Source: Afipia sp. OHSU_II-C1
GTDB taxonomy: Bacteria > Pseudomonadota > Alphaproteobacteria > Rhizobiales > Xanthobacteraceae
DNA length: 64,000 bases
Direction of reading: 5' to 3'
NCBI RefSeq assembly: GCF_000497575.1
Contig: NZ_APJI01000023.1
Span: 124,001-188,000 of the forward strand
Positions 1-64,000 of this stretch are shown one piece after another; the first letter of the stretch is position 1, and every line of letters begins with the position of its first letter. Below the pieces are notes generated by a model. It made no database searches and was not told where the DNA came from. It saw nothing but the letters and a program-made list of their open reading frames with translations. A program made the translations under genes and the position numbers.

Positions 1-690
1 GTCCGCAACGGTGTGCACACCGCCAAGGCCTTGCAGCACGCTCACGAGTTCTTCCGCGATCTCGCCCTCGTAAAACGCTGCACGGCCTTCCTTCGCGATG
101 CGGCGCAGCGTCTTGCCGAGTGCCGGCTGGCTGCGCCGGTCACCAATCGCAGGCGCGACGCCGCCGGGGAGATAATGCGCTGTCGCCGCCGGATTGCTTT
201 CGAGCTTCGCACGGTTGCGCGACCAGTCCGACGCCACGCGCGGCGTGATGCGGAAACCGTTTTCAGCGGCATCGATCGCCGGCTTGAAGATCTCTTCCAG
301 CGATTTGCTGCCGTGCTTCGCAGCAAGCTTGCACCATGCATCGATCGCACCCGGAACGGTGACGCCTTCGATCGAGGTCGGTGTGAGCGCCTTCGCGCCC
401 TTGGCCATCGTGGCAGCGAGATCGGTCTTTGCCGGCGTGCGACCCGATCCATTGAGCGCCATCGGCGTGCCCGCCTTCGGTGAATAGATGACAAAGCAGT
501 CGCCGCCGATCCCGGTCATCTGCGGCTCGACCACGCCCTGCAAGGCAACCGCCGCAATGGCGGCGTCCATCGCGTTGCCGCCGGCTTTCAAAATGTCGAG
601 CGCGGCGAGAGTCGCCTGCGGGTGCGAGGTCGCGGCCATGCCGCGTTCCCCCACTGCGATGGAGCGGGACGGCGAGATGAAATTGCGCAT
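1..690 (-). CDS. ggt: Gamma-glutamyltransferase, N-terminal part (cut by window edge)
   Basis: The first 230 codons of a minus-strand gene that runs off the left edge. The protein starts MRNFISPSRS and goes straight into the family's N-terminal signature: early GERGMAATSHPQAT, then LKAGGNAMDAAIAA and MTGIGGDCFVIY, followed by the G-V-T-V-P-G-A-I-D-A-W block. These are hallmarks of gamma-glutamyltranspeptidases, N-terminal-nucleophile enzymes that cleave or transfer the gamma-glutamyl group of glutathione and related compounds. The self-cleavage threonine lies beyond the edge. No signal peptide is visible, so a cytoplasmic acylase-like member of the family is possible. The start is the ATG at 690; upstream lies only a short gap to the LysR gene on the same strand. 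Confidence 0.9.
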   Translation of the reverse strand, partial: MRNFISPSRSIAVGERGMAATSHPQATLAALDILKAGGNAMDAAIAAVALQGVVEPQMTGIGGDCFVIYSPKAGTPMALNGSGRTPAKTDLAATMAKGAKALTPTSIEGVTVPGAIDAWCKLAAKHGSKSLEEIFKPAIDAAENGFRITPRVASDWSRNRAKLESNPAATAHYLPGGVAPAIGDRRSQPALGKTLRRIAKEGRAAFYEGEIAEELVSVLQGLGGVHTVAD

Positions 691-772
691 TCAGGGAAAC
701 CTTCGAGGATGGAAACCCATGTTACGCAGACTTGGCTCGCCAATCCAGTGCGGAACAGGAACGTGATCGGAC

Positions 773-1696
773 TTAGCGGACCGCGCGTCTGGTGCGGCCA
801 AGCTTGTCGGCGAGAAAATCCGCCAGCACTTCGACACGCGCGGGGCGCGGCCCGCCTGGCGGCATCACCAGATGCACCGCGCCCTCGGGCTGTTTCCAGT
901 CCTTGAGGATGATTTCGAGTTGTCCCAACGCAATCGCGTCGCCGACGATGAAATCCGGCAGATCCGCGATCCCGAGCCCGGCCAGCAGCGCCGGCATGGC
1001 CGCTTCGCCGTTATTGACCCGCAGTTGTCCAGACGGCCGCACCGTCGCCTGCTCGCCCGCCGCATTGACGTAGTGCCAGACACCCGGTGTCGAGAAATAC
1101 GCGTAGCCGAAGCATTTGTGCTGAGCGAGATGCATCGGATGCGTCGGACGGCCATATTTCTTGAGATAGGACGGCGCCGCCACCGTGTAGCGCCGCATGT
1201 CGCTCAACCGGCGCGCAACGAGCGATGAATCCGGCAGGCGCGCGATGCGGATGCCGGCGTCGAAGCCGTCGCCGATCAGATCGACCATGGCATCGCTCAG
1301 ATGCAGGTCGATGGACACTTCGGGATAGGCGCTCAGAAACTCCGGCAGCAGCGGCGCAATGACCCGGACGCCATAGGTCATCGGCACAGCAAAGCGCACC
1401 AGACCGCGCGGCGCGGACGATTGCGCCAGCGCTTCGTTCTCCGCCGCCTCGCCGTCCATCAGAAGTCGTGCCGCACGCTCGGACAGTCTCTGGCCGGCAT
1501 CGGTCAGCGCCAGTTGCCGCGAGGTGCGGTTGAACAGCCGTGCGCCGAGCCGGTCCTCAAGACGGCTGACGGCCTTGGAAACAGTCGCCTTCGAAAGCGC
1601 CAGTTCGGTTGCAGCCCCTGCAAACGATCGCATTTCCACGACTTTGGCGAAGATCGCCAGCGCTTCGAAGTCCGGAAGCCTGGGCATGCGAGCCAT
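773..1696 (-). CDS. LysR-family transcriptional regulator
   Basis: A 307-residue LysR regulator. The N-terminal winged helix-turn-helix covers about residues 8-66 (F-A-G-A-A-T-E-L-A-L-S-K-A-T-V-S-K-A-V-S), followed by a linker helix and a periplasmic-binding-protein-like effector domain with the usual LGIADLPDF loop. It is transcribed away from the pirin gene, with 155 bases between the two starts. A perfect 9-base dyad lies just upstream of its own start, so autoregulation and control of pirin-wrbA are likely; this is inference from layout. ATG at 1687 (fourth codon) is an alternative start. The effector is unknown; the closest general group is the CrgA/AaeR type of LysR regulators. Confidence 0.88.
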   Translation of the reverse strand: MARMPRLPDFEALAIFAKVVEMRSFAGAATELALSKATVSKAVSRLEDRLGARLFNRTSRQLALTDAGQRLSERAARLLMDGEAAENEALAQSSAPRGLVRFAVPMTYGVRVIAPLLPEFLSAYPEVSIDLHLSDAMVDLIGDGFDAGIRIARLPDSSLVARRLSDMRRYTVAAPSYLKKYGRPTHPMHLAQHKCFGYAYFSTPGVWHYVNAAGEQATVRPSGQLRVNNGEAAMPALLAGLGIADLPDFIVGDAIALGQLEIILKDWKQPEGAVHLVMPPGGPRPARVEVLADFLADKLGRTRRAVR

Positions 1697-1711
1697 CCCT
1701 CATGTGTCAAA

Positions 1712-1734
1712 TATGGAAACAATGAGTTTCCATA
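1712..1734. promoter_or_regulatory. Perfect dyad, probable LysR operator
   Basis: TATGGAAAC, five bases, then GTTTCCATA: a perfect 9+9 inverted repeat ending 15 bases upstream of the LysR start and about 120 bases upstream of the pirin start. A further GTTTCTAT-like half-site follows at once. It does not have the standard T-N11-A spacing at its centre, so the assignment to this LysR protein rests on position. Confidence 0.6.
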
Positions 1735-1851
1735 GTTTCTATTTATGCACCATTCGGGAGCGCTTATCCATAACCCATCGAATTCGAGGTTACCCACGGT
1801 GCATCACGCACCCGGCGGTCACCTCAAGCACATTCAACGAAGGAATATTCC

Positions 1852-2550
1852 ATGATCGAACTTCGGCCATTCAACAAACTCGGCAGCGCCAATCACGGCT
1901 GGCTCAAGGCGAAGCATCACTTTTCGTTCGGCAGCCACTATGACCCGAACAATATGAATCACGGCAGCCTGCGCGTCTGGAACGACGATGAGATTGCGCC
2001 GAACACCGGCTTCCCTGCGCATCCCCATGCCAACATGGAAATCATCACCTTCGTTCGCGAAGGCGCGATCACGCATCAGGACTCGCTCGGCAACAAGGGC
2101 CGCACCGAGGCAGGCGATGTGCAGGTGATGAGCGCAGGCTCGGGCATCCGCCACTCCGAGTACAATCTTGAACCGGTGACGACCAAGATCTTCCAGATCT
2201 GGATCGAGCCGACGCAGGAAGGCGGACAGCCGTGCTGGGGCGCGAAGCCGTTCCCGAAGGCCGACCGCTCCGGCAAGTTCGTCACCATCGCCAGCGGCTT
2301 CAAGGCCGACAACGATGCGCTGCCGATCCGCGCCGACGCTCGCGTGCTGGCAACAACGCTGAAGGCCGGCGAGACCGCTGAGTATGCGCTCGGCGAGACG
2401 CGCTACGGCTATCTCGTTCCGGCGCTCGGCAGCATTGAGGTCAACGGCGTGCGCGCCAATGCCCGCGACGGCGTCGCGGTCCAGAAAGAAGCGTCGGTGA
2501 AAGTCACCGCGCTCGAAGACACCGAACTCGTTCTCGTGGATGCGGCTTAA
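1852..2550 (+). CDS. Pirin family protein (bicupin, YhaK-like)
   Basis: A 232-residue bicupin. The metal-site residues of pirins are all present: His57 and His59 in [11 protein letters not shown], and His101 and Glu103 in GIRHSEYN. Several bacterial pirins show quercetinase activity or act as redox-sensing iron proteins; which applies here cannot be read from sequence. The start at 1852 has an AAGGAA ribosome site seven bases upstream. It is divergent from the LysR gene and followed 58 bases later by wrbA, then a haloperoxidase-like hydrolase. That grouping suggests a role in quinone or oxidative stress under the LysR protein. Confidence 0.92.
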
Positions 2551-2608
2551 GCCGCATCCATTCCCTCTCGCCAATCCCCATTCAACCCTGAAAACTAAGG
2601 AGGCCATC

Positions 2609-3208
2609 ATGGCCAAGGTTCTTGTTCTTTACTATTCGGCTTACGGACACATTGAAGCGATGGCGAACGCCGTCGCCGAGGGCGCACGCGAAGCCGGCGC
2701 CACCGTTGACATCAAGCGCGTGCCTGAACTGGTGCCGCCCGAGGTCGCGAAGGCTTCGTACTACAAGGTCGATCAGGCCGCGCCGGTCGCCAAGATCGAG
2801 GATCTTGTAAACTACGACGCGATCATCGTCGGCACCGGCACCCGCTTTGGCCGCATCTCGTCGCAGATGGCCAACTTCCTCGATCAGGCCGGCGGCCTGT
2901 GGGCGAAGGGCGCGTTGCACGGCAAGGTCGGCGGTGCGTTCAGTTCATCCGCCACCCAGCACGGCGGCCAGGAGACCACGCTGTTCTCGATCATCACCAA
3001 CCTGCTGCACTTCGGCATGGTCGTGGTCGGCCTGAACTACGGTTTCGCCGGACAGATGGGTGTCAAGGAAGTCACCGGCGGCTCGCCCTACGGCGCGACC
3101 ACCATCACCGACGGCGACGGCAGCCGCCAGCCGAGCGCGAACGAACTTGCGGGTGCCCGCTATCAGGGCAAGACCATCGCGGAAACCGCGAAGAAGCTGC
3201 ACGGCTGA
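2609..3208 (+). CDS. wrbA: NAD(P)H:quinone oxidoreductase, WrbA type
   Basis: A 199-residue flavodoxin-like protein of exactly the WrbA length. The FMN phosphate-binding loop is seen in [15 protein letters not shown], and later blocks [17 protein letters not shown] and [17 protein letters not shown] are typical of the family. It reduces quinones by two electrons, avoiding semiquinones. I chose the ATG at 2609, preceded by AAGGAGGCC, over the in-frame ATG at 2540, which lies inside the pirin gene and would add 23 residues not found in the family. Probably co-transcribed with pirin; a strong terminator follows. Confidence 0.95.
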
Positions 3209-3231
3209 TCGAAGCGGCATAGACACGCAAC

Positions 3232-3263
3232 AAAGGCGGCGCTGGCAGCAGCGCCGCCTTTTT
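3232..3263 (+). terminator. Rho-independent terminator after wrbA
   Basis: A 12-base-pair stem (AAAGGCGGCGCT paired with AGCGCCGCCTTT) with a six-base loop, running into a T tract. Confidence 0.9.
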
Positions 3264-3311
3264 CATGCTCCGGCATCAAAAACCCGAAAGAGCAAAAAAG
3301 GAAAAAACACG

Positions 3312-3518
3312 ATGCGTTTGTCGAAAGCCCGCGTCTCAAAAAGAGGCCAATATGACATTCTCAGGCGTAACAGCAGACTGCCTGGATTTTCCGCGCAAAT
3401 AACGGCACCCGCTCATGTCATCGAAACAGTGAACGAGCTATCGTATCAAGGGTGCCACCCGATTAGCCGGCTCGTTCTCGGGAAGCTGAAAGGACAAAAC
3501 GAATATGCCTACGATTAA
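3312..3518 (+). CDS. Possible small protein, 68 residues, unknown
   Basis: An ATG at 3312 follows an AAGGAAAA ribosome-site-like stretch by six bases and opens a 68-residue basic reading frame (starts [15 protein letters not shown]). Its stop codon lies 14 bases inside the next gene, the hydrolase starting at 3505, an arrangement that would allow coupling. I recognise no family, and codon use is less GC-biased than in the neighbours. The stretch could equally be the untranslated leader of the hydrolase. Low confidence. Confidence 0.25.
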
Positions 3519-4329
3519 AACCAAAGACGGCGTTGAGATTTTCTACAAGGACTGGGGCTCGGGACAACCGATCGTTTTCAGTCACGGCTGGCCTCTGTCG
3601 TCGGACGACTGGGACACGCAGATGCTGTTCTTCCTGGGCAAGGGCTTTCGCGTCATCGCTCACGACAGACGCGGTCACGGCCGCTCGGCACAGGTGGCCG
3701 ACGGCCACGACATGGATCACTACGCTGACGATCTGGCCGCGCTGACCGCGCATCTCGATTTGAAAAACGCGGTGCATGTCGGCCATTCGACCGGCGGCGG
3801 TGAAGTGGTGCACTACATCGCACGCCACGGCGAAAGCCGGGTCGCAAAAGCCGCCATCATTGCCGCCGTTCCACCACTGATGGTGAAAACCGCATCGAAT
3901 CCCGGCGGCTTGCCAAAGGACGTGTTCGACGGATTGCAGGCGCAGACGGCGACCAACCGCGCGCAGTTCTATCGCGATCTGCCGGCCGGACCGTTCTACG
4001 GGTATAACCGGCCGGGCGCGAAGCCGTCGGAAGGCATCATCCAGAACTGGTGGCGTCAGGGCATGATGGGCAGCGCCAAGGCTCACTATGACGGCATCGT
4101 CGCCTTCTCGCAGACCGACTTCACCGAGGATCTGAAGAAGATCAACGTTCCCGTTCTGGTGATGCACGGCGACGACGACCAGATCGTGCCCTATGCCGAT
4201 TCAGGACCGCTGTCCGCCAAGCTGCTGAAGAACGGTACGCTCAAAACCTACAAGGGCTTTCCGCACGGCATGCCCACAACGGAAGCCGAAACGATCAACG
4301 CCGATCTCCTGGCGTTCATCAAAAGCTGA
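3505..4329 (+). CDS. Alpha/beta hydrolase, cofactor-free haloperoxidase type
   Basis: A 274-residue alpha/beta hydrolase closest to the non-haem chloroperoxidases (perhydrolases/esterases). The nucleophile elbow is GHSTGG with Ser95; the acid is in HGDDDQIVP (about Asp225) and the base is His254 in GFPHGM. The oxyanion HGWP motif is at 27-30. Such enzymes make peracids from short carboxylic acids and peroxide, or act as esterases. An AAAGGA ribosome site precedes the ATG. It sits downstream of pirin and wrbA but behind a terminator, so it has its own promoter. Substrate unknown. Confidence 0.88.
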
Positions 4330-4347
4330 CAGCAAACTGCCAAATGC

Positions 4348-4378
4348 AAAAGGCCCGCTCGTTGAGCGGGCCTTTTCT
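4348..4378 (+). terminator. Rho-independent terminator after the hydrolase
   Basis: A 13-base-pair stem, AAAAGGCCCGCTC with GAGCGGGCCTTTT, closing on a GTT loop. Confidence 0.9.
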
Positions 4379-4462
4379 GTTGTTCGGAGATTATCGCGTC
4401 TGCCGACGGAACCCATGGCGGGTCAGACAGTTGTCGGTCCATCAGCCCCGGAGAACATGACA

Positions 4463-4831
4463 ATGGACAAGGATCGGATCACTGGCGCCGCGAAAGACGC
4501 CGCAGGAAAAATCGAAGGCGCATTCGGGCGCGCAACGAGCGATGCATCCGCGGAGGCTTCGGGGCGTGCACGCGAGGCCGCCGGAACGGTGCAAAATCTG
4601 TACGGCCAGGCGAAGGACGCCGCCCGTGACATCGGTGACGCCGCAAGCGGGTATGCGAAGGAAGCTCTCGATACCGGCAGCGATATTTATCGCGACGGCA
4701 ATAAAGCGGTCGCATCCGCCGTTCGCGAGCAACCGCTCGGTGCATTGCTCGTTGCGGGTGCGGTCGGCTTCGCGCTTGCCTTGATGCTGAACCGTCAGCC
4801 GCGCCGGCGAACGCTGCGCAGCTATTACTGA
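4463..4831 (+). CDS. CsbD-like stress protein with C-terminal membrane segment
   Basis: A 122-residue protein. The N-terminal part (MDKDRITGAAKDAAGKIEGAFG) matches the start of CsbD-family stress proteins. An alanine-rich amphipathic stretch follows with repeated AKDAA/GYAKEA-like heptads. The C-terminus has one hydrophobic segment (PLGALLVAGAVGFALALML) and a basic RRR tail, as in YqjD/ElaB-type membrane-anchored proteins. The start at 4463 has a GGAGA site eight bases upstream; ATG 4457 or 4415 are less well placed. Probably a general-stress gene, but no stress promoter can be proved here. A hairpin terminator follows. Confidence 0.75.
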   Translation: MDKDRITGAAKDAAGKIEGAFGRATSDASAEASGRAREAAGTVQNLYGQAKDAARDIGDAASGYAKEALDTGSDIYRDGNKAVASAVREQPLGALLVAGAVGFALALMLNRQPRRRTLRSYY

Positions 4832-4848
4832 CCGCGGACAAGAGAATG

Positions 4849-4878
4849 CAACGGGCGCGCCGTAATGCGCGCCCGTTG
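4849..4878 (+). terminator. Hairpin, probable terminator after the CsbD-like gene
   Basis: A 12-base-pair stem (CAACGGGCGCGC with GCGCGCCCGTTG) and a six-base loop; the T tract after it is weak. Confidence 0.65.
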
Positions 4879-5035
4879 ATGTTTGCGCAAAATGAGAAAT
4901 GATTGCACTGCACCCTGAACCAACAGGCGCTCGCTTGCGCCCAATGGACGGGCGTGTCCGCGTTGTGCCCTACCTGCGTTCAGGATATATCCAGTCCCAT
5001 AGCTTTCTGAATTTCATCGGGACGGGGGTCTTGCA

Positions 5036-5536
5036 ATGTTCAGGTTTACTGGATTGACCGCGGCGATCGTTGCGTTCGGAGTTATCATCAGCGCTCCCGT
5101 TGCACATGCGGGCACATGGGAAGACGGCCTGAAGGCCTTCGCCCGCAAGGAATATGCCGCCGCGGCGAAATTGTTTCGCCCGCTTGCGGAAAAGGGAAAT
5201 GCCGTCGCGCAGTATCGCATCGCCCTGATGCACAAAATGGGTCTTGGTGTTTCCAAGGACCGCAAGCAGGCCCAGAAGTGGAGCCGGCTCGCGGCGAAGC
5301 AGGGCAATCCGGAGGCGCAGGTGCTGCTCGGAAGCCTGTACTACACGGGCGAGGGCAAGGAATCCGAAGACATCGAGAAGGCGTACATGTGGTACGACGT
5401 CGCCGCGATGCAGGGGAATGACGAGGCCAAGAAGGAACTTGCCGCCGTGTCGAGCCAGCTCACGTCACAGCAGATCGCGGAAGCACGTGCGAAAGCACAG
5501 AAGTGCGCTTCCTCCGGCTATCAGCAGTGCGATTGA
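5036..5536 (+). CDS. Exported Sel1-repeat protein
   Basis: A 166-residue protein with a signal peptide (about residues 1-25, cleavage after AHA-G) followed by Sel1-like/TPR helices: AAKLFRPLAEKGNAVAQYRIALMHKMGLGV, then KWSRLAAKQGNPEAQVLLGSLYYTGEG and YMWYDVAAMQGNDEAKKEL. Such short Sel1 proteins are periplasmic adaptors; partners are unknown. The C-terminus ends with two cysteines (KCASSGYQQCD) that could form a disulphide. The gene stands alone, with terminators on both sides. Confidence 0.85.
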   Translation: MFRFTGLTAAIVAFGVIISAPVAHAGTWEDGLKAFARKEYAAAAKLFRPLAEKGNAVAQYRIALMHKMGLGVSKDRKQAQKWSRLAAKQGNPEAQVLLGSLYYTGEGKESEDIEKAYMWYDVAAMQGNDEAKKELAAVSSQLTSQQIAEARAKAQKCASSGYQQCD

Positions 5537-5577
5537 ACTGAACGCCAAACAGGCGACGACGTGATTTGTGAAATCAG

Positions 5578-5603
5578 GCCCGGCCTTGCGCCGGGCTTTT
5601 ATT
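5578..5603 (+). terminator. Rho-independent terminator after the Sel1 gene
   Basis: GCCCGGC, five-base loop, GCCGGGC, then TTTTATTT. It overlaps the 3' end of the opposite-strand DUF3606 gene. Confidence 0.8.
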
Positions 5604-5796
5604 TGCCGAGATGCCGGCGCACAGCGGCAACAGACGGACCGACCTCGTCGATCGCAGAGGCGAGATCCTGCGGCGAAACGCTGAGGCGATAGGCCCAGTA
5701 TCCGGTGGAGGCGTCATCCGTCGTGTCGATCATAGGGGCGGGACGCGCACCGAGATTCGACGACAGCATGGACGCGACTGTCACAAGGCGGAGCAT
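5599..5796 (-). CDS. DUF3606 family small protein
   Basis: A protein of up to 65 residues whose C-terminal half (GYWAYRLSVSPQDLASAIDEVGPSVAAVRRHLGK) fits the DUF3606 pattern: an aromatic-W pair, GVSxxxLxxAV and VGxSxxxVxxxL. The function of this family is not known; members are small and widespread in rhizobia. The start is uncertain, because ATG codons at 5796, 5769 and 5733 are all in frame and none has a good ribosome site. The family alignment favours one of the two upstream ones. Confidence 0.6.
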   Translation of the reverse strand: MLRLVTVASMLSSNLGARPAPMIDTTDDASTGYWAYRLSVSPQDLASAIDEVGPSVAAVRRHLGK

Positions 5797-5924
5797 GTCT
5801 CAAGCTACCACGGAACCGCCCTGCCCACACGCGATGGCGCACCTCAGCGTTAATGAGGATGAAATTTGCGTGGGCCCGCATCGGGTTCGGTTGCTATAAT
5901 CGGCGTCCAACGCATCGTCGAGGC

Positions 5925-6254
5925 ATGGCATTGGCTCAACCGTTCATGGTCTCCATCCCCCACAAGCTGGGGAAGGAAGAAGCGACCCGCCGCCTCAAGG
6001 CCGGGCTCGGCAGCGTCCGCTCCGAATACGGAAAAATTCTTCAGGTCAACGAAGAGATCTGGAGCGGCGATCGTCTCGCATTCCAGGTAACCGCACTGAA
6101 GCAACAGGTCCGTGGAACGATCGAGGTGGCGGAGGATCACGTCAAGCTTGAGGTGATGCTGCCATGGCTGCTCGCAGGCCTTGCTCATGGCATCCAGGCA
6201 ACGATCCGCTCGCGCGCAACGCGCATGCTGGAGAAAAAAACAACGGACGTCTGA
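5925..6254 (+). CDS. Polyhydroxyalkanoic acid system family protein
   Basis: A 109-residue protein matching the small family found with polyhydroxyalkanoate granules (PHA_gran_rgn type): VSIPHKLGKEEATRRLKAGLG, a central LAFQVTALKQQVRGTIEVAEDHVKLEVMLPWLL, and an arginine-rich helix at the C-terminus. The exact role is undefined. A TATAAT hexamer at 5895-5900 is a possible -10 box, but no good -35 box stands at 16-18 bases. No PHA synthase or phasin gene lies nearby, so the family name is the only link to PHA. ATG 5925 fits the family length; ATG 5946 is an alternative. Confidence 0.75.
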   Translation: MALAQPFMVSIPHKLGKEEATRRLKAGLGSVRSEYGKILQVNEEIWSGDRLAFQVTALKQQVRGTIEVAEDHVKLEVMLPWLLAGLAHGIQATIRSRATRMLEKKTTDV

Positions 6255-6402
6255 TCAAGAACAAGGCCCCGCCTCACTGCAAGGCCTTTCTAATTCCAAA
6301 ATACGGCAGGACGGACGTATCAGCGCCTTCAGGGCCCTGGATACGAGAACGCCCGCCGGCCACAAGACCGGCCAGACAGAGTGGCTAGGCAATGAACCTC
6401 GA

Positions 6403-8193
6403 TCAGTTCGCCTGCGGATTCCACATCCTGTAGACCAGCGACACGCGGTAAGCCTCGTTAACGATTCGATGCGAACTGCCCGAACTCGCGAACGAGTTGG
6501 TCGTCAGGTTTCCAATGGTTCCGCCAAACCCTGCGCCGCCGGTCGGCGCATGGTTCCAGACATAGGTATCGCGAAGATACTCGCCGCGAACGAAGAAATT
6601 ATCCGAGGCCTTGAACTCCGCGCCGACACCCACCGAACTGCCGAGTATCTGCTCGAGATCATGTTGCCTCAACACTGTCGCAGCGCCAACCAGCGGAAAA
6701 CTCGGCTGCGAGATCACCATACCGCCGGCCGATGAGCCTATCGATCCCGCAACTTCGCCATACGACCATCCGCTCGATGCGAACACCGACAATTGCGGAG
6801 TTACAACAAAGCCGAACTGGAAGCGGATATGGTTTTTGCTCTCGACGGAGAGGTTTCCGGCCATCGCGAAGCCGAGGCAAGCGGTGGACGGCGAGAAAAA
6901 GTAGCATGTCTGATCGCGGCCGCCTTCGCCACCAAACTGGCCAGGGCTTTTTTTGCTGGTGAGCCGGTCAAGTGATTCCAGTTCCAGATCCGCTTCGATG
7001 CCGAGCCAGAAGCGGTTCAACTGGGCACGGTAACCGATCAGGATATGGCCGCCAGTGCTGTCCAGAGTACGCGCCAGATCGAAACGATTCGAATACAAGG
7101 CATTTGTATTTGCATCAAAGAAAGACAGCCGCGCGGCATCGACGTCGCGGATTCGATAGTTGTTCTGCGTGAGTCCGCCGCCAACATAAAAGCCAGCCCA
7201 GGTGTTGGCATAGAGTTCCGGCGCAGACGTGAAGTGCGCAAGATCGAGCAGCGCGCCGTTGCCGGACAGGCCGTTTGGATCAAAACGATAGATCAGCGAG
7301 CCGCGGATCGTTTCATTGATGATGTTCGCCTTCCCGCCCGGCGTGTTCATCGACAGGAAATTTCCGTTCACCGTCGCCTGAACGGCGGCAGGATCAACAT
7401 CCAGACTATACCGGTCCTGAAGATATTCCAGACGGGCGACAATGTTTGGCGTGACCTTGGCCTGAATGCCGCCGCCGAAAGATGTGCCGACCAGGAGCTT
7501 GTTGGGCGAGATCGAATTTGCCGATGTAATGACGGGGGTTCCCGGCGACGATGTCAAGGTGAAGCCTACATGAGCACCGACGTCGTTGCTGCGCGCGAAA
7601 GCCGCGCCGCCGCTCACGAATCCCATAAGACTGGGCGTGATCTCGAAGCCGGCGATAGCGCGCAGATGCCCGAGCGTTTCGACGTAGCCGAAAACGCTTG
7701 GCTGGCCGCAGATAAAGTTGCCGGTCGAACCAACGCCGCAGGCGCCGCCTTCCGAACCGAAGGGCACATCCCAGAGCGATCGCGCACCGAATGTATAGTC
7801 CCCTTCGACACCGAACAGCGCGCGGTCGAACTGCGCCAGATAGCCGCCGAGCACATGGCCCTTGTTGATGTAGTCCTGGGTCTGGAGTTTGTAGGTATCG
7901 GTCGTATCCTGGCCGAAAGTCCCGTCCAGAAAGGCGGTCCCCAGACCTGCATGGTCGATCCTGCTTCTTTCGCGGCCATAACCAGCACCGATGTAAAAGC
8001 CAGCCCATGATGGCCCGACGGCAACGGGAGGCGCGGGAGAAACAGGTTGCGCGGCCATTGCATCGCCCGCTGGCGAATTCCGGATCGCGGCTGCACGTTC
8101 GGCGAACGACGAACGATCGGTGGTTTGAGCTGATGCGGGCAGCGCCGAAAAGGCAAGCACCGCGATCGCCGATAAAACGGCTGTTTTGGTCAT
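6403..8193 (-). CDS. Outer-membrane protein with two tandem Omp25-like beta barrels
   Basis: A 596-residue protein with a signal peptide (residues 1-22, cut after ASA). It has two successive barrel domains of the Omp25/OmpA-like type that usually occurs singly at about 200-280 residues. Barrel 1 begins WAGFYIGAGYG at about 63 and ends in an amphipathic strand ETIRGSLIYRF near 295-304. Barrel 2 begins WAGFYVGGGL at about 332 and ends NEAYRVSLVYRM near the C-terminus. Each has alternating strands such as GHVLGGYLAQFDRALFGVEGDY and GHILIGYRAQLNRFWLGIEADL. Both barrels look intact. This implies duplication and fusion; function could be structural or porin-like. Monocistronic. Confidence 0.85.
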   Translation of the reverse strand: MTKTAVLSAIAVLAFSALPASAQTTDRSSFAERAAAIRNSPAGDAMAAQPVSPAPPVAVGPSWAGFYIGAGYGRERSRIDHAGLGTAFLDGTFGQDTTDTYKLQTQDYINKGHVLGGYLAQFDRALFGVEGDYTFGARSLWDVPFGSEGGACGVGSTGNFICGQPSVFGYVETLGHLRAIAGFEITPSLMGFVSGGAAFARSNDVGAHVGFTLTSSPGTPVITSANSISPNKLLVGTSFGGGIQAKVTPNIVARLEYLQDRYSLDVDPAAVQATVNGNFLSMNTPGGKANIINETIRGSLIYRFDPNGLSGNGALLDLAHFTSAPELYANTWAGFYVGGGLTQNNYRIRDVDAARLSFFDANTNALYSNRFDLARTLDSTGGHILIGYRAQLNRFWLGIEADLELESLDRLTSKKSPGQFGGEGGRDQTCYFFSPSTACLGFAMAGNLSVESKNHIRFQFGFVVTPQLSVFASSGWSYGEVAGSIGSSAGGMVISQPSFPLVGAATVLRQHDLEQILGSSVGVGAEFKASDNFFVRGEYLRDTYVWNHAPTGGAGFGGTIGNLTTNSFASSGSSHRIVNEAYRVSLVYRMWNPQAN

Positions 8194-8321
8194 GAAATCC
8201 CCCAGTCCCCGCGGGAACCGTAAGGCGGCGTCTGGGAGTTAACAATTCTTGACGAGCCGAACCGCGGATTTGGAAGTCCGCTGTTCCCTGAAAATCACAA
8301 GGTTGCGTGTTTTGAGAACAA

Positions 8322-8396
8322 TGGTGGGCGCGACAGGGATCGAACCTGTGACCCCCTCGATGTCAACGAGGTGCTCTCCCGCTGAGCTACGCGCCC
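8322..8396 (-). tRNA. tRNA-Val (anticodon GAC)
   Basis: The minus strand folds as a complete tRNA. The acceptor GGGCGCG pairs with CGCGCCC, followed by discriminator A and an encoded CCA. The D arm is GCTCAGCGGGAGAGC; the anticodon arm is CCTCG-TTGACAT-CGAGG, giving anticodon GAC; the T arm holds GGTTCGATCC. Length 75 with CCA. It reads GUC/GUU valine codons. Confidence 0.96.
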
Positions 8397-8424
8397 TTAA
8401 AGACCACTTGTGCCGGGATGCGTC

Positions 8425-8453
8425 CCTATATCGGCTTGGATCGCCGCAGGCAA
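8425..8453 (-). promoter_or_regulatory. Probable sigma-70 promoter of tRNA-Val
   Basis: On the minus strand TTGCCT and TATAGG are 17 bases apart and end about 29 bases before the tRNA. This is good spacing for a housekeeping promoter. Confidence 0.5.
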
Positions 8454-8502
8454 GGACGGGAAACCGTGTTTTCGGGCAAATTTGCCCCCCGAATCGGCGT
8501 CC

Positions 8503-8865
8503 TCAGGCCGCCAGCATCTTGTTCACTTCGCTGACCAGCTCGCGCAGGTGAACCGGCTTGGACAGGACCTTGGCGTTCTTGGGTGCCTCGGAGTCCGAAT
8601 TCAGCGCCACGGCGGCAAAGCCGGTGATGAACATGATTTTGATATCGGGATCCAGCTCCGACGCGCGGCGCGCCAGTTCGATCCCGTCCATCTCCGGCAT
8701 CACGATGTCGGTTAGAAGCATTTCAAAAGGTTCTTCGCGGAGCCTCTGATAGGCTGACAGCCCGTTGTCATAGGACGAGACCTGAAACCCTGCATTCTCC
8801 AGCGCTTTGACCAGAAAGCGGCGCATGTCGTTGTCGTCTTCGGCAAGGAGAATTTTGTGCTGCAT
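8503..8865 (-). CDS. cpdR: CpdR-type single-domain response regulator
   Basis: A 120-residue stand-alone receiver domain. The acidic pair is at Asp10/Asp11, the phosphoacceptor Asp53 is in LLTDIVMPEMDGIELARRASELDPD, with Thr81 and Lys103. The run IMFITGFAAVAL and the ending KVLSKPVHLRELVSEVNKMLA are characteristic of CpdR. In Caulobacter, unphosphorylated CpdR is the adaptor that primes ClpXP for cell-cycle proteolysis (PdeA, CtrA pathway), and CckA-ChpT phosphorylation switches it off. It is divergent from an N-formylglutamate amidohydrolase-like gene, a pairing I associate with this order. Confidence 0.9.
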   Translation of the reverse strand: MQHKILLAEDDNDMRRFLVKALENAGFQVSSYDNGLSAYQRLREEPFEMLLTDIVMPEMDGIELARRASELDPDIKIMFITGFAAVALNSDSEAPKNAKVLSKPVHLRELVSEVNKMLAA

Positions 8866-9097
8866 GGTCCCGGTCGTCTTAATCGCGTGAATGGAGAAGT
8901 CCCCTGCCTTCTATTTGCCCGATGGGTAGTAAATTTCGGGTGAAGGCGAACTTCCTCTTGGCAGAACGGTTAGCTTTGCGGACAATGATCCTGAACGAAA
9001 CATCTGCTTTTCCGGCGAAAATGTGTTGCCCGGGCAGGCATTTCAGCAGCGGCGAGCATAACGCCGCGGGTGAAAATGGCGAGGAAAAGAGGTGGCA

Positions 9098-9985
9098 ATG
9101 ACCCAGTTCGAGGACGAATTGTCGCCTCCGTTCGAGATCATCGAGCCGCCGGTCTGGCGGGCGCCGATCATCTTCAATTCCCCGCATTCCGGATCGGTCT
9201 ATCCCCGCGAATTTCTGGCCGCGTCCCGCATCGACGAGTCGGCGCTGCGGCGTTCGGAAGATTCGTTCATGGACGAGATCATCGCGGATCTCACCGGCCG
9301 CGGATTTCCAATCATGCGGGTGAATTTTCCGCGCTCCTATGTTGACGTCAATCGCGAGCCGTACGAACTCGATCCGCGCATGTTCGCCGGACGGCTGCCG
9401 AGCTTTGCAAATACGCGCTCGATGCGGGTTGCAGGCGGTTTGGGTACGATTCCGCGCGTCGTCGGCGACGGCCAGGAAATCTACTTTGAACGCCTCGATG
9501 TCGAGGACGCACTGAACCGGATCGAGGCGCTGTACAAGCCCTATCACCGCGCCCTGCGCCGTCTCATCAACAAGGCGCATCAGGCATTCGGCACGGTCAT
9601 TCTGGTCGATTGCCATTCGATGCCGTCGGTGGGTGTTACCCGCGATGAACCCAAGCGTCCCGATGTCGTGATCGGCGACCGCTACGGCACAAGCTGCGCC
9701 GGCCTGCTGGCCGATGTCGTCGAGGAAACGCTGACCGGGCTCGGATATTCGGTAGGCCGCAACAAGCCCTATGCGGGCGGCTTCATCACCGAGCACTATG
9801 GCAACCCGGCCAGCGGACTGCATACCGTCCAGCTTGAACTCAACCGTGCAATCTACATGGACGAACGGCGTCGCGAGCGCGGCCCGCAGTTCCGCAAGGT
9901 CGCCGACGATTTCATGATGCTGGCAGAGGCGCTGGCTGCGATTCCACTCGACAGCCTCGGGCCATTCCAGGCGGCGGCGGAGTAG
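9098..9985 (+). CDS. N-formylglutamate amidohydrolase family protein
   Basis: A 295-residue member of the N-formylglutamate amidohydrolase family (HutG/FGase fold, carboxypeptidase-A-like zinc hydrolase). Signatures are IIFNSPHSGSVYP near the N-terminus, with the zinc-ligand histidine, then RVNFPRSYVDVNREPYELD, ILVDCHSMPSVG with the second histidine, and GGFITEHYG. HutG proper converts N-formylglutamate to glutamate and formate in histidine breakdown. No other hut genes are near, so the substrate is not certain. The start is the ATG at 9098 with an AAGAGG site five bases upstream; the GTG at 9092 overlaps that site. Confidence 0.88.
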   Translation: MTQFEDELSPPFEIIEPPVWRAPIIFNSPHSGSVYPREFLAASRIDESALRRSEDSFMDEIIADLTGRGFPIMRVNFPRSYVDVNREPYELDPRMFAGRLPSFANTRSMRVAGGLGTIPRVVGDGQEIYFERLDVEDALNRIEALYKPYHRALRRLINKAHQAFGTVILVDCHSMPSVGVTRDEPKRPDVVIGDRYGTSCAGLLADVVEETLTGLGYSVGRNKPYAGGFITEHYGNPASGLHTVQLELNRAIYMDERRRERGPQFRKVADDFMMLAEALAAIPLDSLGPFQAAAE

Positions 9986-10054
9986 AAGTTACCATCCGCG
10001 GGTCCTCGCATGCCGGCGCAAAGAGGCGGCCGCTAGCCGCGCCACCCGCCCAAG

Positions 10055-10140
10055 AAAAAAGGGCCACTCGCGAAAGCAAGTGGCCCAAGTCTAGGGAGGA
10101 AACGCCCAAGGAGGGCAGCAATAACGCGAGGCGTTATCGC
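10055..10140 (-). ncRNA. Candidate anti-Shine-Dalgarno small RNA (cuckoo/CcsR-like architecture)
   Basis: Read on the minus strand this 86-base stretch shows a compact three-hairpin layout. First is a perfect 7-base-pair hairpin (ATAACGC, CTC loop, GCGTTAT; 10121-10137). Second is GCCC-TCCTT-GGGC, with the anti-SD sequence TCCTT in its loop (10104-10116). Next comes an unpaired TTTCCTCCCTAG (10091-10102), complementary to AGGGAGGAAA-type ribosome sites. Last is a strong terminator hairpin (10061-10086) followed by six T. Anti-SD motifs of this kind define several alphaproteobacterial small-RNA families that act on many mRNAs. The family assignment is by architecture only. Confidence 0.65.
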
Positions 10141-10148
10141 ACCGCAAC

Positions 10149-10178
10149 AATATGCAGCCGCAACGCACTCAAGGCAAG
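10149..10178 (-). promoter_or_regulatory. Possible promoter of the small RNA
   Basis: On the minus strand CTTGCC, 17 bases, GCATAT, ending about ten bases before the first hairpin of the RNA candidate. This is close to the alphaproteobacterial sigma-70 pattern. Confidence 0.45.
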
Positions 10179-10197
10179 TATTTTTAAAGATTTAGTC

Positions 10198-10332
10198 ATG
10201 CTCTACATGCATGACAGACTTGCGATCACTCCTCCGAGGCAGCAAGAGTTCTTTGTTAAATATCAAAGTCTTATGAAGAATTATGACAATTGTGCACTGC
10301 CAAAAAAGCATGAAAATGCACCCAAGAAGTGA
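10198..10332 (+). CDS. Possible 44-residue protein in the AT-rich gap
   Basis: A short frame from ATG 10198 (second in-frame ATG at 10207) to a TGA at 10332, starting MLYMHDRLAITPP and ending in a lysine-rich tail. It reads like protein (few rare residues, balanced composition) but has no convincing ribosome site, and 44 open codons are not statistically unusual. Divergent from the small-RNA promoter. I recognise no family. Confidence 0.2.
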   Translation: MLYMHDRLAITPPRQQEFFVKYQSLMKNYDNCALPKKHENAPKK

Positions 10333-10530
10333 ATAAAGATGTCAATTTATTGGCTGTCAAGCTTTCATTTGCACCTTCACTTTGGAATCTCAAAGTAAAG
10401 AATGAACACTCCGGTTAGTGTCCAGCCATCAGAGTTTGCGGCGATTGCTCCGCTCCCCGGACTCTTATAGGGCCGTAACAGGTTCGCACTTACACTCCAT
10501 CGGCATCGTGGTTGCTCTAAAGGAATCCTC

Positions 10531-11313
10531 GTGACGGTCATCGACTTCACCGCTTTCATCGGACGACTGGCGACCGCCTCGGGCGACACCATCCTTCCCT
10601 TCTTCCGCACCTCGCTCAGCGTCGAGAACAAGAACGCCGGACGCGATCTCGATCCGGTCACCGAGGCCGACCGCGCCGCCGAGGCGGTGATGCGCCGGAT
10701 GATCAAGGACAGCTTTCCGCTGCACGGCATTATCGGCGAGGAGTTCGGATCCGAACGCGCTGATGCGGAATATGTCTGGGTGTTGGACCCGATCGACGGG
10801 ACCAAGTCTTTCATCGCCGGTCTGCCGATCTGGGGCACGCTGATTGCGTTGATGCACAACGGCACCCCGGTGTTCGGCATGATGCATCAACCCTATATCG
10901 GCGAACGTTTCAGCGGCGACGGCGGTTCCGCGCGCTACGATGGAGCATCCGGCAAACGAAAACTGCAGGTGCGGCGGTGCGCATCGCTCGCAGAAGCGAC
11001 GCTGTTCACCACCAGCCCCCGATTGATGAAGGCGCCGGACCGCGCGCAGTTCGAGCGCGTCGAAGCCGGCGTACGATTGTCGCGTTACGGCGGCGATTGC
11101 TACGCCTATTGCATGCTCGCCGCAGGACATCTCGATCTCATCATCGAGACCGAGCTGAAGCCGTACGACGTTGCAGCCCTGATTCCGATCGTCACCGGCG
11201 CCGGCGGCATCATCACCACCTGGGACGGCAAGCCCGCACAATCCGGCGGACGCATCGTCGCGGCCGGCGACAAGCGCGTCCATGAAGAGGCACTGAAGAT
11301 TCTGAACGCCTGA
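10531..11313 (+). CDS. hisN: Histidinol-phosphatase, inositol-monophosphatase type
   Basis: A 260-residue IMPase-superfamily enzyme. Metal-site motifs are DPVTEAD (41-47), IGEEFG with Glu70/Glu71, WVLDPIDGTKSF (84-94), and a late YDVAAL. The pattern and length fit HisN, which removes phosphate from histidinol phosphate, the penultimate step of histidine synthesis; actinobacteria and many alphaproteobacteria use this type. Start is GTG 10531 with AAAGGA nine bases upstream. hisZG lies 23 kb away, so the pathway is dispersed. A generic inositol monophosphatase activity cannot be excluded. The cysQ gene at 28 kb is a paralogue. Confidence 0.85.
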   Translation: MTVIDFTAFIGRLATASGDTILPFFRTSLSVENKNAGRDLDPVTEADRAAEAVMRRMIKDSFPLHGIIGEEFGSERADAEYVWVLDPIDGTKSFIAGLPIWGTLIALMHNGTPVFGMMHQPYIGERFSGDGGSARYDGASGKRKLQVRRCASLAEATLFTTSPRLMKAPDRAQFERVEAGVRLSRYGGDCYAYCMLAAGHLDLIIETELKPYDVAALIPIVTGAGGIITTWDGKPAQSGGRIVAAGDKRVHEEALKILNA

Positions 11314-11332
11314 GATCTCTCAGGCTTTGGCG

Positions 11333-12229
11333 TCACAGCTTCGCAAACATCTTCAGATGATCCGCAAGCTGCTGCACCGGCCGCGGCAGCGATTGCCGGC
11401 TACGGGTGCAGATCGCGAGCCGGCGGCTGGCCCATGGATCGGTTATCCTGATTGTCCTGATCCGGGTGGAGCGGTAACCGCGCGCCGCAGCCTCCGGAAT
11501 GATCGCCACGCCGACGCCGGCCTCCACCATCTGGCAGATCGCATCGAAACTCCGGAGCCGCGCCCGCACCCGCATGCGCACACCAAGTTGTGCGGCATGA
11601 GTTGCGATATGACTTTGCAAGGCGCTGACCTCGGTCAGGCCGACGAACTCGCGGGCAGCAACATCGCGGAAACCGGTCTGGCGGCGCTGCGCGATCTCGT
11701 CTCCAGGCGGCACGATCAACACCAGCCGATCGGCGCAGAACGGAAACCGGTCGAGCCCCTCGGGCAGCATCGCGTCGATCGCCAGACCGATATCGGCTGC
11801 GCCCGAGGCCAGCGCGGTGGCAATCTCCGCGCTCTCGCGCTCCTCTACATCGACGCTGATCGCCGGATGTTTCGCCAGAAACGACGCCAGCGCCTTCGGC
11901 AGATGCTCGCTCGCGCCGGACGTGTTGGCGAGCATGTGGATGCGCGCCTTCAGGCCCCGCGCGTACGCGCTGAGTTCGCCCTGCATCGCCGCCATCTGAT
12001 GCAGCACGATCCGGGCATGATCGAGCAAGCTTTCACCGGCGGCCGTCAGCCTGACGCCGCGCCGCTGCCGCTCCAGGAGCGGTACGCCCAGCGCCGCTTC
12101 CATGCCCTTGATGCGTGCGCTGGCCGATGCCAGCGCTAAGGCCGACCGCTCGGCGCCGTGGGTGATGCTGCGCGCCTCGGCGATCGCCACGAACAACCGC
12201 ATATCCACCAGATCGAAATGCATGGCCAT
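11333..12229 (-). CDS. LysR-family transcriptional regulator
   Basis: A 298-residue LysR regulator. The helix-turn-helix spans about residues 6-65 (VDMRLFVAIAEARSITHGAERSALALASASARIKGME), with a substrate-binding domain following. It is divergent from a TauE/SafE-type exporter, with a dyad of T-N11-A spacing in the 89-base gap, the usual arrangement for a regulator and its target. The effector could be an organosulfonate, sulfite or another anion handled by the exporter; this is inference from the neighbour alone. The stop lies 20 bases from the end of convergent hisN, with no obvious terminator between. Confidence 0.88.
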   Translation of the reverse strand: MAMHFDLVDMRLFVAIAEARSITHGAERSALALASASARIKGMEAALGVPLLERQRRGVRLTAAGESLLDHARIVLHQMAAMQGELSAYARGLKARIHMLANTSGASEHLPKALASFLAKHPAISVDVEERESAEIATALASGAADIGLAIDAMLPEGLDRFPFCADRLVLIVPPGDEIAQRRQTGFRDVAAREFVGLTEVSALQSHIATHAAQLGVRMRVRARLRSFDAICQMVEAGVGVAIIPEAAARGYRSTRIRTIRITDPWASRRLAICTRSRQSLPRPVQQLADHLKMFAKL

Positions 12230-12242
12230 GGCCCTTTACAGT

Positions 12243-12263
12243 GCCTTCGCCAACGCCGAAGGC
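12243..12263. promoter_or_regulatory. Possible LysR box between LysR and TauE genes
   Basis: GCCTTCG, seven bases, CGAAGGC: a perfect dyad whose central T and A are eleven bases apart, the classic LysR spacing. It lies 14 bases upstream of the LysR start. Confidence 0.45.
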
Positions 12264-12318
12264 TAGCTCCGTATCCTCCAGATTGTGCAGTTTGCCGCCC
12301 TCGGTCAATGTACGCGCC

Positions 12319-13110
12319 ATGTCCAGTTCACTCTCCGATCCCGTTCTCCTGATCATCATTGCCGCAGTCTTCCTGCTGGCAGGCTTCGTCAAAGGCACCA
12401 TCGGCATGGGTCTGCCGACCGTGGCGATGGGTCTGCTCGCCACGCGGATGCCGCCCGCACACGCGCTGGCTATCGTGATTGTGCCCGCCATCGTCACCAA
12501 TATCTGGCAGACCTTCGTCGGCCCGTATCTGCGCGACATCGTGCGCCGGTTGTGGCCGCTGATGGCCGGCACGGTGCTCGGCATTCTGTCGGGCGGAGGC
12601 CTGATGACAGGCCCCTATGCGCGCTACGGCACCATCGTGCTCGGCATATTGCTGGTGATCTACGCGATCATCGGGCTGTCCAAAGTCCGTTTCAGCGTCG
12701 AGCGCCGGAACGAGAAATGGCTCGGCGGCATCGTCGGGCTGGTCACCGGCGTGATCTCGGCCGCGACCGGCGTGCAGGTCATTCCCTCGATGCCCTTCAT
12801 GCAGGCTATCGGCATGGAGAAGGACGAACTGGTCCAGGCGCTCGGCGTGTTTTTCACGACCGCGACCGTGGCGCTGGCGTTCAACCTCACTGGCGCGGGG
12901 CTGCTGAACGCAACCGTTGCCGTTCCCGGCCTTGTCGCGATGGTCACGGCTTTCGCCGGCATGTATCTCGGACAGCTTCTGCGCTCGCGCATGGATGCCG
13001 ATACGTTCCGCCGCTGGTTTCTGATCGCGATGCTGCTGCTGGGGATTTATCTCGCCGGTGAAATGCTGGCGCGAATCCACAGCGAGACGGTGGTCCCGGC
13101 AACGCACTGA
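12319..13110 (+). CDS. TauE/SafE family sulfite/anion exporter
   Basis: A 263-residue membrane protein with about eight hydrophobic segments. Both family repeats can be seen: LLAGFVKGTIGMGLPTVAMGLL near the N-terminus, and GGIVGLVTGVISAATGVQVIPSMPFMQAIG in the middle, the second copy of the glycine-rich TauE signature. The family exports sulfite, sulfoacetate or related organosulfur anions. I chose ATG 12319; frames starting further upstream would add a non-hydrophobic tail and overlap the dyad. No clear ribosome site is present, so the start is moderately uncertain. Control by the divergent LysR protein is likely. Confidence 0.82.
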   Translation: MSSSLSDPVLLIIIAAVFLLAGFVKGTIGMGLPTVAMGLLATRMPPAHALAIVIVPAIVTNIWQTFVGPYLRDIVRRLWPLMAGTVLGILSGGGLMTGPYARYGTIVLGILLVIYAIIGLSKVRFSVERRNEKWLGGIVGLVTGVISAATGVQVIPSMPFMQAIGMEKDELVQALGVFFTTATVALAFNLTGAGLLNATVAVPGLVAMVTAFAGMYLGQLLRSRMDADTFRRWFLIAMLLLGIYLAGEMLARIHSETVVPATH

Positions 13111-13156
13111 CGCGAAAACCGGTGCCGGTTGGCTCTGACCGTGCTAGGCGTGCTGC

Positions 13157-13576
13157 ATGATCCGGGTCACACGCGACATCACGATTGACGAGAAGGACCT
13201 CGACATTGCGTTCGTTCGCGCTTCGGGCCCGGGCGGACAGAATGTCAACAAGCTCTCGACCGCGGCGCAACTGCGCTTCGATGTCAGGCGTATCACGCTT
13301 GAACCGGATGTGATGACGCGGCTGACCACGCTTGCAGGCCAGCGCATGACCAGGGACGGCGTGATCGTCATTCACGCGCAGCGCTTCCGCACCCAGGAGC
13401 GCAACCGCGCCGACGCCATCGACCGGCTGCTGGAGCTGCTGCGCGAAGCCGCTGTCCGTCCGAAACCGCGCCGCGCCACGAAGCCGACCCTCGGCTCCAA
13501 GATGCGCCGTCTCGACGGCAAGAAACGCCGCAGCGATATCAAGGCAAGGCGCAACACGCGCAGCTTCGACGATTAG
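13157..13576 (+). CDS. arfB: Ribosome-rescue peptidyl-tRNA hydrolase ArfB (YaeJ)
   Basis: A 139-residue member of the class-I release-factor family lacking the stop-codon recognition domain. The catalytic GGQ is at residues 26-28 in ASGPGGQNVNK, and the C-terminal tail is strongly basic (KKRRSDIKARRNTR), as needed to enter the empty mRNA channel of a stalled ribosome. ArfB hydrolyses peptidyl-tRNA on non-stop complexes, a back-up to tmRNA and important in alphaproteobacteria. Follows the TauE gene by 46 bases; the two may be co-transcribed by chance. A hairpin terminator follows. Confidence 0.93.
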   Translation: MIRVTRDITIDEKDLDIAFVRASGPGGQNVNKLSTAAQLRFDVRRITLEPDVMTRLTTLAGQRMTRDGVIVIHAQRFRTQERNRADAIDRLLELLREAAVRPKPRRATKPTLGSKMRRLDGKKRRSDIKARRNTRSFDD

Positions 13577-13591
13577 GCACACCCGACAGAA

Positions 13592-13619
13592 AACTCCGGC
13601 CACGGAAGCGGCCGGAGTT
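13592..13619. terminator. Bidirectional terminator hairpin
   Basis: AACTCCGGCC paired with GGCCGGAGTT across an eight-base loop, between the convergent arfB and the Gly-rich protein gene. The T tract is better on the minus strand. Confidence 0.7.
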
Positions 13620-13656
13620 CTTGTCTTGGGGAAAAGAGCAGGACCAGCGCACCAGC

Positions 13657-13968
13657 CTAACGCTTGAGACCGCCCGCAGCGCCACCGGTGGCGCCAGCCG
13701 CGCCGTTGACAGCTCCGCCCGCACCCGACCCGACCGTGCCCTTCGCACCGGTGTGCGTACCGGCGCCAGCATTGGCACCCGAACTTCCGACATTGGAATC
13801 GACGCCGGCGCCGGTATTGGCGCCACCGGAGATTCCGGCGGGGCCGCTGACACCACCCTGCGCGCCGCCACGAACCCGCGTGTCAGATGAAACGCCCTGT
13901 GCCAGTACAGCGCCAGTCAGCATTGCCGAGGTTGCGAGCACAATGGCTGCAGTTTTTACGACCTTCAT
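13657..13968 (-). CDS. Small exported Gly/Ala-rich protein
   Basis: A 103-residue protein with a clear signal peptide (MKVVKTAAIVLATSAMLTGAVLAQ, cut after VLA). The mature part is almost entirely Gly, Ala, Ser, Thr and Asn in loose GGANTGAG/GSSGANAG repeats. No cysteine is present in the mature part. Similar low-complexity secreted proteins are common in Bradyrhizobium relatives, with no known function. A GGAGA ribosome site precedes the ATG. It is flanked by the hairpin terminator at its 3' end. Confidence 0.7.
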   Translation of the reverse strand: MKVVKTAAIVLATSAMLTGAVLAQGVSSDTRVRGGAQGGVSGPAGISGGANTGAGVDSNVGSSGANAGAGTHTGAKGTVGSGAGGAVNGAAGATGGAAGGLKR

Positions 13969-14275
13969 CCACTTCTCCTTACAATAGCGACGCCCATCCG
14001 GTTTCGTCTGTGCGCCGTCCGCATCTACCGGATGGATTCGCCGAGATATTTCTCACGAACGACGCGCACGCATGCAAACTGCGTGGTGTGACCATTGTTC
14101 AGAGATTTGGGGGCCATTTCGCGGAGATTCCGCCACATGCTGACCGCATATGCGGCCGTTCAAGAGACCTGTGCGAAGCGGTGAAAGCCTGACAAATGAG
14201 CCCGGTTGAGGTTCCCTTTGATCAATCCAACCCGGTAAAATGCGCCCGCGTCATATCGAGTCGCACTGGAACCTC
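13969..14275. other. Gap between the Gly-rich gene and mutL
   Basis: 307 bases with no supported gene. They hold the promoter regions of both divergent genes and one loose inverted repeat (CCATCCGGT at 13994-14002 with ACCGGATGG at 14027-14035, 24 bases apart). I see no recognisable regulator site or RNA. Confidence 0.5.
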
Positions 14276-16093
14276 ATGCCCGTCCGTCAGCTCCCTATTC
14301 AAATCGTCAACCGCATTGCCGCCGGCGAGGTGGTGGAGCGGCCCGCGAGCGCGGTGAAGGAGCTGGTCGAGAACGCCATCGATGCCGGCGCGTCGCGCAT
14401 CGACATTTTTACCGAGGGTGGCGGACGCCGGCGCATCGCGATCACCGACGACGGCGCGGGCATGACGCGTGACGATCTCGCACTCTCGGTCGACCGACAC
14501 GCGACATCGAAGCTCGACGACGAGGATCTGCTGCGCATCCGCACGCTCGGCTTCCGCGGCGAAGCACTGCCGTCGATCGGCGCTGTGTCAAAGCTCAATA
14601 TTGCCACACGGCATGCCAGCGAGCCTCATGCGTGGACGCTCAATGTCGATGCGGGGGCGAAGTCCGATATCGTGCCAGCGGCATTGGCCGCTGGAACGCG
14701 CGTCGAGGTCAGCGATCTGTTCTACGCCACCCCGGCGCGGTTGAAATTCCTCAAGACCGACCGCACCGAAGCCGAAGCCGTCCGCGAAGTGGTGCGGCGC
14801 CTGGCCATGGCACGGCCGGACATCGCGTTTTCGCTGTCCGGCGAGGAACGCGCGCCCGTCACATGGGCGGCGGCGCTGCCCGGCGCACCAGGCCGCCTGA
14901 CACGGCTCGGCGATATTCTGGGCGCGGATTTTCGCGCCAGCGCCATCGAGGTGCGCGCGGAGCGTGATGGCGTTAGCGTCGAAGGCTTTGCCGCAGCACC
15001 TTCCCTCACGCGGGCCAACGCACTCGGGCAATATCTGTTCGTCAACGGCCGCCCGGTGCGCGACAAGCTGATCCTCGGCGCCGTGCGTGCAGCCTATGCG
15101 GACTATCTGCCGCGCGACCGTCATCCCGTGGTGACGCTGTTCGTTACGCTGGATACGCAGGAGGTCGACGCCAACGTGCATCCGGCAAAGACCGAGGTGC
15201 GTTTCCGCAACGCCGGGCTGGTCCGCGCCCTGATCGTGCACGCGCTGAAAGACGGCCTCGCACGCGAAGGCAAGCGCACGGCGGCGAATTCCGACGGCGC
15301 GGCGATCATGGCCTTCCGCCCGGGCAGCATTTCACGCAGCGGTGGATGGGACTGGCGGCGCTCGCCGAATTTTCCTGCGGCTCCCCCTGCACCGGCTTAT
15401 GCGAATGCGTTTTCGCCCAATACCTTTGCCGAGACCGCGCAGGCCGCATTCGATACTGGCGCGCCGACCGCCGACGTGCGCACTGAGCACGCGCCCGCAC
15501 ATGAACTGATCGACAGCCCGCTCGGCGCGGCGCGCACGCAGATCCATGAAAACTACATCGTCGCCCAGACCCGCGACGGGCTGGTGATCGTGGATCAGCA
15601 TGCCGCCCACGAACGCATCGTCTATGAGCGGCTGAAAGCCTCGCTTGAACGCAACGGCGTGCAGCGGCAGATTCTGCTGATCCCCGAAATCGTCGAGATG
15701 GACGAGTCCACCGTCGAGAGGCTGGTGGGACGCGCCAGCGAGCTGGAAAAATTCGGGCTGAGCATCGAGTCGTTCGGACCCGGCGCGATTGCCGTGCGCG
15801 AAACGCCGTCGCTCCTCGGCAAGACCGATGCAGCCTCATTGCTGCGCGATCTCGCCGAGCACATGGCCGAATGGGACGAGGCATTGCCGCTTGAGCGGCG
15901 GCTGATGCATGTCGCGGCGACGATGGCCTGCCACGGCTCGGTGCGCTCCGGCCGTATCCTCAAGCCTGAGGAAATGAACGCGCTGCTGCGCGAGATGGAA
16001 GTGACGCCGAATTCCGGCCAGTGCAACCACGGTCGACCGACCTATGTCGAACTGAAACTTGCGGACATCGAAAAGCTGTTCGGGCGGCGATAA
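14276..16093 (+). CDS. mutL: DNA mismatch repair protein MutL
   Basis: A 605-residue MutL. The GHKL ATPase domain is first: IVNRIAAGEVVERPASAVKELVENAIDAGA carries motif I, followed by DDGAGM (motif II) and TLGFRGEALPSIGAVS (motif III). The transducer domain contains FVNGRPVRD and VDVNVHPAK-like VDANVHPAKTEVRF. The C-terminal dimerisation domain contains DQHAAHERIVYERL and the late CHGSVRSG plus PNSGQCNHGRPT. The DQHAxxER endonuclease motif and the cysteine/histidine motif suggest a nicking MutL, as in bacteria lacking MutH. Start ATG 14276 matches the conserved MPVRQLP start. Confidence 0.96.
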   Translation: MPVRQLPIQIVNRIAAGEVVERPASAVKELVENAIDAGASRIDIFTEGGGRRRIAITDDGAGMTRDDLALSVDRHATSKLDDEDLLRIRTLGFRGEALPSIGAVSKLNIATRHASEPHAWTLNVDAGAKSDIVPAALAAGTRVEVSDLFYATPARLKFLKTDRTEAEAVREVVRRLAMARPDIAFSLSGEERAPVTWAAALPGAPGRLTRLGDILGADFRASAIEVRAERDGVSVEGFAAAPSLTRANALGQYLFVNGRPVRDKLILGAVRAAYADYLPRDRHPVVTLFVTLDTQEVDANVHPAKTEVRFRNAGLVRALIVHALKDGLAREGKRTAANSDGAAIMAFRPGSISRSGGWDWRRSPNFPAAPPAPAYANAFSPNTFAETAQAAFDTGAPTADVRTEHAPAHELIDSPLGAARTQIHENYIVAQTRDGLVIVDQHAAHERIVYERLKASLERNGVQRQILLIPEIVEMDESTVERLVGRASELEKFGLSIESFGPGAIAVRETPSLLGKTDAASLLRDLAEHMAEWDEALPLERRLMHVAATMACHGSVRSGRILKPEEMNALLREMEVTPNSGQCNHGRPTYVELKLADIEKLFGRR

Positions 16094-16238
16094 AGCCGCC
16101 AAAATCGTAAGGGCGAAACAGTGACGATCTTCGCTGCAAAAGGCGAAGTGGTGAGCAAATTGCGGCTTCCGGGCGAATTCAGATTCAGTGTCAGAAACGC
16201 CGCCGAATTAACTTGACGCACGACGTCTGAATGCAAGT

Positions 16239-16808
16239 TCAGGCTATCGCAGTGCCACTCGTCCGTAAAAATACAAACTCCGTGTCGTCATAGACGCGGC
16301 GCTCGAGTTCTTCAAAACCATCCGGCGCCGAAAATGCCGCGGCCTTCGATTCCTCGACCACCACAAGCGCATCCGGCGTCAGCCACCTGCCGTCACGCAA
16401 GGAGGCCAGCGCCTTGTCGGCCAGTCCGCGCCCGTAGGGCGGATCGAGAAACACCAGCGAGAACGGCTCGACCGGATAGGCCGGGCCGAGATTGGTCGCA
16501 TCGCGGCGATAGACCTTGGTGACGCCGCCGAGCCCCAGCGCTTCGACATTGTTACGGAGCAGCGCCCGCGCCTCCGCGCCGTTGTCCACGAACAGCGTGA
16601 ATGCCGCGCCGCGCGACACCGCTTCGATGCCGAGCGCGCCGGTGCCGGCGAACAGGTCGAGCACCCGCGCGCCGTCGATCGGGTTCTCGTAGGCATGCAT
16701 CAGGATATTGAATAGCGACTCGCGCAGACGATCCTGCGTCGGACGGATGTCATTCGACGCGGGCGAGGCGATGTTGCGGCCTCTCAGACGACCACCGACG
16801 ACGCGCAT
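16239..16808 (-). CDS. rsmD: 16S rRNA (guanine966-N2)-methyltransferase RsmD
   Basis: A 189-residue Rossmann-fold methyltransferase. It begins MRVVGGRLRGRNI, the RsmD signature; RPTQDRLRESLFNIL follows; the SAM loop is VLDLFAGTGALGIEAVSRGA; the catalytic motif IV is VFLDPPYG. It methylates G966 of 16S rRNA in the small subunit. The start at 16808 fits the family; an upstream ATG would translate the neighbouring repeat. It lies directly downstream of the RluB-like pseudouridine synthase on the same strand, separated by a palindromic repeat. The pair is a conserved RNA-modification unit in this family. Confidence 0.93.
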   Translation of the reverse strand: MRVVGGRLRGRNIASPASNDIRPTQDRLRESLFNILMHAYENPIDGARVLDLFAGTGALGIEAVSRGAAFTLFVDNGAEARALLRNNVEALGLGGVTKVYRRDATNLGPAYPVEPFSLVFLDPPYGRGLADKALASLRDGRWLTPDALVVVEESKAAAFSAPDGFEELERRVYDDTEFVFLRTSGTAIA

Positions 16809-16820
16809 GCTAGACTCCCA

Positions 16821-16865
16821 GCATGATCTTATCGGAAAACCGGTTCCCACTTTTCCGGATCATGC
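16821..16865. repeat. 45-base palindromic repeat, copy 1
   Basis: GCATGATC and GATCATGC form the outer arms; CGGAAAA pairs with TTTTCCG as the inner arm, with an unpaired TTAT on one side and a CCGGTT-type loop. It differs from the copy at 19625-19669 at four of 45 positions. Located between rsmD and the RluB-like gene. I recognise the type as a common dispersed element in Bradyrhizobium relatives. Confidence 0.85.
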
Positions 16866-16866
16866 A

Positions 16867-18963
16867 TCAGTCTTCCGTGACGCCGTCTTTGGGCTTCAGA
16901 TCGCGCTTGCCCTTGTAGCCGCGTTGCGGACGGCGCGGCGGGCCGTAGCCGCCGGCTGCTTCCTCGTTGCGCGCACGGGCTTCGTCGCTGCCCGCACGCG
17001 TCACCAGGATGCGGCGGCCCTTGCGGTCCGCGATCAGTCCGCTCTTCTTTCCCGCAGGCTTGATGCGGCCCTTGATGCGAGGCGCGTCTTCGTCCTCCGC
17101 GGCCTGCTTCACCGGCTTGTCGAACTGCGCGCCGGACATCGCGACGATCTTCTCGCCGAGCTGGTCGCGCAGCACCCGTGACTTGATCTCCTCGACCTGG
17201 CCTTCCTCGATCTCGCCAAGCTGGAACGGGCCGTAGGAAATGCGGATCAGCCGGTTCACTTCAAGTCCGAGATGCGCCATGACATTGCGCACTTCGCGGT
17301 TCTTGCCTTCGCGGATCGCAAACACGATCCAGACGTTGGCCGCCTTGTCGCGTTCCAGCGTCGCATCGATCGAACCATACTTCACGCCGTCGACCTCGAC
17401 GCCCTTCTTCAGTTCGTCGAGCTGGGCCTGCGTGACTTCGCCGTGGGCGCGGACGCGATAACGCCGCAGCCAGCCGGTGTCCGGCAGTTCCAGCGCACGG
17501 GCGAGTCCGCCGTCGTTGGTCAAAAGCAGCAGACCTTCGGTGTTGAAATCGAGCCGGCCGACGCTGATGAGGCGCGGAAGTCCCTCAGGCAGATTGTCGA
17601 ACACTGTCGGACGGCCCTCGGGATCGTCGTGGGTCGTCATCAGGCCGCGGGGCTTATGATAGAGAAACAGCCGCGTGCGCTCGCGCTCCGGCAACGGCTT
17701 GCCGTCGATGGTGACGACATCGTTGTCGGTGATATCGAGCGCCGGCGAGTTGATCACGCGGCCGTTCACCGCAACGCGGCCCTGCACGATCCAGTCCTCG
17801 GCGTCGCGGCGCGAACATAGCCCCGCGCGCGCGACGATCTTGGCGATGCGCTCGCCGGTCTTTTTCTTTTCCGGTGCCGCGCGCGGCGCACGCTTCTCGA
17901 AATCGGGTTTGCGCTCGCGGTATTCGCCGCGGCCGCCAAACGCCGGCCGCTTGGCGAAAATCTTGCTGTCGTCCTCGTTGTCGCGGCGCGGGCGTTCACC
18001 GGCTTCACTGCGTGGATGCTCCTGCCAGTCGCTGCGGCCACGCGGCGCGCGGTCCTCACGCGGCTTGTCAAAACGAGGGCGCGAAAACCGCGGGCGCTCA
18101 CTGGAATCGCGATCGCGGTCGCCACGGTCGAAACGGGGCTTGTCGAAACCACCAGCACCTTCACGGCGCGGCGGACGGCTGTCTCCATCGCGCGACGGTC
18201 CGCGCTTCTGCCAGGGCTTTTCGTTGCCGCGATCCTCACCGCGGTTGAACTCCCGGCGTGGGCCACGGTCCGGCGCACCACGCGCGGGCCGGTCGTCACG
18301 GTTGAAGCGCGGACGCTCGTCGCGCTGCGTGTAGGGCCGCTTTTCGCCGAACTTCCTGTCTCCGAATTTTTTATCCTGGAAACGTCCGGCACCGGCGCTG
18401 CGTGGTGCGCGGTCGTCGCGATCGCGCGGCTTGAAGGAATGGCCTTCACCACGATCTTCGCGCGGCTTGAACGGACGGCCTTCACCACGATCCTCACGCG
18501 GTTTGAACGAACGTCCTTCGGGGCGATCGCCGCGTGGCTTGAACGAACGTCCTTCGGGACGATCGCCACGCGGCTTGAACGGACGGCCTTCACCACGATC
18601 CTCACGCGGTTTGAACGAACGCGCTTCGCCCCGATCCCGCGAGCCGAAGTCCTTGCGCGGGCCGCGATCCGGTCCGTCCTTGCGGAAATCGTCGCGCTTG
18701 CCGGCATAGGGCTTCGGCGCATAGGGCCGCTTGTCGCCGGACGGACGCTTGTCGCCGAACTTGCGGTCGCCGAATTTCTTGTCACCGCCGCGCGGGCCCG
18801 CCGATCGTGCGGGGCGCTCATCGCGCGAACTTCCGCCACTGCGTGAGCCCGCTCCGCTGCGCGAGCCGCCGGGGCGGCCTCTGCCGCCGCCCTTGTAGCC
18901 CCCGCCTGCGCCGCCTTCACGGCGCGGCGGACGGCCGTTGTTTTTATCGTTGTCGCGGGGCAT
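16867..18963 (-). CDS. RsuA/RluB-type rRNA pseudouridine synthase with long basic repeat N-terminus
   Basis: A 698-residue protein. Residues 1 to about 365 are low-complexity, rich in Arg, Gly, Asp, Lys and Pro, and include six 12-residue repeats at 111-182 (consensus RGEGRSFKPRED). An S4 RNA-binding domain follows (ERIAKIVARAGLCSRRDAEDWI, about 371-418). The pseudouridine synthase domain carries catalytic Asp472 in GRLDFNTEGLLLLTNDG. A basic tail ends the protein. The core resembles RluB, which acts on U2605 of 23S rRNA; the exact target is inferred. The N-terminus resembles RGG-type RNA-binding tails and is far longer than in E. coli RluB (about 290 residues). Confidence 0.88.
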   Translation of the reverse strand: MPRDNDKNNGRPPRREGGAGGGYKGGGRGRPGGSRSGAGSRSGGSSRDERPARSAGPRGGDKKFGDRKFGDKRPSGDKRPYAPKPYAGKRDDFRKDGPDRGPRKDFGSRDRGEARSFKPREDRGEGRPFKPRGDRPEGRSFKPRGDRPEGRSFKPREDRGEGRPFKPREDRGEGHSFKPRDRDDRAPRSAGAGRFQDKKFGDRKFGEKRPYTQRDERPRFNRDDRPARGAPDRGPRREFNRGEDRGNEKPWQKRGPSRDGDSRPPRREGAGGFDKPRFDRGDRDRDSSERPRFSRPRFDKPREDRAPRGRSDWQEHPRSEAGERPRRDNEDDSKIFAKRPAFGGRGEYRERKPDFEKRAPRAAPEKKKTGERIAKIVARAGLCSRRDAEDWIVQGRVAVNGRVINSPALDITDNDVVTIDGKPLPERERTRLFLYHKPRGLMTTHDDPEGRPTVFDNLPEGLPRLISVGRLDFNTEGLLLLTNDGGLARALELPDTGWLRRYRVRAHGEVTQAQLDELKKGVEVDGVKYGSIDATLERDKAANVWIVFAIREGKNREVRNVMAHLGLEVNRLIRISYGPFQLGEIEEGQVEEIKSRVLRDQLGEKIVAMSGAQFDKPVKQAAEDEDAPRIKGRIKPAGKKSGLIADRKGRRILVTRAGSDEARARNEEAAGGYGPPRRPQRGYKGKRDLKPKDGVTED
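18418..18633 (-). repeat. Six 36-base coding repeats in the pseudouridine synthase N-terminus
   Basis: Codons 111-182 make six imperfect copies of a 12-residue unit (R-G/P-E-G/A-R/H-S/P-F-K-P-R-E/G-D). DNA identity between units is high, so copy number may vary between strains by slippage or recombination. Confidence 0.85.
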
Positions 18964-19126
18964 GAATGATCTCTCAGGCGTTGGGCAGAATATCGGGACT
19001 GTCGCACAGCGTGAAAATTGGCTGGCGGTACGCGCCCTTTTAAATCAGGGCGCATTTTCGCGCAAAACCGGTTCTCGCGTTTGCTGAAGACGCCGTAGTA
19101 ACAGAGTTTATCGCCGGAAACGAGGC

Positions 19127-19573
19127 ATGACGGCACGATCTTTCATGGATTTGGCGCTGAAACAGGCGGAAATCGCTGAAACAGCGGGTGAAGTGCCGAT
19201 CGGCTGCGTCATCGTGCGGGACGGCGCCGTGATCGCGCAGGCCGGCAACCGCACCCTCGCCGACCGCGACCCGACCGCCCATGCCGAGATTCTGGCCATC
19301 CGCGAGGCCGCCCGCGTCACGGGCAGCGAGCGTCTGACCGATTGCGATCTCTATGTCACGCTGGAACCCTGCACCATGTGTGCAGGGGCCATTTCCTTCG
19401 CCCGCATCCGGCGGCTTTACTATGGCGCGGCTGATCCGAAGGGCGGCGCGGTGGACTCAGGTGTCCGGTTTTTCGCCTCGCACACCTGCCATCATGTGCC
19501 GGAGATTTATCCGTCCGTCGGCGAAAGCGAAGCCGCCACGCTGCTGACGAATTTCTTCAAGGCGCGGCGCTAG
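19127..19573 (+). CDS. tadA: tRNA adenosine(34) deaminase TadA
   Basis: A 148-residue cytidine-deaminase-fold enzyme. Zinc site: HAE at 52-54 (His52, catalytic Glu54) and PCTMC at 81-85 (Cys82, Cys85). Length and the run GEVPIGCVIVRDG are typical of TadA, which converts A34 to inosine in tRNA-Arg(ACG). Divergent from the pseudouridine synthase gene across a 163-base gap, which holds a 7-base-pair hairpin (GCGCCCT with AGGGCGC, 19032-19053) and an AAAACCGGTT core resembling the palindromic repeat. Stop is followed by repeat copy 2. Confidence 0.95.
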   Translation: MTARSFMDLALKQAEIAETAGEVPIGCVIVRDGAVIAQAGNRTLADRDPTAHAEILAIREAARVTGSERLTDCDLYVTLEPCTMCAGAISFARIRRLYYGAADPKGGAVDSGVRFFASHTCHHVPEIYPSVGESEAATLLTNFFKARR

Positions 19574-19624
19574 AGTGTGATCCAGCTTCGCTGAATCAGA
19601 CTCGTCGCCGGTCGTTTTGTTTGG

Positions 19625-19669
19625 GCATGATCTTTTCCGAAAACCGGTTTCCACTTTTCGGGATCATGC
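19625..19669. repeat. 45-base palindromic repeat, copy 2
   Basis: Same length and layout as copy 1 at 16821-16865, 41 of 45 positions identical. Two of the four differences fall on paired positions 14 and 36 and keep the pair (G-C in one copy, C-G in the other). It sits between the convergent tadA and GNAT genes. Confidence 0.85.
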
Positions 19670-19670
19670 C

Positions 19671-20120
19671 CTAAATCAGATTGATCTTCATGCCCTCATG
19701 CGAGGCGTCGAAGCCAAGCCGCGCATAGAAGCGCTGCGCATCGACGCGCCGCTTGTCGGTCGTGAGCTGCAATTGCTTGCAGCCGCGCGCACGTGACTTG
19801 GCGATCATCGCCTCCATCATCTGTTCGCCGATGCCGAGCCCCCGCAGCGAACGGTCGACCCGCACACCCTCGACCTTCGCGATCCAGCTGCCATGATAGG
19901 ACATGCCGGGAATGAAGGTCAGTTGCAGGCACCCCATCGCCGTGCCCTCGTGATCCCACACATAAAGCGTGTTGTTGGGGTCCGCCGCGATGGCGTCGAA
20001 CGCGGCACAATACGCCGCCATGTTACTGGAGAAATCCTCGCGCCCGCGCGCGATCTCATCATCCGCCAGCATTTCAACAATCCGCCGGATATCCTCTCGC
20101 CGTGCCTCACGTAGTGCCAT
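19671..20120 (-). CDS. GNAT family N-acetyltransferase
   Basis: A 149-residue GNAT protein. The acetyl-CoA loop is VEGVRVDRSLRGLGIGEQMMEAMIAKSRARG (motif A, R-x-x-G-x-G pattern), followed by the beta strand and RFYARLGF typical of the C-terminal half. Substrate unknown; small amines, amino acids or protein N-termini are all possible. Its ATG shares one base with the stop codon of the upstream dehalogenase-type gene (TGATG), so translation is probably coupled. The 3' end abuts a palindromic repeat. Confidence 0.85.
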   Translation of the reverse strand: MALREARREDIRRIVEMLADDEIARGREDFSSNMAAYCAAFDAIAADPNNTLYVWDHEGTAMGCLQLTFIPGMSYHGSWIAKVEGVRVDRSLRGLGIGEQMMEAMIAKSRARGCKQLQLTTDKRRVDAQRFYARLGFDASHEGMKINLI

Positions 20121-21028
20121 CAATCCTGCCCCTGAAAGAATTCAAGTAATGCATTGGCCGTTTCCTGCGGATTTTCCTCGGGAAGGAAATGGCCCGCATC
20201 AATGGCGTGTCCCCTGACGTTCGTCGCCCAATTACGCCAGGTGTCGAGCGGGCTCGAAGCCGAGGACGCAATGCCCGCCCCGCCCCACAGCGCCAGAAGC
20301 GGCACCGTGATCTTGTTGCCGGCTTCAACGTCGGCCTTGTCCTGCTCGAAATCGGCATAGGCCCCGGCGCGATAATCCTCGCACGCGGCATGGATGCGCA
20401 GCGGATCGCGAAACGCCGTCAGGTAATGTTCGACCGCACGCGGATCGAATGGACTGGGCACATCCTTCTTGGCCCAGCTCTTGAAGGTGCGCCCGAAATA
20501 ATCGTCGGGATTCGTTGCAATCAAGTTTTCCGGCAACGGATGCGGCTGCGCCAGAAACGCCCAGTGATAGATGCGAAGCGCGAAGGCGCGATCCATCTTC
20601 AGCCAGTAATCATAGGTCGGCAGAATATCGAGCGTCGCGAAGCGCGACAGCCGCCCGGGATGATCGAGCGCCAGCCGATAGGCGACACGCCCGCCACGAT
20701 CGTGACCCGCAAGACCGAAATGCACATAACCGAGCTTTTCCATCGCCTCGACCATGACCTGCGCCATCGCCCGCTTGGTGAACGGCGCATGGTTCTCGTC
20801 GGTCTTCGGAACATCCGACCAGCCGTATCCGGGCAAATCCGGAATCACGAGGGTGAATTTGTCGGCCAGCATCGGCGCGACGCGATGCCACATCACATGG
20901 GTCTGCGGATAACCGTGCAACAGCAGCAATGGCGGGCCCTTGCCGCCGACGCGGGCGAAAATGCGCCCGCCGCGTGTGCTGATCCATTCAGACTGGAAAC
21001 CGGGAAAGAGGTCGGCAAGATCGGGCAT
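20120..21028 (-). CDS. Fluoroacetate/haloacetate dehalogenase (alpha/beta hydrolase)
   Basis: A 302-residue alpha/beta hydrolase with an Asp nucleophile. Residues that define the structurally studied Rhodopseudomonas palustris enzyme RPA1163 are present at the same positions as I recall them: nucleophile Asp110 in GHDRGGR, carboxylate-binding Arg111 and Arg114, Asp134, halide-pocket His155/Trp156 in YHWAFLAQP, Tyr219, and base His280 in DAGHFLPEE. The enzyme replaces fluoride or chloride of a haloacetate by hydroxyl through an aspartyl ester, giving glycolate. glcDEF for glycolate oxidation lies elsewhere in the window. Coupled to a GNAT gene downstream. Confidence 0.88.
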
Positions 21029-21065
21029 TCATCCTCCCACTGCTTTCAGATTCTGAATTGACGCC

Positions 21066-21500
21066 CTAGCTCATAGGAACACATGGCTTAAATTGAAAAC
21101 CTATACTTTTTCGTGCCGTCCAAACTTGCCCTGTAGCAACATGTTTGTATTCGATCTCTAGATCGCTACCTTTCGTGATTTCGTAGTCATCTATTAAGGG
21201 CTCCTTTGAGTGTGAGCCATTGATCGTCTTGGTTTCCGTACGCCAACCTTTCTGAGTAGCAATCCATATGCCGCCTTCAGTTTGACGCTTAGATAGTTCG
21301 CAATTTCGATAGTGCCGAAATTCGACGATGAAAGAGCGATCTGGTTTGCGATGTATCATCCATTGCATGTATTGACGCGCGAAAGGTTGATACCCCTCGC
21401 TATACCAATAACCTTCCAGATCGGCGGCACCTGCAACCGAAGAGAAAAGAAAGGCTAGGAGCACACCGAAAGGAATTTTCTCGCTCAGGCTTCCAGGCAT
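21066..21500 (-). CDS. Exported protein of unknown function, AT-rich, coupled to purD
   Basis: A 144-residue protein with a signal peptide (residues 1 to about 27, ending SSVAGA-A). The mature part begins DLEGYWYSEGYQPFARQYMQW and continues with beta-strand-like segments, two cysteines and no motif I know. The opening resembles the strand start of small beta-barrel lipocalin-like proteins, but I would not assign it. Its ATG overlaps the purD stop (TGATG). Codon use is visibly AT-richer than in every neighbour, with codons such as ATA, TTT and AAA, so recent transfer is likely. Confidence 0.65.
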   Translation of the reverse strand: MPGSLSEKIPFGVLLAFLFSSVAGAADLEGYWYSEGYQPFARQYMQWMIHRKPDRSFIVEFRHYRNCELSKRQTEGGIWIATQKGWRTETKTINGSHSKEPLIDDYEITKGSDLEIEYKHVATGQVWTARKSIGFQFKPCVPMS

Positions 21501-22771
21501 CAAGGCAGCTTTTCCTCCCGCTTCACCGCCTGCCAGCCGATATCGCGGCGGCAAAAGCCTTCCGGCCATCGGATTCGATCGATGGCTTCATAGGCCCGGC
21601 GATGCGCCTCGCTGACGGTCTTGGCGGTTGCGGTGACGTTCAGCACCCTGCCGCCGTTGGCGAGAATTCTGTCTCCATCGGCCTTGGTGCCGGCATGGAA
21701 GATTTCGACGCCTTCGATCTTCGCAGCATCACCAAGACCTTCGATGACCGTGCCTTTGGCATAGTCGCCTGGATAGCCTTTGGCCGCCATCACCACGGTG
21801 AGCGCGGGCTCGGGATACCAGCGCAGGTCGAAATGCTTCAATTCACCTTCGACCGAAGCAAGCAGCGCCGGCACGAGGTCCGACATCAGGCGGATCATCA
21901 GCACCTGCGTCTCGGGATCGCCGAAGCGCGCATTGTATTCGATCAGCTTCGGGCCATCTTTGGTGATCATCAGGCCAGCGAACAGCACGCCCTTGTAAGG
22001 CATGCCCATCGCCTTCATCGCGCGCAGCGTCGGCAGGATGATTTCGGTCATCGTCCGCTCGCGCACCGCGTCGGTGAACACCGGCGCCGGCGAATAGGCC
22101 CCCATGCCGCCGGTGTTTGGCCCCTTGTCGCCGTCGAAGGCGCGCTTGTGATCCTGCGCGGCGGCCAGCGGCAACGCGCTGTCACCATCGCACAGCACGA
22201 AGAACGAGGCTTCCTCGCCTTCCATGAATTCCTCAACGACCGCTTCGGCGCCCGCCGCGGTGAACAGCGCATCGATCGCGGCTTCGGCCTCGGCCAGCGT
22301 CATCGCCACCACGACGCCCTTGCCGGCGGCGAGACCGTCCGCCTTCACGACAATCGGCGCGCCCTGCTTGCGGATATAGGCTTTCGCGGCGTCCGCATCG
22401 CGAAACCGCTCATAGGCCGCGGTCGGGATGTCGTTCGCCTTGCAGATATCCTTGGTGAAGCCCTTGGAGCTTTCGAGTTGCGACGCAGCCTTGCTGGGAC
22501 CGAACGCCTTGATGCCGGCTGCGGCGAGATCATCAACGATGCCGGCTGCCAGCGGCGCTTCAGGGCCAACCACCACGAGGTCGACCTTGTTCATCTTGCA
22601 GAAGTCGATCACCGCCGCATGATTCGCGACATCAAGCGCAACGCACTCGGCGTCCTGCGCGATGCCGGCATTGCCCGGCGCGCACCACAGTTTTGTCAGC
22701 AGTGGCGAGGCCGCCATTTTCCACGCCAGCGCGTGTTCGCGCCCGCCGGAACCGATCAAAAGGATATTCAT
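21500..22771 (-). CDS. purD: Phosphoribosylamine-glycine ligase PurD
   Basis: A 423-residue GAR synthetase. [18 protein letters not shown] opens the N-terminal domain. [20 protein letters not shown] and [22 protein letters not shown] follow, then the ATP-grasp region with [11 protein letters not shown] and the metal site [13 protein letters not shown]. It joins phosphoribosylamine and glycine in purine synthesis. Start 22771 is the conserved MNILLIG; the upstream in-frame ATG codons overlap the promoter shared with divergent xseA (81-base gap). Its stop is coupled to a small AT-rich exported gene, an unusual partner. Confidence 0.96.
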
Positions 22772-22852
22772 GGATAAGGGTCGAACCGGCGTTTCTGGGA
22801 TGATAGAAGGGTTTAACATGGTGTTCGACCACCGCAATAGATTCGAGTCGCG

Positions 22853-24313
22853 ATGAAAGCCACTGCCGCCGAACCGCTGCCCAATTCACCGGAATTTACC
22901 GTTTCGGAGCTGTCCTCGGCTCTAAAGCGGACGGTTGAGGACGCCTACGGCCATGTGCGGGTGCGCGGCGAAATCTCCGGCTTTCGCGGGCCGCATTCCT
23001 CCGGCCACTGCTATTTCGCCCTGAAAGACGACAGCGCCAAGATCGAGGCGGTGATCTGGAAAGGCGTCCACGGCCGGATGCGGTTCAAGCCGCAGGAAGG
23101 CCTCGAAGTCATCGCCACCGGCAAGCTCACCACCTTTCCGGGCTCGTCGAAATACCAGATCGTGATCGAAGCCATCGAGCCCGCCGGCGTCGGCGCACTG
23201 ATGGCGCTGATGGAAGAACGCAAGAAGAAGCTCGCTGCCGAAGGCCTGTTCGATGAAGCCCGCAAGCAGCTTCTGCCGTGGCTGCCGGAAGTCATCGGCG
23301 TGGTGACCTCGCCCACCGGCGCGGTGATCCGCGACATCCTGCACCGGCTGGAAGACCGCTTCCCGCGCCGCGTGCTGGTGTGGCCGGTGCGCGTGCAGGG
23401 CGAAGGCTCCGCCGAACAGATCGCCGCCGCCATTCGCGGCTTCAACGCTTTGGAAGAAGGCGGAAAAATTCCGCGACCTGATTTGCTGATCGTCGCGCGC
23501 GGCGGCGGCTCGCTGGAAGACCTGTGGTCGTTCAACGAGGAGATCGTGGTACGCGCGGCCGCGGAGAGCATGATCCCGCTGATCTCGGCGGTAGGCCACG
23601 AGACCGACGTCACGCTGATCGACTTCGCCGCCGACAGGCGCGCGCCGACACCAACAGCGGCCGCCGAAATGGCAGTCCCGGTGCGCGCCGAACTTGCCAT
23701 CGAGATTTCCAGCCTTGCACGCCGCAGCTTCGCCTGCTGGCAACGCAGCCACGAACACCGCCGTGCCGAACTGCGCAGCGCTGCTCGCGCGCTGCCGAAA
23801 GCCGCCGACCTTCTGAACATTCCTCGCCAGCGTCTCGATCGCGCCAGCGCGCAACTGCCCCGCGCCTTGCGCGCCAACGCTCATGTGTACGAGCGGCGGC
23901 TGTCTGCCATCGGCGGTCGGCTGACGGTGACCGCGTTGCGCACACAGATCGATCGCGGCAAGGAGAAGGTCGCGCGGCTCGCCACAAGCGCGCGGCGCTG
24001 CGCCGATCTGCATATCCAGCAGCGCGAGACGCGGCTGAAGTATGTCGCGCAGCTTTTGAATGCACTGTCCTACAAGGGCGTGCTGGATCGCGGCTTCGCA
24101 CTGGTGCGCGACGAACACGGTCAGCCGCTGCATGCGGCGGCCCATGTCGGCTCCGGCCAGCATCTCACCATTGAGTTCGCCGACGGACGCATCGGCGCAA
24201 CCGCAGATGGCGAGGGAACAGCCGCGGCGAAGCCGAAAGCCGCGCCGGCAAAGCCCGCCTCAAAACGAACCACCGATTTCGGCGTCAAAAAGGTCCAGGG
24301 CGACCTTTTTTGA
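22853..24313 (+). CDS. xseA: Exodeoxyribonuclease VII large subunit
   Basis: A 486-residue XseA. The N-terminal OB fold is seen in [46 protein letters not shown]. The catalytic domain holds [24 protein letters not shown] and [15 protein letters not shown], then [29 protein letters not shown] coiled-coil region and a short C-terminal segment end in QGDLF. With XseB it degrades single-stranded DNA to acid-insoluble oligomers. XseB is not in this window. Divergent from purD. Confidence 0.95.
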
Positions 24314-24407
24314 GCTCCCGAAAAGGGTTTCGCCGCCTCTCCTGTATGCCTATATTTAAGTCCTCTCTCCGGACGACAATCTGCCGGACCCGACAAGGAC
24401 AGTTATC

Positions 24408-24632
24408 GTGCTCAATAAATTCGGGCCTTCCGGCCAGGGCGAAGCGCAGGTCGAATATCTCGACGGCGACTTTCGCGTGACCTCTCCCGGCTCCTATGTC
24501 CGCTGCGCCATCACCGGCGAACATATTCCGCTGGACGAGCTGAAGTACTGGAGCGTCGACCGGCAGGAAGCTTACGCGACGCCGGAAGCCGTGTTGCAGC
24601 GGCACTATCCCGCGCAACTGAAGAAGGCCTGA
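24408..24632 (+). CDS. DUF2093 family protein
   Basis: A 74-residue protein matching DUF2093: FGPSGQGEAQVEYLDGDFRVTSPGSYVRCAITGEHIPLDELKYWSVDRQEAYATPEAV. The single cysteine in VRCAITG and the preceding beta-hairpin are family traits. It is almost confined to Hyphomicrobiales and Rhodobacterales and often follows xseA; the function is unknown. Start is GTG 24408 with AAGGA eight bases upstream. Its stop is three bases from the convergent lpxK stop. Confidence 0.88.
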   Translation: MLNKFGPSGQGEAQVEYLDGDFRVTSPGSYVRCAITGEHIPLDELKYWSVDRQEAYATPEAVLQRHYPAQLKKA

Positions 24633-24635
24633 TAG

Positions 24636-25646
24636 TTACCCCGCGCGCGCTTTTGCCAGCCGCGCCGTTACGAAATTCCGCAGCATCGTTTCGTCATCGA
24701 ACGCCAGCGTGACCGCGAGGGTCGCGATGCGGTCCGCATAAGCCTTGAGACGGGCATCGCTGCGGATGCGCGCCATATCCTTTTCGGTGGTCACCAGCTT
24801 AAGTGTTTTTGCTGTGGCGTCCGACACCAGCCGCCCGATCTCGTCCGGCGTGAATGGATGGTGATCGGCGAAGGCCCTTTGCTCGATCACGTCCACGCCG
24901 CTGGCACGCAGCGTCGCAAAGAACCGCGCCGGATCGCCGATCCCTGCAAACGCCAGCACGCGCTGGCCGCGCAGCCTGCCGACTGAAGCCTGATCCGGAA
25001 CGAGCCGGGCGCGCAGGACGGGCGCACCGCGCTTCGCCAGCACTGCTGCGATTTGATCGGCCGCATCGCCTTCACCGATCACGATCAGCGCATCGGTGCG
25101 CGCGAACTGCGGTTCAAGCGGCGCCCGCAGCGGTCCAGCCGGGAACACACCGCCGTTGCCGATGCCGCGCGCAGCATCGATCACGATCAGCGACCCATCC
25201 TTGGCCAGCGCCGGATTCTGGAAACCGTCATCCAGCAGGACGACACTCGCACCCGATGCACTCGCCAGCGCTGCGCCGGCCACACGGTCGCGCGAGACGA
25301 TGACGGGCAAGCTTGACGCCAGCATCAGCGGCTCATCGCCAACATCGGCGGCGGAATGCGACGCCGGATCGACGCGCAGAGGCCCCTGCTGCGTTCCGCC
25401 GTAACCACGGCTGACCACGAATGGCTGCTCGCCAAATTCGCGGAGCAGTTTCACGAGGGCCAGCGTGGTCGGCGTCTTCCCCGCGCCGCCGAGATGATAG
25501 TTGCCGACGCAAAGAACCGGAATTCCTGCAGACGCTCCGGCGCGCGACATCCGCCGCGCGGTGATCGCTCCGTAAATCGCGCCGAACGGCGCAAGCAGTC
25601 GCGACAACAACGATGGCGGCCGATACCAGAAGGCCGGCTCACGCAT
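24636..25646 (-). CDS. lpxK: Tetraacyldisaccharide 4'-kinase LpxK
   Basis: A 336-residue membrane-associated kinase that phosphorylates the 4' position of the lipid A disaccharide. It begins MREPAFWYRPPSLLSRLLAPFGAIYGAI, the conserved membrane-facing start. The P-loop is GNYHLGGAGKTPT; later VVLLDDGFQNPAL carries the DDGFQ motif. I chose ATG 25646, preceded by GGAGGAAG; longer frames run into waaA. The start overlaps the waaA stop by eight bases, showing coupling. Last gene of the pmbA-cysQ-DUF4170-DUF374-waaA-lpxK unit. Confidence 0.95.
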   Translation of the reverse strand: MREPAFWYRPPSLLSRLLAPFGAIYGAITARRMSRAGASAGIPVLCVGNYHLGGAGKTPTTLALVKLLREFGEQPFVVSRGYGGTQQGPLRVDPASHSAADVGDEPLMLASSLPVIVSRDRVAGAALASASGASVVLLDDGFQNPALAKDGSLIVIDAARGIGNGGVFPAGPLRAPLEPQFARTDALIVIGEGDAADQIAAVLAKRGAPVLRARLVPDQASVGRLRGQRVLAFAGIGDPARFFATLRASGVDVIEQRAFADHHPFTPDEIGRLVSDATAKTLKLVTTEKDMARIRSDARLKAYADRIATLAVTLAFDDETMLRNFVTARLAKARAG

Positions 25647-26943
25647 CGGCGCTTCCTCCCTCCAGCCGCAACTGCAGGAGATATGGCTCCAGCGCAGCAA
25701 GCGTCTTGTCCAATGCGCCGCCGAGCCGGCCGACAACGGCTTCCGCCGCACCGACGGAACGCTGCCGGGCAATCGGGTTCACCAGCAAGTGCCCGAGCGA
25801 CTTCACAAAGTCCTCGCCAGTCTCGGTACGAATGGCGCCGCCGGCCTGATTCAGCGCTTCATAAATGTCATCGAAATTGAACACGTGCGGCCCGTGCAGG
25901 ATGGCCGCGCCCAGCTTGATGCCTTCGATCGGATTCTGCCCGCCGTGCGCCACCAGCGAACCGCCCATGAACACCACCGGCGCCAGACGGTAGAACAATC
26001 CCAGTTCACCCATGGTGTCGGCGACGTAGATGTCCGTCTCGGGGCCCGGCAGTTCGTCCTGCGAGCGCAAGGCCACCCGCATGCCACCATCCGTCAGCAT
26101 GCGCGCAATGGCCGCGCCGCGGTTGGGATGACGCGGCACGATCACGCTCAACAGTTGCGGCATGCGTGCCGCCAGACGCCGATGGGCGTCAAGAATGATT
26201 TCGTCCTCGCCCGGATGGGTGGAGGCTGCGAGGAACACCAGCCGGCGCTGCATGGCCTCCCTGAGGCGTTCCAGCTTTCTCACGTCCGCCGGCGGAGCCT
26301 CGACATCGAGTTTCAGATTTCCGGACGTGACAACGTTCGGACAACCCAGCGCCGCAAAGCGCTCGCCGTCGCGATCGGATTGCGCGAGGCAGAGATCGAA
26401 ACACTCCAGCAGCGTGGAGATCGTGCCGCGCAGTTTCTGCCAGCGCGGAAACGAGCGCGGCGACATGCGGCCATTGATGATGACCATCGGGATGCGCCGC
26501 TCGGCGCTCGACAGGATCAAGTTGGGCCAGATGTCGGACTCGATGAACAGCGCGAGGCCCGGCTTCCAGTGATCGAGAAACGCCGACACGAAACGCGGCG
26601 AATCGAACGGGATATACTGATGAATGACGTCGGGCGGAAAGCGCCGCGCCACAATGGCCGCCGACGTGACCGTGCCCGAGGTCAGCAGGATGCGGACATT
26701 TAGCGCACGCAGCCGCTCGATCAGTCCCGCCGCCGCAAGCACCTCGCCGACACTCGCGCCATGAATCCAGATCAGGGGTCCGGAAGGGCGCTCGATGCTC
26801 GCAACACCGCGGCGTTCGCCGAGCCGCTCGGGATCTTCCTTGCCCTGCTTCAGCCGGCGCGCGATCAGCGGCGCTGCGAGCGGCGCGGCAAGAGCCGACA
26901 GCCGCCGATACGCCGCAAGCGTCGCAGGCAACGCGCTAGGCAT
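25639..26943 (-). CDS. waaA: Kdo transferase WaaA (KdtA)
   Basis: A 434-residue glycosyltransferase of family GT30. The N-terminal hydrophobic stretch anchors it to the inner membrane. Features are WIHGASVGEVLAA, FIESDIWPNLI, and late FMGGSLVAHGGQNPIEGIKLGAAILHGPHVFNF. It transfers Kdo from CMP-Kdo to lipid IVA; the number of residues added is not visible in sequence. Start 26943 overlaps the DUF374 stop by eight bases, and its stop overlaps the lpxK start by eight. This tight chain makes one operon. Confidence 0.95.
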   Translation of the reverse strand: MPSALPATLAAYRRLSALAAPLAAPLIARRLKQGKEDPERLGERRGVASIERPSGPLIWIHGASVGEVLAAAGLIERLRALNVRILLTSGTVTSAAIVARRFPPDVIHQYIPFDSPRFVSAFLDHWKPGLALFIESDIWPNLILSSAERRIPMVIINGRMSPRSFPRWQKLRGTISTLLECFDLCLAQSDRDGERFAALGCPNVVTSGNLKLDVEAPPADVRKLERLREAMQRRLVFLAASTHPGEDEIILDAHRRLAARMPQLLSVIVPRHPNRGAAIARMLTDGGMRVALRSQDELPGPETDIYVADTMGELGLFYRLAPVVFMGGSLVAHGGQNPIEGIKLGAAILHGPHVFNFDDIYEALNQAGGAIRTETGEDFVKSLGHLLVNPIARQRSVGAAEAVVGRLGGALDKTLAALEPYLLQLRLEGGSADA

Positions 26944-27649
26944 GAAGACCCTCGTCCCGCAGTCCGACCAGTTCATAGGCCCGGCGGGTGACGTCGTTCA
27001 ACCGCTCTTCGAGCTGCAATCGCAGTGCCTGCATCGTCTCGGTATCCGCGTCGGGCGGCACCCAGATGATCTCGCCCGCGGCAATGACGCCGCGCCCGAA
27101 TGGCAAATGAATGACGGAGCGATCCCAGTTATTGAGGCGCTTGAACCGGCTGGTGGCGATCGCCACCGGCAGGATCGGCCGTCCGGACTCGCGCGCCAGC
27201 ATGATGATGCCGAGGCCCGCCTTGCGCGCAACCTTCGGCACATCCGCAGTCAGCGCCATATTGATCTTCTCTTCCAGCGTCCGCAGCATCATTTTGAACG
27301 CGCCGACCCCGCCCTTGCGGTGAAATTCCGTTCCATGATCGCCGGAGCCGCGCACGGTCCCGACGTTGAGGCGCTCCGCAGCGATCGCATTGATTTCGCC
27401 GTCGCGATGACGCGAGATCAGAACCCTGGCGGAGTACTGCTTGAGTTTCAGAAACGGCATCATGAAGTGCTGGCCGTGCCAGAACGCGATGATGACCGGC
27501 ATGTCCGGCTCGATGTGCTTGTAGACATTCGGAGGATCGAGAGTGAACCGATTGGTCCACCACACAAAACGCAAAAACTCGGCCGCAGTCACACCCGCAG
27601 CACGCTGCACCCAGCTCGAGCGGCCGAGATTTCGAAGGAATCGTTTCAA
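26936..27649 (-). CDS. DUF374 family acyltransferase-like protein
   Basis: A 237-residue protein of the DUF374 (LPLAT-like) family. Signatures are IIAFWHGQHFMMPFLK, the WHG motif, ISRHRDGEINAIAAERL, GTVRGSG, and ALTADVPKVARKAG in place of the usual TPDGP motif. The fold is that of glycerol-phosphate/lysophospholipid acyltransferases, but the classical HX4D box is not evident, so catalysis is uncertain. Its fixed position next to waaA and lpxK in Hyphomicrobiales suggests a role in lipid A or outer-membrane lipid acylation. Confidence 0.85.
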   Translation of the reverse strand: MKRFLRNLGRSSWVQRAAGVTAAEFLRFVWWTNRFTLDPPNVYKHIEPDMPVIIAFWHGQHFMMPFLKLKQYSARVLISRHRDGEINAIAAERLNVGTVRGSGDHGTEFHRKGGVGAFKMMLRTLEEKINMALTADVPKVARKAGLGIIMLARESGRPILPVAIATSRFKRLNNWDRSVIHLPFGRGVIAAGEIIWVPPDADTETMQALRLQLEERLNDVTRRAYELVGLRDEGLHA

Positions 27650-27894
27650 CGGGCGGACTTTGAATCTTGACCGGGATCGAGCAGCCGGTGGAGATGGACG
27701 ATGAAATAACGCATGTGGGCGTTATCGACGGTCTGCTGGGCCTTGCTCTTCCATGCCGAATAGGCCGTGGCGTAGTTGGGGAACAGACCGACGACCTCGA
27801 CCTTGTCGAGATCCTTGAAAGTCACGTGATCGAGGTCGAGAAGTTCGCCGCCGATGACGAGGTGAAGCAACTGCGGTTGCACAGTTTCCGACAT
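27646..27894 (-). CDS. DUF4170 family protein
   Basis: An 82-residue protein matching DUF4170: LHLVIGGELLDLDHVTFKDLDKVEVVGLFPNYATAYSAWKSKAQQTVDNAHMRYFIVHLHRLLDP. Members are small, cytoplasmic and of unknown function, and are restricted mainly to alphaproteobacteria. The start overlaps none of its upstream neighbours, while its last four bases overlap the DUF374 start. The position inside a lipid A operon is the only functional clue. Confidence 0.85.
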   Translation of the reverse strand: MSETVQPQLLHLVIGGELLDLDHVTFKDLDKVEVVGLFPNYATAYSAWKSKAQQTVDNAHMRYFIVHLHRLLDPGQDSKSAR

Positions 27895-27955
27895 GAGTGT
27901 TTTTCCCAAAAACCAGTGACCGGCTCACGAATTCAAGCAAAAAACGTGCTCGCAA

Positions 27956-28777
27956 TCACCACGGAATCGGATTTTCCCGAAAATGTTTGACAATATGCGC
28001 GTGCCGCGCATGCCCCGCCGCCACCAGCAACCCGTGACGAACGTCGGTCTGATTATAGACCAGTCGTTCTCCGGCCAGTGAGGTCATTTCCCCGCCCGCT
28101 TCGTGCACGATTAAATCGGCGGCGGCAAGGTCCCAATCGCGGCTGTGCCCGGCCGCAAATGCGGCATCAAGCCGCCCATCCGCGACCCGCACCAGCCGCA
28201 AGGCGAGAGATCCGATTCTCGGGTGGAGCGTGTCGCCGTCGCGCATCCCGCCAAGACGTTCAACCAGCGGTTTGGGCCCTGCAATCTTCGGAAAATCGAT
28301 CCCGACGCCGGGCGCCGCTCCGATCCGTGCTCCATTCAGTTGCGCGCCCCGCCCGTGCGTTGCGAAAAAGAACTCGTCACTTGCAGGCGCAAACACCGCG
28401 CCGAGGAGCGGCAAGCCGTCCGCAACCAACGCGATAGAGACCGACCAGTCATCCTGCCGTGCCAGATAGGCGCGGGTGCCATCGATCGGATCGACAATCC
28501 ATGTCAGCGATTTGCCGAGCCGCGACGGATCGTCGGCGCTTTCCTCCGAGAGCCATCCGTAATCCGGTGTCGCGGAACGCAACCGCGTCTCGATGAGATC
28601 GTTGACGGCGATGTCGGCCTCGGACACCGGCGACGACTTCCCCTTGATCCAGGTTTTCAATTCGGTGCGAAACAGGTTGAGCGCCAGCGCGCCGGCTTCG
28701 CGCACCACGCCCTCAAGCAGTGCAGCGTCACGCGTCAGGGCGGCATCGCTGATCATGTCGGAATCAGCGACCGGCAA
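27956..28777 (-). CDS. cysQ: 3'(2'),5'-bisphosphate nucleotidase CysQ family
   Basis: A 273-residue IMPase-superfamily enzyme. Metal-site motifs are SPVSEAD (49-55), LSEES (77-81) and WIVDPIDGTRAY (93-104), with a late WDLAAADLIVHEAGG. The arrangement fits CysQ, which hydrolyses PAP to AMP and clears an inhibitor made in sulfate assimilation and in sulfate or phosphopantetheine transfer. It overlaps the pmbA stop by 14 bases if the first ATG is used; ATG 28756 (MISDAA) would remove the overlap. Paralogue of hisN at 10.5 kb. Confidence 0.85.
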   Translation of the reverse strand: MPVADSDMISDAALTRDAALLEGVVREAGALALNLFRTELKTWIKGKSSPVSEADIAVNDLIETRLRSATPDYGWLSEESADDPSRLGKSLTWIVDPIDGTRAYLARQDDWSVSIALVADGLPLLGAVFAPASDEFFFATHGRGAQLNGARIGAAPGVGIDFPKIAGPKPLVERLGGMRDGDTLHPRIGSLALRLVRVADGRLDAAFAAGHSRDWDLAAADLIVHEAGGEMTSLAGERLVYNQTDVRHGLLVAAGHARHAHIVKHFRENPIPW

Positions 28778-30194
28778 TCGTCAGCTCCCCGACGCGCACG
28801 GTCGGTGCGTTGACGCCGTACTTGAACGTGAGGTCGTTCGCGGGAACCATCGATTTGAAAATCTCGAGCAGGTGACCCGCGATGGTCACCTCGCTGACCG
28901 CATAGGTCAGTTGCCCGTTCTCGATCCAGAATCCCGCAGCCCCCCGGCTGTAGTCGCCGGTCACGCCATTGACGCCCGACCCGATCAGGTCGGTAACATA
29001 GAAGCCTTCCTTGATGTCGGCCATCAGTTCGGCCGGCGACAGCGATCCGGCCTCGAGATGGAGATTGTAGGGTCCGGGCGACGGTGACGACGAAACGCCG
29101 CGATGGGCGTGTCCCGTGGTGGCAAGGCCCAGTTCGCGCGCAGTCGCGGAATCCAGCAGCCAGGTCGTCAACACGCCATCATCGATGATCGCCTGCTTCC
29201 TGGTTGCAACGCCATCGGAATCGAACGCCTGCGATCGCATCCCGCGCACGCGCAGCGGATCGTCGATGATGCGAACGCCCTTGTCGAACAATTGCTGACC
29301 GAGCCGGTCCTTCAGGAAACTGGTCTTGCGGGCAATCGACGTGCCGTTCACCGCGCCGACCAGATGGCCGACCAGCGAGTTCGATACGCGCGGATCGAAC
29401 ACCACCGGCGCCTTGCAGGTTGCAACCTTGCGCGGATTGAGCCGCGCCACGGTGCGCTCGCCCGCGCTTTGCCCGACGCCTTCCGGAGATTCGAGATCGG
29501 AACCGTAAATCGCTGAGGTGAAATCGTAGTCGCGTTCCATGCCGGTGCCTTCACCCGCAATCGCCACCGCCGAGATATTGTGGCTCGAGCGCAGATACGA
29601 TCCGTGAAAGCCGGTCGAGGTCACGAGCACCATGCCGCCGATACCTGCGGATGCGGACGCCCCGCCGGACTTCGATACACCCTTGACCCCAAGGGCCGCG
29701 GCTTCCGCTTTCAGCGCGCGCCGTTCCAGTTCACTGGCGGAGGGCACCTGCGGATCGAGCAGATCGAGATCGGGAAACTGTCTTGCCAGCAGCGAGGGAT
29801 CGGCGAGCCCAACATATTCATCGTCGGGCGCGACCTTCGCCATCGCGACCGCACGCTCGGCAAGCCTTGCAACATCGCCACCGATGTCGCTCGTTGAAAC
29901 CACTGCCTGCCGTTTTCCGACGAACACACGCAGTCCGACATCGTCGCCTTCGGATCGCTCCGATTCCTCGACCTTGCCGTCGCGAACCTCGATGCTCTGC
30001 GACACGCCGCGCACCGCGATGGCGTCCGCGGAGTCCGCGCCCGCGCGCTTCGCTGCTTCCACAAGCCGCTGCGCCAGATCGCTCAACGCGGTCTGATCGA
30101 GCAATCCGGATGTCGTTGATTTCGGCGAAGGCGACAATGAAGCGTTTGGTGAAGAGTTCACAAACAATTTCCCGAGGCTTGGATACGAATGCAA
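28764..30194 (-). CDS. pmbA: TldD/PmbA family metallopeptidase regulator subunit (PmbA/TldE)
   Basis: A 476-residue PmbA/TldE-type protein. Early LVEAAKRAGADSADAIAVRGVSQSIEVRDGKVEE; middle GLADPSLLA and LERRALKAEAAA; late GVATRKQAIIDDGVLTTWLLDSATARELGL and GSGVNGVTGDYSRGAAGFWIENG. It lacks the HExxxH motif found in TldD, as expected for the PmbA partner. TldD-PmbA matures peptide antibiotics and degrades some toxins and antitoxins. No tldD gene lies in this window. The exact start is uncertain because the first 30 residues are low-complexity (PNASLSPSPKSTT). Confidence 0.92.
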   Translation of the reverse strand: MHSYPSLGKLFVNSSPNASLSPSPKSTTSGLLDQTALSDLAQRLVEAAKRAGADSADAIAVRGVSQSIEVRDGKVEESERSEGDDVGLRVFVGKRQAVVSTSDIGGDVARLAERAVAMAKVAPDDEYVGLADPSLLARQFPDLDLLDPQVPSASELERRALKAEAAALGVKGVSKSGGASASAGIGGMVLVTSTGFHGSYLRSSHNISAVAIAGEGTGMERDYDFTSAIYGSDLESPEGVGQSAGERTVARLNPRKVATCKAPVVFDPRVSNSLVGHLVGAVNGTSIARKTSFLKDRLGQQLFDKGVRIIDDPLRVRGMRSQAFDSDGVATRKQAIIDDGVLTTWLLDSATARELGLATTGHAHRGVSSSPSPGPYNLHLEAGSLSPAELMADIKEGFYVTDLIGSGVNGVTGDYSRGAAGFWIENGQLTYAVSEVTIAGHLLEIFKSMVPANDLTFKYGVNAPTVRVGELTIAGR

Positions 30195-30278
30195 CGTAAC
30201 ATGAGATGTGCCTGTTTTACGCGGACTTCAAGCATTTTCGAGGTCTGCGGAGCAGATATTTCGAGTGCCCCGGCAAGG

Positions 30279-30315
30279 TCTCGTCAATCATCCGCGCCAA
30301 CCTCTCGTCAATCAT
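30279..30315. repeat. Pair of 13-base direct repeats upstream of pmbA
   Basis: TCTCGTCAATCAT occurs at 30279-30291 and 30303-30315, 24 bases apart, between the divergent pmbA and DUF6101 genes. It could be a pair of protein-binding sites. Confidence 0.5.
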
Positions 30316-30436
30316 GAGAACTGAAGCAAACACAGTGAGAGACGATTAACCAGCCTTCTTAAGCGGATTCGGACGCGGCTCTGGCATGCTCCTCCCATCG
30401 ACCGGGAACATAATTCCGGCGTGGGAGATAAAAGCC

Positions 30437-30967
30437 GTGAGGCGTCAATTCGGAGTCGGCGGGGTGCAACCCGTCGGGTCGAGCTGCATGTTGCAGCTCG
30501 ACCCCCATTCCTTGCCGGTCAGCTTTGAGGCGCGCGATGGCCGCGCCGATGGCGGCGTCAGGCATATCGAAATCAACCGCGAACGCGTTACCGTGCGCCG
30601 TGCCGTCGGCGGCATCCGCATGGCGATCAATGTCCGCGTCAGTGAATTTCTCGGCATTGCCTGCCGCGAAACCAACGACGGACGCGCGCTCGTTCTGGTT
30701 CACAGCGATCCGTCATTGTCGGTTCCGCTGCTGGTCACTGCGGACGATCTTCATCTGGATATGGCCTGGCAGATGTGGGGCGATCTGTTTGCCCTGCCGC
30801 AAATCGAGGACGAAACGGGAGACACCCGCGAGCCTTCGCCGCGCCGCCGCCGCCGCAACATCATCAAGGATCGCCGTCCGAAATTTCTCGTGCGCCGCAA
30901 GGCTGGCCGTCCTGCCATGGAACGATCCATTCATCGCGGCGAACGCGAGATCATCGCGCGCAATTAA
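30437..30967 (+). CDS. DUF6101 family protein
   Basis: A 176-residue basic protein I recognise as the DUF6101 type: RRQFGVGGVQPVGSS, RLDPHSLPVSF-like LQLDPHSLPVSFEARD, a central HIEINRERVTVRRAVGGIRMAINVRVSEFLGIA, and a C-terminal RRRRRNIIKDRRPKFLVRRK tail. No known function. I prefer the GTG at 30437, which has a GGGAGA site and begins just before the conserved block; an ATG at 30386 is also in frame. Its stop is three bases from the convergent ubiA stop. Confidence 0.72.
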   Translation: MRRQFGVGGVQPVGSSCMLQLDPHSLPVSFEARDGRADGGVRHIEINRERVTVRRAVGGIRMAINVRVSEFLGIACRETNDGRALVLVHSDPSLSVPLLVTADDLHLDMAWQMWGDLFALPQIEDETGDTREPSPRRRRRNIIKDRRPKFLVRRKAGRPAMERSIHRGEREIIARN

Positions 30968-30970
30968 AAT

Positions 30971-31903
30971 CTAGAAACTGCGCAGCACCGCGTCGGCGAG
31001 CAATCCGGCGAACAGCAGCAATCCGGCGTTGCGGTTCGACTTGAACAGCCGCAGGCACAGGGCTGAATCATCGATACGGATCGTCCGTACCTGCCAGACC
31101 AGATGTGCCGCGAATGCCGCAAGACCAATCCAGGCAAGCCATTGCGAGCCGCCGCGCCACAGCGCGACGCCGATCAGCACGACAGCAATGCCGTAGAAAA
31201 TCGTCAGCGCCAGCTGCGTCCGTTCCCCGAACAGCAGCGCCGTTGACTTGATGCCGATCAGCACATCGTCCTCGGTGTCCTGATGCGCGTAGATCGTGTC
31301 GTAGGCGATCACCCATGCGATCGAGCCTGCGTAGAGGAACAGCGCCGTGGCATCGATCCGCGCCAGAATGACTGCGAACCCCATCAGCGCGCCCCACGAG
31401 AACGCGAGACCCAGAAACACCTGCGGCCAGTAGGTGACCCGCTTCATGAAGGGATAGATCGCAACCACCACCAGCGAGCCGATGCCGGTGAGGATCGCAA
31501 AGCCGTTGAACTGCAAAAGCACCGCAAGCCCGATCAGCGCCTGCAGCACGAGAAAGGCTGCGGCCTGCCGGACCGTCACCTGTCCGGCCGGAATCGGCCG
31601 CGACCGGGTGCGCTCGACCTGTGCGTCGAGCTTCCGGTCCGTGATGTCATTCCAGGTGCATCCCGCGCCGCGCATGACCACCGCGCCGATGAAGAAAAGC
31701 ACGATAACCAGCGGCAGTCCGCGCACGTCATGCGCGATCCCCGCGGCCAAAGCCGCCGACCACCAGCATGGCATCAACAACAGCCACCAGCCTATCGGAC
31801 GGTCGAAGCGTGACAATCGCAGATAGGGCCGCATCCAGAGCGGCGCATGGGTATCGACCCAGTTGGCGGTGGAGTCGGCGACGGGGGCTGCGGCGTTGCT
31901 CAT
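30971..31903 (-). CDS. ubiA: 4-hydroxybenzoate polyprenyltransferase UbiA
   Basis: A 310-residue integral membrane prenyltransferase with about eight membrane segments. First aspartate motif: NDITDRKLDAQVERTRSRPIPAG (from residue 85). Second motif: AYDTIYAHQDTEDD. It attaches the polyprenyl chain to 4-hydroxybenzoate in ubiquinone synthesis. Single gene, convergent with the DUF6101 gene and 25 bases downstream of the Pro-rich exported protein gene on the same strand. Confidence 0.95.
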   Translation of the reverse strand: MSNAAAPVADSTANWVDTHAPLWMRPYLRLSRFDRPIGWWLLLMPCWWSAALAAGIAHDVRGLPLVIVLFFIGAVVMRGAGCTWNDITDRKLDAQVERTRSRPIPAGQVTVRQAAAFLVLQALIGLAVLLQFNGFAILTGIGSLVVVAIYPFMKRVTYWPQVFLGLAFSWGALMGFAVILARIDATALFLYAGSIAWVIAYDTIYAHQDTEDDVLIGIKSTALLFGERTQLALTIFYGIAVVLIGVALWRGGSQWLAWIGLAAFAAHLVWQVRTIRIDDSALCLRLFKSNRNAGLLLFAGLLADAVLRSF

Positions 31904-31928
31904 CGCAACCCTCTTCAGTGCGAGCGAG

Positions 31929-32633
31929 TTAGCGGGTCAGCACGTTGCCGTTCAGCGTATCGAAGGTGCTGCCACCGCGCTTCAAAGGCTTGGCCTCGGG
32001 CAGCGTTGCGGAGCCGAGCGCCTCGCTCAGGCTTGGACCTGCCGGTCCGGCCTGCTGCTGCGTCGCAGCCGCGCACACCCGCTGTTGCAGCTGGGAGGTA
32101 TTGGCGTGGCCCTTCTTCATCTGCGCGGCAACCTCGGGCGGTATGCCGCACTTCTGCGCATGGGTTTCCACGAACTTGATCATCTTCGTTTCAGCCTGCG
32201 CGAAGTTGCCGATCAGCTTGCAGGCCTCCTGCGGCGGCGCCTTGCGCTTGCCGGCAGCCGCAATGAGCTTGGCCTTGGCTTCGGCATCCGCACGCAGTGG
32301 CAGGAAGCCGTTCTGACATTCCTCCGCACCCGGCGGTGGGCCGGCCTGGGGCGGTGCGCCGAAACCTCCGCCACCAACGGGCGGAGCGCCTGAGGTGAAG
32401 GCGCTCGGCGACGGCTGCGGTCTTGCCGGCGCAGCGGTGGCGCCGTTCACGGGCGGAAAGGGCGATGCGGCGGGAGCACTGTTGACGGGAGGAAACGGCG
32501 ACGCGTTGTTCGCGGGAGCCGGTGCCGACTGTCCCGGCAGCGGTGCCGGAAATGCGCCCTGCGCGCGGACATCCGCAGCCTGCAGGACGAAGGTGGCGGC
32601 AGCCAGCAATGCGATAGAACGGTAGGCGGTCAC
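31929..32633 (-). CDS. Exported Pro/Ala-rich protein of unknown function
   Basis: A 234-residue protein. A GTG start at 32633 with GGAGGAGA upstream gives a clean signal peptide (VTAYRSIALLAAATFVLQAADVRA-Q). Then comes a Pro/Ala-rich stretch with two ASPFPPVN repeats and a GGGGFGAPPQ segment, followed by a structured C-terminal half with five cysteines (ECQNGF, EACKLI, KCGIPP, VCAAAT) and helical PPEVAAQMKKGH. I know no named family. It is probably periplasmic and disulphide-bonded. It is followed by ubiA at 25 bases. Confidence 0.7.
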   Translation of the reverse strand: MTAYRSIALLAAATFVLQAADVRAQGAFPAPLPGQSAPAPANNASPFPPVNSAPAASPFPPVNGATAAPARPQPSPSAFTSGAPPVGGGGFGAPPQAGPPPGAEECQNGFLPLRADAEAKAKLIAAAGKRKAPPQEACKLIGNFAQAETKMIKFVETHAQKCGIPPEVAAQMKKGHANTSQLQQRVCAAATQQQAGPAGPSLSEALGSATLPEAKPLKRGGSTFDTLNGNVLTR

Positions 32634-32797
32634 GGATTCTCCTCCGGCGGGTTCCGGCGTCCTGAAGCGACTTTTACGATTCTCGCCGCCCCTTAACAAC
32701 CCGCTGAATCTGGCAGCAGCGCGGCAGCTCGTCATGCAAACGGCTGCCAATCCTGAATCATTCGGCTAGAAGTCTGAAAAATGAATGGATTGGCGTG

Positions 32798-33553
32798 ATG
32801 CCCAAACTCGATTTTCGCAGCCCGCGGCTTTTTGTCGATGCACCGCTTGCGGCCGGTACCGGCATCGCGCTCGACCGGGACCAGACCAATTATCTCGGCA
32901 ATGTGCTGAGGCTCGCCGCAGGCGACACCGTGCTGGTATTCAATGGCCGCGACGGCGAATGGCAGGCCACCCTCGCCGGCCGCAAGCGGCCGGATCGCGC
33001 GGAGATCGCCGGGCAGACCCGGCCACAGGACGGCCTGCCCGATCTGCATTACGTGTTCGCACCGCTGAAGCATGCGCGGCTCGACTACATGGTGCAGAAA
33101 GCCATTGAAATGGGGGTTTCGGCGCTGCGGCCGGTGACCACCCGCTTTACGCAGGCCAGCCGCGTCAATGTCGAGCGGATGCGCGCCAATGTCATCGAGG
33201 CCGCGGAACAATGCGGCATTCTCAGCCTCGCCGAGGTGCACGATCCCGAACCGCTCGAGCGCTGGCTTGGCACCCGCGACGATCAGCGCCTTATGGTGTT
33301 CTGCGATGAAGACGCCCCGATCGCCGATCCCATGGCTGCGTTCGCCGGCGCCGACCGCTCAAAGGGCACGGACGTGCTGATCGGCCCCGAGGGCGGATTT
33401 GCCGAGGAGGAGCGCGCCCTGTTGCTGAAGCAGCCGCACGTGGTGCGGCTCGCCCTTGGTCCGCGAATCCTGCGTGCCGATACCGCTGCGGTCGCGGCGC
33501 TGGCCGTGGTACAGACGGCCCTCGGCGATTGGGGCAAGCCCGATGCACGCTGA
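32798..33553 (+). CDS. rsmE: 16S rRNA (uracil1498-N3)-methyltransferase RsmE
   Basis: A 251-residue SPOUT-fold methyltransferase. An N-terminal PUA-like domain begins with RSPRLFVD; DYMVQKAIEMGVSALRPVTTRFTQ and AAEQCGI lie in the middle. The trefoil knot is LIGPEGGFAEEE and ALGPRILRADTAAVAALAVVQ. It methylates U1498 of 16S rRNA near the decoding site. ATG 32798 or GTG 32795 are equally possible starts. The next gene, hisZ, is 118 bases downstream. Confidence 0.95.
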   Translation: MPKLDFRSPRLFVDAPLAAGTGIALDRDQTNYLGNVLRLAAGDTVLVFNGRDGEWQATLAGRKRPDRAEIAGQTRPQDGLPDLHYVFAPLKHARLDYMVQKAIEMGVSALRPVTTRFTQASRVNVERMRANVIEAAEQCGILSLAEVHDPEPLERWLGTRDDQRLMVFCDEDAPIADPMAAFAGADRSKGTDVLIGPEGGFAEEERALLLKQPHVVRLALGPRILRADTAAVAALAVVQTALGDWGKPDAR

Positions 33554-33671
33554 GGTTGCATTCCGGAAGACCTCTCATTAAGCCCTTTTCCGGATCGTCG
33601 TCGAAACCCGGGTATTCCCGTGTTAAGGGACTGCCGATTCAAGCCTTTTACATCTCGTTGGATACCGAAGA

Positions 33672-34814
33672 ATGAGCCAGACCAGTGCCGCAACCGCGAC
33701 CGGGTCCGCCGCACAGGCGGAGGCCTTGCTGCAGACTTTTGCGCGGGCTGGCTACACCCATGCGCGTCCGCTGATCCTGCAGCCGGCGGAACCATTTCTT
33801 GATCTGTCCGGCGAAGACATCCGCAAGAGCCTCTATCTGACCACCGACGCCAGCGGCGAGGAACTGTGCCTGCGGCCAGACCTCACCATTCCGGTGGCAC
33901 GGGACTATCTCGCCTCATCGCGCGCCGGCGCACCCGCCGGATTTTATTACCTCGGCCCGGTGTTCCGTTATCGCGGTGGCTCAGCCAGCGAATTCAACCA
34001 GGCAGGCGTGGAATCCTTCGGCCGTCAGGACCGTGCAGCCGCCGACGCGGAGATGCTCAGTCTCGGGATTGAAGCCGCCGCGGCTTTCGGTGTGACCGGC
34101 GTGGATATCCGCACCGGCGACGTCGCCCTGTTCGCCGCGCTGATCGATGCGCTCGATCTTTATCCGGTGTGGAAGCGGCGGCTGATCAAGGATTTCAACC
34201 GCAAGATTTCGCTCGCGCAGGATCTGCAGCGCCTGACGCTGGAGACCGGCAAGACCCGTAATGAATATGAAGGCGTGCTCGCAGCGCTCGCAGGCTCCGA
34301 CCGCAAGGCGGCGCTGGCGCTGGTCACCGATCTGATGTCGATCGCCGGCACCAGCAATGTCGGCGGCCGCACGGTGTCGGAAATCGCCGACCGTTTTCTC
34401 GAACAATCGACACTGAAGGGCGGCGCGTTGCCGCGCGACGCGCTGCGACTGATCGAACGTTTCCTCGGCATCGCCGGCGAACCTGATGACGCGGCAGCGC
34501 AACTGCGCGCGCTCGCGGCGGACGCGAAACTCGATCTGGGCGCCGCCATCGACCAGTTCGAGAGCCGGACCGGATTCATGGCCACGCGCGGCATTGACAC
34601 AAAGGCGATCCGCTTCTCCACGGCCTTCGGCCGCGGCCTGGATTATTACACCGGATTCGAGTTCGAACTGCATGCCAGGGGCAACGGGGCAGAGCCGCTG
34701 GTCGGCGGTGGACGTTACGACGGGCTGCTGACACGGCTCGGCGCGCGCGAGCCCATTCCAGCCGTGGGCTTTTCAATCTGGATCGAAGCGCTTTCGCAGG
34801 GGAGCGCATCATGA
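33672..34814 (+). CDS. hisZ: ATP phosphoribosyltransferase regulatory subunit HisZ
   Basis: A 380-residue paralogue of histidyl-tRNA synthetase without the anticodon domain. The class II motif 2-like block is [16 protein letters not shown], followed by [26 protein letters not shown]. The C-terminal catalytic-like residues are [21 protein letters not shown] and [10 protein letters not shown]. HisZ forms an octamer with HisG and is needed for activity and histidine feedback. It overlaps hisG by four bases (ATGA), so the two are coupled. Confidence 0.94.
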
Positions 34815-35788
34815 GCACGCCGTTCGTCGTCGCCGTTCCGTCCAAGGGACGATTGCAGGAAAACGCCGAGGCCTTCTTCGCGCAGGCCAATCTCACCCTC
34901 GCCAAGCCTCGCGGCGCGCGCGAGTATCGCGGCACCATGCCCTGCCTCGACAACGTCGAGATCGCCTATCTGTCGGCCAGCGAGATCGCCGCGCAACTGG
35001 CGCGTGGCGCAGTGCACCTCGGCATCACCGGCGAAGATCTGATCCGCGAGAATATCCACGACGCCGACAAACGCGTCATGCTGATCGAAAGCCTCGGCTT
35101 CGGCAGCGCCAATGTCGTGGTGGCGGTGCCGCAGGCATGGATCGATGTCCGCACCATGGCGGACCTCGACGATGTCGCCACCTCGTTCCGTGCCCAGCAC
35201 AACCACCGCATGCGGGTGGCGACCAAATACATCAATCTGACCCGCAATTTCTTCGCGAGCCAGGGCGTGGTCGATTACCGCATTGTGGAGAGTGCCGGGG
35301 CCACGGAAGGCGCGCCCGCAGCGGGAACGGCTGAACTGATCGTCGACATCACCACCACCGGGGCGACCCTTGCCGCCAACGGACTGAAGGTGCTCGACGA
35401 CGGCGTGATGCTGCGCAGTCACGCCAATCTCGTGGCCTCGCGCGACGCCGACTGGTCGGACAGCGCACGCGAAACCGCGCGGGTCATCCTCGATCACATC
35501 GCGGCCAGCGCACGCGCCCGCAAGTACAAGGAAGTCCGCACCCGCTTCGCGGCGTGCAACGACGCCTTGCTGGCCGAAGCCCACAACCGGTTCGGCGTGG
35601 TGTCGCCGTTCGGCGGGCCGACCTCGTCAGGCATGGTGACGCTGCACTGCCCGCCGGCGCAGCTTTACGCGCTCAGCAGCTTCCTGCGCGACCACGGCGC
35701 CGAAACGGTGTCGATCGCGTCGCTGGAATATGTGTACGACCGCGACAATCCGCTTTTCGCCAAACTCCAGACATTCCTGGGGCAATAA
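34811..35788 (+). CDS. hisG: ATP phosphoribosyltransferase HisG
   Basis: A 325-residue HisG catalysing the first step of histidine synthesis, ATP plus PRPP to phosphoribosyl-[22 protein letters not shown] opens the protein, followed by [11 protein letters not shown]. The PRPP loop region is [20 protein letters not shown]. Short, HisZ-dependent HisG proteins are usually about 210-230 residues, so this one is longer in its C-terminal part, which I believe is usual in this family. Translationally coupled to hisZ. Confidence 0.94.
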
Positions 35789-35921
35789 GGTTTGGCGATT
35801 TGCGGCAGCGCACGCTGCTGACGCACCGTGGCGACAGCATCCGGCAACTACCATATGATGCTTGAGGACGCGTGATGCCGGATGACATCTTGCATCCAAG
35901 GATGTTTCAGGAAACCGACCG

Positions 35922-36968
35922 ATGACGCCGAGTGCCGATGTCTCGAACCTGTCAGGCAGCAGCCGCACCCCGGCTGCGCAAGGCCTTTCGATCGTCGTGC
36001 CGGCTTACAACGAGGCGGCGGGCCTGGCGCGGCTGCACGAACGTCTCTGCGCCCTCGCCGGGAAGCTCAGGCAGAAGTACGGCATCGCCTGCGAAGTCGT
36101 CTATGTCGACGACGGCTCCAGCGACGCAACGCTGAGCATCGCCCGCGGCCTGCCGCCGACTGATCTCGACGTGCAGGTGGTGTCGCTGTCGCGCAATTTC
36201 GGCAAGGAAGCCGCGCTGATGGCCGGGCTCGACCACGCCCGCCGCGGCGCCGTGCTGTTCATGGACGGCGACGGCCAGCATGCGCCGGAACTGGTGGAGC
36301 GGCTCGTCAGCCACTGGATCGATGACGGCTATGACGTGGTCTACACGGCGAAGGCGCACCGCGACAATGAATCGGTCCTGCGGCGCATGGGCGTGCGCAC
36401 CTTCTATACGCTGATCAACTGGGGCTCGCGGCAGAAAATCCCCGAGGACGCCGGCGACTTCCGTCTGCTGTCGCCGCGCGCGGCGGCTGCGCTGCGCCAG
36501 CTTCCCGAGCGCAACCGCTTCTTCAAGGGTCTCGCGACCTGGATCGGCTTCAAGCAGATTCGCGTCGACTATGAGCCGGATGCGCGTGCGCATGGCGTCA
36601 CCACCTTCAGTCCGGGCCGTCTGCTCGGTCTGTCCATCGAGGGACTGACATCGTTCTCGGTGGCACCGCTGCGCGTGGCGAGCCTGCTCGGGCTGCTGCT
36701 TGCGTTCGTGGCGTTCCTGTTCGGCCTGTCGATCCTGTGGGAGACCATCGTCGACGGCAAGTCGGTCCCCGGCTATCCCTCGCTGGTGGTCGGCCTGATG
36801 ACCATCGGCGGCGTGCAGCTCATCATGATCGGTGTGGTCGGCGAGTACATCGGCAAGATCCTGTCCGAGATCAAGGCACGGCCGATCTACTTCGTCGCGG
36901 AGCATAGCGTGAAGAGCGCCGACACCTCTGCTGCCGCTGACAAGACGCCGCAGACCGCGGCTGAATGA
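35922..36968 (+). CDS. Family 2 glycosyltransferase with two C-terminal membrane helices
   Basis: A 348-residue polyprenyl-phosphate glycosyltransferase of the DPM1/ArnC/GtrB type. It opens LSIVVPAYNEAAGLARLHERL. The nucleotide-sugar motif VYVDDGSSDAT and the metal site FMDGDGQHAPE follow, then SLSRNFGKEAALMAGLDHA. Two membrane segments (LLGLLLAFVAFLFGLSIL and LMTIGGVQLIMIGVVGEYIG) are near the C-terminus. It probably makes a polyprenyl-phosphate sugar donor. It overlaps the YdjC-like deacetylase gene by four bases, so they act together in modifying a glycan. Confidence 0.9.
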   Translation: MTPSADVSNLSGSSRTPAAQGLSIVVPAYNEAAGLARLHERLCALAGKLRQKYGIACEVVYVDDGSSDATLSIARGLPPTDLDVQVVSLSRNFGKEAALMAGLDHARRGAVLFMDGDGQHAPELVERLVSHWIDDGYDVVYTAKAHRDNESVLRRMGVRTFYTLINWGSRQKIPEDAGDFRLLSPRAAAALRQLPERNRFFKGLATWIGFKQIRVDYEPDARAHGVTTFSPGRLLGLSIEGLTSFSVAPLRVASLLGLLLAFVAFLFGLSILWETIVDGKSVPGYPSLVVGLMTIGGVQLIMIGVVGEYIGKILSEIKARPIYFVAEHSVKSADTSAAADKTPQTAAE

Positions 36969-37816
36969 GCGTGAGTTCGCCGCCACGTCACATCTGGTTG
37001 TGCGCCGACGACTACGGCATGAGCCCCGGCGTCAATCGCGCGATCCGCGATCTGATCGTCCAGAAAAGGATCAACGCCACGTCCGTCATGGTGCCCGCCC
37101 CCGCCGTGGATCGCACCGAGATCGAGGCATTGACCCAGGCCGTCGCCGCCAATCCGGATTGTGCGGTCGGATTGCACGCGACGCTGACCGCGCCGTTTCA
37201 TCCGCTGACCATGCACTTCAAGCCCCTCGACGGCGGGCAGTTTCTGCCGCTCGGCAGGCTGCTCCGTGCGAGCCTGCTGCGGCGGCTCGATGCTGAAATC
37301 GTTCAGGCCGAACTGCTGGCGCAGATCACAGCGTTCAGGGAGATGTTCGGCCGTGTGCCCGACTACGTTGACGGCCACCAGCACGTGCAACTGTTTCCGC
37401 AAATCCGCGACGCGTTTCTTGGCGCGGTGAAAGACGCCGCACCGGAAGCGTGGGTTCGCCAGTGCGGCCGTAGCCTGCCGCTGGCGCAGCGACTCGACAG
37501 TCCGAAAGCCCTGCTGCTCGATGTGCTCAGCGAAACGTTTCGCAAAAAATGCGCGCACGCGGACATCGCATTCAATCCGGGATTTGCCGGCGCGTATGAC
37601 ATGGTCCGTGGCCGCGAATTCGCCGACGCCATGCAAGGCTTTCTCGACGGCCTCCCCGACCGCGGCCTGGTGATGTGCCATCCTGGCTTCGTCGACGAAA
37701 CGCTTGTCAGCCTCGATGACGTCACGCATCAGCGCGAACGCGAATTCGCGTTTCTGAGCAGCGATGACTTTCCCCGGCTGCTGGCAGCAAGCAACGTGAC
37801 GCTCGACCATACATGA
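36965..37816 (+). CDS. YdjC/ChbG/HpnK family carbohydrate deacetylase
   Basis: A 283-residue YdjC-fold protein. The metal-site residues are in LCADDYGMSPGVN (Asp-Asp), GLHATLTAPFHP, and YVDGHQHVQLFPQ (two His). The family removes acetyl groups from N-acetylated sugars (ChbG) or acts on hopanoid side chains (HpnK). The partner glycosyltransferase suggests an envelope glycan or glycolipid; hopanoid genes are not visible. Directly coupled to the upstream GT2 gene. Confidence 0.85.
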   Translation: MSVSSPPRHIWLCADDYGMSPGVNRAIRDLIVQKRINATSVMVPAPAVDRTEIEALTQAVAANPDCAVGLHATLTAPFHPLTMHFKPLDGGQFLPLGRLLRASLLRRLDAEIVQAELLAQITAFREMFGRVPDYVDGHQHVQLFPQIRDAFLGAVKDAAPEAWVRQCGRSLPLAQRLDSPKALLLDVLSETFRKKCAHADIAFNPGFAGAYDMVRGREFADAMQGFLDGLPDRGLVMCHPGFVDETLVSLDDVTHQREREFAFLSSDDFPRLLAASNVTLDHT

Positions 37817-37822
37817 TGCGCT

Positions 37823-37944
37823 CCCTCTCCCCGCTCGCGGGGAGAGGGTTGGGGTGAGGGGCCACCTAGATTCCTCGAAATTCAAACGCCCCTCACCCGG
37901 ATCGTTTCACGATCCGACCTCTCCCCGTAAGAACGGGGAGAGGT
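37823..37944. repeat. Composite palindromic repeat element
   Basis: About 120 bases with four nested inverted repeats: CCCTCTCCCCG/CGGGGAGAGGG (37823-37848), GGGTGAGGGGC (37852-37862) with GCCCCTCACCC (37888-37898), GGATCG/CGATCC (37899-37915), and ACCTCTCCCCGT/ACGGGGAGAGGT (37917-37944). It lies between the deacetylase and the DUF2076 genes and carries no gene. I associate this kind of element with Bradyrhizobium relatives. Confidence 0.8.
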
Positions 37945-38074
37945 GAGAAGGCGCTTTTTGTCGCACCGCAAGCGCCAACTTTCCTAAATTTAATTCACGC
38001 TGGGACTTACCCCGACACAATGCAGCGTTACATCTTTGCGCGCATTCGGATGCCGGATGCTTGAGGAGGGAATC

Positions 38075-38875
38075 ATGACACCGCAGGAACGCCAACTGGT
38101 TGACGATCTGTTCGACCGTCTCGCCAAGGTCGAGAATTCACCGCGCGAGCCGGACGCGGAGGCCGCAATCATGCAGGGTTTGCGCCGTGCGCCGAACGCC
38201 GTCTACGCCCTCGTGCAAACCGTGCTGGTGCAGGACGAAGCACTCAAACGCGCCGACGCCCGCATTCAGGAACTCGAAGGCGGCGCGCAGCAACCGCAGC
38301 CCTCCGGCGGATTTCTCGATTCGATGCGCGATGCGATTCTCGGCCCGGGCCAGGGACGCGGTTCCGTACCGAGCGTTCGTCCCGGTGATGGCACGCAGCG
38401 CGGTCCGGTCTGGAACAGCGGTCAGGCGCTCAATCAGGCCGACGCTCGCATGGGCGGCGACCCCCGCATGAACGATCCGCGGATGAATGATCCAAGGGCC
38501 GGCAATCCCGGTGGCGGGATGTTCGGCGGTGGCGGTGGCTCGTTTCTCGGAACGGCGGCGGCGACCGCGGCCGGCGTGATCGGCGGATCGATGCTGATGA
38601 ACAGCATTCGCGGCATGATGGGCGGCGGCAGCCAGCAGAGCTTCGGCAGCAGCGCTGACTCCGGCGGCAGCAAGATGCCATGGAGCAACGATCAGTCCTC
38701 GGGCAGCCTCGCGCGCGATGCCGGCCTCAACGACGTTGGCAAGAGCGGCAACGACAGCCAGCGCCAGAACTCTTACGACCAGGCGCAGGCCGATGCCGAT
38801 CAGGACCAGGATCAAGATCAGGATGACGACGAGGATTACGATGATTTCGATGACGGCGACAGCGATTACGCCTGA
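38075..38875 (+). CDS. DUF2076 family protein
   Basis: A 266-residue protein of the DUF2076 family. MTPQERQLVDDLFDRLAKVENSPREPDAEAAIMQGLRRAPNAVYALVQTVLVQDEALKRADARIQELE is the conserved helical N-terminus. A Gly-rich middle follows (GGGMFGGGGGSFLGTAAATAAGVIGGSMLMNSI, with a possible membrane-inserting stretch). A very acidic C-terminal tail (DQDQDQDQDDDEDYDDFDDGDSDY) ends the protein. GAGGAGG is the ribosome site before ATG 38075. Function unknown; a strong terminator follows. Confidence 0.85.
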   Translation: MTPQERQLVDDLFDRLAKVENSPREPDAEAAIMQGLRRAPNAVYALVQTVLVQDEALKRADARIQELEGGAQQPQPSGGFLDSMRDAILGPGQGRGSVPSVRPGDGTQRGPVWNSGQALNQADARMGGDPRMNDPRMNDPRAGNPGGGMFGGGGGSFLGTAAATAAGVIGGSMLMNSIRGMMGGGSQQSFGSSADSGGSKMPWSNDQSSGSLARDAGLNDVGKSGNDSQRQNSYDQAQADADQDQDQDQDDDEDYDDFDDGDSDYA

Positions 38876-38897
38876 TCGGCCTCGTCGATAACAAATG

Positions 38898-38931
38898 AAA
38901 ACGGCCGCTGGAATTCAGCGGCCGTTTTTTT
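38898..38931 (+). terminator. Rho-independent terminator after the DUF2076 gene
   Basis: AAAACGGCCGCTG with CAGCGGCCGTTTT, a 13-base-pair stem with a five-base loop and a long T tract. It sits between convergent genes and may serve both. Confidence 0.92.
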
Positions 38932-38946
38932 GCGAACAGGCGTCGC

Positions 38947-39774
38947 TCAGATCACGATGACCTTGGTGCCGACATTCACCCGGCCGTAAAGATCGATCAC
39001 GTCTTCATTGCGCATCCGGATGCAGCCGGATGACACGGCGGTGCCGATGGTCCATGGTTCGTTGGAGCCGTGAATACGATACAGCGTCGAGCCGAGATAC
39101 ATTGCGCGGGCGCCGAGCGGATTTTCCGGCCCGCCTTCCATGTGGCGCGGCAGATCAGGACGGCGCTTGAGCATTTCCGGCGGCGGCGTCCATGCCGGCC
39201 ACTCCTTCTTTGCCGAGATCGTCTTCACGCCCGACCACTCGAAGCCGGGCTTGCCGACACCGATGCCATAGCGCAGCGCCTTGCCGCCGCCCTGCACCAG
39301 ATAAAGAAATTTGTTCGGCGTATCGATCACCAGCGTTCCCGGCGCATGCCGGCCGTCGTACTCGACGACCTGCTTTTCAAACTTCGGGTCCATGCCCGGA
39401 CGGCCCGGTTCGATGCCGACATCGCCCTGCCGCATGTCGTAGCGGTATTGCGGGTCCATCGGGGGCAGCCCGCCGCGTGACGGCATCTGTTCGTAGCGCT
39501 GCTCGTAACGCTGCTCGTAGCGCGGCGCCTGATAATTCGGATCACCCGACTGCCCGCCGCTGAACAGAAACTCGATCAGTCCACCGCCCATATTGGAACC
39601 GGATCGCTCGTTATAGGCGACGCGGATCGGCATTGGCGGCGTTGACGTCGGCTGCGCATAGATCACGCGCGGCTCGGGGACAGGCATATCGTCATCATAT
39701 GCGAAGGCCTGTATTGAACTGGCGCCGAAACACACCGCGCCGGCGACAAGCGCGAGGGAAGTTTTTCTGGACAT
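38947..39774 (-). CDS. L,D-transpeptidase (YkuD domain)
   Basis: A 275-residue exported protein with a signal peptide (MSRKTSLALVAGAVCFGASSIQAFA). A Tyr/Gln/Arg-rich linker contains three RYEQ repeats. The YkuD catalytic domain lies at about residues 150-275, with HGSNEPWTIGTAVSSGCIRM giving the His and Cys active-site residues. Such enzymes make 3-3 peptidoglycan cross-links or attach outer-membrane proteins to peptidoglycan. Start ATG 39774 gives the best signal peptide; longer frames only add unlikely residues. The DUF2076 gene is convergent. Confidence 0.9.
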   Translation of the reverse strand: MSRKTSLALVAGAVCFGASSIQAFAYDDDMPVPEPRVIYAQPTSTPPMPIRVAYNERSGSNMGGGLIEFLFSGGQSGDPNYQAPRYEQRYEQRYEQMPSRGGLPPMDPQYRYDMRQGDVGIEPGRPGMDPKFEKQVVEYDGRHAPGTLVIDTPNKFLYLVQGGGKALRYGIGVGKPGFEWSGVKTISAKKEWPAWTPPPEMLKRRPDLPRHMEGGPENPLGARAMYLGSTLYRIHGSNEPWTIGTAVSSGCIRMRNEDVIDLYGRVNVGTKVIVI

Positions 39775-40064
39775 CGACGTACTCTGTACTGTTTCGTCGT
39801 TGACGCACGGACAGCGTGCGCCCTGAACACGAACATTTAAGGTTAAAAGCGCCTCGGTTTGGTAAACAAAACCGGCGTTCGGATTCACCACGTCCGTATG
39901 CACGGCCTGTTCTTCGCGACAGCGTTTATTTTCGATGAACGCAAGACCTGCATGGTTAACCGTTGGTATGCGCTGCCGGATACTTCATTGAACCAACAGG
40001 TTCGCGCGAAACCTCGCGTTAAATTACGCCGGGTTACAACGCCTCATCAGGGATGGGGAAACCA

Positions 40065-40835
40065 ATGGCCGTTCAGCGTAAGCGATTCCGTATTGAAACA
40101 ATCCAGTCCGTCGGCATGCCGATACTCGATCATGATGAGAGTGAGGTCATTCCGCATCATCATCAGATCATGAGCGAACTGCGCGCCATTCGAGCGCAAA
40201 TGGCCGCGCACCACCGCGGCCCTGTCGCGGAGCAGGATGAAAATCCATCAGCTCAGGAACTGACGGAAGCCCAGCAGTTGCTGGGAAGCTACCGCGCGCA
40301 GATCGAACAGTGCGAAAAGCTGAAAGTCGAACTCGATCTTATTCACGACGCCATCAACCGCACCAAGCAGGAAATCGCCGTGCTTCACGGCAAGAGCTTC
40401 AGCGGTGACGAAATGGCGAAGGTCACCGGCGAACTCGGCGCCGTGGTTGGCGGCACCGAGGAAGCCACCCAGCAGATTCTCGAAGCTGCCGAAGCCATCG
40501 ATCAGGCCGCAAGCGCCCTCGGCAAGACGATGTCGCCGGACCAGCAGGCTCAGCTCAGCGAAGACATTCAGGATCGCGTCGTCGGCATCTTCGAGGCGTG
40601 CAACTTCCAGGACCTCACCGGCCAGCGCATCAGCAAGGTGATGACCACGATGAAGTTCATCGAGCATCACATCAATGTCATGATGGAGATCTGGGGCGGC
40701 GTCGACGCCATCAAGCAGCACGCGCCCGCGATCGTCGACACCCGCGTCGGCGATGCCCGCCTGCTGAACGGCCCGAAGGGCGTGGATGAAGAAGGCCACG
40801 TCTCGCAGGACGACATCGACGCGCTGTTCAACTGA
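40065..40835 (+). CDS. cheZ: CheZ-type protein phosphatase
   Basis: A 256-residue protein with a long helical hairpin, and the CheZ active-site motif ACNFQDLTGQRISKVM in the C-terminal half, where the glutamine of FQDLTGQ positions water for CheY-phosphate hydrolysis. The C-terminus (SQDDIDALFN) resembles the CheY-binding tail of CheZ. ATG 40065 is preceded by GGGGAA; ATG 40053 overlaps that site. No chemotaxis or flagellar gene is nearby, so it probably acts on a CheY encoded elsewhere. A hairpin terminator follows. Confidence 0.85.
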   Translation: MAVQRKRFRIETIQSVGMPILDHDESEVIPHHHQIMSELRAIRAQMAAHHRGPVAEQDENPSAQELTEAQQLLGSYRAQIEQCEKLKVELDLIHDAINRTKQEIAVLHGKSFSGDEMAKVTGELGAVVGGTEEATQQILEAAEAIDQAASALGKTMSPDQQAQLSEDIQDRVVGIFEACNFQDLTGQRISKVMTTMKFIEHHINVMMEIWGGVDAIKQHAPAIVDTRVGDARLLNGPKGVDEEGHVSQDDIDALFN

Positions 40836-40860
40836 GCGCATTCGATATCTCGGATTCAAA

Positions 40861-40886
40861 ACCCGGAGGCTTGCCTCCGGGTCTTG
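40861..40886 (+). terminator. Hairpin between cheZ and the MFS gene
   Basis: ACCCGGAGGC paired with GCCTCCGGGT across a tight turn, then CTTGT. A short bidirectional hairpin between convergent genes, with a weak T tract. Confidence 0.55.
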
Positions 40887-40890
40887 TCGT

Positions 40891-42084
40891 TCAGGACGGC
40901 CGCCGCAACAGCGCGAAACAGACCAGCGCCAGCAGCGCGACGCTGATCAGCATTTCCAGCGCCACCTGGCCCGACCAGCGGTCGATCACATAGGCCAGCG
41001 CGAACGGCGAGAGCGCCTGACAGATTTGTGCAGGCCGCGCGATTCGACCCACCACGCGCCCATAGCCGACAGCTCCGAATAGCGCCAGCGGCAACGCCCC
41101 GCGCGCGATGGTCACAACGCCGTTGGCCGCGCCGAACATCAGCGCAAACACTGTCGCAACGCCAGGCGAAAATCCCGCGACCACAAGAAGGATGAACGCG
41201 AACGCCATCAGCGCCATCGCGACCCGCACCAGCCAGAGCGGATGCAACCTGCCGCCCGACACGAAGTCAGCGATCCGCGTCAAAACCTGCGCGGGCCCAA
41301 ACAGCGCCCCGATAGCCACCGCGGTACCCGCATCGATGCCGCCGCGCTGCAGGATCGTCAGCAAATGCGCCAGCGTTCCCGATTGCATGATGGCATGAGC
41401 CGCAAATCCTGCCGCGACCAGTAGAAATGGCAGGCCGACGGCAGGGATGATCTTTGCCGCTTTCGGGGGCGAGGCGCCCTCCACCACCGGCGGCGCATAG
41501 ACGGCATTGCGCGGAAGCGCGAAGGCATAGAGCGGCGCGATGATGAAGGCCATGACGCCCGCGAACACGAAATAGACACTGCGCCAGCCGCCATGAGCGA
41601 TCAGCATCTGGGTTGTCGGCCATGAAAATGTCGAGGCGAGACCGCCCACGAATGTCACCAGCGTGATCGGCCGCCGCGACGCCGCACCGAAAATCCGCGC
41701 CAGGGCGGTGAATGCGGGATCGTAAAGGTTGCAGGCCATCGCGATGCCGAGCAGCACCCAGCCGGCGAGGTAAGCCCAGTAATGATCGGCAAGCGGCAGG
41801 GTCAGAAGGCCAAGGGCGCCGATCAGCGCGCCACCCGCCATGATGTAGTGCCCGCCATGCCGCTCGATCAGGCTGCAAATGAACGGGGCGGTCAGTCCGG
41901 ACACGCCCAGCCCGATCGAAAATCCGAGAAGGGCTTGCGCCAGCGACCAGCCATGGGCCGCGGCGATGTGGGGCATCGTCAACCCGGGCGGATAGAACAA
42001 GGCGCCCCAGCCCAAGACTTGCGTGATGCAAAGAACGATGACGGCGCGGCTGGGCCCGGAGCTTAATACCTTGGGCCCGCCCAT
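40891..42084 (-). CDS. Major facilitator superfamily transporter
   Basis: A 397-residue protein with 12 expected membrane segments. It opens with a short cytoplasmic tail, then VIVLCITQVLGWGALFYPPGL. The helix 2-3 loop is CSLIERHGGHY, a degenerate form of the classic MFS G-x-x-x-D-R/K motif. The substrate cannot be inferred; the overall arrangement resembles monocarboxylate- or drug-type MFS permeases. Start 42084; convergent with cheZ across a hairpin, and the lipoprotein gene lies upstream on the same strand. Confidence 0.85.
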   Translation of the reverse strand: MGGPKVLSSGPSRAVIVLCITQVLGWGALFYPPGLTMPHIAAAHGWSLAQALLGFSIGLGVSGLTAPFICSLIERHGGHYIMAGGALIGALGLLTLPLADHYWAYLAGWVLLGIAMACNLYDPAFTALARIFGAASRRPITLVTFVGGLASTFSWPTTQMLIAHGGWRSVYFVFAGVMAFIIAPLYAFALPRNAVYAPPVVEGASPPKAAKIIPAVGLPFLLVAAGFAAHAIMQSGTLAHLLTILQRGGIDAGTAVAIGALFGPAQVLTRIADFVSGGRLHPLWLVRVAMALMAFAFILLVVAGFSPGVATVFALMFGAANGVVTIARGALPLALFGAVGYGRVVGRIARPAQICQALSPFALAYVIDRWSGQVALEMLISVALLALVCFALLRRPS

Positions 42085-42143
42085 TGCGCTTGCACTTCCC
42101 CGACGTCGCGAATTATCCGGCCGCCGCCGTCAGGCCTCTCGCC

Positions 42144-42677
42144 TCAGGCGCGCGGCGCGCAGCGGACATACACCATGGTCCCATAGCGGCTCGATGCGTC
42201 CTTGTCGATGAACCGCGTCATCAGCACACGCCCGTCGAACGAGACGATCTCGCGATCCTTGTCCCCGCCGGCAGGACCAGCCGGGCCGATGTAGTTCTTG
42301 CCGCTCTGGCTGCCCTTCAGGCGCAATTCCTGCGGGGTCGCTTCGTCCGGCAAGTGCATGATGACGCCGCCGGTGGCGCCCTGCCCGATCACATAGGGAT
42401 TTTTGCACTGCCCGCGCGCCGCAGCCTCGGTGCGGGTCCGGTCGTCCGGTTTGTGGAATGACGCAAGGCCCCAACGTCCGACGATTTCATCGGCGCGGAT
42501 GGTGGCCGGGACTTCGGGCGCCACTGCCGGTTCCTGGACCGTGGCCTGTCCGCCACCGAAACCGCTGAACCCGCCGAAGCCGCCGCCGCCGCAGGCACCC
42601 AGAAAACCCGAAAGTACTGAAATGGCCGTCAGCGTGACGATCTTGGAGGCTTTGGTACGCTCGCTCACTGTGGTCAT
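42144..42677 (-). CDS. Predicted lipoprotein of unknown function
   Basis: A 177-residue protein. The N-terminal hydrophobic segment ends with the lipobox-like FLGAC (Cys29), so it is a likely lipoprotein, followed by a Gly-rich FGGFSGFGGG linker. The mature part includes VGRWGLASFHKPDDRTRTEAAARGQCKNPYVIG and VSFDGRVLMTRFIDKDASSRYGTMVYVRCAP; I know no family name for this, although it looks conserved in Bradyrhizobium relatives. GGGAG is the ribosome site before 42677. It is followed by the MFS gene after a 59-base gap. Confidence 0.7.
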   Translation of the reverse strand: MTTVSERTKASKIVTLTAISVLSGFLGACGGGGFGGFSGFGGGQATVQEPAVAPEVPATIRADEIVGRWGLASFHKPDDRTRTEAAARGQCKNPYVIGQGATGGVIMHLPDEATPQELRLKGSQSGKNYIGPAGPAGGDKDREIVSFDGRVLMTRFIDKDASSRYGTMVYVRCAPRA

Positions 42678-42826
42678 GGTGTCTCCCGGCAAGAACACTT
42701 GGCTGCCTGCCAGACCGACAGACCCGCCGTCACACTGCGTGAGCTGACCCCCGTCATTACGCAGCGTTCCCCTTTATGGTTTCCAGATCATCCTATATTG
42801 GCCTCACCAAGGCCTTAAGGGCCTTG

Positions 42827-42854
42827 CTTGACAGGATCGGCGGCAACCCATATT
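42827..42854 (+). promoter_or_regulatory. groESL promoter, RpoH-like with a TTGACA core
   Basis: CTTGAC at 42827-42832, 14 bases, CCCATATT at 42847-42854. This fits the heat-shock sigma pattern (CTTGAAA, then CCCCATNT) and also contains a perfect TTGACA for housekeeping sigma. A short hairpin (AAGGCC with GGCCTT, 42809-42825) lies just upstream. Confidence 0.65.
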
Positions 42855-42867
42855 CCCGACCCCGTCA

Positions 42868-42894
42868 TTAGCACTCTTGGAGCGCGATTGCTAA
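42868..42894. promoter_or_regulatory. CIRCE element, HrcA operator of groESL
   Basis: TTAGCACTC, nine bases, GATTGCTAA. One position differs from the CIRCE consensus (GAGTGCTAA expected on the right). It stands about 14 bases downstream of the -10 box and represses groESL through HrcA. Confidence 0.92.
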
Positions 42895-42997
42895 GGGTAA
42901 GGCTTCGTCCCCTCAAGGGGTTAGCTGAACCCATTATCCACGACCCGCGCCCCGCCGCACGTCAAATCTTACCTAACCAACGCCCAAAGGACATCCG

Positions 42998-43294
42998 ATG
43001 GCCAAGACAACTTTTCGCCCGCTGCATGATCGTGTCGTCGTCAAGCGCATCGACGCCGACGAGAAGACCAAAGGCGGCATCATCATTCCAGACAGCGCCA
43101 AGGAAAAGCCCTCGCAGGGTCAGGTCGTCGCAGTAGGCCCCGGTGGCCGCGACGAAGCCGGCAAGCTGATCCCGATTGATCTGAAGGCAGGCGATACGGT
43201 GCTGTTCGGCAAGTGGTCCGGCACCGAAGTGAAGCTCGACGGTGAGGAACTCCTCATCATGAAAGAGTCCGACATCATGGGCGTGCTGAAGTAA
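42998..43294 (+). CDS. groS: Co-chaperonin GroES
   Basis: A 98-residue GroES, the 10-kDa lid of the chaperonin. [45 protein letters not shown] contains the mobile loop that contacts GroEL. The C-terminal half carries [29 protein letters not shown]. First gene of the groESL operon under the CIRCE element and the RpoH-like promoter. A hairpin repeat lies between it and groEL. Confidence 0.98.
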
Positions 43295-43313
43295 GCACGG
43301 CCACATTCATCCG

Positions 43314-45026
<1,713 letters not shown>

Positions 45027-45051
45027 GCCACCCGTTCATCGCAACGACATC

Positions 45052-45080
45052 AAAGGTCGCCTGCGGGCGGCCTTTTTTAT
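45052..45080 (+). terminator. Rho-independent terminator of groESL
   Basis: AAAGGTCGCC with GGCGGCCTTT (one G-T pair), a TGCG loop and then a run of T. Confidence 0.9.
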
Positions 45081-45162
45081 TGTCTCATATTCAAGAATCA
45101 CCGCGACAATCCGGCCCGCTTTTGAGATTGTCCGGTTCCAATTCGACTCAGGATGAGACCTC

Positions 45163-46356
45163 ATGCGCGCATTGATGATTGGCTGCACTCTCGCACTGGC
45201 AGGAGCGTTGCCGGTTCAGGCCCAGACCGCCAAGGATGCGAAGGCGGCACCGGCCGCGAGTGAGGTCCGCTACTTCAATTCGCTCGGCGATCTTCTCGGC
45301 GACCTGCCGGTCGACGCCTTCATCAAGGAGACGCGCCAGGGCGGGAAGCTGGTCTCGTCCACACTCGACGTCTGCTATTCCGTATCCACCGCCTCGGACC
45401 GGAAGGACCGCTTTGTCATCGACCTGAAGGTGGAAGGCGAAAAGCTCTCCGGCAGCGGACAGAGCATCGAGAACAAGACGCCTGTCACTGTCAGCCTGAT
45501 CCGCAAGGGCAGCAAATCCGTCTCGTTCGACGGGAAGATCACGGTCGGCAATCATCTCACCTCGGTCTCGTCACCGGACAACGCCGATGTCGATGAGAAG
45601 GAATTTCAGCAGTCGCAGGTGGTCGACGACGACCTCAGCGAGGCGCCGAAGGACTTCACGCAGGTGTCGCCGCAATCGGTCGCCGTGCGCGTGAAGCGTG
45701 AAAATTTCGTGCCGCTCGTCAAGAGCCTCAAGGGCCAGAACGTCCAGATCGCTCTCGACAGCATCGCAACCGATTGCAACGCGCTGCGCTCCGGCCATCA
45801 GGTGCTGCGCCTCTTCATTGATCCCGCCCGCGCGCCGGCCCTGATTGCAAACCTGAAGGCCGCTCCCGGCGTGGTTGCGGCGGGCTGGACCTCCGGCACT
45901 TACGACATGGAGCGCGCGGTACGTTTTGCCGCCGGCGACTGGAGCGAGGGCGGCAAACTGAACCGTGACAAATTCACGGCCGCCATCACCAATATCGCCG
46001 CGAAAGTGATGGCCGCGAAACCGGCGACGTCCACATGGAACGAGGCCACCGGCGAACTCACCTTCACACTCAAGCGTCCGAGCCAGCTCGCGCCTGCGCT
46101 CGACCTGACCGAGACGCTGGAAATCACCGCGCTGGTCAGCCCCGACAGGCCAGGCGGCTCGGATCGGCTGATCGTCTGGCTCGGCATTCCCTCAAGCAAG
46201 ACCACCGACGAGACCGCTGCACCCCAGTTGCAGTTCTCCGAGGATTCCGGCGGCGAGGAAGAAAGTACGTTCAACGACGACGACGGAATGATCAAGGCGA
46301 TCACCGCCGAACTGAAAGGCCAGCGCTGGGACACCGACAAGGCATCATGGAAATAG
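45163..46356 (+). CDS. Exported protein of unknown function
   Basis: A 397-residue protein with a signal peptide (residues 1-20, ending PVQA-Q). The mature protein has no membrane helix; it contains short repeats of acidic and lysine-rich segments (for example SSPDNADVDEKEFQQSQVVDDDLSEAPKDF) and a hydrophobic core without a known motif. I do not recognise a family. It is downstream of groESL behind a terminator and followed by a FAD oxidoreductase gene 35 bases later, which may be co-transcribed. Its size and secretion suggest a periplasmic or outer-membrane-associated role. Confidence 0.6.
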   Translation: MRALMIGCTLALAGALPVQAQTAKDAKAAPAASEVRYFNSLGDLLGDLPVDAFIKETRQGGKLVSSTLDVCYSVSTASDRKDRFVIDLKVEGEKLSGSGQSIENKTPVTVSLIRKGSKSVSFDGKITVGNHLTSVSSPDNADVDEKEFQQSQVVDDDLSEAPKDFTQVSPQSVAVRVKRENFVPLVKSLKGQNVQIALDSIATDCNALRSGHQVLRLFIDPARAPALIANLKAAPGVVAAGWTSGTYDMERAVRFAAGDWSEGGKLNRDKFTAAITNIAAKVMAAKPATSTWNEATGELTFTLKRPSQLAPALDLTETLEITALVSPDRPGGSDRLIVWLGIPSSKTTDETAAPQLQFSEDSGGEEESTFNDDDGMIKAITAELKGQRWDTDKASWK

Positions 46357-46391
46357 CCCGCCGTCCCGCCCGTTACAGGATCCGCTAGCGC

Positions 46392-47936
46392 ATGGCGCGC
46401 TACGACGCCGTCATCATTGGCGCGGGCCTTGGCGGCCTCACCAGCGGCGCGATTCTCGCGCGCGAAGGCCGCAAGGTGCTGGTGATCGAGCGCAGCAATT
46501 CGGTCGGCGGTGCGGCGTCGAGTTACAAGGTCGGCGACCTGTTCGTCGAAGGCTCATTGCATGAGACCAGCGATCCGCATGATCCGCGCGACCCCAAGCA
46601 CGGTCCACTGACGCGCGCCGGCGTGCTCGATGCCGTAAAATGGATTCCATCAGGCGCCTTCTATGAAGTGCGCGGCGGACCGATCGGCGCGCCGCTCACC
46701 CTGCCCGACAATTTCGATGCCGCCCGACACGCGCTGATCGAGCGGTTTCCGGAGGCCCGCGAGGGCATCGTTCGCCTGCTCAGGGAGATGGAACAGATCG
46801 CATCCGCAACGGGGGTGCTGTCGCGCGGGGCGCAGGTTTTCAAGACACCGTTGCAAGCCGTCGCTGCACTCCGGGACCTGCTGCCCTCGATCCGAGACTG
46901 GAATCTGTCGCTGTCGCAGAAGCTCGACCACGTGTTCGGCAACAATGAAGCGGTCAAGGCCGCGCTGGCTGCGAACCTCTCCTATTACAATGACAATCCG
47001 GCGGCGACCTGGTGGATGTTCTTTGCGGCCGCCCAGGGCAGCTACCTGCTCAGCGGCGGGCGCTATGTGCAGGGCGGATCGCAGCGCCTCTCCAGTGCAC
47101 TGGCGCGGGCCATCAAGGCAGCAGGCAGTGATGTGATCCTGCGGCGGACCGCCAGCAGCATCGGCATCGATGCACATGGCCGTATCGTGAGCGTCACCCA
47201 CACAGCCAGGGACGGCAGCGATCCGCAGACCGCGGAGACCGCACGTGTCGTCGGCAACGCCGCACCCGAAACCCTGGCCGAATTGCTGCCCGAAACCAGT
47301 GGCGCGAAGCTCACCGCGGCCTATGGCCATCGTCAGCGGTCGATCTCGCTATTCATGCTGACACTCGGCCTGTCGCAGCCGCCGCGCGACGTCGGCCTCA
47401 GCAGCTATTCGACGCAATTGCTGCCCGGCTGGATGACCAGTCTTGACGATTACTCGCGAGCGACAGCGCTGATGGCGAATGAGCCTCTTGAGCGGATGCC
47501 GCCGCTCGCCATCGTCGATTATGCCGCAATTGAATCGGGCGTACCGGCGCCGCCGTATGTTTTGTCCGTCGTCGGGCCTGACCGGCTGTCGAACTGGGCA
47601 GATGGCGATCAGGACAGCTACCGCGCCAAACGCGCGCGCTGGCAGGATGCGCTCGTGGCCTATCTCGACGGGCACTATCCAGGACTGACGCAAGCGATCA
47701 CCGCATCGACCTTCAACACCGCGCTGTCGGTGCGCCAGTATCTCGGCGCGCCGCAGGGCGCGGTGTATGGATTCGCACCGACACCGCCGCGCTCGCTGTT
47801 TCGCGCATTGAGACAGACACCCGCGACACCGGTGCCGGGACTGTACCTGGCCTCGGCCTATGCTGGATTTGGCGGCTATACCGGCGTGATCCAGTCTGCC
47901 GGCGCCTGCGCCGACATGATCCTGCGCGAGCGCTAG
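46392..47936 (+). CDS. FAD-dependent oxidoreductase, phytoene desaturase/isomerase-like
   Basis: A 514-residue flavoprotein. The dinucleotide-binding motif is VIIGAGLGGLTSGAILAREGRKVLVIERSNSVGGAASSY. The C-terminal end is VPGLYLASAYAGFGGYTGVIQSAGACADMIL, a second FAD contact typical of phytoene-desaturase and carotenoid-isomerase-like enzymes. Relatives include carotene isomerases (CrtISO) and uncharacterised oxidoreductases. The substrate is open, as no carotenoid genes lie in the window. It follows the exported protein gene by 35 bases. Confidence 0.82.
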   Translation: MARYDAVIIGAGLGGLTSGAILAREGRKVLVIERSNSVGGAASSYKVGDLFVEGSLHETSDPHDPRDPKHGPLTRAGVLDAVKWIPSGAFYEVRGGPIGAPLTLPDNFDAARHALIERFPEAREGIVRLLREMEQIASATGVLSRGAQVFKTPLQAVAALRDLLPSIRDWNLSLSQKLDHVFGNNEAVKAALAANLSYYNDNPAATWWMFFAAAQGSYLLSGGRYVQGGSQRLSSALARAIKAAGSDVILRRTASSIGIDAHGRIVSVTHTARDGSDPQTAETARVVGNAAPETLAELLPETSGAKLTAAYGHRQRSISLFMLTLGLSQPPRDVGLSSYSTQLLPGWMTSLDDYSRATALMANEPLERMPPLAIVDYAAIESGVPAPPYVLSVVGPDRLSNWADGDQDSYRAKRARWQDALVAYLDGHYPGLTQAITASTFNTALSVRQYLGAPQGAVYGFAPTPPRSLFRALRQTPATPVPGLYLASAYAGFGGYTGVIQSAGACADMILRER

Positions 47937-47943
47937 AGCGCGC

Positions 47944-48339
47944 TCAGTTCGTGCTGATGCGAAACCGCAGCGTCGTCGCGCCGATGAACGAAACGAAATC
48001 GCCCTGCCGTTTCCAGGTGGCGGCAGCGCCGAGCGCATTGATCAGGGCGTCATCAAGCTGCGCACGCTCCGGCGTGCAGCCGCGATCTTCCATCGCGCCG
48101 GGCACGAAGATCACGGTGTCATTGGCAACCGAGAACTGACCCTTGCCGGATTTGCACCACAGATCGAGCTGCGCCTCGCCGTTGTCGCCGATCTCAAGCG
48201 TCGGGATTCTCTTCGATCCCGGCTGCGGCCGCGCTTCGAGGGTCATTTCCGCTCCAAACGGAAACTCGCTGGCATGAGCCTGACCGATGACGCCGATGGC
48301 AAAAGCAAGACCGGCGAGAGCGTGTCGCAGAACCGTCAT
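47944..48339 (-). CDS. META-domain-like exported protein
   Basis: A 131-residue protein with a signal peptide (residues 1-23, cut after AHA). The mature part has the pattern of META domains as in HslJ: LEIGDNGEAQLDLWCKSGKGQFSVANDTVIFVPGAMEDRGCTPERAQLDDALINALGAAATWKRQGDFVSFIGATTLRF. Two cysteines may bond. META proteins are small beta-rich envelope proteins linked to stress or antibiotic response. It is convergent with the FAD oxidoreductase. Confidence 0.72.
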   Translation of the reverse strand: MTVLRHALAGLAFAIGVIGQAHASEFPFGAEMTLEARPQPGSKRIPTLEIGDNGEAQLDLWCKSGKGQFSVANDTVIFVPGAMEDRGCTPERAQLDDALINALGAAATWKRQGDFVSFIGATTLRFRISTN

Positions 48340-48444
48340 GATGACCTCACGAGTTTCAAACCGCGCGCGGTTCTAGACGTTCAGGACTGTTTTTTCCAGT
48401 GCGCGCGCTGTTCAAATTGACGCGCATGACGCGGGCGGGAAAGC

Positions 48445-48478
48445 CAAAGAAAATCCCCGCGGCTTGCGCCGCGGGGAT
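48445..48478 (-). terminator. Rho-independent terminator after the lactate permease
   Basis: ATCCCCGCGGC with GCCGCGGGGAT and a four-base loop; the T tract is on the minus strand, downstream of the permease stop. Confidence 0.88.
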
Positions 48479-48504
48479 GCTTTTGCGCGCGCCAGCAGCG
48501 ATGG

Positions 48505-50169
<1,665 letters not shown>

Positions 50170-50470
50170 TGCAGTTTCCTCCCCACGTCATTGTTGGCGA
50201 CGCCTGACCAGAGCGTGGTTGGTCAACGCGTCTGCAAGCCGGAGAGCACAACCGTGTGATGAAAACCGTAAGCGCGGGCGGAGGCCCCAAAACGCTCACA
50301 ATGCCAAATGAAACGGGCTCCCCAGCCCTTTCGCCGTCGGCGGCATGCTAGAGTGAATGCCGCACAATGGACAAGATGTCGCAGGCAGGACATTTTGCGA
50401 CTTTCGTCTAGTATTTGAGTATTTCTGATATCTTTCAGGGCCTTACGGCCCTCCCAAGGAGAAAAGATCT
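50170..50470. other. Divergent gap between the permease and the ABC transporter
   Basis: 301 bases without a gene. They contain interleaved inverted repeats at 50371-50400, a hairpin GGGCC-TTAC-GGCCC at about 50440-50453 immediately before the ABC transporter ribosome site AAGGAG, and promoters for both divergent genes. Confidence 0.6.
50371..50400. promoter_or_regulatory. Interleaved inverted repeats, possible operator
   Basis: CAAGATGTC (50371-50379) and GACATTTTG (50388-50396), one mismatch, eight bases apart. Overlapping with it GTCGCA (50377-50382) pairs with TGCGAC (50395-50400). The two pairings exclude each other. About 70 bases before the ABC transporter start. Confidence 0.45.
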
Positions 50471-52213
50471 GTGAATGGGATCGGCTCGACCCTCAAAACG
50501 GTGTGGCGGATTGCTGCACCTTATTTCCGCTCCGAAGACAAATGGGCTGGTATCATCCTGCTAACCGCAGTGATCGTGATCGAACTCGCGACCGTCGGCA
50601 TCAACGTCCTGCTGAATTCATGGAACAACCGGTTTTACAACGCGCTGCAGGAGCGCAACTGGGACAGCTTCGTCTACGAGATCATCTACTTCACGGTCAT
50701 CGTCACGATCTTCATCATTATCGCGGTCTATCAGCTCTACCTGAACCAGTGGCTGCAGATCCGCTGGCGCAAATGGATGACCGAGCGCTATCTCGGCGAA
50801 TGGCTTAGCAACGCCAACCATTACCGGATGCAGCTCCAGGGCGACGCCGCCGACAACCCCGACCAGCGCCTCACCGATGACGTCAAGCTGTTCGTCGACC
50901 GCACGCTGAACATCGGCATCGGCCTGTTGAACTCGATCGTCACGCTGGCGTCGTTCGTGGTGATCCTCTGGACCTTGTCGAGCGCGGCGCCGTTGCACCT
51001 GTTCGGCAGGGACATCGACATTCCGGGCTACATGGTCTGGGGGGCGCTGATCTACGCCGCGCTGGGAACCTGGCTGACGCATCTGATCGGCTGGCCGCTG
51101 GTCGGACTGGATTTCAGGCAACAGAAATACGAGGCGGATTTCCGCTTCAACCTGGTGCGCGTCCGCGAAAATTCCGAACAGATCGCATTGCTCGACGGCG
51201 ATGCCGCCGAACGCCAACGCCTGCTGACGCGGTTCGGCGCGGTGGTCGAGAACTGGCTCGGCATCATGAGCCGCACCAAGAAGGTGACGGCCTTCACCGC
51301 GAGCTATTCTCAGGCCTCGGTGATCTTTCCTTACATCCTGGTCGCGCCGGCTTATTTCGCCAACAAGATGCAGCTCGGCGGCATGATGCAGACCGCATCC
51401 GCCTTCGGCAGCGTGCAGGGCGCGTTGTCATTCTTCATCTCGACCTATCGCTCGCTGGCAGAGTGGCAGGCTGTGGTCGCCCGCCTGAACGGCTTCGAGG
51501 CCGGGATTGACGCGGCGAAGGCGCTCGCGGTGAGCCCGGACTCGATTCAGCCGGTTGCCGCGGAGGGCAATGTCGTCGCGCTCAACGACTTGCTGCTCAC
51601 TTTGCCGAACGGCAGGCCGCTGGTTCAGGCCTCCGGCTTCAGGCTGAAAAGCGGTGAGCGCACGCTGGTCACCGGTCCCTCCGGTTCTGGAAAATCGACA
51701 ATGTTCCGCGCCATCGCGGGAATCTGGCCGTTCGGCAGGGGCACGATCTCGGTCCCCAAAGGCGCGTCATTGATGATGCTGCCGCAACGGCCTTACTTCC
51801 CCGTCGGCTCGCTGGCGTCGGCAATCACCTATCCCTCGAAGGATGGCACCTACAGCGCGGCGCAGCTCGGCGATGTACTGAAACTCATCGGCCTCCCCGC
51901 GCTGGCGGAGCGGCTCGACGAGGACGGACACTGGAACAGGACGCTGTCACTCGGCGAACAGCAGCGGCTCGGCATCGCGCGTGCGCTCCTGCACGCGCCG
52001 CAGTATCTCTTTCTCGATGAAGCCACCGCGTCGCTGGACGAACCGTCCGAAGAGATGCTCTATCGCTTGATCGTAGAGAAGCTCCCGCAGACCACGATTG
52101 TCTCGATCGGGCACCGCAAGACGCTCGAGGCATTCCATCAGCGCGAGGTGTCGCTGGTGCGCTCCGGCGAGCAGTTCACGCTCGATGAAAGCGAACGGGT
52201 CGCGACAATCTAA
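50471..52213 (+). CDS. BclA-like ABC exporter (SbmA/BacA fold fused to ATPase)
   Basis: A 580-residue protein that fuses an SbmA/BacA-type transmembrane domain (about residues 1-330, several helices, QIRWRKWMTERYLGEWLSNANHYRMQL) to a nucleotide-binding domain. Walker A is GPSGSGKST at about 403-411, the signature is LSLGEQQR at about 492, and the Walker B block is YLFLDEATASLDE. This architecture matches Bradyrhizobium BclA, which takes up or exports antimicrobial peptides and is needed for tolerance of plant NCR peptides. Start is GTG with AAGGAG upstream. Confidence 0.88.
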   Translation: MNGIGSTLKTVWRIAAPYFRSEDKWAGIILLTAVIVIELATVGINVLLNSWNNRFYNALQERNWDSFVYEIIYFTVIVTIFIIIAVYQLYLNQWLQIRWRKWMTERYLGEWLSNANHYRMQLQGDAADNPDQRLTDDVKLFVDRTLNIGIGLLNSIVTLASFVVILWTLSSAAPLHLFGRDIDIPGYMVWGALIYAALGTWLTHLIGWPLVGLDFRQQKYEADFRFNLVRVRENSEQIALLDGDAAERQRLLTRFGAVVENWLGIMSRTKKVTAFTASYSQASVIFPYILVAPAYFANKMQLGGMMQTASAFGSVQGALSFFISTYRSLAEWQAVVARLNGFEAGIDAAKALAVSPDSIQPVAAEGNVVALNDLLLTLPNGRPLVQASGFRLKSGERTLVTGPSGSGKSTMFRAIAGIWPFGRGTISVPKGASLMMLPQRPYFPVGSLASAITYPSKDGTYSAAQLGDVLKLIGLPALAERLDEDGHWNRTLSLGEQQRLGIARALLHAPQYLFLDEATASLDEPSEEMLYRLIVEKLPQTTIVSIGHRKTLEAFHQREVSLVRSGEQFTLDESERVATI

Positions 52214-52722
52214 AGCCAGCGCTCCGGCCAATCCTGACGCCGGACGCCGCGATGCCAGACGAATGCGAACGCCGCGAGCAGCAATGCTCCGGCGAGAACC
52301 GGGGCAACGATGAATGTCCACGGCAGATTGAGCGACACCACAAGCAGCGGATTGATCCCGGCCGGCGGATGAAACGTGCCGGTGAAGAACATCGCAAGGA
52401 CCGCGAGGCCGACCGCAAGCGCCGCGGCCCACGGCTGCGGGCCCACCGCATTCACCACCATCAGCCCGATTAGTGTTGCCACTAGATGGCCACCGATCAG
52501 CGCGCGCGGCTGCGCCGGCGTGGCCTCGGGTGAGCCGATCACCAGAACGATCGATGTCGCGAACGGGATCACGGCCAGTGGGTAGGTCAATGTAACCGAC
52601 AGGAACTCCATGGCGCCAATGGCCAGCGCGGCGCCGAGGCCTGCAATGACCCCTGCCCTCAGCCTGCGCTGTCCCGCCTCGTCCCAAAATCCGGACGATC
52701 TGTCTCGCCAGTTCCTGCTCAC
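52210..52722 (-). CDS. HPP family membrane protein
   Basis: A 170-residue membrane protein of the HPP family with four hydrophobic segments. FFTGTFHPPAGINPLLVVSL carries the conserved HPP motif. Family members are thought to transport nitrite or act as small integral membrane proteins in plastids and bacteria. The gene stop is four bases inside the end of the ABC transporter gene on the other strand. Its 3' side has no terminator of its own. Confidence 0.8.
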   Translation of the reverse strand: MSRNWRDRSSGFWDEAGQRRLRAGVIAGLGAALAIGAMEFLSVTLTYPLAVIPFATSIVLVIGSPEATPAQPRALIGGHLVATLIGLMVVNAVGPQPWAAALAVGLAVLAMFFTGTFHPPAGINPLLVVSLNLPWTFIVAPVLAGALLLAAFAFVWHRGVRRQDWPERWL

Positions 52723-52747
52723 AGGGTAGCTGCTGCAAAATCAGAGC

Positions 52748-52782
52748 CAAAAGAAAAGGGCGGCAGATTTCTCTGCCGCCCT
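52748..52782 (-). terminator. Rho-independent terminator after the porin gene
   Basis: AGGGCGGCAGA with TCTGCCGCCCT, four-base loop; the T tract (AAAAGAAAA on plus) follows on the minus strand. Confidence 0.88.
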
Positions 52783-52804
52783 CACATCCTTCAGACGAAG
52801 GAGA

Positions 52805-53821
52805 TTACTTCAGAGCGCCAAGGGTCACGTCAGCCGAGAGCTTGGCGATGAACTGATCGCCGCACCACTTGGAGCCGAACCCGCCGGGGTTGATCGCGCT
52901 GAACGAACCGGTCTGCTGAGCGGTGAAGTCGCTGGTGAAAGCGTTACAGCCAGCCTTCGACAGGTCGGTGCCCGAGTAGCGCAGGTCGAGGGTGAACACC
53001 TTGTAGGTGAAGCCGACACCGACGTTCCAGGTGTTGTAATCGTCATACTTGATGCCGTTCGGGAACGGACCGGCGAAGCCGGCGGCAACCACGTTGGTGC
53101 CGTAGAACGAGTCAGAGGTGCCGAGCCACTGGCGGCCGAATTCACCCGACACGTAGGCGCCGACGCCGCTCGAGCCGAACAGGTTGCTCGGTGCGGTGAG
53201 CTTGGCGGTGATCGAGGCGTAGGTGCCGTCAGCGCCGGTGTTCAGGAAGTTCGGCGAGTAGAAGACGTTGCCGCCCATCGCGAAGTAGTCGTTAAAGGTG
53301 TAGTTCACCTTGCCGTACACTTCGTAGAAGCTGACGTCCTTCTTCATGCCGTTGAAGCTCGGCAGAACGAAGCTGGAGCCGGCGGGGCAAACAGCCGCAC
53401 CACCCGGACCACCGAAGCTTTCGGTGCACTGCCCGCCTGGATACAGGTAGCCCCAGACACCGAAGTCAAACGCGAAGGCGCCGAAGGTCGGGCGGATACC
53501 GGCGTAGACGTCGATTTCAGCAGCCGCACGGTTGGTGAAGGAGATGCTTTCACCGGCGACACCGGCGTAAAGCTGCAGGTTCGGATTGATGTTGTAACGG
53601 GGTTCGAAGTAAGCGGAGACCGACGCGTTCTTGTTGGACTGCGTCACACCGCGGAACACGTAGTTGCTCATGACCGCTGCGCCGAACGCGACATCCCAAG
53701 GCGAAACCACAACCGGTGCCGGAGCCTTGGTGTAGACCTTGCCCAGATCGGCAGCCGACGCCGAACCCAGACCCATCGCAGCGATCGTAACTGCTGCGAC
53801 CGACAAACTTACTTTCTTCAT
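52805..53821 (-). CDS. TorF family porin
   Basis: A 338-residue outer-membrane protein. Signal peptide MKKVSLSVAAVTIAAMGLGSASAA, then a mature protein with beta-strand patterns typical of the TorF/Gcw_chp family: VAFGAAVMSNYVFRGVTQSNKNASVSAYFEPRYNINPNLQLYAGVAGESISF, AAEIDVYAGIRPTFGAFAFDFGVWGYLYP and NTWNVGVGFTYKVFTLDLRYSG. Four cysteines lie in loops. Such porins take up small solutes. GGGGATC is the ribosome site. The gene is monocistronic with a strong terminator downstream. Confidence 0.88.
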   Translation of the reverse strand: MKKVSLSVAAVTIAAMGLGSASAADLGKVYTKAPAPVVVSPWDVAFGAAVMSNYVFRGVTQSNKNASVSAYFEPRYNINPNLQLYAGVAGESISFTNRAAAEIDVYAGIRPTFGAFAFDFGVWGYLYPGGQCTESFGGPGGAAVCPAGSSFVLPSFNGMKKDVSFYEVYGKVNYTFNDYFAMGGNVFYSPNFLNTGADGTYASITAKLTAPSNLFGSSGVGAYVSGEFGRQWLGTSDSFYGTNVVAAGFAGPFPNGIKYDDYNTWNVGVGFTYKVFTLDLRYSGTDLSKAGCNAFTSDFTAQQTGSFSAINPGGFGSKWCGDQFIAKLSADVTLGALK

Positions 53822-54217
53822 GACGATCCCCATCATCGTTTACAATTCAGTCCGATTGCCGAAGGTCCGAGAGACAAGCGTTAATCGACTGCGCGAATTC
53901 GTTTCGTGGCATCAATGTGATGGGCAATGCCATTTGCGTGAAGCAAAAAACCCAAGCAACTGCCGCCTTTTTAGGCGTTTTGAGGCTTCGGGGTGATGTT
54001 CTGCCGCAGTGTTGCATTCCGACAACAAATTTCAGCCCTAATTTGCCCATCCGGCCGAAAGATCCGAGCATTTCCGCCCGGTTCCCCCTCGATATCCCCA
54101 CAGGTCCTTCTGGATCCGGGTCCGATTCGCGCCCCTGAACGCACGAAAAAAGCCGCAGCGAAACCGCTGCGGCTTTTCCGAAAGGCACCAGCAAACCCGC
54201 CGAAGCAGGCCCTGATC
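53822..54217. other. Gap between the porin and the histone-like gene
   Basis: 396 bases. They hold the promoter and leader of the porin gene (right of 53821) and the histone-like gene terminator at 54140-54177. I see no further gene or dyad operator; a weak hairpin near 53967-53982 (CGCCTTTTTAGGCG) has little support. Confidence 0.6.
54140..54177 (-). terminator. Rho-independent terminator after the histone-like gene
   Basis: A 13-base-pair stem (AAAAGCCGCAGCG with CGCTGCGGCTTTT, AAAC loop). On the minus strand it is followed by a T run, so it ends the histone H1-like transcript. Confidence 0.9.
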
Positions 54218-54625
54218 TCAGTTGTTGCTGTCGTCGCTACCGGAGCCGAAGCCCGATGACCAGCTGGGGGTCGAAGCCGGAGCCGGGCTGGACCAGCTCG
54301 ATTCGGACGCCGGTGCCGGCTCGGCGGCCGGAGCAGCAGCGGGCTTCGGAGCGCGCTTCTTCGCGGCCTTTTTCGGAGCGGCCTTCTTCGGCGCAGCGGC
54401 CTTTTTGGCGGAGGATTTTTTCGCCGACTTTTTGGCGGATTTCTTCGCGGATTTTTTGGCCGCCTTCTTGGCGGACTTCTTCACGGCTTTCTTCGCCGAC
54501 TTCCTAGCGGATTTCTTCGCGGCCTTCTTTGCCGATTTCTTTGCAGCCTTCTTGGCGGTCTTCTTGGCCGCCATCAGCTTTTTAGCTTTCTTGCCCTTGG
54601 ATTTCTTCTTCTTACCTTTAGCCAT
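54218..54625 (-). CDS. Histone H1-like nucleoid protein
   Basis: A 135-residue, extremely lysine- and alanine-rich protein. It begins MAKGKKKKSKGKKAKKLMAAKK and then has about 15 tandem AKKS/AKKA units to about residue 85, followed by a Pro/Ala/Ser-rich tail ending SGSDDSNN. Such proteins bind DNA without sequence preference and compact the nucleoid. The copy number of the AKK repeats is prone to change by slippage. GGAGGACC is the ribosome site. It precedes the glc operon on the same strand. Confidence 0.85.
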   Translation of the reverse strand: MAKGKKKKSKGKKAKKLMAAKKTAKKAAKKSAKKAAKKSARKSAKKAVKKSAKKAAKKSAKKSAKKSAKKSSAKKAAAPKKAAPKKAAKKRAPKPAAAPAAEPAPASESSWSSPAPASTPSWSSGFGSGSDDSNN

Positions 54626-54666
54626 TGTGGTCCTCCTGTTTCCGCCGGCCGCATCTCAGCCGGCGT

Positions 54667-56034
54667 TCAGGCACTCCCAACGCGGGGGCCCTTCATTGAT
54701 CTCGTCAATAAATCCGGTCGAGGACCGCCGGTCGCCCAGTCGAGCAGCTCAATCGTATGCACCACAGGGACTGACGTTCCATCGGTACTTTCCACAGAGC
54801 CGATCTGCACCATGCAGCCGATGTTGCCGGCAGAGACAACGTCCGGCTTCGTCGATGCGATGTTCGCGATCTTTCGTTCGCGTAGTCGCTTCGCAATGTC
54901 GGGCTGGAGGATGTTGTACGTTCCTGCCGAACCGCAACACAGATGACTCTCCGGCACATCTTTCACCACGAATCCGCTCTTGGAAAGCAATTCTTTCGGA
55001 AGCTGCGTGATTTTCTGTCCGTGCTGCAACGAACATGCGGAGTGATACGCGACAACGAGATCGTTTTTGCTCTGCGGCCACGCGATGTCGATGCCAGCGA
55101 GGTACTCGGTGACGTCCTTCGCAAGGGCCGAGATACGTGCGGCTTTTGCTGCAAACATGCGGTCTTCTCGCAGCATGTAGCCGTAGTCCTTGATGGTCGT
55201 CCCGCATCCCGACGTGGTCACGAGGATGGCGTCGAGACCGTTTCTGTCGATCTCGTTTGTCCACACCTCGATGTTCGCCCGCGCGCGTTTCAGCGCATCA
55301 TCATCGTGCCCCATGTGATGGGTCAGAGAGCCGCAGCACTGCTCGTCGGCCACCAGCACCACCTCGATGCCCTGACGGGTCAGCATCCGGATCGCGGCCT
55401 GATTGATGCCGGGCGACAGAACCTGCTGGGCGCATCCCTGCAGAAGCGCCACGCGGCCGCGCCTCTGGCCCTCTGCGGGAAAGATCTTGCCGCCGGATGG
55501 CCCGGGCGCAGGCAGATGCTTCGGTGCAAGTGCGAGCATCGCGCGGAGCCGGTCAAAGAATGTCGGCGTAACCCCATGCTTGGCAGAAGAAGGAAGCAAG
55601 GCTGCGAACGGACGGGCGAGACGGGCCCCCATCATGCTGACCCGGAACAGGCCCGGACGCGGCAGGACATAAGCGAGAACGCCGCGCAGAAAGCGTTCCG
55701 GCAACGGCCGCGCATACTCTTCCTCGATCTTGACCCGCGCCTGGTCGACGAGGTGCATGTAGTTCACCCCCGAGGGGCAGGTGGTCATGCAGGCAAGGCA
55801 GGAGAGGCAGCGATCGATGTGCTTGACCACCTCCTGCGTCGGCTTGCGGTCGTTCTCCAGCATATCCTTGATCAGGTAGATGCGGCCGCGCGGGCTGTCG
55901 AGCTCGTCGCCGAGCAGGACGTAGGTCGGGCAGGTCGCGGTGCAGAAGCCGCAATGGACGCAGGCGCGCAGGATCTTGTCGGCTTCCCGGATGTCGGGAT
56001 CGGCGAGCTGGGCGAGGGAAAATTCGGTCTTCAT
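54667..56034 (-). CDS. glcF: Glycolate oxidase iron-sulfur subunit GlcF
   Basis: A 455-residue protein. Two [4Fe-4S] cluster motifs are present in the N-terminal third: CVHCGFCTATCP and CLSCLACMTTCPSG. The C-terminal half has two CCG-type (heterodisulphide reductase-like) domains: EQCCGSLTHHMGHDD and HLCCGSAGTYN. It passes electrons from the flavin subunit GlcD to quinone. Start ATG 56034 gives the conserved MKTEFSLAQLADPDI. It ends 42 bases after the histone-like gene start on the same strand. It lies 16 bases after glcE. Confidence 0.94.
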   Translation of the reverse strand: MKTEFSLAQLADPDIREADKILRACVHCGFCTATCPTYVLLGDELDSPRGRIYLIKDMLENDRKPTQEVVKHIDRCLSCLACMTTCPSGVNYMHLVDQARVKIEEEYARPLPERFLRGVLAYVLPRPGLFRVSMMGARLARPFAALLPSSAKHGVTPTFFDRLRAMLALAPKHLPAPGPSGGKIFPAEGQRRGRVALLQGCAQQVLSPGINQAAIRMLTRQGIEVVLVADEQCCGSLTHHMGHDDDALKRARANIEVWTNEIDRNGLDAILVTTSGCGTTIKDYGYMLREDRMFAAKAARISALAKDVTEYLAGIDIAWPQSKNDLVVAYHSACSLQHGQKITQLPKELLSKSGFVVKDVPESHLCCGSAGTYNILQPDIAKRLRERKIANIASTKPDVVSAGNIGCMVQIGSVESTDGTSVPVVHTIELLDWATGGPRPDLLTRSMKGPRVGSA

Positions 56035-56050
56035 GGGTTGCCGTTCCGGA

Positions 56051-57283
56051 TCATGTGCGCACCATCCGGCCGCGATTAAGAATGTTTCTGGGGTCGAAGC
56101 TCGCCTTGACGCGCTGGCCGAGCGCAGCGACGCCGGCGTCCTGCGGATGGAAGACATCGACCGTATTGCGGACCTGGTCGGCCGCGCGAACGAGCGTGGC
56201 GTGGCCGCCGATCGGCCTTAGCCGTTGCCGAAGCAGTGCGGCATGGGCGTCGGCCGCAGGCGGCAGCGCCGCCCAGATCAGTCCTCCGCCCCAGTCGTAG
56301 ATCACGTCGCCGCCGGTATCGCGGGCCAGCGCCTGACCGAATGCACCGCCGGAAGCCGGCGGACAGACGATACGCCACACCGGCCACGCACCCAGAGATC
56401 CCGACGCCGCGAATGGTGTGACGTCGCGAAGTGACGCCCAGACCGCAGCGGAGGCATCGTCCTCGATCATCTCCGCCGCACCGAACGACGCAAGCGCCTT
56501 GCTCACCGAGCCAGCACGATGAGGGACCGAAGCGCCGATGCCTTCGAGACGGATCAGGGTCACCGCCTGCTGCGATGATCCCAGACCGGCGAGCCCGCCT
56601 CCGGTGTCGCGGAAGACCGACAACGGAAGATGCGCCACACCCGACACGTCGTAGGGCGATCCGAGGGCCGTGGTCATGGCCCGGTTCGCGGCCACGTCGT
56701 CAAGACCGCGCAGCACCAGCGTGCGCTCGGTTTCGGCCTTCGGCATCACCTTGAGCGTCACCTCGGTCATCACCGACAACGTGCCCCATGAGCCCGCCAG
56801 CAGCTTGCAGAGGTCATAGCCGGTGACGTTCTTCACCACCTTGCCGCCGGTCTTGAACGAGTCCCCGAAGCCCGAAACCGCGTTGGCACCGAGCAGGTGG
56901 TCGCGCACGCCCCCGGCCTTGATGCGGCGGGGTCCCGCGAGCCCGGCGCCGATCATGCCGCCGACCGTTCCGGCCCCGCGCGGCGTTCCCAGCAGCACCG
57001 AGGTGTCCATCGGATCGAACGCGAATTGCTGGTTCTTGGAATCGATCAGGGACAGCAGATCGGCCATCGGCGCGCCGGCCTGCACGGTGACGATCAACTC
57101 ATTCGGCTCGTAGGACGTCACCGCGTTCAGCGCGGACAGATCCAGCACCGCATTGGTGGCCATCGGCAGCCCAATGGCACGCTTGCTGCCGTGCCCGACG
57201 ATCTCAAGCGGCTGCTCGGCGGCGAGCGCGCTGCGCACGGCCTCCTCCACATCACCGGCATCGCGTACCTTCAACGTATCCAC
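56051..57283 (-). CDS. glcE: Glycolate oxidase FAD-binding subunit GlcE
   Basis: A 410-residue PCMH-type FAD-binding protein shorter than GlcD. VTVQAGAPMADLLSLIDSKNQQFAFDP and LLGTPRGAGTVGGMIGAGLAGPRRIKAGGVRDHLLGANAVSGFGDSFKTGGKVVKNVTGYDLCKLLAGSWGTLSVMTEVTLKVMP are characteristic of GlcE. Start is GTG 57283, preceded by AGGATAAGG. It works with GlcD and GlcF in glycolate oxidase, which forms glyoxylate. 69 bases separate it from glcD. Confidence 0.93.
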   Translation of the reverse strand: MDTLKVRDAGDVEEAVRSALAAEQPLEIVGHGSKRAIGLPMATNAVLDLSALNAVTSYEPNELIVTVQAGAPMADLLSLIDSKNQQFAFDPMDTSVLLGTPRGAGTVGGMIGAGLAGPRRIKAGGVRDHLLGANAVSGFGDSFKTGGKVVKNVTGYDLCKLLAGSWGTLSVMTEVTLKVMPKAETERTLVLRGLDDVAANRAMTTALGSPYDVSGVAHLPLSVFRDTGGGLAGLGSSQQAVTLIRLEGIGASVPHRAGSVSKALASFGAAEMIEDDASAAVWASLRDVTPFAASGSLGAWPVWRIVCPPASGGAFGQALARDTGGDVIYDWGGGLIWAALPPAADAHAALLRQRLRPIGGHATLVRAADQVRNTVDVFHPQDAGVAALGQRVKASFDPRNILNRGRMVRT

Positions 57284-57352
57284 GCCTTATCCTGTCTCGT
57301 TTGCATGCGAAGCTGACCCGGCAAGCGGTTCTCTCGATCCCGGATCATCAGC

Positions 57353-58846
57353 TTAAAATCGCGGAATGTCGGGAAAGGCGAGCTTGCCGCCATGGACGTG
57401 GACACGTCCGAGTTCGGCGCAGCGGTGCAGGGTCGGAAACACCTTGCCGGGATTGAGCAGCCCCTGGGTGTCGAACGCGCATTTCAGCCGCTGCTGCTGG
57501 GCCAGATCGATATCGCTGAACATCTCCGGCATCAGGTCACGCTTCTCGACACCGACGCCATGCTCGCCGGTCAGCACGCCGCCGAGCTTGACGCAGAGCC
57601 GCAGGATATCGGCGCCGAAGGCCTCCGCCTTGTCCATCTCCTCGGCGATGTTGGCATCGTAGAGAATGAGCGGATGCAGATTGCCATCGCCGGCATGGAA
57701 GACGTTGGCGACGCGCAGACCGTACTTCTCCGACAGGTCGCGAATGCCGGCCAGCGCTTCCGGCAGTTTGCCGCGCGGAATGGTGCCATCCATGCAGAGG
57801 TAATCGGGCGACATACGGCCAACCGCCGGGAACGCGGCTTTGCGTCCGGCCCAGAACAACAGCCGCTCCTGCTCGGAATTCGAAATCTGCAGTGTCGTCT
57901 GACCGCATGCGCGCGCGATCTTCTCCACGCGCTCGATCAATTCATCCACTTCAACCGCCGGACCATCCAGTTCGATGATCAGCAGCGCCTCGACATCGAG
58001 CGGATAGCCCGCATGGACGAAGGCTTCAGCCGCATGGATGGCATTCCGGTCCATCATCTCCATGCCGCCCGGAATGATCCCCGCGCCGATGATGTTGGCG
58101 ACGCATTGTCCGGCCGCTTCGATCTCCGCAAAGCCGACCATCAGCGCACGCGCGGTCTCCGGCTTTTGCAAAATGCGAACCGTCACTTCGGTGACGACAC
58201 CGAGCAGACCTTCGGAGCCGGTGATGATTCCCATCACGTCATAGCCGTCGGTCTCCGGCGCCTTGCCGCCGATCCGCAGGATTTCGCCGGTGATGAGGAC
58301 GAACTCGCAGCCCAGCACATTGTTGGTAGTCAGTCCGTATTTCAGGCTGTGAACGCCGCCGGAATTCTCCGCGATGTTGCCGCCGATCGAGCAGGCGATC
58401 TGCGACGACGGGTCGGGCGCATAGTAAAATCCCTCGTGCGCGACCGCCTGGCTGATGGCGAGATTGGTCACGCCCGGCTCGACCACCGCCACGCGATTCT
58501 CGAAATCGATCTCGCGGACGCGCTTGAACTTGCCAAGGCCGAGCAGCACGCCATCCGCCAGCGGCAGCGAACCGCCGGACAGCGAGGTCCCGGAGCCGCG
58601 CGGCACCACCTTGATGCCGTTGTCGTGGCAGTACTTCAGGACTTGCGAGACCTGCTCGGTGGTGTCGGGCAGCACCACCACCATCGGCGGCTGGCGATAG
58701 GCCGTCAGCGCATCGGACTCATAAGGCTGCATTTCCCGTGCGCTCGAAATCACGCCTTCACCCGGCACGATTTTTTGCAGGGCCGCGACGATCTCGTCAC
58801 GGCGGGCGAGTACCGCCTGATCGGCTTCAGGCATCATGATGGACAT
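57353..58846 (-). CDS. glcD: Glycolate oxidase subunit GlcD
   Basis: A 497-residue FAD-linked oxidase. The N-terminal FAD domain contains VPRGSGTSLSGGSLP, and then DPSSQIACSIGGNIAENSGGVHSLKYGLT. The C-terminal cap has VFHAGDGNLHPLILYD and GEHGVGVEKRDLM. It is the main catalytic subunit oxidising glycolate and D-lactate type substrates. I chose ATG 58846 (MSIMMPEADQAV) with GGAG upstream; the longer frame continues into the promoter region. First gene of glcDEF, with two palindromes upstream. Confidence 0.94.
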   Translation of the reverse strand: MSIMMPEADQAVLARRDEIVAALQKIVPGEGVISSAREMQPYESDALTAYRQPPMVVVLPDTTEQVSQVLKYCHDNGIKVVPRGSGTSLSGGSLPLADGVLLGLGKFKRVREIDFENRVAVVEPGVTNLAISQAVAHEGFYYAPDPSSQIACSIGGNIAENSGGVHSLKYGLTTNNVLGCEFVLITGEILRIGGKAPETDGYDVMGIITGSEGLLGVVTEVTVRILQKPETARALMVGFAEIEAAGQCVANIIGAGIIPGGMEMMDRNAIHAAEAFVHAGYPLDVEALLIIELDGPAVEVDELIERVEKIARACGQTTLQISNSEQERLLFWAGRKAAFPAVGRMSPDYLCMDGTIPRGKLPEALAGIRDLSEKYGLRVANVFHAGDGNLHPLILYDANIAEEMDKAEAFGADILRLCVKLGGVLTGEHGVGVEKRDLMPEMFSDIDLAQQQRLKCAFDTQGLLNPGKVFPTLHRCAELGRVHVHGGKLAFPDIPRF

Positions 58847-58890
58847 ACGCGCACTCCAAAAAACGGCGCGTCGTATCACGCCTTGCTGTT

Positions 58891-58932
58891 CTGATATATC
58901 AGCATGTCTGGCACTATTTGAACAGTTCCAAA
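58891..58932. promoter_or_regulatory. Palindromes upstream of glcD
   Basis: CTGATATATCAG (58891-58902) is a perfect 12-base palindrome 45 bases before the glcD start. TTTGAACAGTTCCAAA (58917-58932) is an imperfect dyad with TGAAC/GTTC half-sites like those in the TetR operator at 59739. Possible regulator sites. Confidence 0.4.
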
Positions 58933-59018
58933 CCGGAATAGCGAATCTGAGTTCGCCGCATTTCACATGCCTGGAGACATTCGGGTTCGAGAGAACGTGA
59001 GGCTGGACCGGGCGGCGT

Positions 59019-59711
59019 CTATCCGACCAGAGCACCCAGCTCCCGCCGCGCCGGCATCACCGGCATCACCGCCTGCACCACGAGACCGCGGGCGCGGGCA
59101 TCGAGCACACCGACAGCCCGCAGCGCGAACAGCGTGATCGCCTGCACCGCATCGCGCAGTTTCACCGGGTCGTCGATATCGGCGGACGCCAGCGGACCCA
59201 CCAGCGATTCATGGAGCGCCCCGATCAGGGCGGTGGCAGCTAGCGAGATATCCTGCGCCGGAAGGTGCCCTGCCCGCACCGCCGCCTCAATCCGGGTTTC
59301 GACCTCAGCGGCGATCTCCCGGCGGCTGGCAACGCGTGATTCGGTGACATCGACATCCACCGGCTCGGCCAGAATGCCCCAGGCCAGCTTGCGATTCGAC
59401 ACGACATGCACAGCAATGGTGGTGACAGCTGCGGCAAGCGCCGACGAAGGCCCCGGCGCAGCATCGGCGGCGCGCCGGATCGCGGTGAGTTCCGCCCGCG
59501 AAACATCGGCGATCAACTCGGAGATCAGATCGGCTTTGGAGGGGAAATAGCGATAGACCGTGCCTGCGGCGACATTCGCGCGGGTGGCCACCGGCGCGAT
59601 CTGAACCGCAGCCATTCCGCCTTCAGCAGCTGCGTCGCGGGCTGCTGCAAGGATCGCATTGCGGCGTGCCGCAAGGCGTTTCACGACCTGATGAGTTCGC
59701 CTGTAAACCAT
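59019..59711 (-). CDS. TetR-family transcriptional regulator
   Basis: A 230-residue TetR protein. The DNA-binding domain is residues 15-62 (ILAAARDAAAEGGMAAVQIAPVATRANVAAGTVYRYFPSKADLISELI), with the typical GTVYRYFPSK recognition helix. The C-terminal ligand domain is alanine-rich and uncharacterised. The ATG at 59711 is preferred; longer frames cover the operator. Transcribed in the same direction as glcDEF with a 172-base gap. A dyad TGAACACCAGTTCA is 28 bases before its start, so it probably regulates itself; regulation of glcD is possible. Confidence 0.88.
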   Translation of the reverse strand: MVYRRTHQVVKRLAARRNAILAAARDAAAEGGMAAVQIAPVATRANVAAGTVYRYFPSKADLISELIADVSRAELTAIRRAADAAPGPSSALAAAVTTIAVHVVSNRKLAWGILAEPVDVDVTESRVASRREIAAEVETRIEAAVRAGHLPAQDISLAATALIGALHESLVGPLASADIDDPVKLRDAVQAITLFALRAVGVLDARARGLVVQAVMPVMPARRELGALVG

Positions 59712-59738
59712 TGATGGCGTTCGTCTCCCAAAAAGAAG

Positions 59739-59752
59739 TGAACACCAGTTCA
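59739..59752. promoter_or_regulatory. Probable TetR operator
   Basis: TGAAC-ACCA-GTTCA, a perfect dyad 28 bases upstream of the TetR start, in the place where a self-repressing TetR protein binds. Confidence 0.55.
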
Positions 59753-59867
59753 AAAGCGGAGACAAGCGTTTCAGTGCACACGGATTCAAATTCGCAGTGC
59801 AGCAAAAAAGATACTTCTTTTCCGGATTCGATTCCTTGCCGGAACCGGCCCGTTCTTCCCGGAATTC

Positions 59868-60185
59868 TCAACCGCTGAAGCCGAGCGCGCGCGCCAGTGC
59901 CGCCACCGCCATCCCGGTGATCACGGCGACGAATTCGTTGCGCCGGATAATGGTGAGGGCGATCGCCGCACCGATGGCGAACAGTACGACCGCGCCGCCA
60001 TTCACCGCGACCGGCAGCGACGCGGCGACGATGATCGAACCTGGCAATGCATCGAGCATCCGGCGCACACGCGGGGTGATGGTGACATAGCCCATCAGCC
60101 AGTAGCCGCCGAGACGCGAAGCGACCGTCACTGCCGTCATCCCCGCGAATGCGATCATCACATCGGAGCGCATGAGTTCGCTCAT
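59868..60185 (-). CDS. azlD: AzlD-type branched-chain amino acid export subunit
   Basis: A 105-residue membrane protein with three or four helices. The AzlD pattern TVASRLGGYWLMGYVTITPRVRRMLDALPGSIIVAASLPVAV is clear. With AzlC it exports branched-chain amino acids or related compounds. Its start overlaps the azlC stop by four bases. Confidence 0.88.
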   Translation of the reverse strand: MSELMRSDVMIAFAGMTAVTVASRLGGYWLMGYVTITPRVRRMLDALPGSIIVAASLPVAVNGGAVVLFAIGAAIALTIIRRNEFVAVITGMAVAALARALGFSG

Positions 60186-60946
60186 GCGGCGCCTCCATGC
60201 GTCTTCACATCATCGGTCGACGGATCGTCCATCAGCCCGGCGCTGATCGCGCCGGAGACCGCGCCGGCAATGATGAACCACCAGCCCGGCATGAGCCAAT
60301 GCACCGTCAGCGCGACGATACCTGACACCGCCCACGGGATCGCCCGGCGCGGGCCTTTCCAGGCCGGCACCAGCATCGCCGCGTAGAACGCCGGCACCAC
60401 CAGATCGACGCCGTATTTCTTCGGATCGCTGAGCTGCCCGGCGAGCAGATACCCCGGCAGCGACGACGCGAACCACAGGACGTACAGCACGATGCCCCCG
60501 CCGACGAAGAACGACGCATCCGCGCCGCCATGGTTGCGGTAGCGCGTGGCGGCGAGCCAGCCGCCGTCGGTCACCAGCAGCATCGAGGGAAACGATTGCC
60601 ACCACGGCAACGTGCCGAACCATGGGCGCAGGCTGGCGCTCATCAGCGAGAAACGGATGTTCACGGTCGCCGTCAGCAGCGCCAGCGTCGCGATCGAGGA
60701 CACCGTCAGCGTATTGGGCCAGGATGAGACCGCGACGAACTGCGACAGCCCGCCGTAAACGAAAGCCATCATCACCTGCACTTCGGTGAGGGTGAAATTC
60801 TTCTGCGCGCAGAGCGCGCCGAACGCCATGCCGAAGGCAAGCGTGCCCGGCAGCATCGGCGCAATGGCGACGATGCCCGGCATGATGGCGTTACGCGACC
60901 AGTAGGCAGGCGCGTGGAAGTGATCTGGAGGGACTGGGGCCGTCAT
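60182..60946 (-). CDS. azlC: AzlC-type branched-chain amino acid export protein
   Basis: A 254-residue membrane protein with seven or so helices. GIVAIAPMLPGTLAFGMAFGALCAQKNFTLTEVQVMMAFVYGGLSQFVAVSSW matches AzlC/YgaZ. Late DLVVPAFYAAMLVPAWKG is also typical. It forms a two-subunit exporter with AzlD, and the four-base overlap suggests coupling. The operon is opposite in direction to nothing obvious; the upstream region up to the GT87 gene is 112 bases. Confidence 0.88.
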   Translation of the reverse strand: MTAPVPPDHFHAPAYWSRNAIMPGIVAIAPMLPGTLAFGMAFGALCAQKNFTLTEVQVMMAFVYGGLSQFVAVSSWPNTLTVSSIATLALLTATVNIRFSLMSASLRPWFGTLPWWQSFPSMLLVTDGGWLAATRYRNHGGADASFFVGGGIVLYVLWFASSLPGYLLAGQLSDPKKYGVDLVVPAFYAAMLVPAWKGPRRAIPWAVSGIVALTVHWLMPGWWFIIAGAVSGAISAGLMDDPSTDDVKTHGGAA

Positions 60947-61058
60947 CGATTCATCCGCAGGAAGACTTTATGCGTGCGGTGAATGCGGCGGAGGGTCAAG
61001 CATTTCGGCTGCGACCTGCGGCGAATAAAGGTGACGGAAATGCATGCGCGCTATGCGT

Positions 61059-62327
61059 TTAAGGCCGTAAGACCGGGTCCCGATCGTCGCCCCACTGCAA
61101 GTACGCGCGGCGCGCAATCAGCGCCGCAACGATCAGTGCCGCGGCAAGTCCGGTCGGCATGACGACATACGGGAAGACCATCAGCAACACGGTTACAACG
61201 CCGAGCGCCGGCAATTCGTAATCGAGAAAACCGTCCGTAATGCCCATGCGCAGAATCAGCGCCACGGGAATAGCAAGCACCATCATGTCGTACAAATAGA
61301 GATATGGCGTTGCCAGCAATGCTCCGGTAGCCAGCGCCGCGGCCTTGATCTCGTAGCTGACGCGACTGCGCCAGAGAATGACGACCGCGAGCGCCACCAT
61401 CCCGCTCACGCCCCACTGAAGACTGCGGGCGAGCGTATCGCCACCACCAAGAAACCGCACCAGTGACAGGGTGCTTTGCATCTTGCCGAAGGTGGCGGCG
61501 CCATCGGACAGGAAGGCTGCCGACGCGCGCGGCAGCCAGTGAAAGAACTCGATCCAAGTTACATTGCCGAACGCCCACCAGGACAATGCCGCGACCGATG
61601 CGCCGGTCAGCGCAGCCGACGCGAATGTCTTCCATTGCCCGGCAGCGATCAGCACGAGGGGAAAGATCAGGCCATACTGTGGTTTGTAGGTGAGCAGCCC
61701 AAGGCATACGCCGGCGAGCCAGGGCCGCTTGGGCATCAGGTAAAGCGTTCCGCCGATCAACGCCGCCGTGAGGCATCCGTTCTGGCCCATCAGGGCGTTG
61801 AACATCACCACGGGAAACGCGCAGGCCAGCAGCCATCCAATGCGATGGTTCGTCAGCGCGCGGATGGTGACAATATAGAACGAGAAGGTGATCGCCGCCC
61901 ATCCGGCGAACGCGACCGAATAGGGAAACTTTGCAAGCGATGCCGCAACGAAAAGAAACGGTGGAGGATAATGCCAGCCGAAAAAGTCGGCGAACGTCCG
62001 GCCGAGCACCGGCTCCTGAACCAGCTTGTGCGCATCCCAGTCATAGGCCGTAGCCGGGTAGCCATCGAGGACGAGCCGTCCAGCGGCATAAACGTTGGTG
62101 AAGTCAGTCGGAATTCCAAGACCCTGAAGATCGAGAATCCATTGACCGGTGATCGCCGATCCGACCAGCGACAATACATTCATGATACACAGCGCGACGC
62201 ACATCAGCACCACGATTGGGGGAACCGCGGCGTGTTCGGCATCGCCGGATATCGGCGCCGGCATCGTCATCGCGGTCTGTATCAGGCCTGCAACATGGTC
62301 GGATTTGCTTCCGGGTGCGGCATCCAC
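61059..62327 (-). CDS. GT87-type membrane glycosyltransferase (DUF2029)
   Basis: A 422-residue membrane protein with about nine membrane segments. It resembles the GT87/DUF2029 family of polyprenyl-phosphate-mannose-dependent glycosyltransferases. DFTNVYAAGRLVLDGYPATAYDWDAHK after the first helix fits the motif that carries the catalytic aspartate. YPPPFLFVAASLAKFPYSVAFAGW follows. Substrate and acceptor are unknown. The start may be ATG 62327 or an internal ATG a few codons later. Confidence 0.75.
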   Translation of the reverse strand: MDAAPGSKSDHVAGLIQTAMTMPAPISGDAEHAAVPPIVVLMCVALCIMNVLSLVGSAITGQWILDLQGLGIPTDFTNVYAAGRLVLDGYPATAYDWDAHKLVQEPVLGRTFADFFGWHYPPPFLFVAASLAKFPYSVAFAGWAAITFSFYIVTIRALTNHRIGWLLACAFPVVMFNALMGQNGCLTAALIGGTLYLMPKRPWLAGVCLGLLTYKPQYGLIFPLVLIAAGQWKTFASAALTGASVAALSWWAFGNVTWIEFFHWLPRASAAFLSDGAATFGKMQSTLSLVRFLGGGDTLARSLQWGVSGMVALAVVILWRSRVSYEIKAAALATGALLATPYLYLYDMMVLAIPVALILRMGITDGFLDYELPALGVVTVLLMVFPYVVMPTGLAAALIVAALIARRAYLQWGDDRDPVLRP

Positions 62328-62387
62328 GTCGGAAAGTGCCCGGTTTGACTTGATGAACCCCTTAAACCTGCGCCGGAAACGGCCAGA

Positions 62388-62416
62388 ATAAAGGCCGCCC
62401 CAAGGGCGGCCTTTAT
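62388..62416 (-). terminator. Rho-independent terminator after ftsH
   Basis: ATAAAGGCCGCCC with GGGCGGCCTTTAT, a perfect 13-base-pair stem with a CAA loop, 19 bases after the ftsH stop. Confidence 0.85.
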
Positions 62417-62434
62417 GGCAATACCTAAAGGCGC

Positions 62435-64000
<1,566 letters not shown>

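What the first reader, a model, noticed from the sequence alone, without database searches (positions are those of the whole stretch)
10055..10178. Candidate anti-Shine-Dalgarno small RNA with promoter and terminator
On the minus strand there is a promoter-like pair (CTTGCC, 17 bases, GCATAT), a perfect hairpin, a second hairpin with TCCTT in its loop, an unpaired TTTCCTCCCTAG, and a strong terminator with six T. This is the layout of alphaproteobacterial regulatory RNAs that use exposed CCUCC-type motifs to block ribosome sites of many mRNAs (cuckoo, CcsR and related groups). No gene that needs this terminator lies upstream on the minus strand, so an independent RNA is the simplest reading.
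Basis: partly seen in the sequence, partly recalled or inferred. Interest (0 to 1): 0.72.

Follow-up and report, generated by a model that had tools for sequence, protein, structure and literature searches.

The report
PHB-linked MmgR/alphaR8 small RNA
This Afipia-like genome carries, between two metabolic genes, a copy of an already known alphaproteobacterial small RNA family (MmgR/alphaR8) that is predicted to block the ribosome sites of nutrient-uptake messages and likely to be switched on when the cell's carbon store (PHB) fills up.

Summary
In detail: promoter (CTTGCC-17-GCATAT), 5' hairpin, second hairpin, unpaired TTTCCTCCCTAG and terminator lie where stated on the minus strand. It is not cuckoo/CcsR: it scores 69.9 bits (cut-off 41) against Rfam RF00519 (suhB = MmgR, the alphaR8 family), holds the exact 10-mer UUUCCUCCCU and sits in the family's usual place beside an N-formylglutamate amidohydrolase gene. 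The 80 best named loci of 377 found, Afipia, Bradyrhizobium and kin, all keep the order amidohydrolase, RNA(-), inositol phosphatase; 79 of 80 keep the 18-base core unchanged. Beyond what I saw in print: (1) two boxes matching the published PhaR motif, 21 bp apart around the -10 element, in 78 of 79 distinct syntenic copies; (2) the 5' hairpin, outside the Rfam model, covaries and recurs across the class; (3) genes whose Shine-Dalgarno is GGGAGGAA, complementary to the core, are rich in solute-binding proteins: 26 of 84, against 3 of 82 with control Shine-Dalgarnos. Best model, mostly inferred: PHB titrates PhaR off this promoter, and the RNA then represses solute uptake and probably phasin. 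Known kind; modest interest.

The parts
10055..10143 (-). predicted sRNA transcript (alphaR8 / MmgR-like); 5' end near 10143-10141 inferred from the -10 element, 3' end in the U run
   Evidence: cmscan RF00519 69.9 bits at 10047-10123(-); fold z -8.7; promoter spacing
10173..10178 (-). -35 element CTTGCC
   Evidence: sequence; CTTG in the same register in 81 of 81
10150..10155 (-). -10 element GCATAT
   Evidence: sequence; CATATT in 81 of 81
10159..10167 (-). upstream PhaR-type box TGCGTTGCG, between -35 and -10
   Evidence: matches YGCRNYGCR, the core of the motif in PMC12542648; conserved
10138..10146 (-). second PhaR-type box TGCGGTGCG at the predicted start site, 21 bp from the first
10118..10140 (-). 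5' stem-loop (10 bp, 3-base loop), mostly outside the Rfam model, which starts at 10123
   Evidence: this helix 99.5% paired with 5 of 10 pairs changed on both sides; covariation score of the whole structure 0.312 against 0.162 in shuffles, 0 of 500 as high; z < -2 in 70 of 79 distinct segments
10104..10116 (-). short hairpin GCCC-UCCUU-GGGC directly before the core
   Evidence: RF00519 alignment; invariant in 22 of 22 distinct rows
10093..10102 (-). core 10-mer UUUCCUCCCU, anti-Shine-Dalgarno seed, unpaired
   Evidence: exact match to the family core given in PMC12559287; the 10-mer is unchanged in 80 of 80 syntenic loci (L075 differs at the base after it); unpaired
10055..10086 (-). intrinsic terminator, 11 bp stem and six T
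9092..9985 (+). N-formylglutamate amidohydrolase (FGase) gene, conserved neighbour
   Evidence: PF05013, E 6.6e-75
10531..11313 (+). inositol-monophosphatase family gene (hisN/suhB-type), conserved neighbour on the opposite strand
   Evidence: PF00459, E 2.1e-55; in 80 of 80 loci
25644..25660 (-). predicted target site: RBS GGGAGGAAGCGCCGATG of an LpxK gene
   Evidence: pattern hit G000:C23:149644; duplex -22.2 kcal/mol; PF02606
50167..50183 (-). predicted target site: RBS GGGAGGAAACTGCAATG of an L-lactate permease gene; one congener has the site too
   Evidence: (duplex -21.7); PF02652

Best explanation
The segment encodes a member of the known alphaR8 (suhB/MmgR/SisA) small RNA family that is predicted to pair, through its predicted-unpaired UUUCCUCCCU core, with Shine-Dalgarno sites of the GGGAGGAA type and so likely to block translation of solute-uptake and carbon-storage mRNAs. 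Shown here: family membership, conserved synteny, conserved promoter, two PhaR-type boxes 21 bp apart, a covarying 5' stem-loop, and enrichment of solute-binding-protein genes among genes with a seed-complementary ribosome site. Inferred: PhaR, whose gene is in the genome, represses the promoter; when PHB granules accumulate they would bind PhaR and release the RNA; the RNA would then lower solute import and phasin output, a negative feedback from a full carbon store. The 5' stem-loop would protect the 5' end and keep the core single-stranded. Help from Hfq is inferred from MmgR and SisA.
For: RF00519 69.9 bits, cut-off 41. A match in 194 of 198 genomes of the family, 158 of 158 good ones; 107 of 120 of the order; 89 of 143 of the class. 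18-base core unchanged in 79 of 80 syntenic loci, gene order in 80 of 80. PhaR box YGCRNYGCR: at least one upstream in 141 of 150 distinct copies against 149 of 1349 control windows; pairs 20-22 nt apart in 117 of 150 (106 pairs at exactly 21), exactly-21 pairs in 1 of 1349 controls. PhaR gene (PF07879) and five phasin-domain hits in the genome; PhaR-type boxes upstream of four of the five phasin ORFs. In S. meliloti PhaR binds the mmgR promoter (EMSA) and its loss raises MmgR (PMC12542648, passages). SisA, same core, represses targets by seed pairing (PMC12559287, sections and passages). GGGAGGAA-type RBS: solute-binding proteins 26 of 84 ORFs, each confirmed by Pfam, against 0 of 45 and 3 of 37 in two control sets; Fisher p 2.5e-6 by member, 0.001 by homology cluster. 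The main phasin leader gives a -17.7 kcal/mol duplex, better than 99.2% of 600 random window pieces.
Against: No expression or target data for this organism. The strictest 10-base seed pattern before an ATG finds no gene. By cluster against the closer control (AAGAGGAA) alone, p is only 0.048, and the sets are related genes from one genus. Solute-binding-protein mRNAs are also targets of AbcR and NfeR1 (PMC8844928, passages), so the enrichment does not single out this RNA. Two of five phasin leaders pair worse than most of the background and two are marginal. Boxes are not universal: 9 of 150 copies have none, and 9 of 31 class-level copies have a pair 19-22 nt apart; the 150 copies are related and not independent. 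PMC12559287 reports no shared motif upstream of sisA-D.
Confidence: 0.75

Rival explanations
1. It is a cuckoo/CcsR-type RNA: stem-loops that present CCUCC-type motifs, in a stress-response RNA group of alphaproteobacteria (description recalled).
For: It has CCUCC-type motifs, one in a hairpin loop, and a terminator.
Against: RF00519 is the only Rfam family found in 9980-10540 up to E 1 apart from a chance VIS1 hit; the neighbours are FGase, a single-domain response regulator and inositol phosphatase; the core motif is predicted unpaired, not in a loop.
Confidence: 0.02
2. It is an alphaR8 RNA, but its main targets are few (phasin, PHB granule genes), and the GGGAGGAA signature of uptake genes exists for other anti-SD RNAs such as AbcR or NfeR1 relatives.
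For: In S. meliloti loss of the MmgR core raises PhaP1/PhaP2 protein without changing their mRNA (PMC8401924, passage; the wording of PMC7143759 is less clear); AbcR1/2 and NfeR1 hit solute-binding-protein mRNAs; the strongest phasin leader pairs at -17.7 kcal/mol.
Against: SisA, with the same core, represses many mRNAs; GGGAGGAA is exactly complementary to UUCCUCCC, whereas AbcR aSD1 CUCCUCCC would favour GGGAGGAG.
Confidence: 0.2
3. The upstream palindromes are not PhaR sites but ordinary GC-rich promoter sequence, or sites of another regulator such as NtrC.
For: The 9-base motif is loose: 75 matches in the window, fewer than the shuffle mean of 126; NtrC also acts on mmgR in S. meliloti (PMC8401924, passage).
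Against: 141 of 150 against 149 of 1349 controls, with recurring spacing and position; PhaR binding to the mmgR promoter is reported in S. meliloti.
Confidence: 0.12
4. A terminator or attenuator relic without a separate transcript.
For: No transcript has been observed here; one weak paralogue hit (L005, 30.6 bits) looks like a plain gene terminator.
Against: No minus-strand gene directly upstream; promoter, core and stem conserved over many genera; the RNA is detected in S. meliloti and Caulobacter.
Confidence: 0.02

Closest known systems
MmgR (Sm8, SmelC689) of Sinorhizobium meliloti, alphaR8 family, Rfam RF00519
   Same: core, short hairpin and terminator; PhaR box in the promoter, negative control by PhaR reported there
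   Different: here two PhaR-type boxes 21 bp apart (one is listed for mmgR in PMC12542648); a 10-bp covarying 5' stem-loop ahead of the Rfam start; further family-like copies in the genome, whereas PMC12559287 calls MmgR the sole alphaR8 RNA of S. meliloti
SisA of Caulobacter crescentus (alphaR8)
   Same: identical 10-mer UUUCCUCCCU, position beside an FGase gene, anti-Shine-Dalgarno pairing
   Different: SisA is nearly constitutive and sponged by CrfA (PMC12559287, passages); no CrfA-like sponge was looked for here
AbcR1/2 (alphar15) and NfeR1 (alphar14)
   Same: anti-SD RNAs that silence solute-binding-protein mRNAs (PMC8844928, passages)
   Different: different RNA families; AbcR motifs CUCCUCCC and UUCCCCUC; no such Rfam match here

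Membership tests
alphaR8 / suhB / MmgR (RF00519) | covariance-model score above the curated cut-off | tested here: met
   69.9 bits against 41, full length 1-77
alphaR8 / suhB / MmgR (RF00519) | single-stranded core UUUCCUCCCU after a weak hairpin | tested here: met
   sequence and predicted fold; definition from PMC12559287
alphaR8 / suhB / MmgR (RF00519) | Rho-independent terminator | tested here: met
alphaR8 / suhB / MmgR (RF00519) | usual place beside FGase, opposite strand to the suhB-type gene | tested here: met
   PMC1273637 (it also says copies elsewhere have no fixed neighbours), PMC12559287
alphaR8 / suhB / MmgR (RF00519) | Hfq-bound transcript of about 77-90 nt | not testable with these tools
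   no RNA data; hfq was not looked for
cuckoo / CcsR | CCUCC motifs in stem-loop loops; CcsR beside ccaF1 (both recalled) | tested here: not met
   core motif predicted unpaired, though the short hairpin has UCCUU in its loop; no other Rfam family match; neighbours FGase and inositol phosphatase
PhaR regulon | PhaR box in the promoter and phaR in the genome | tested here: met
PhaR regulon | PhaR binding and PHB-dependent expression | not testable with these tools
   needs gel shift and mutants

The most novel reading that the evidence does not exclude
In Afipia and Bradyrhizobium the alphaR8 RNA is the output arm of a carbon-store gauge: PHB granules pull PhaR off a twin operator, the RNA rises, and its anti-Shine-Dalgarno core shuts down a whole class of periplasmic solute-binding proteins and carbon-catabolism genes, so that a full store throttles import.
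Probability: 0.35. Interest if true: 0.6.

Novelty: new member of a known kind. Interest (0 to 1): 0.33.

Why it matters
MmgR tunes PHB, but no direct base-pairing target had been identified for it according to the 2025 SisA paper (passage), while SisA has validated targets and, in the passages I read, no stated PHB link. The conserved twin PhaR boxes and the solute-binding-protein leaders would join the two halves and give a testable circuit in Bradyrhizobium and Afipia. The covarying 5' stem-loop suggests that the Rfam model cuts off part of the RNA.

Tried and rejected
Cuckoo/CcsR membership: rejected by Rfam and by the neighbours. VIS1 hit (24 bits, cut-off 100): chance. Strict 10-base target pattern AGGGAGGAAAN{2,11}ATG: no hit in the own genome, so the 8-base pattern GGGAGGAAN{3,10}ATG was used. 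Paralogue L005: looks like a plain terminator. A first covariation set chosen by fold was dropped as circular and replaced by one chosen by distance to the PhaR box. Sponge RNA (CrfA-like), NtrC sites and hfq: not looked for.

Rows dropped. Target statistics use 9 of the 16 genomes searched (own plus eight relatives of at least 99% completeness whose sites were listed in full); G314, G315, G316, G318 and G322 were not listed, G320 in part, G319 in full but fetched for one site only, which is counted and left out of the statistics. Test set: 135 matches in the nine genomes, 7 second ATGs of one site and 2 G168 sites not fetched, 126 examined, 84 with an ORF of 100 codons or more. Control 1 (TAAGGAGA): 70 of 70 examined, 45 kept, 2 duplicates removed. 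Control 2 (AAGAGGAA): 70 of 76 examined (1 duplicate, 5 G168 sites not fetched), 37 kept. All 26 solute-binding proteins of the test set and the 3 of control 2 were confirmed one by one with Pfam. The 0 of 45 for control 1 rests on the 25 of 47 families shown (the other 22 have one member each), a BLAST against the test set, reading, and a Pfam scan of ten of the less obvious members. For control 2 Pfam showed 25 of 49 families; the rest was read by eye.

Full report
What is there. The fold is far better than shuffles (z -8.7, 0 of 200).

What it is. The whole Rfam release matched against the window gives RF00519 (suhB, described as mmgR) at 10047-10123(-), 69.9 bits, cut-off 41, full length. 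RF00519 was described in 2005 as an RNA from the strand opposite a suhB-type gene with its own promoter and terminator, five copies in B. japonicum (PMC1273637, passage); a suhB RNA was listed in Oligotropha carboxidovorans by RfamScan in 2010 (PMC3091675, passage). The family is now called alphaR8; its core is 5'-UUUCCUCCCU-3', and most species carry one copy beside an FGase gene (PMC12559287, section 7). The window has that core, and an FGase gene (PF05013) and an inositol-phosphatase gene (PF00459) as neighbours.

Conservation. The FGase query found 377 relatives and returned the best 80 named loci, the closest (96% identity) Afipia, then Bradyrhizobium, Tardiphaga and others. All 80 hold the RNA; 79 of 80 have the 18-base core unchanged, and L075 differs at one base outside the 10-mer; all 80 have the order FGase(+), RNA(-), inositol phosphatase(+); CTTG-N20-CATATT is in register in 81 of 81, window included. 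Wider: 194 of 198 genomes of the family, 107 of 120 of the order, 89 of 143 of the class have an RF00519 match. The genome itself has five hits: 69.9, 54.6 and 43.1 bits above the cut-off, 39.2 and 30.6 below it. The first four have a recognisable core region, altered in the third (UUUCCUACCU); the fifth looks like a terminator.

The 5' stem-loop. It lies almost wholly before the start of the 77-base Rfam model (10123). On 22 distinct sequences chosen by box distance, not by fold, helix 1 is 99.5% paired, five of ten pairs change on both sides, and the covariation score of the structure is 0.312 against 0.162 in shuffles, 0 of 500 as high; slid versions reach at most 0.120. In 70 of 79 distinct segments from the window, syntenic, family and order copies the 37 bases before the short hairpin fold with z below -2, and in 27 of 31 class-level copies, one of them from the same order. 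MmgR is described as having three stem-loops (PMC7143759, passage), so a 5' stem-loop as such may not be new; the 2005 paper names only a short helix near the 5' end besides the terminator. I saw no covariation evidence for this stem in the passages read; of the main MmgR papers, Lagares 2017 is not held, and Lagares 2016 did not come up in the searches and was not looked up.

The promoter. The PhaR motif published for S. meliloti has the core YGCRNYGCR (PMC12542648, passages). The window has it at 10167-10159, between -35 and -10, and at 10146-10138, at the predicted start, 21 bp apart. Of 150 distinct copies (window, 79 syntenic, 35 family, 35 order) 141 have at least one box upstream, against 149 of 1349 control windows from the same loci; 117 have two boxes 20-22 nt apart, and there are 106 pairs at exactly 21, against 1 control window with a pair at 21. 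In the class-level copies 25 of 31 have a box and 9 of 31 a pair 19-22 nt apart. The motif alone is loose and not enriched in the window (75 matches, shuffle mean 126); it is position, spacing and conservation that speak. The genome encodes PhaR (PF07879, 107.7 bits) and five phasin-domain hits; boxes lie upstream of four of the five ORFs, though for L171 the start taken there is doubtful. In S. meliloti PhaR binds the mmgR promoter, and one box is listed there.

Targets. GGGAGGAAN{3,10}ATG, complementary to UUCCUCCC, gives 22 matches in the own genome against none for the reversed pattern; the 10-base version gives none. Over nine genomes of the genus, 84 ORFs of 100 codons or more follow such a site; 26 are solute-binding proteins (Peripla_BP_6 11, DctP 4, TctC 3, NMT1 3, NMT1_3 2, SBP_bac_1 2, SBP_bac_5 1), besides PaaA, PQQ dehydrogenases and lactate permease. 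Two control Shine-Dalgarno sets give 0 of 45 (TAAGGAGA) and 3 of 37 (AAGAGGAA). Fisher p is 2.5e-6 by member, 0.001 by homology cluster (15 of 62 against 2 of 61), 0.048 by cluster against the closer control alone. PaaA and a PQQ dehydrogenase have the site in three genomes, a LivJ-type protein (L242, L248, L223) in three, an MFS transporter in four counting the G319 site. The main phasin leader pairs at -17.7 kcal/mol over its ribosome site, better than 99.2% of 600 random pieces, with 3 of 43 window ORF leaders as good; two other phasin leaders are marginal and two do not pair well. AbcR and NfeR1 also silence such mRNAs (PMC8844928, passages), so the signature may be shared among RNAs.

How it likely works. 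PhaR would repress the promoter; PHB granules would take PhaR away; the RNA would then pair with GGGAGGAA-type ribosome sites and lower solute import and phasin. The pairing mode is reported for SisA (PMC12559287, sections 7 and 9), the repression by PhaR for mmgR; neither is shown here.

Verdict. A well-conserved small RNA gene, but a member of a known family under its own Rfam entry. What is added is the twin PhaR boxes, the covarying 5' stem-loop and a statistically supported guess at its targets. Paper searches behind this; open-access papers only.

Noticed in passing
L003 1501-1576 (G000:C6:199647-199722): A paralogue with a changed core (UUUCCUACCU) and part of the same 5' hairpin sequence: a decaying or re-aimed duplicate.
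   Followed up: partly
L002 and L004: Two further copies with the core region largely kept: L002 (54.6 bits, one base changed after the 10-mer) on a 27-kb contig, L004 (39.2 bits, below the cut-off) with a longer first hairpin.
   Followed up: partly
plasmid records: 17 plasmid records (Methylobacterium, Bradyrhizobium, Microvirga, Methylorubrum, Ancylobacter) hold stretches similar to this RNA; no feature is listed under the best place of any of them.
   Followed up: no
L091, L093, L094, L096, L097, L098, L105: Two alphaR8 copies a few hundred bases apart with the same core but different 5' hairpins and box arrangement.
   Followed up: no
window 8503-8865 (-): Single-domain response regulator (PF00072), CpdR-like by recollection.
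   Followed up: no
window 6403-8193 (-): 596-aa protein that reads like two outer-membrane beta-barrel repeats behind a signal-like start; Pfam reports one (PF13505 at 320-541).
   Followed up: no
nine genomes of the genus: The TAAGGAGA Shine-Dalgarno set is rich in housekeeping genes (ATP synthase, nitrate reductase), the GGGAGGAA set in uptake genes: Shine-Dalgarno type seems to track gene class.
   Followed up: partly
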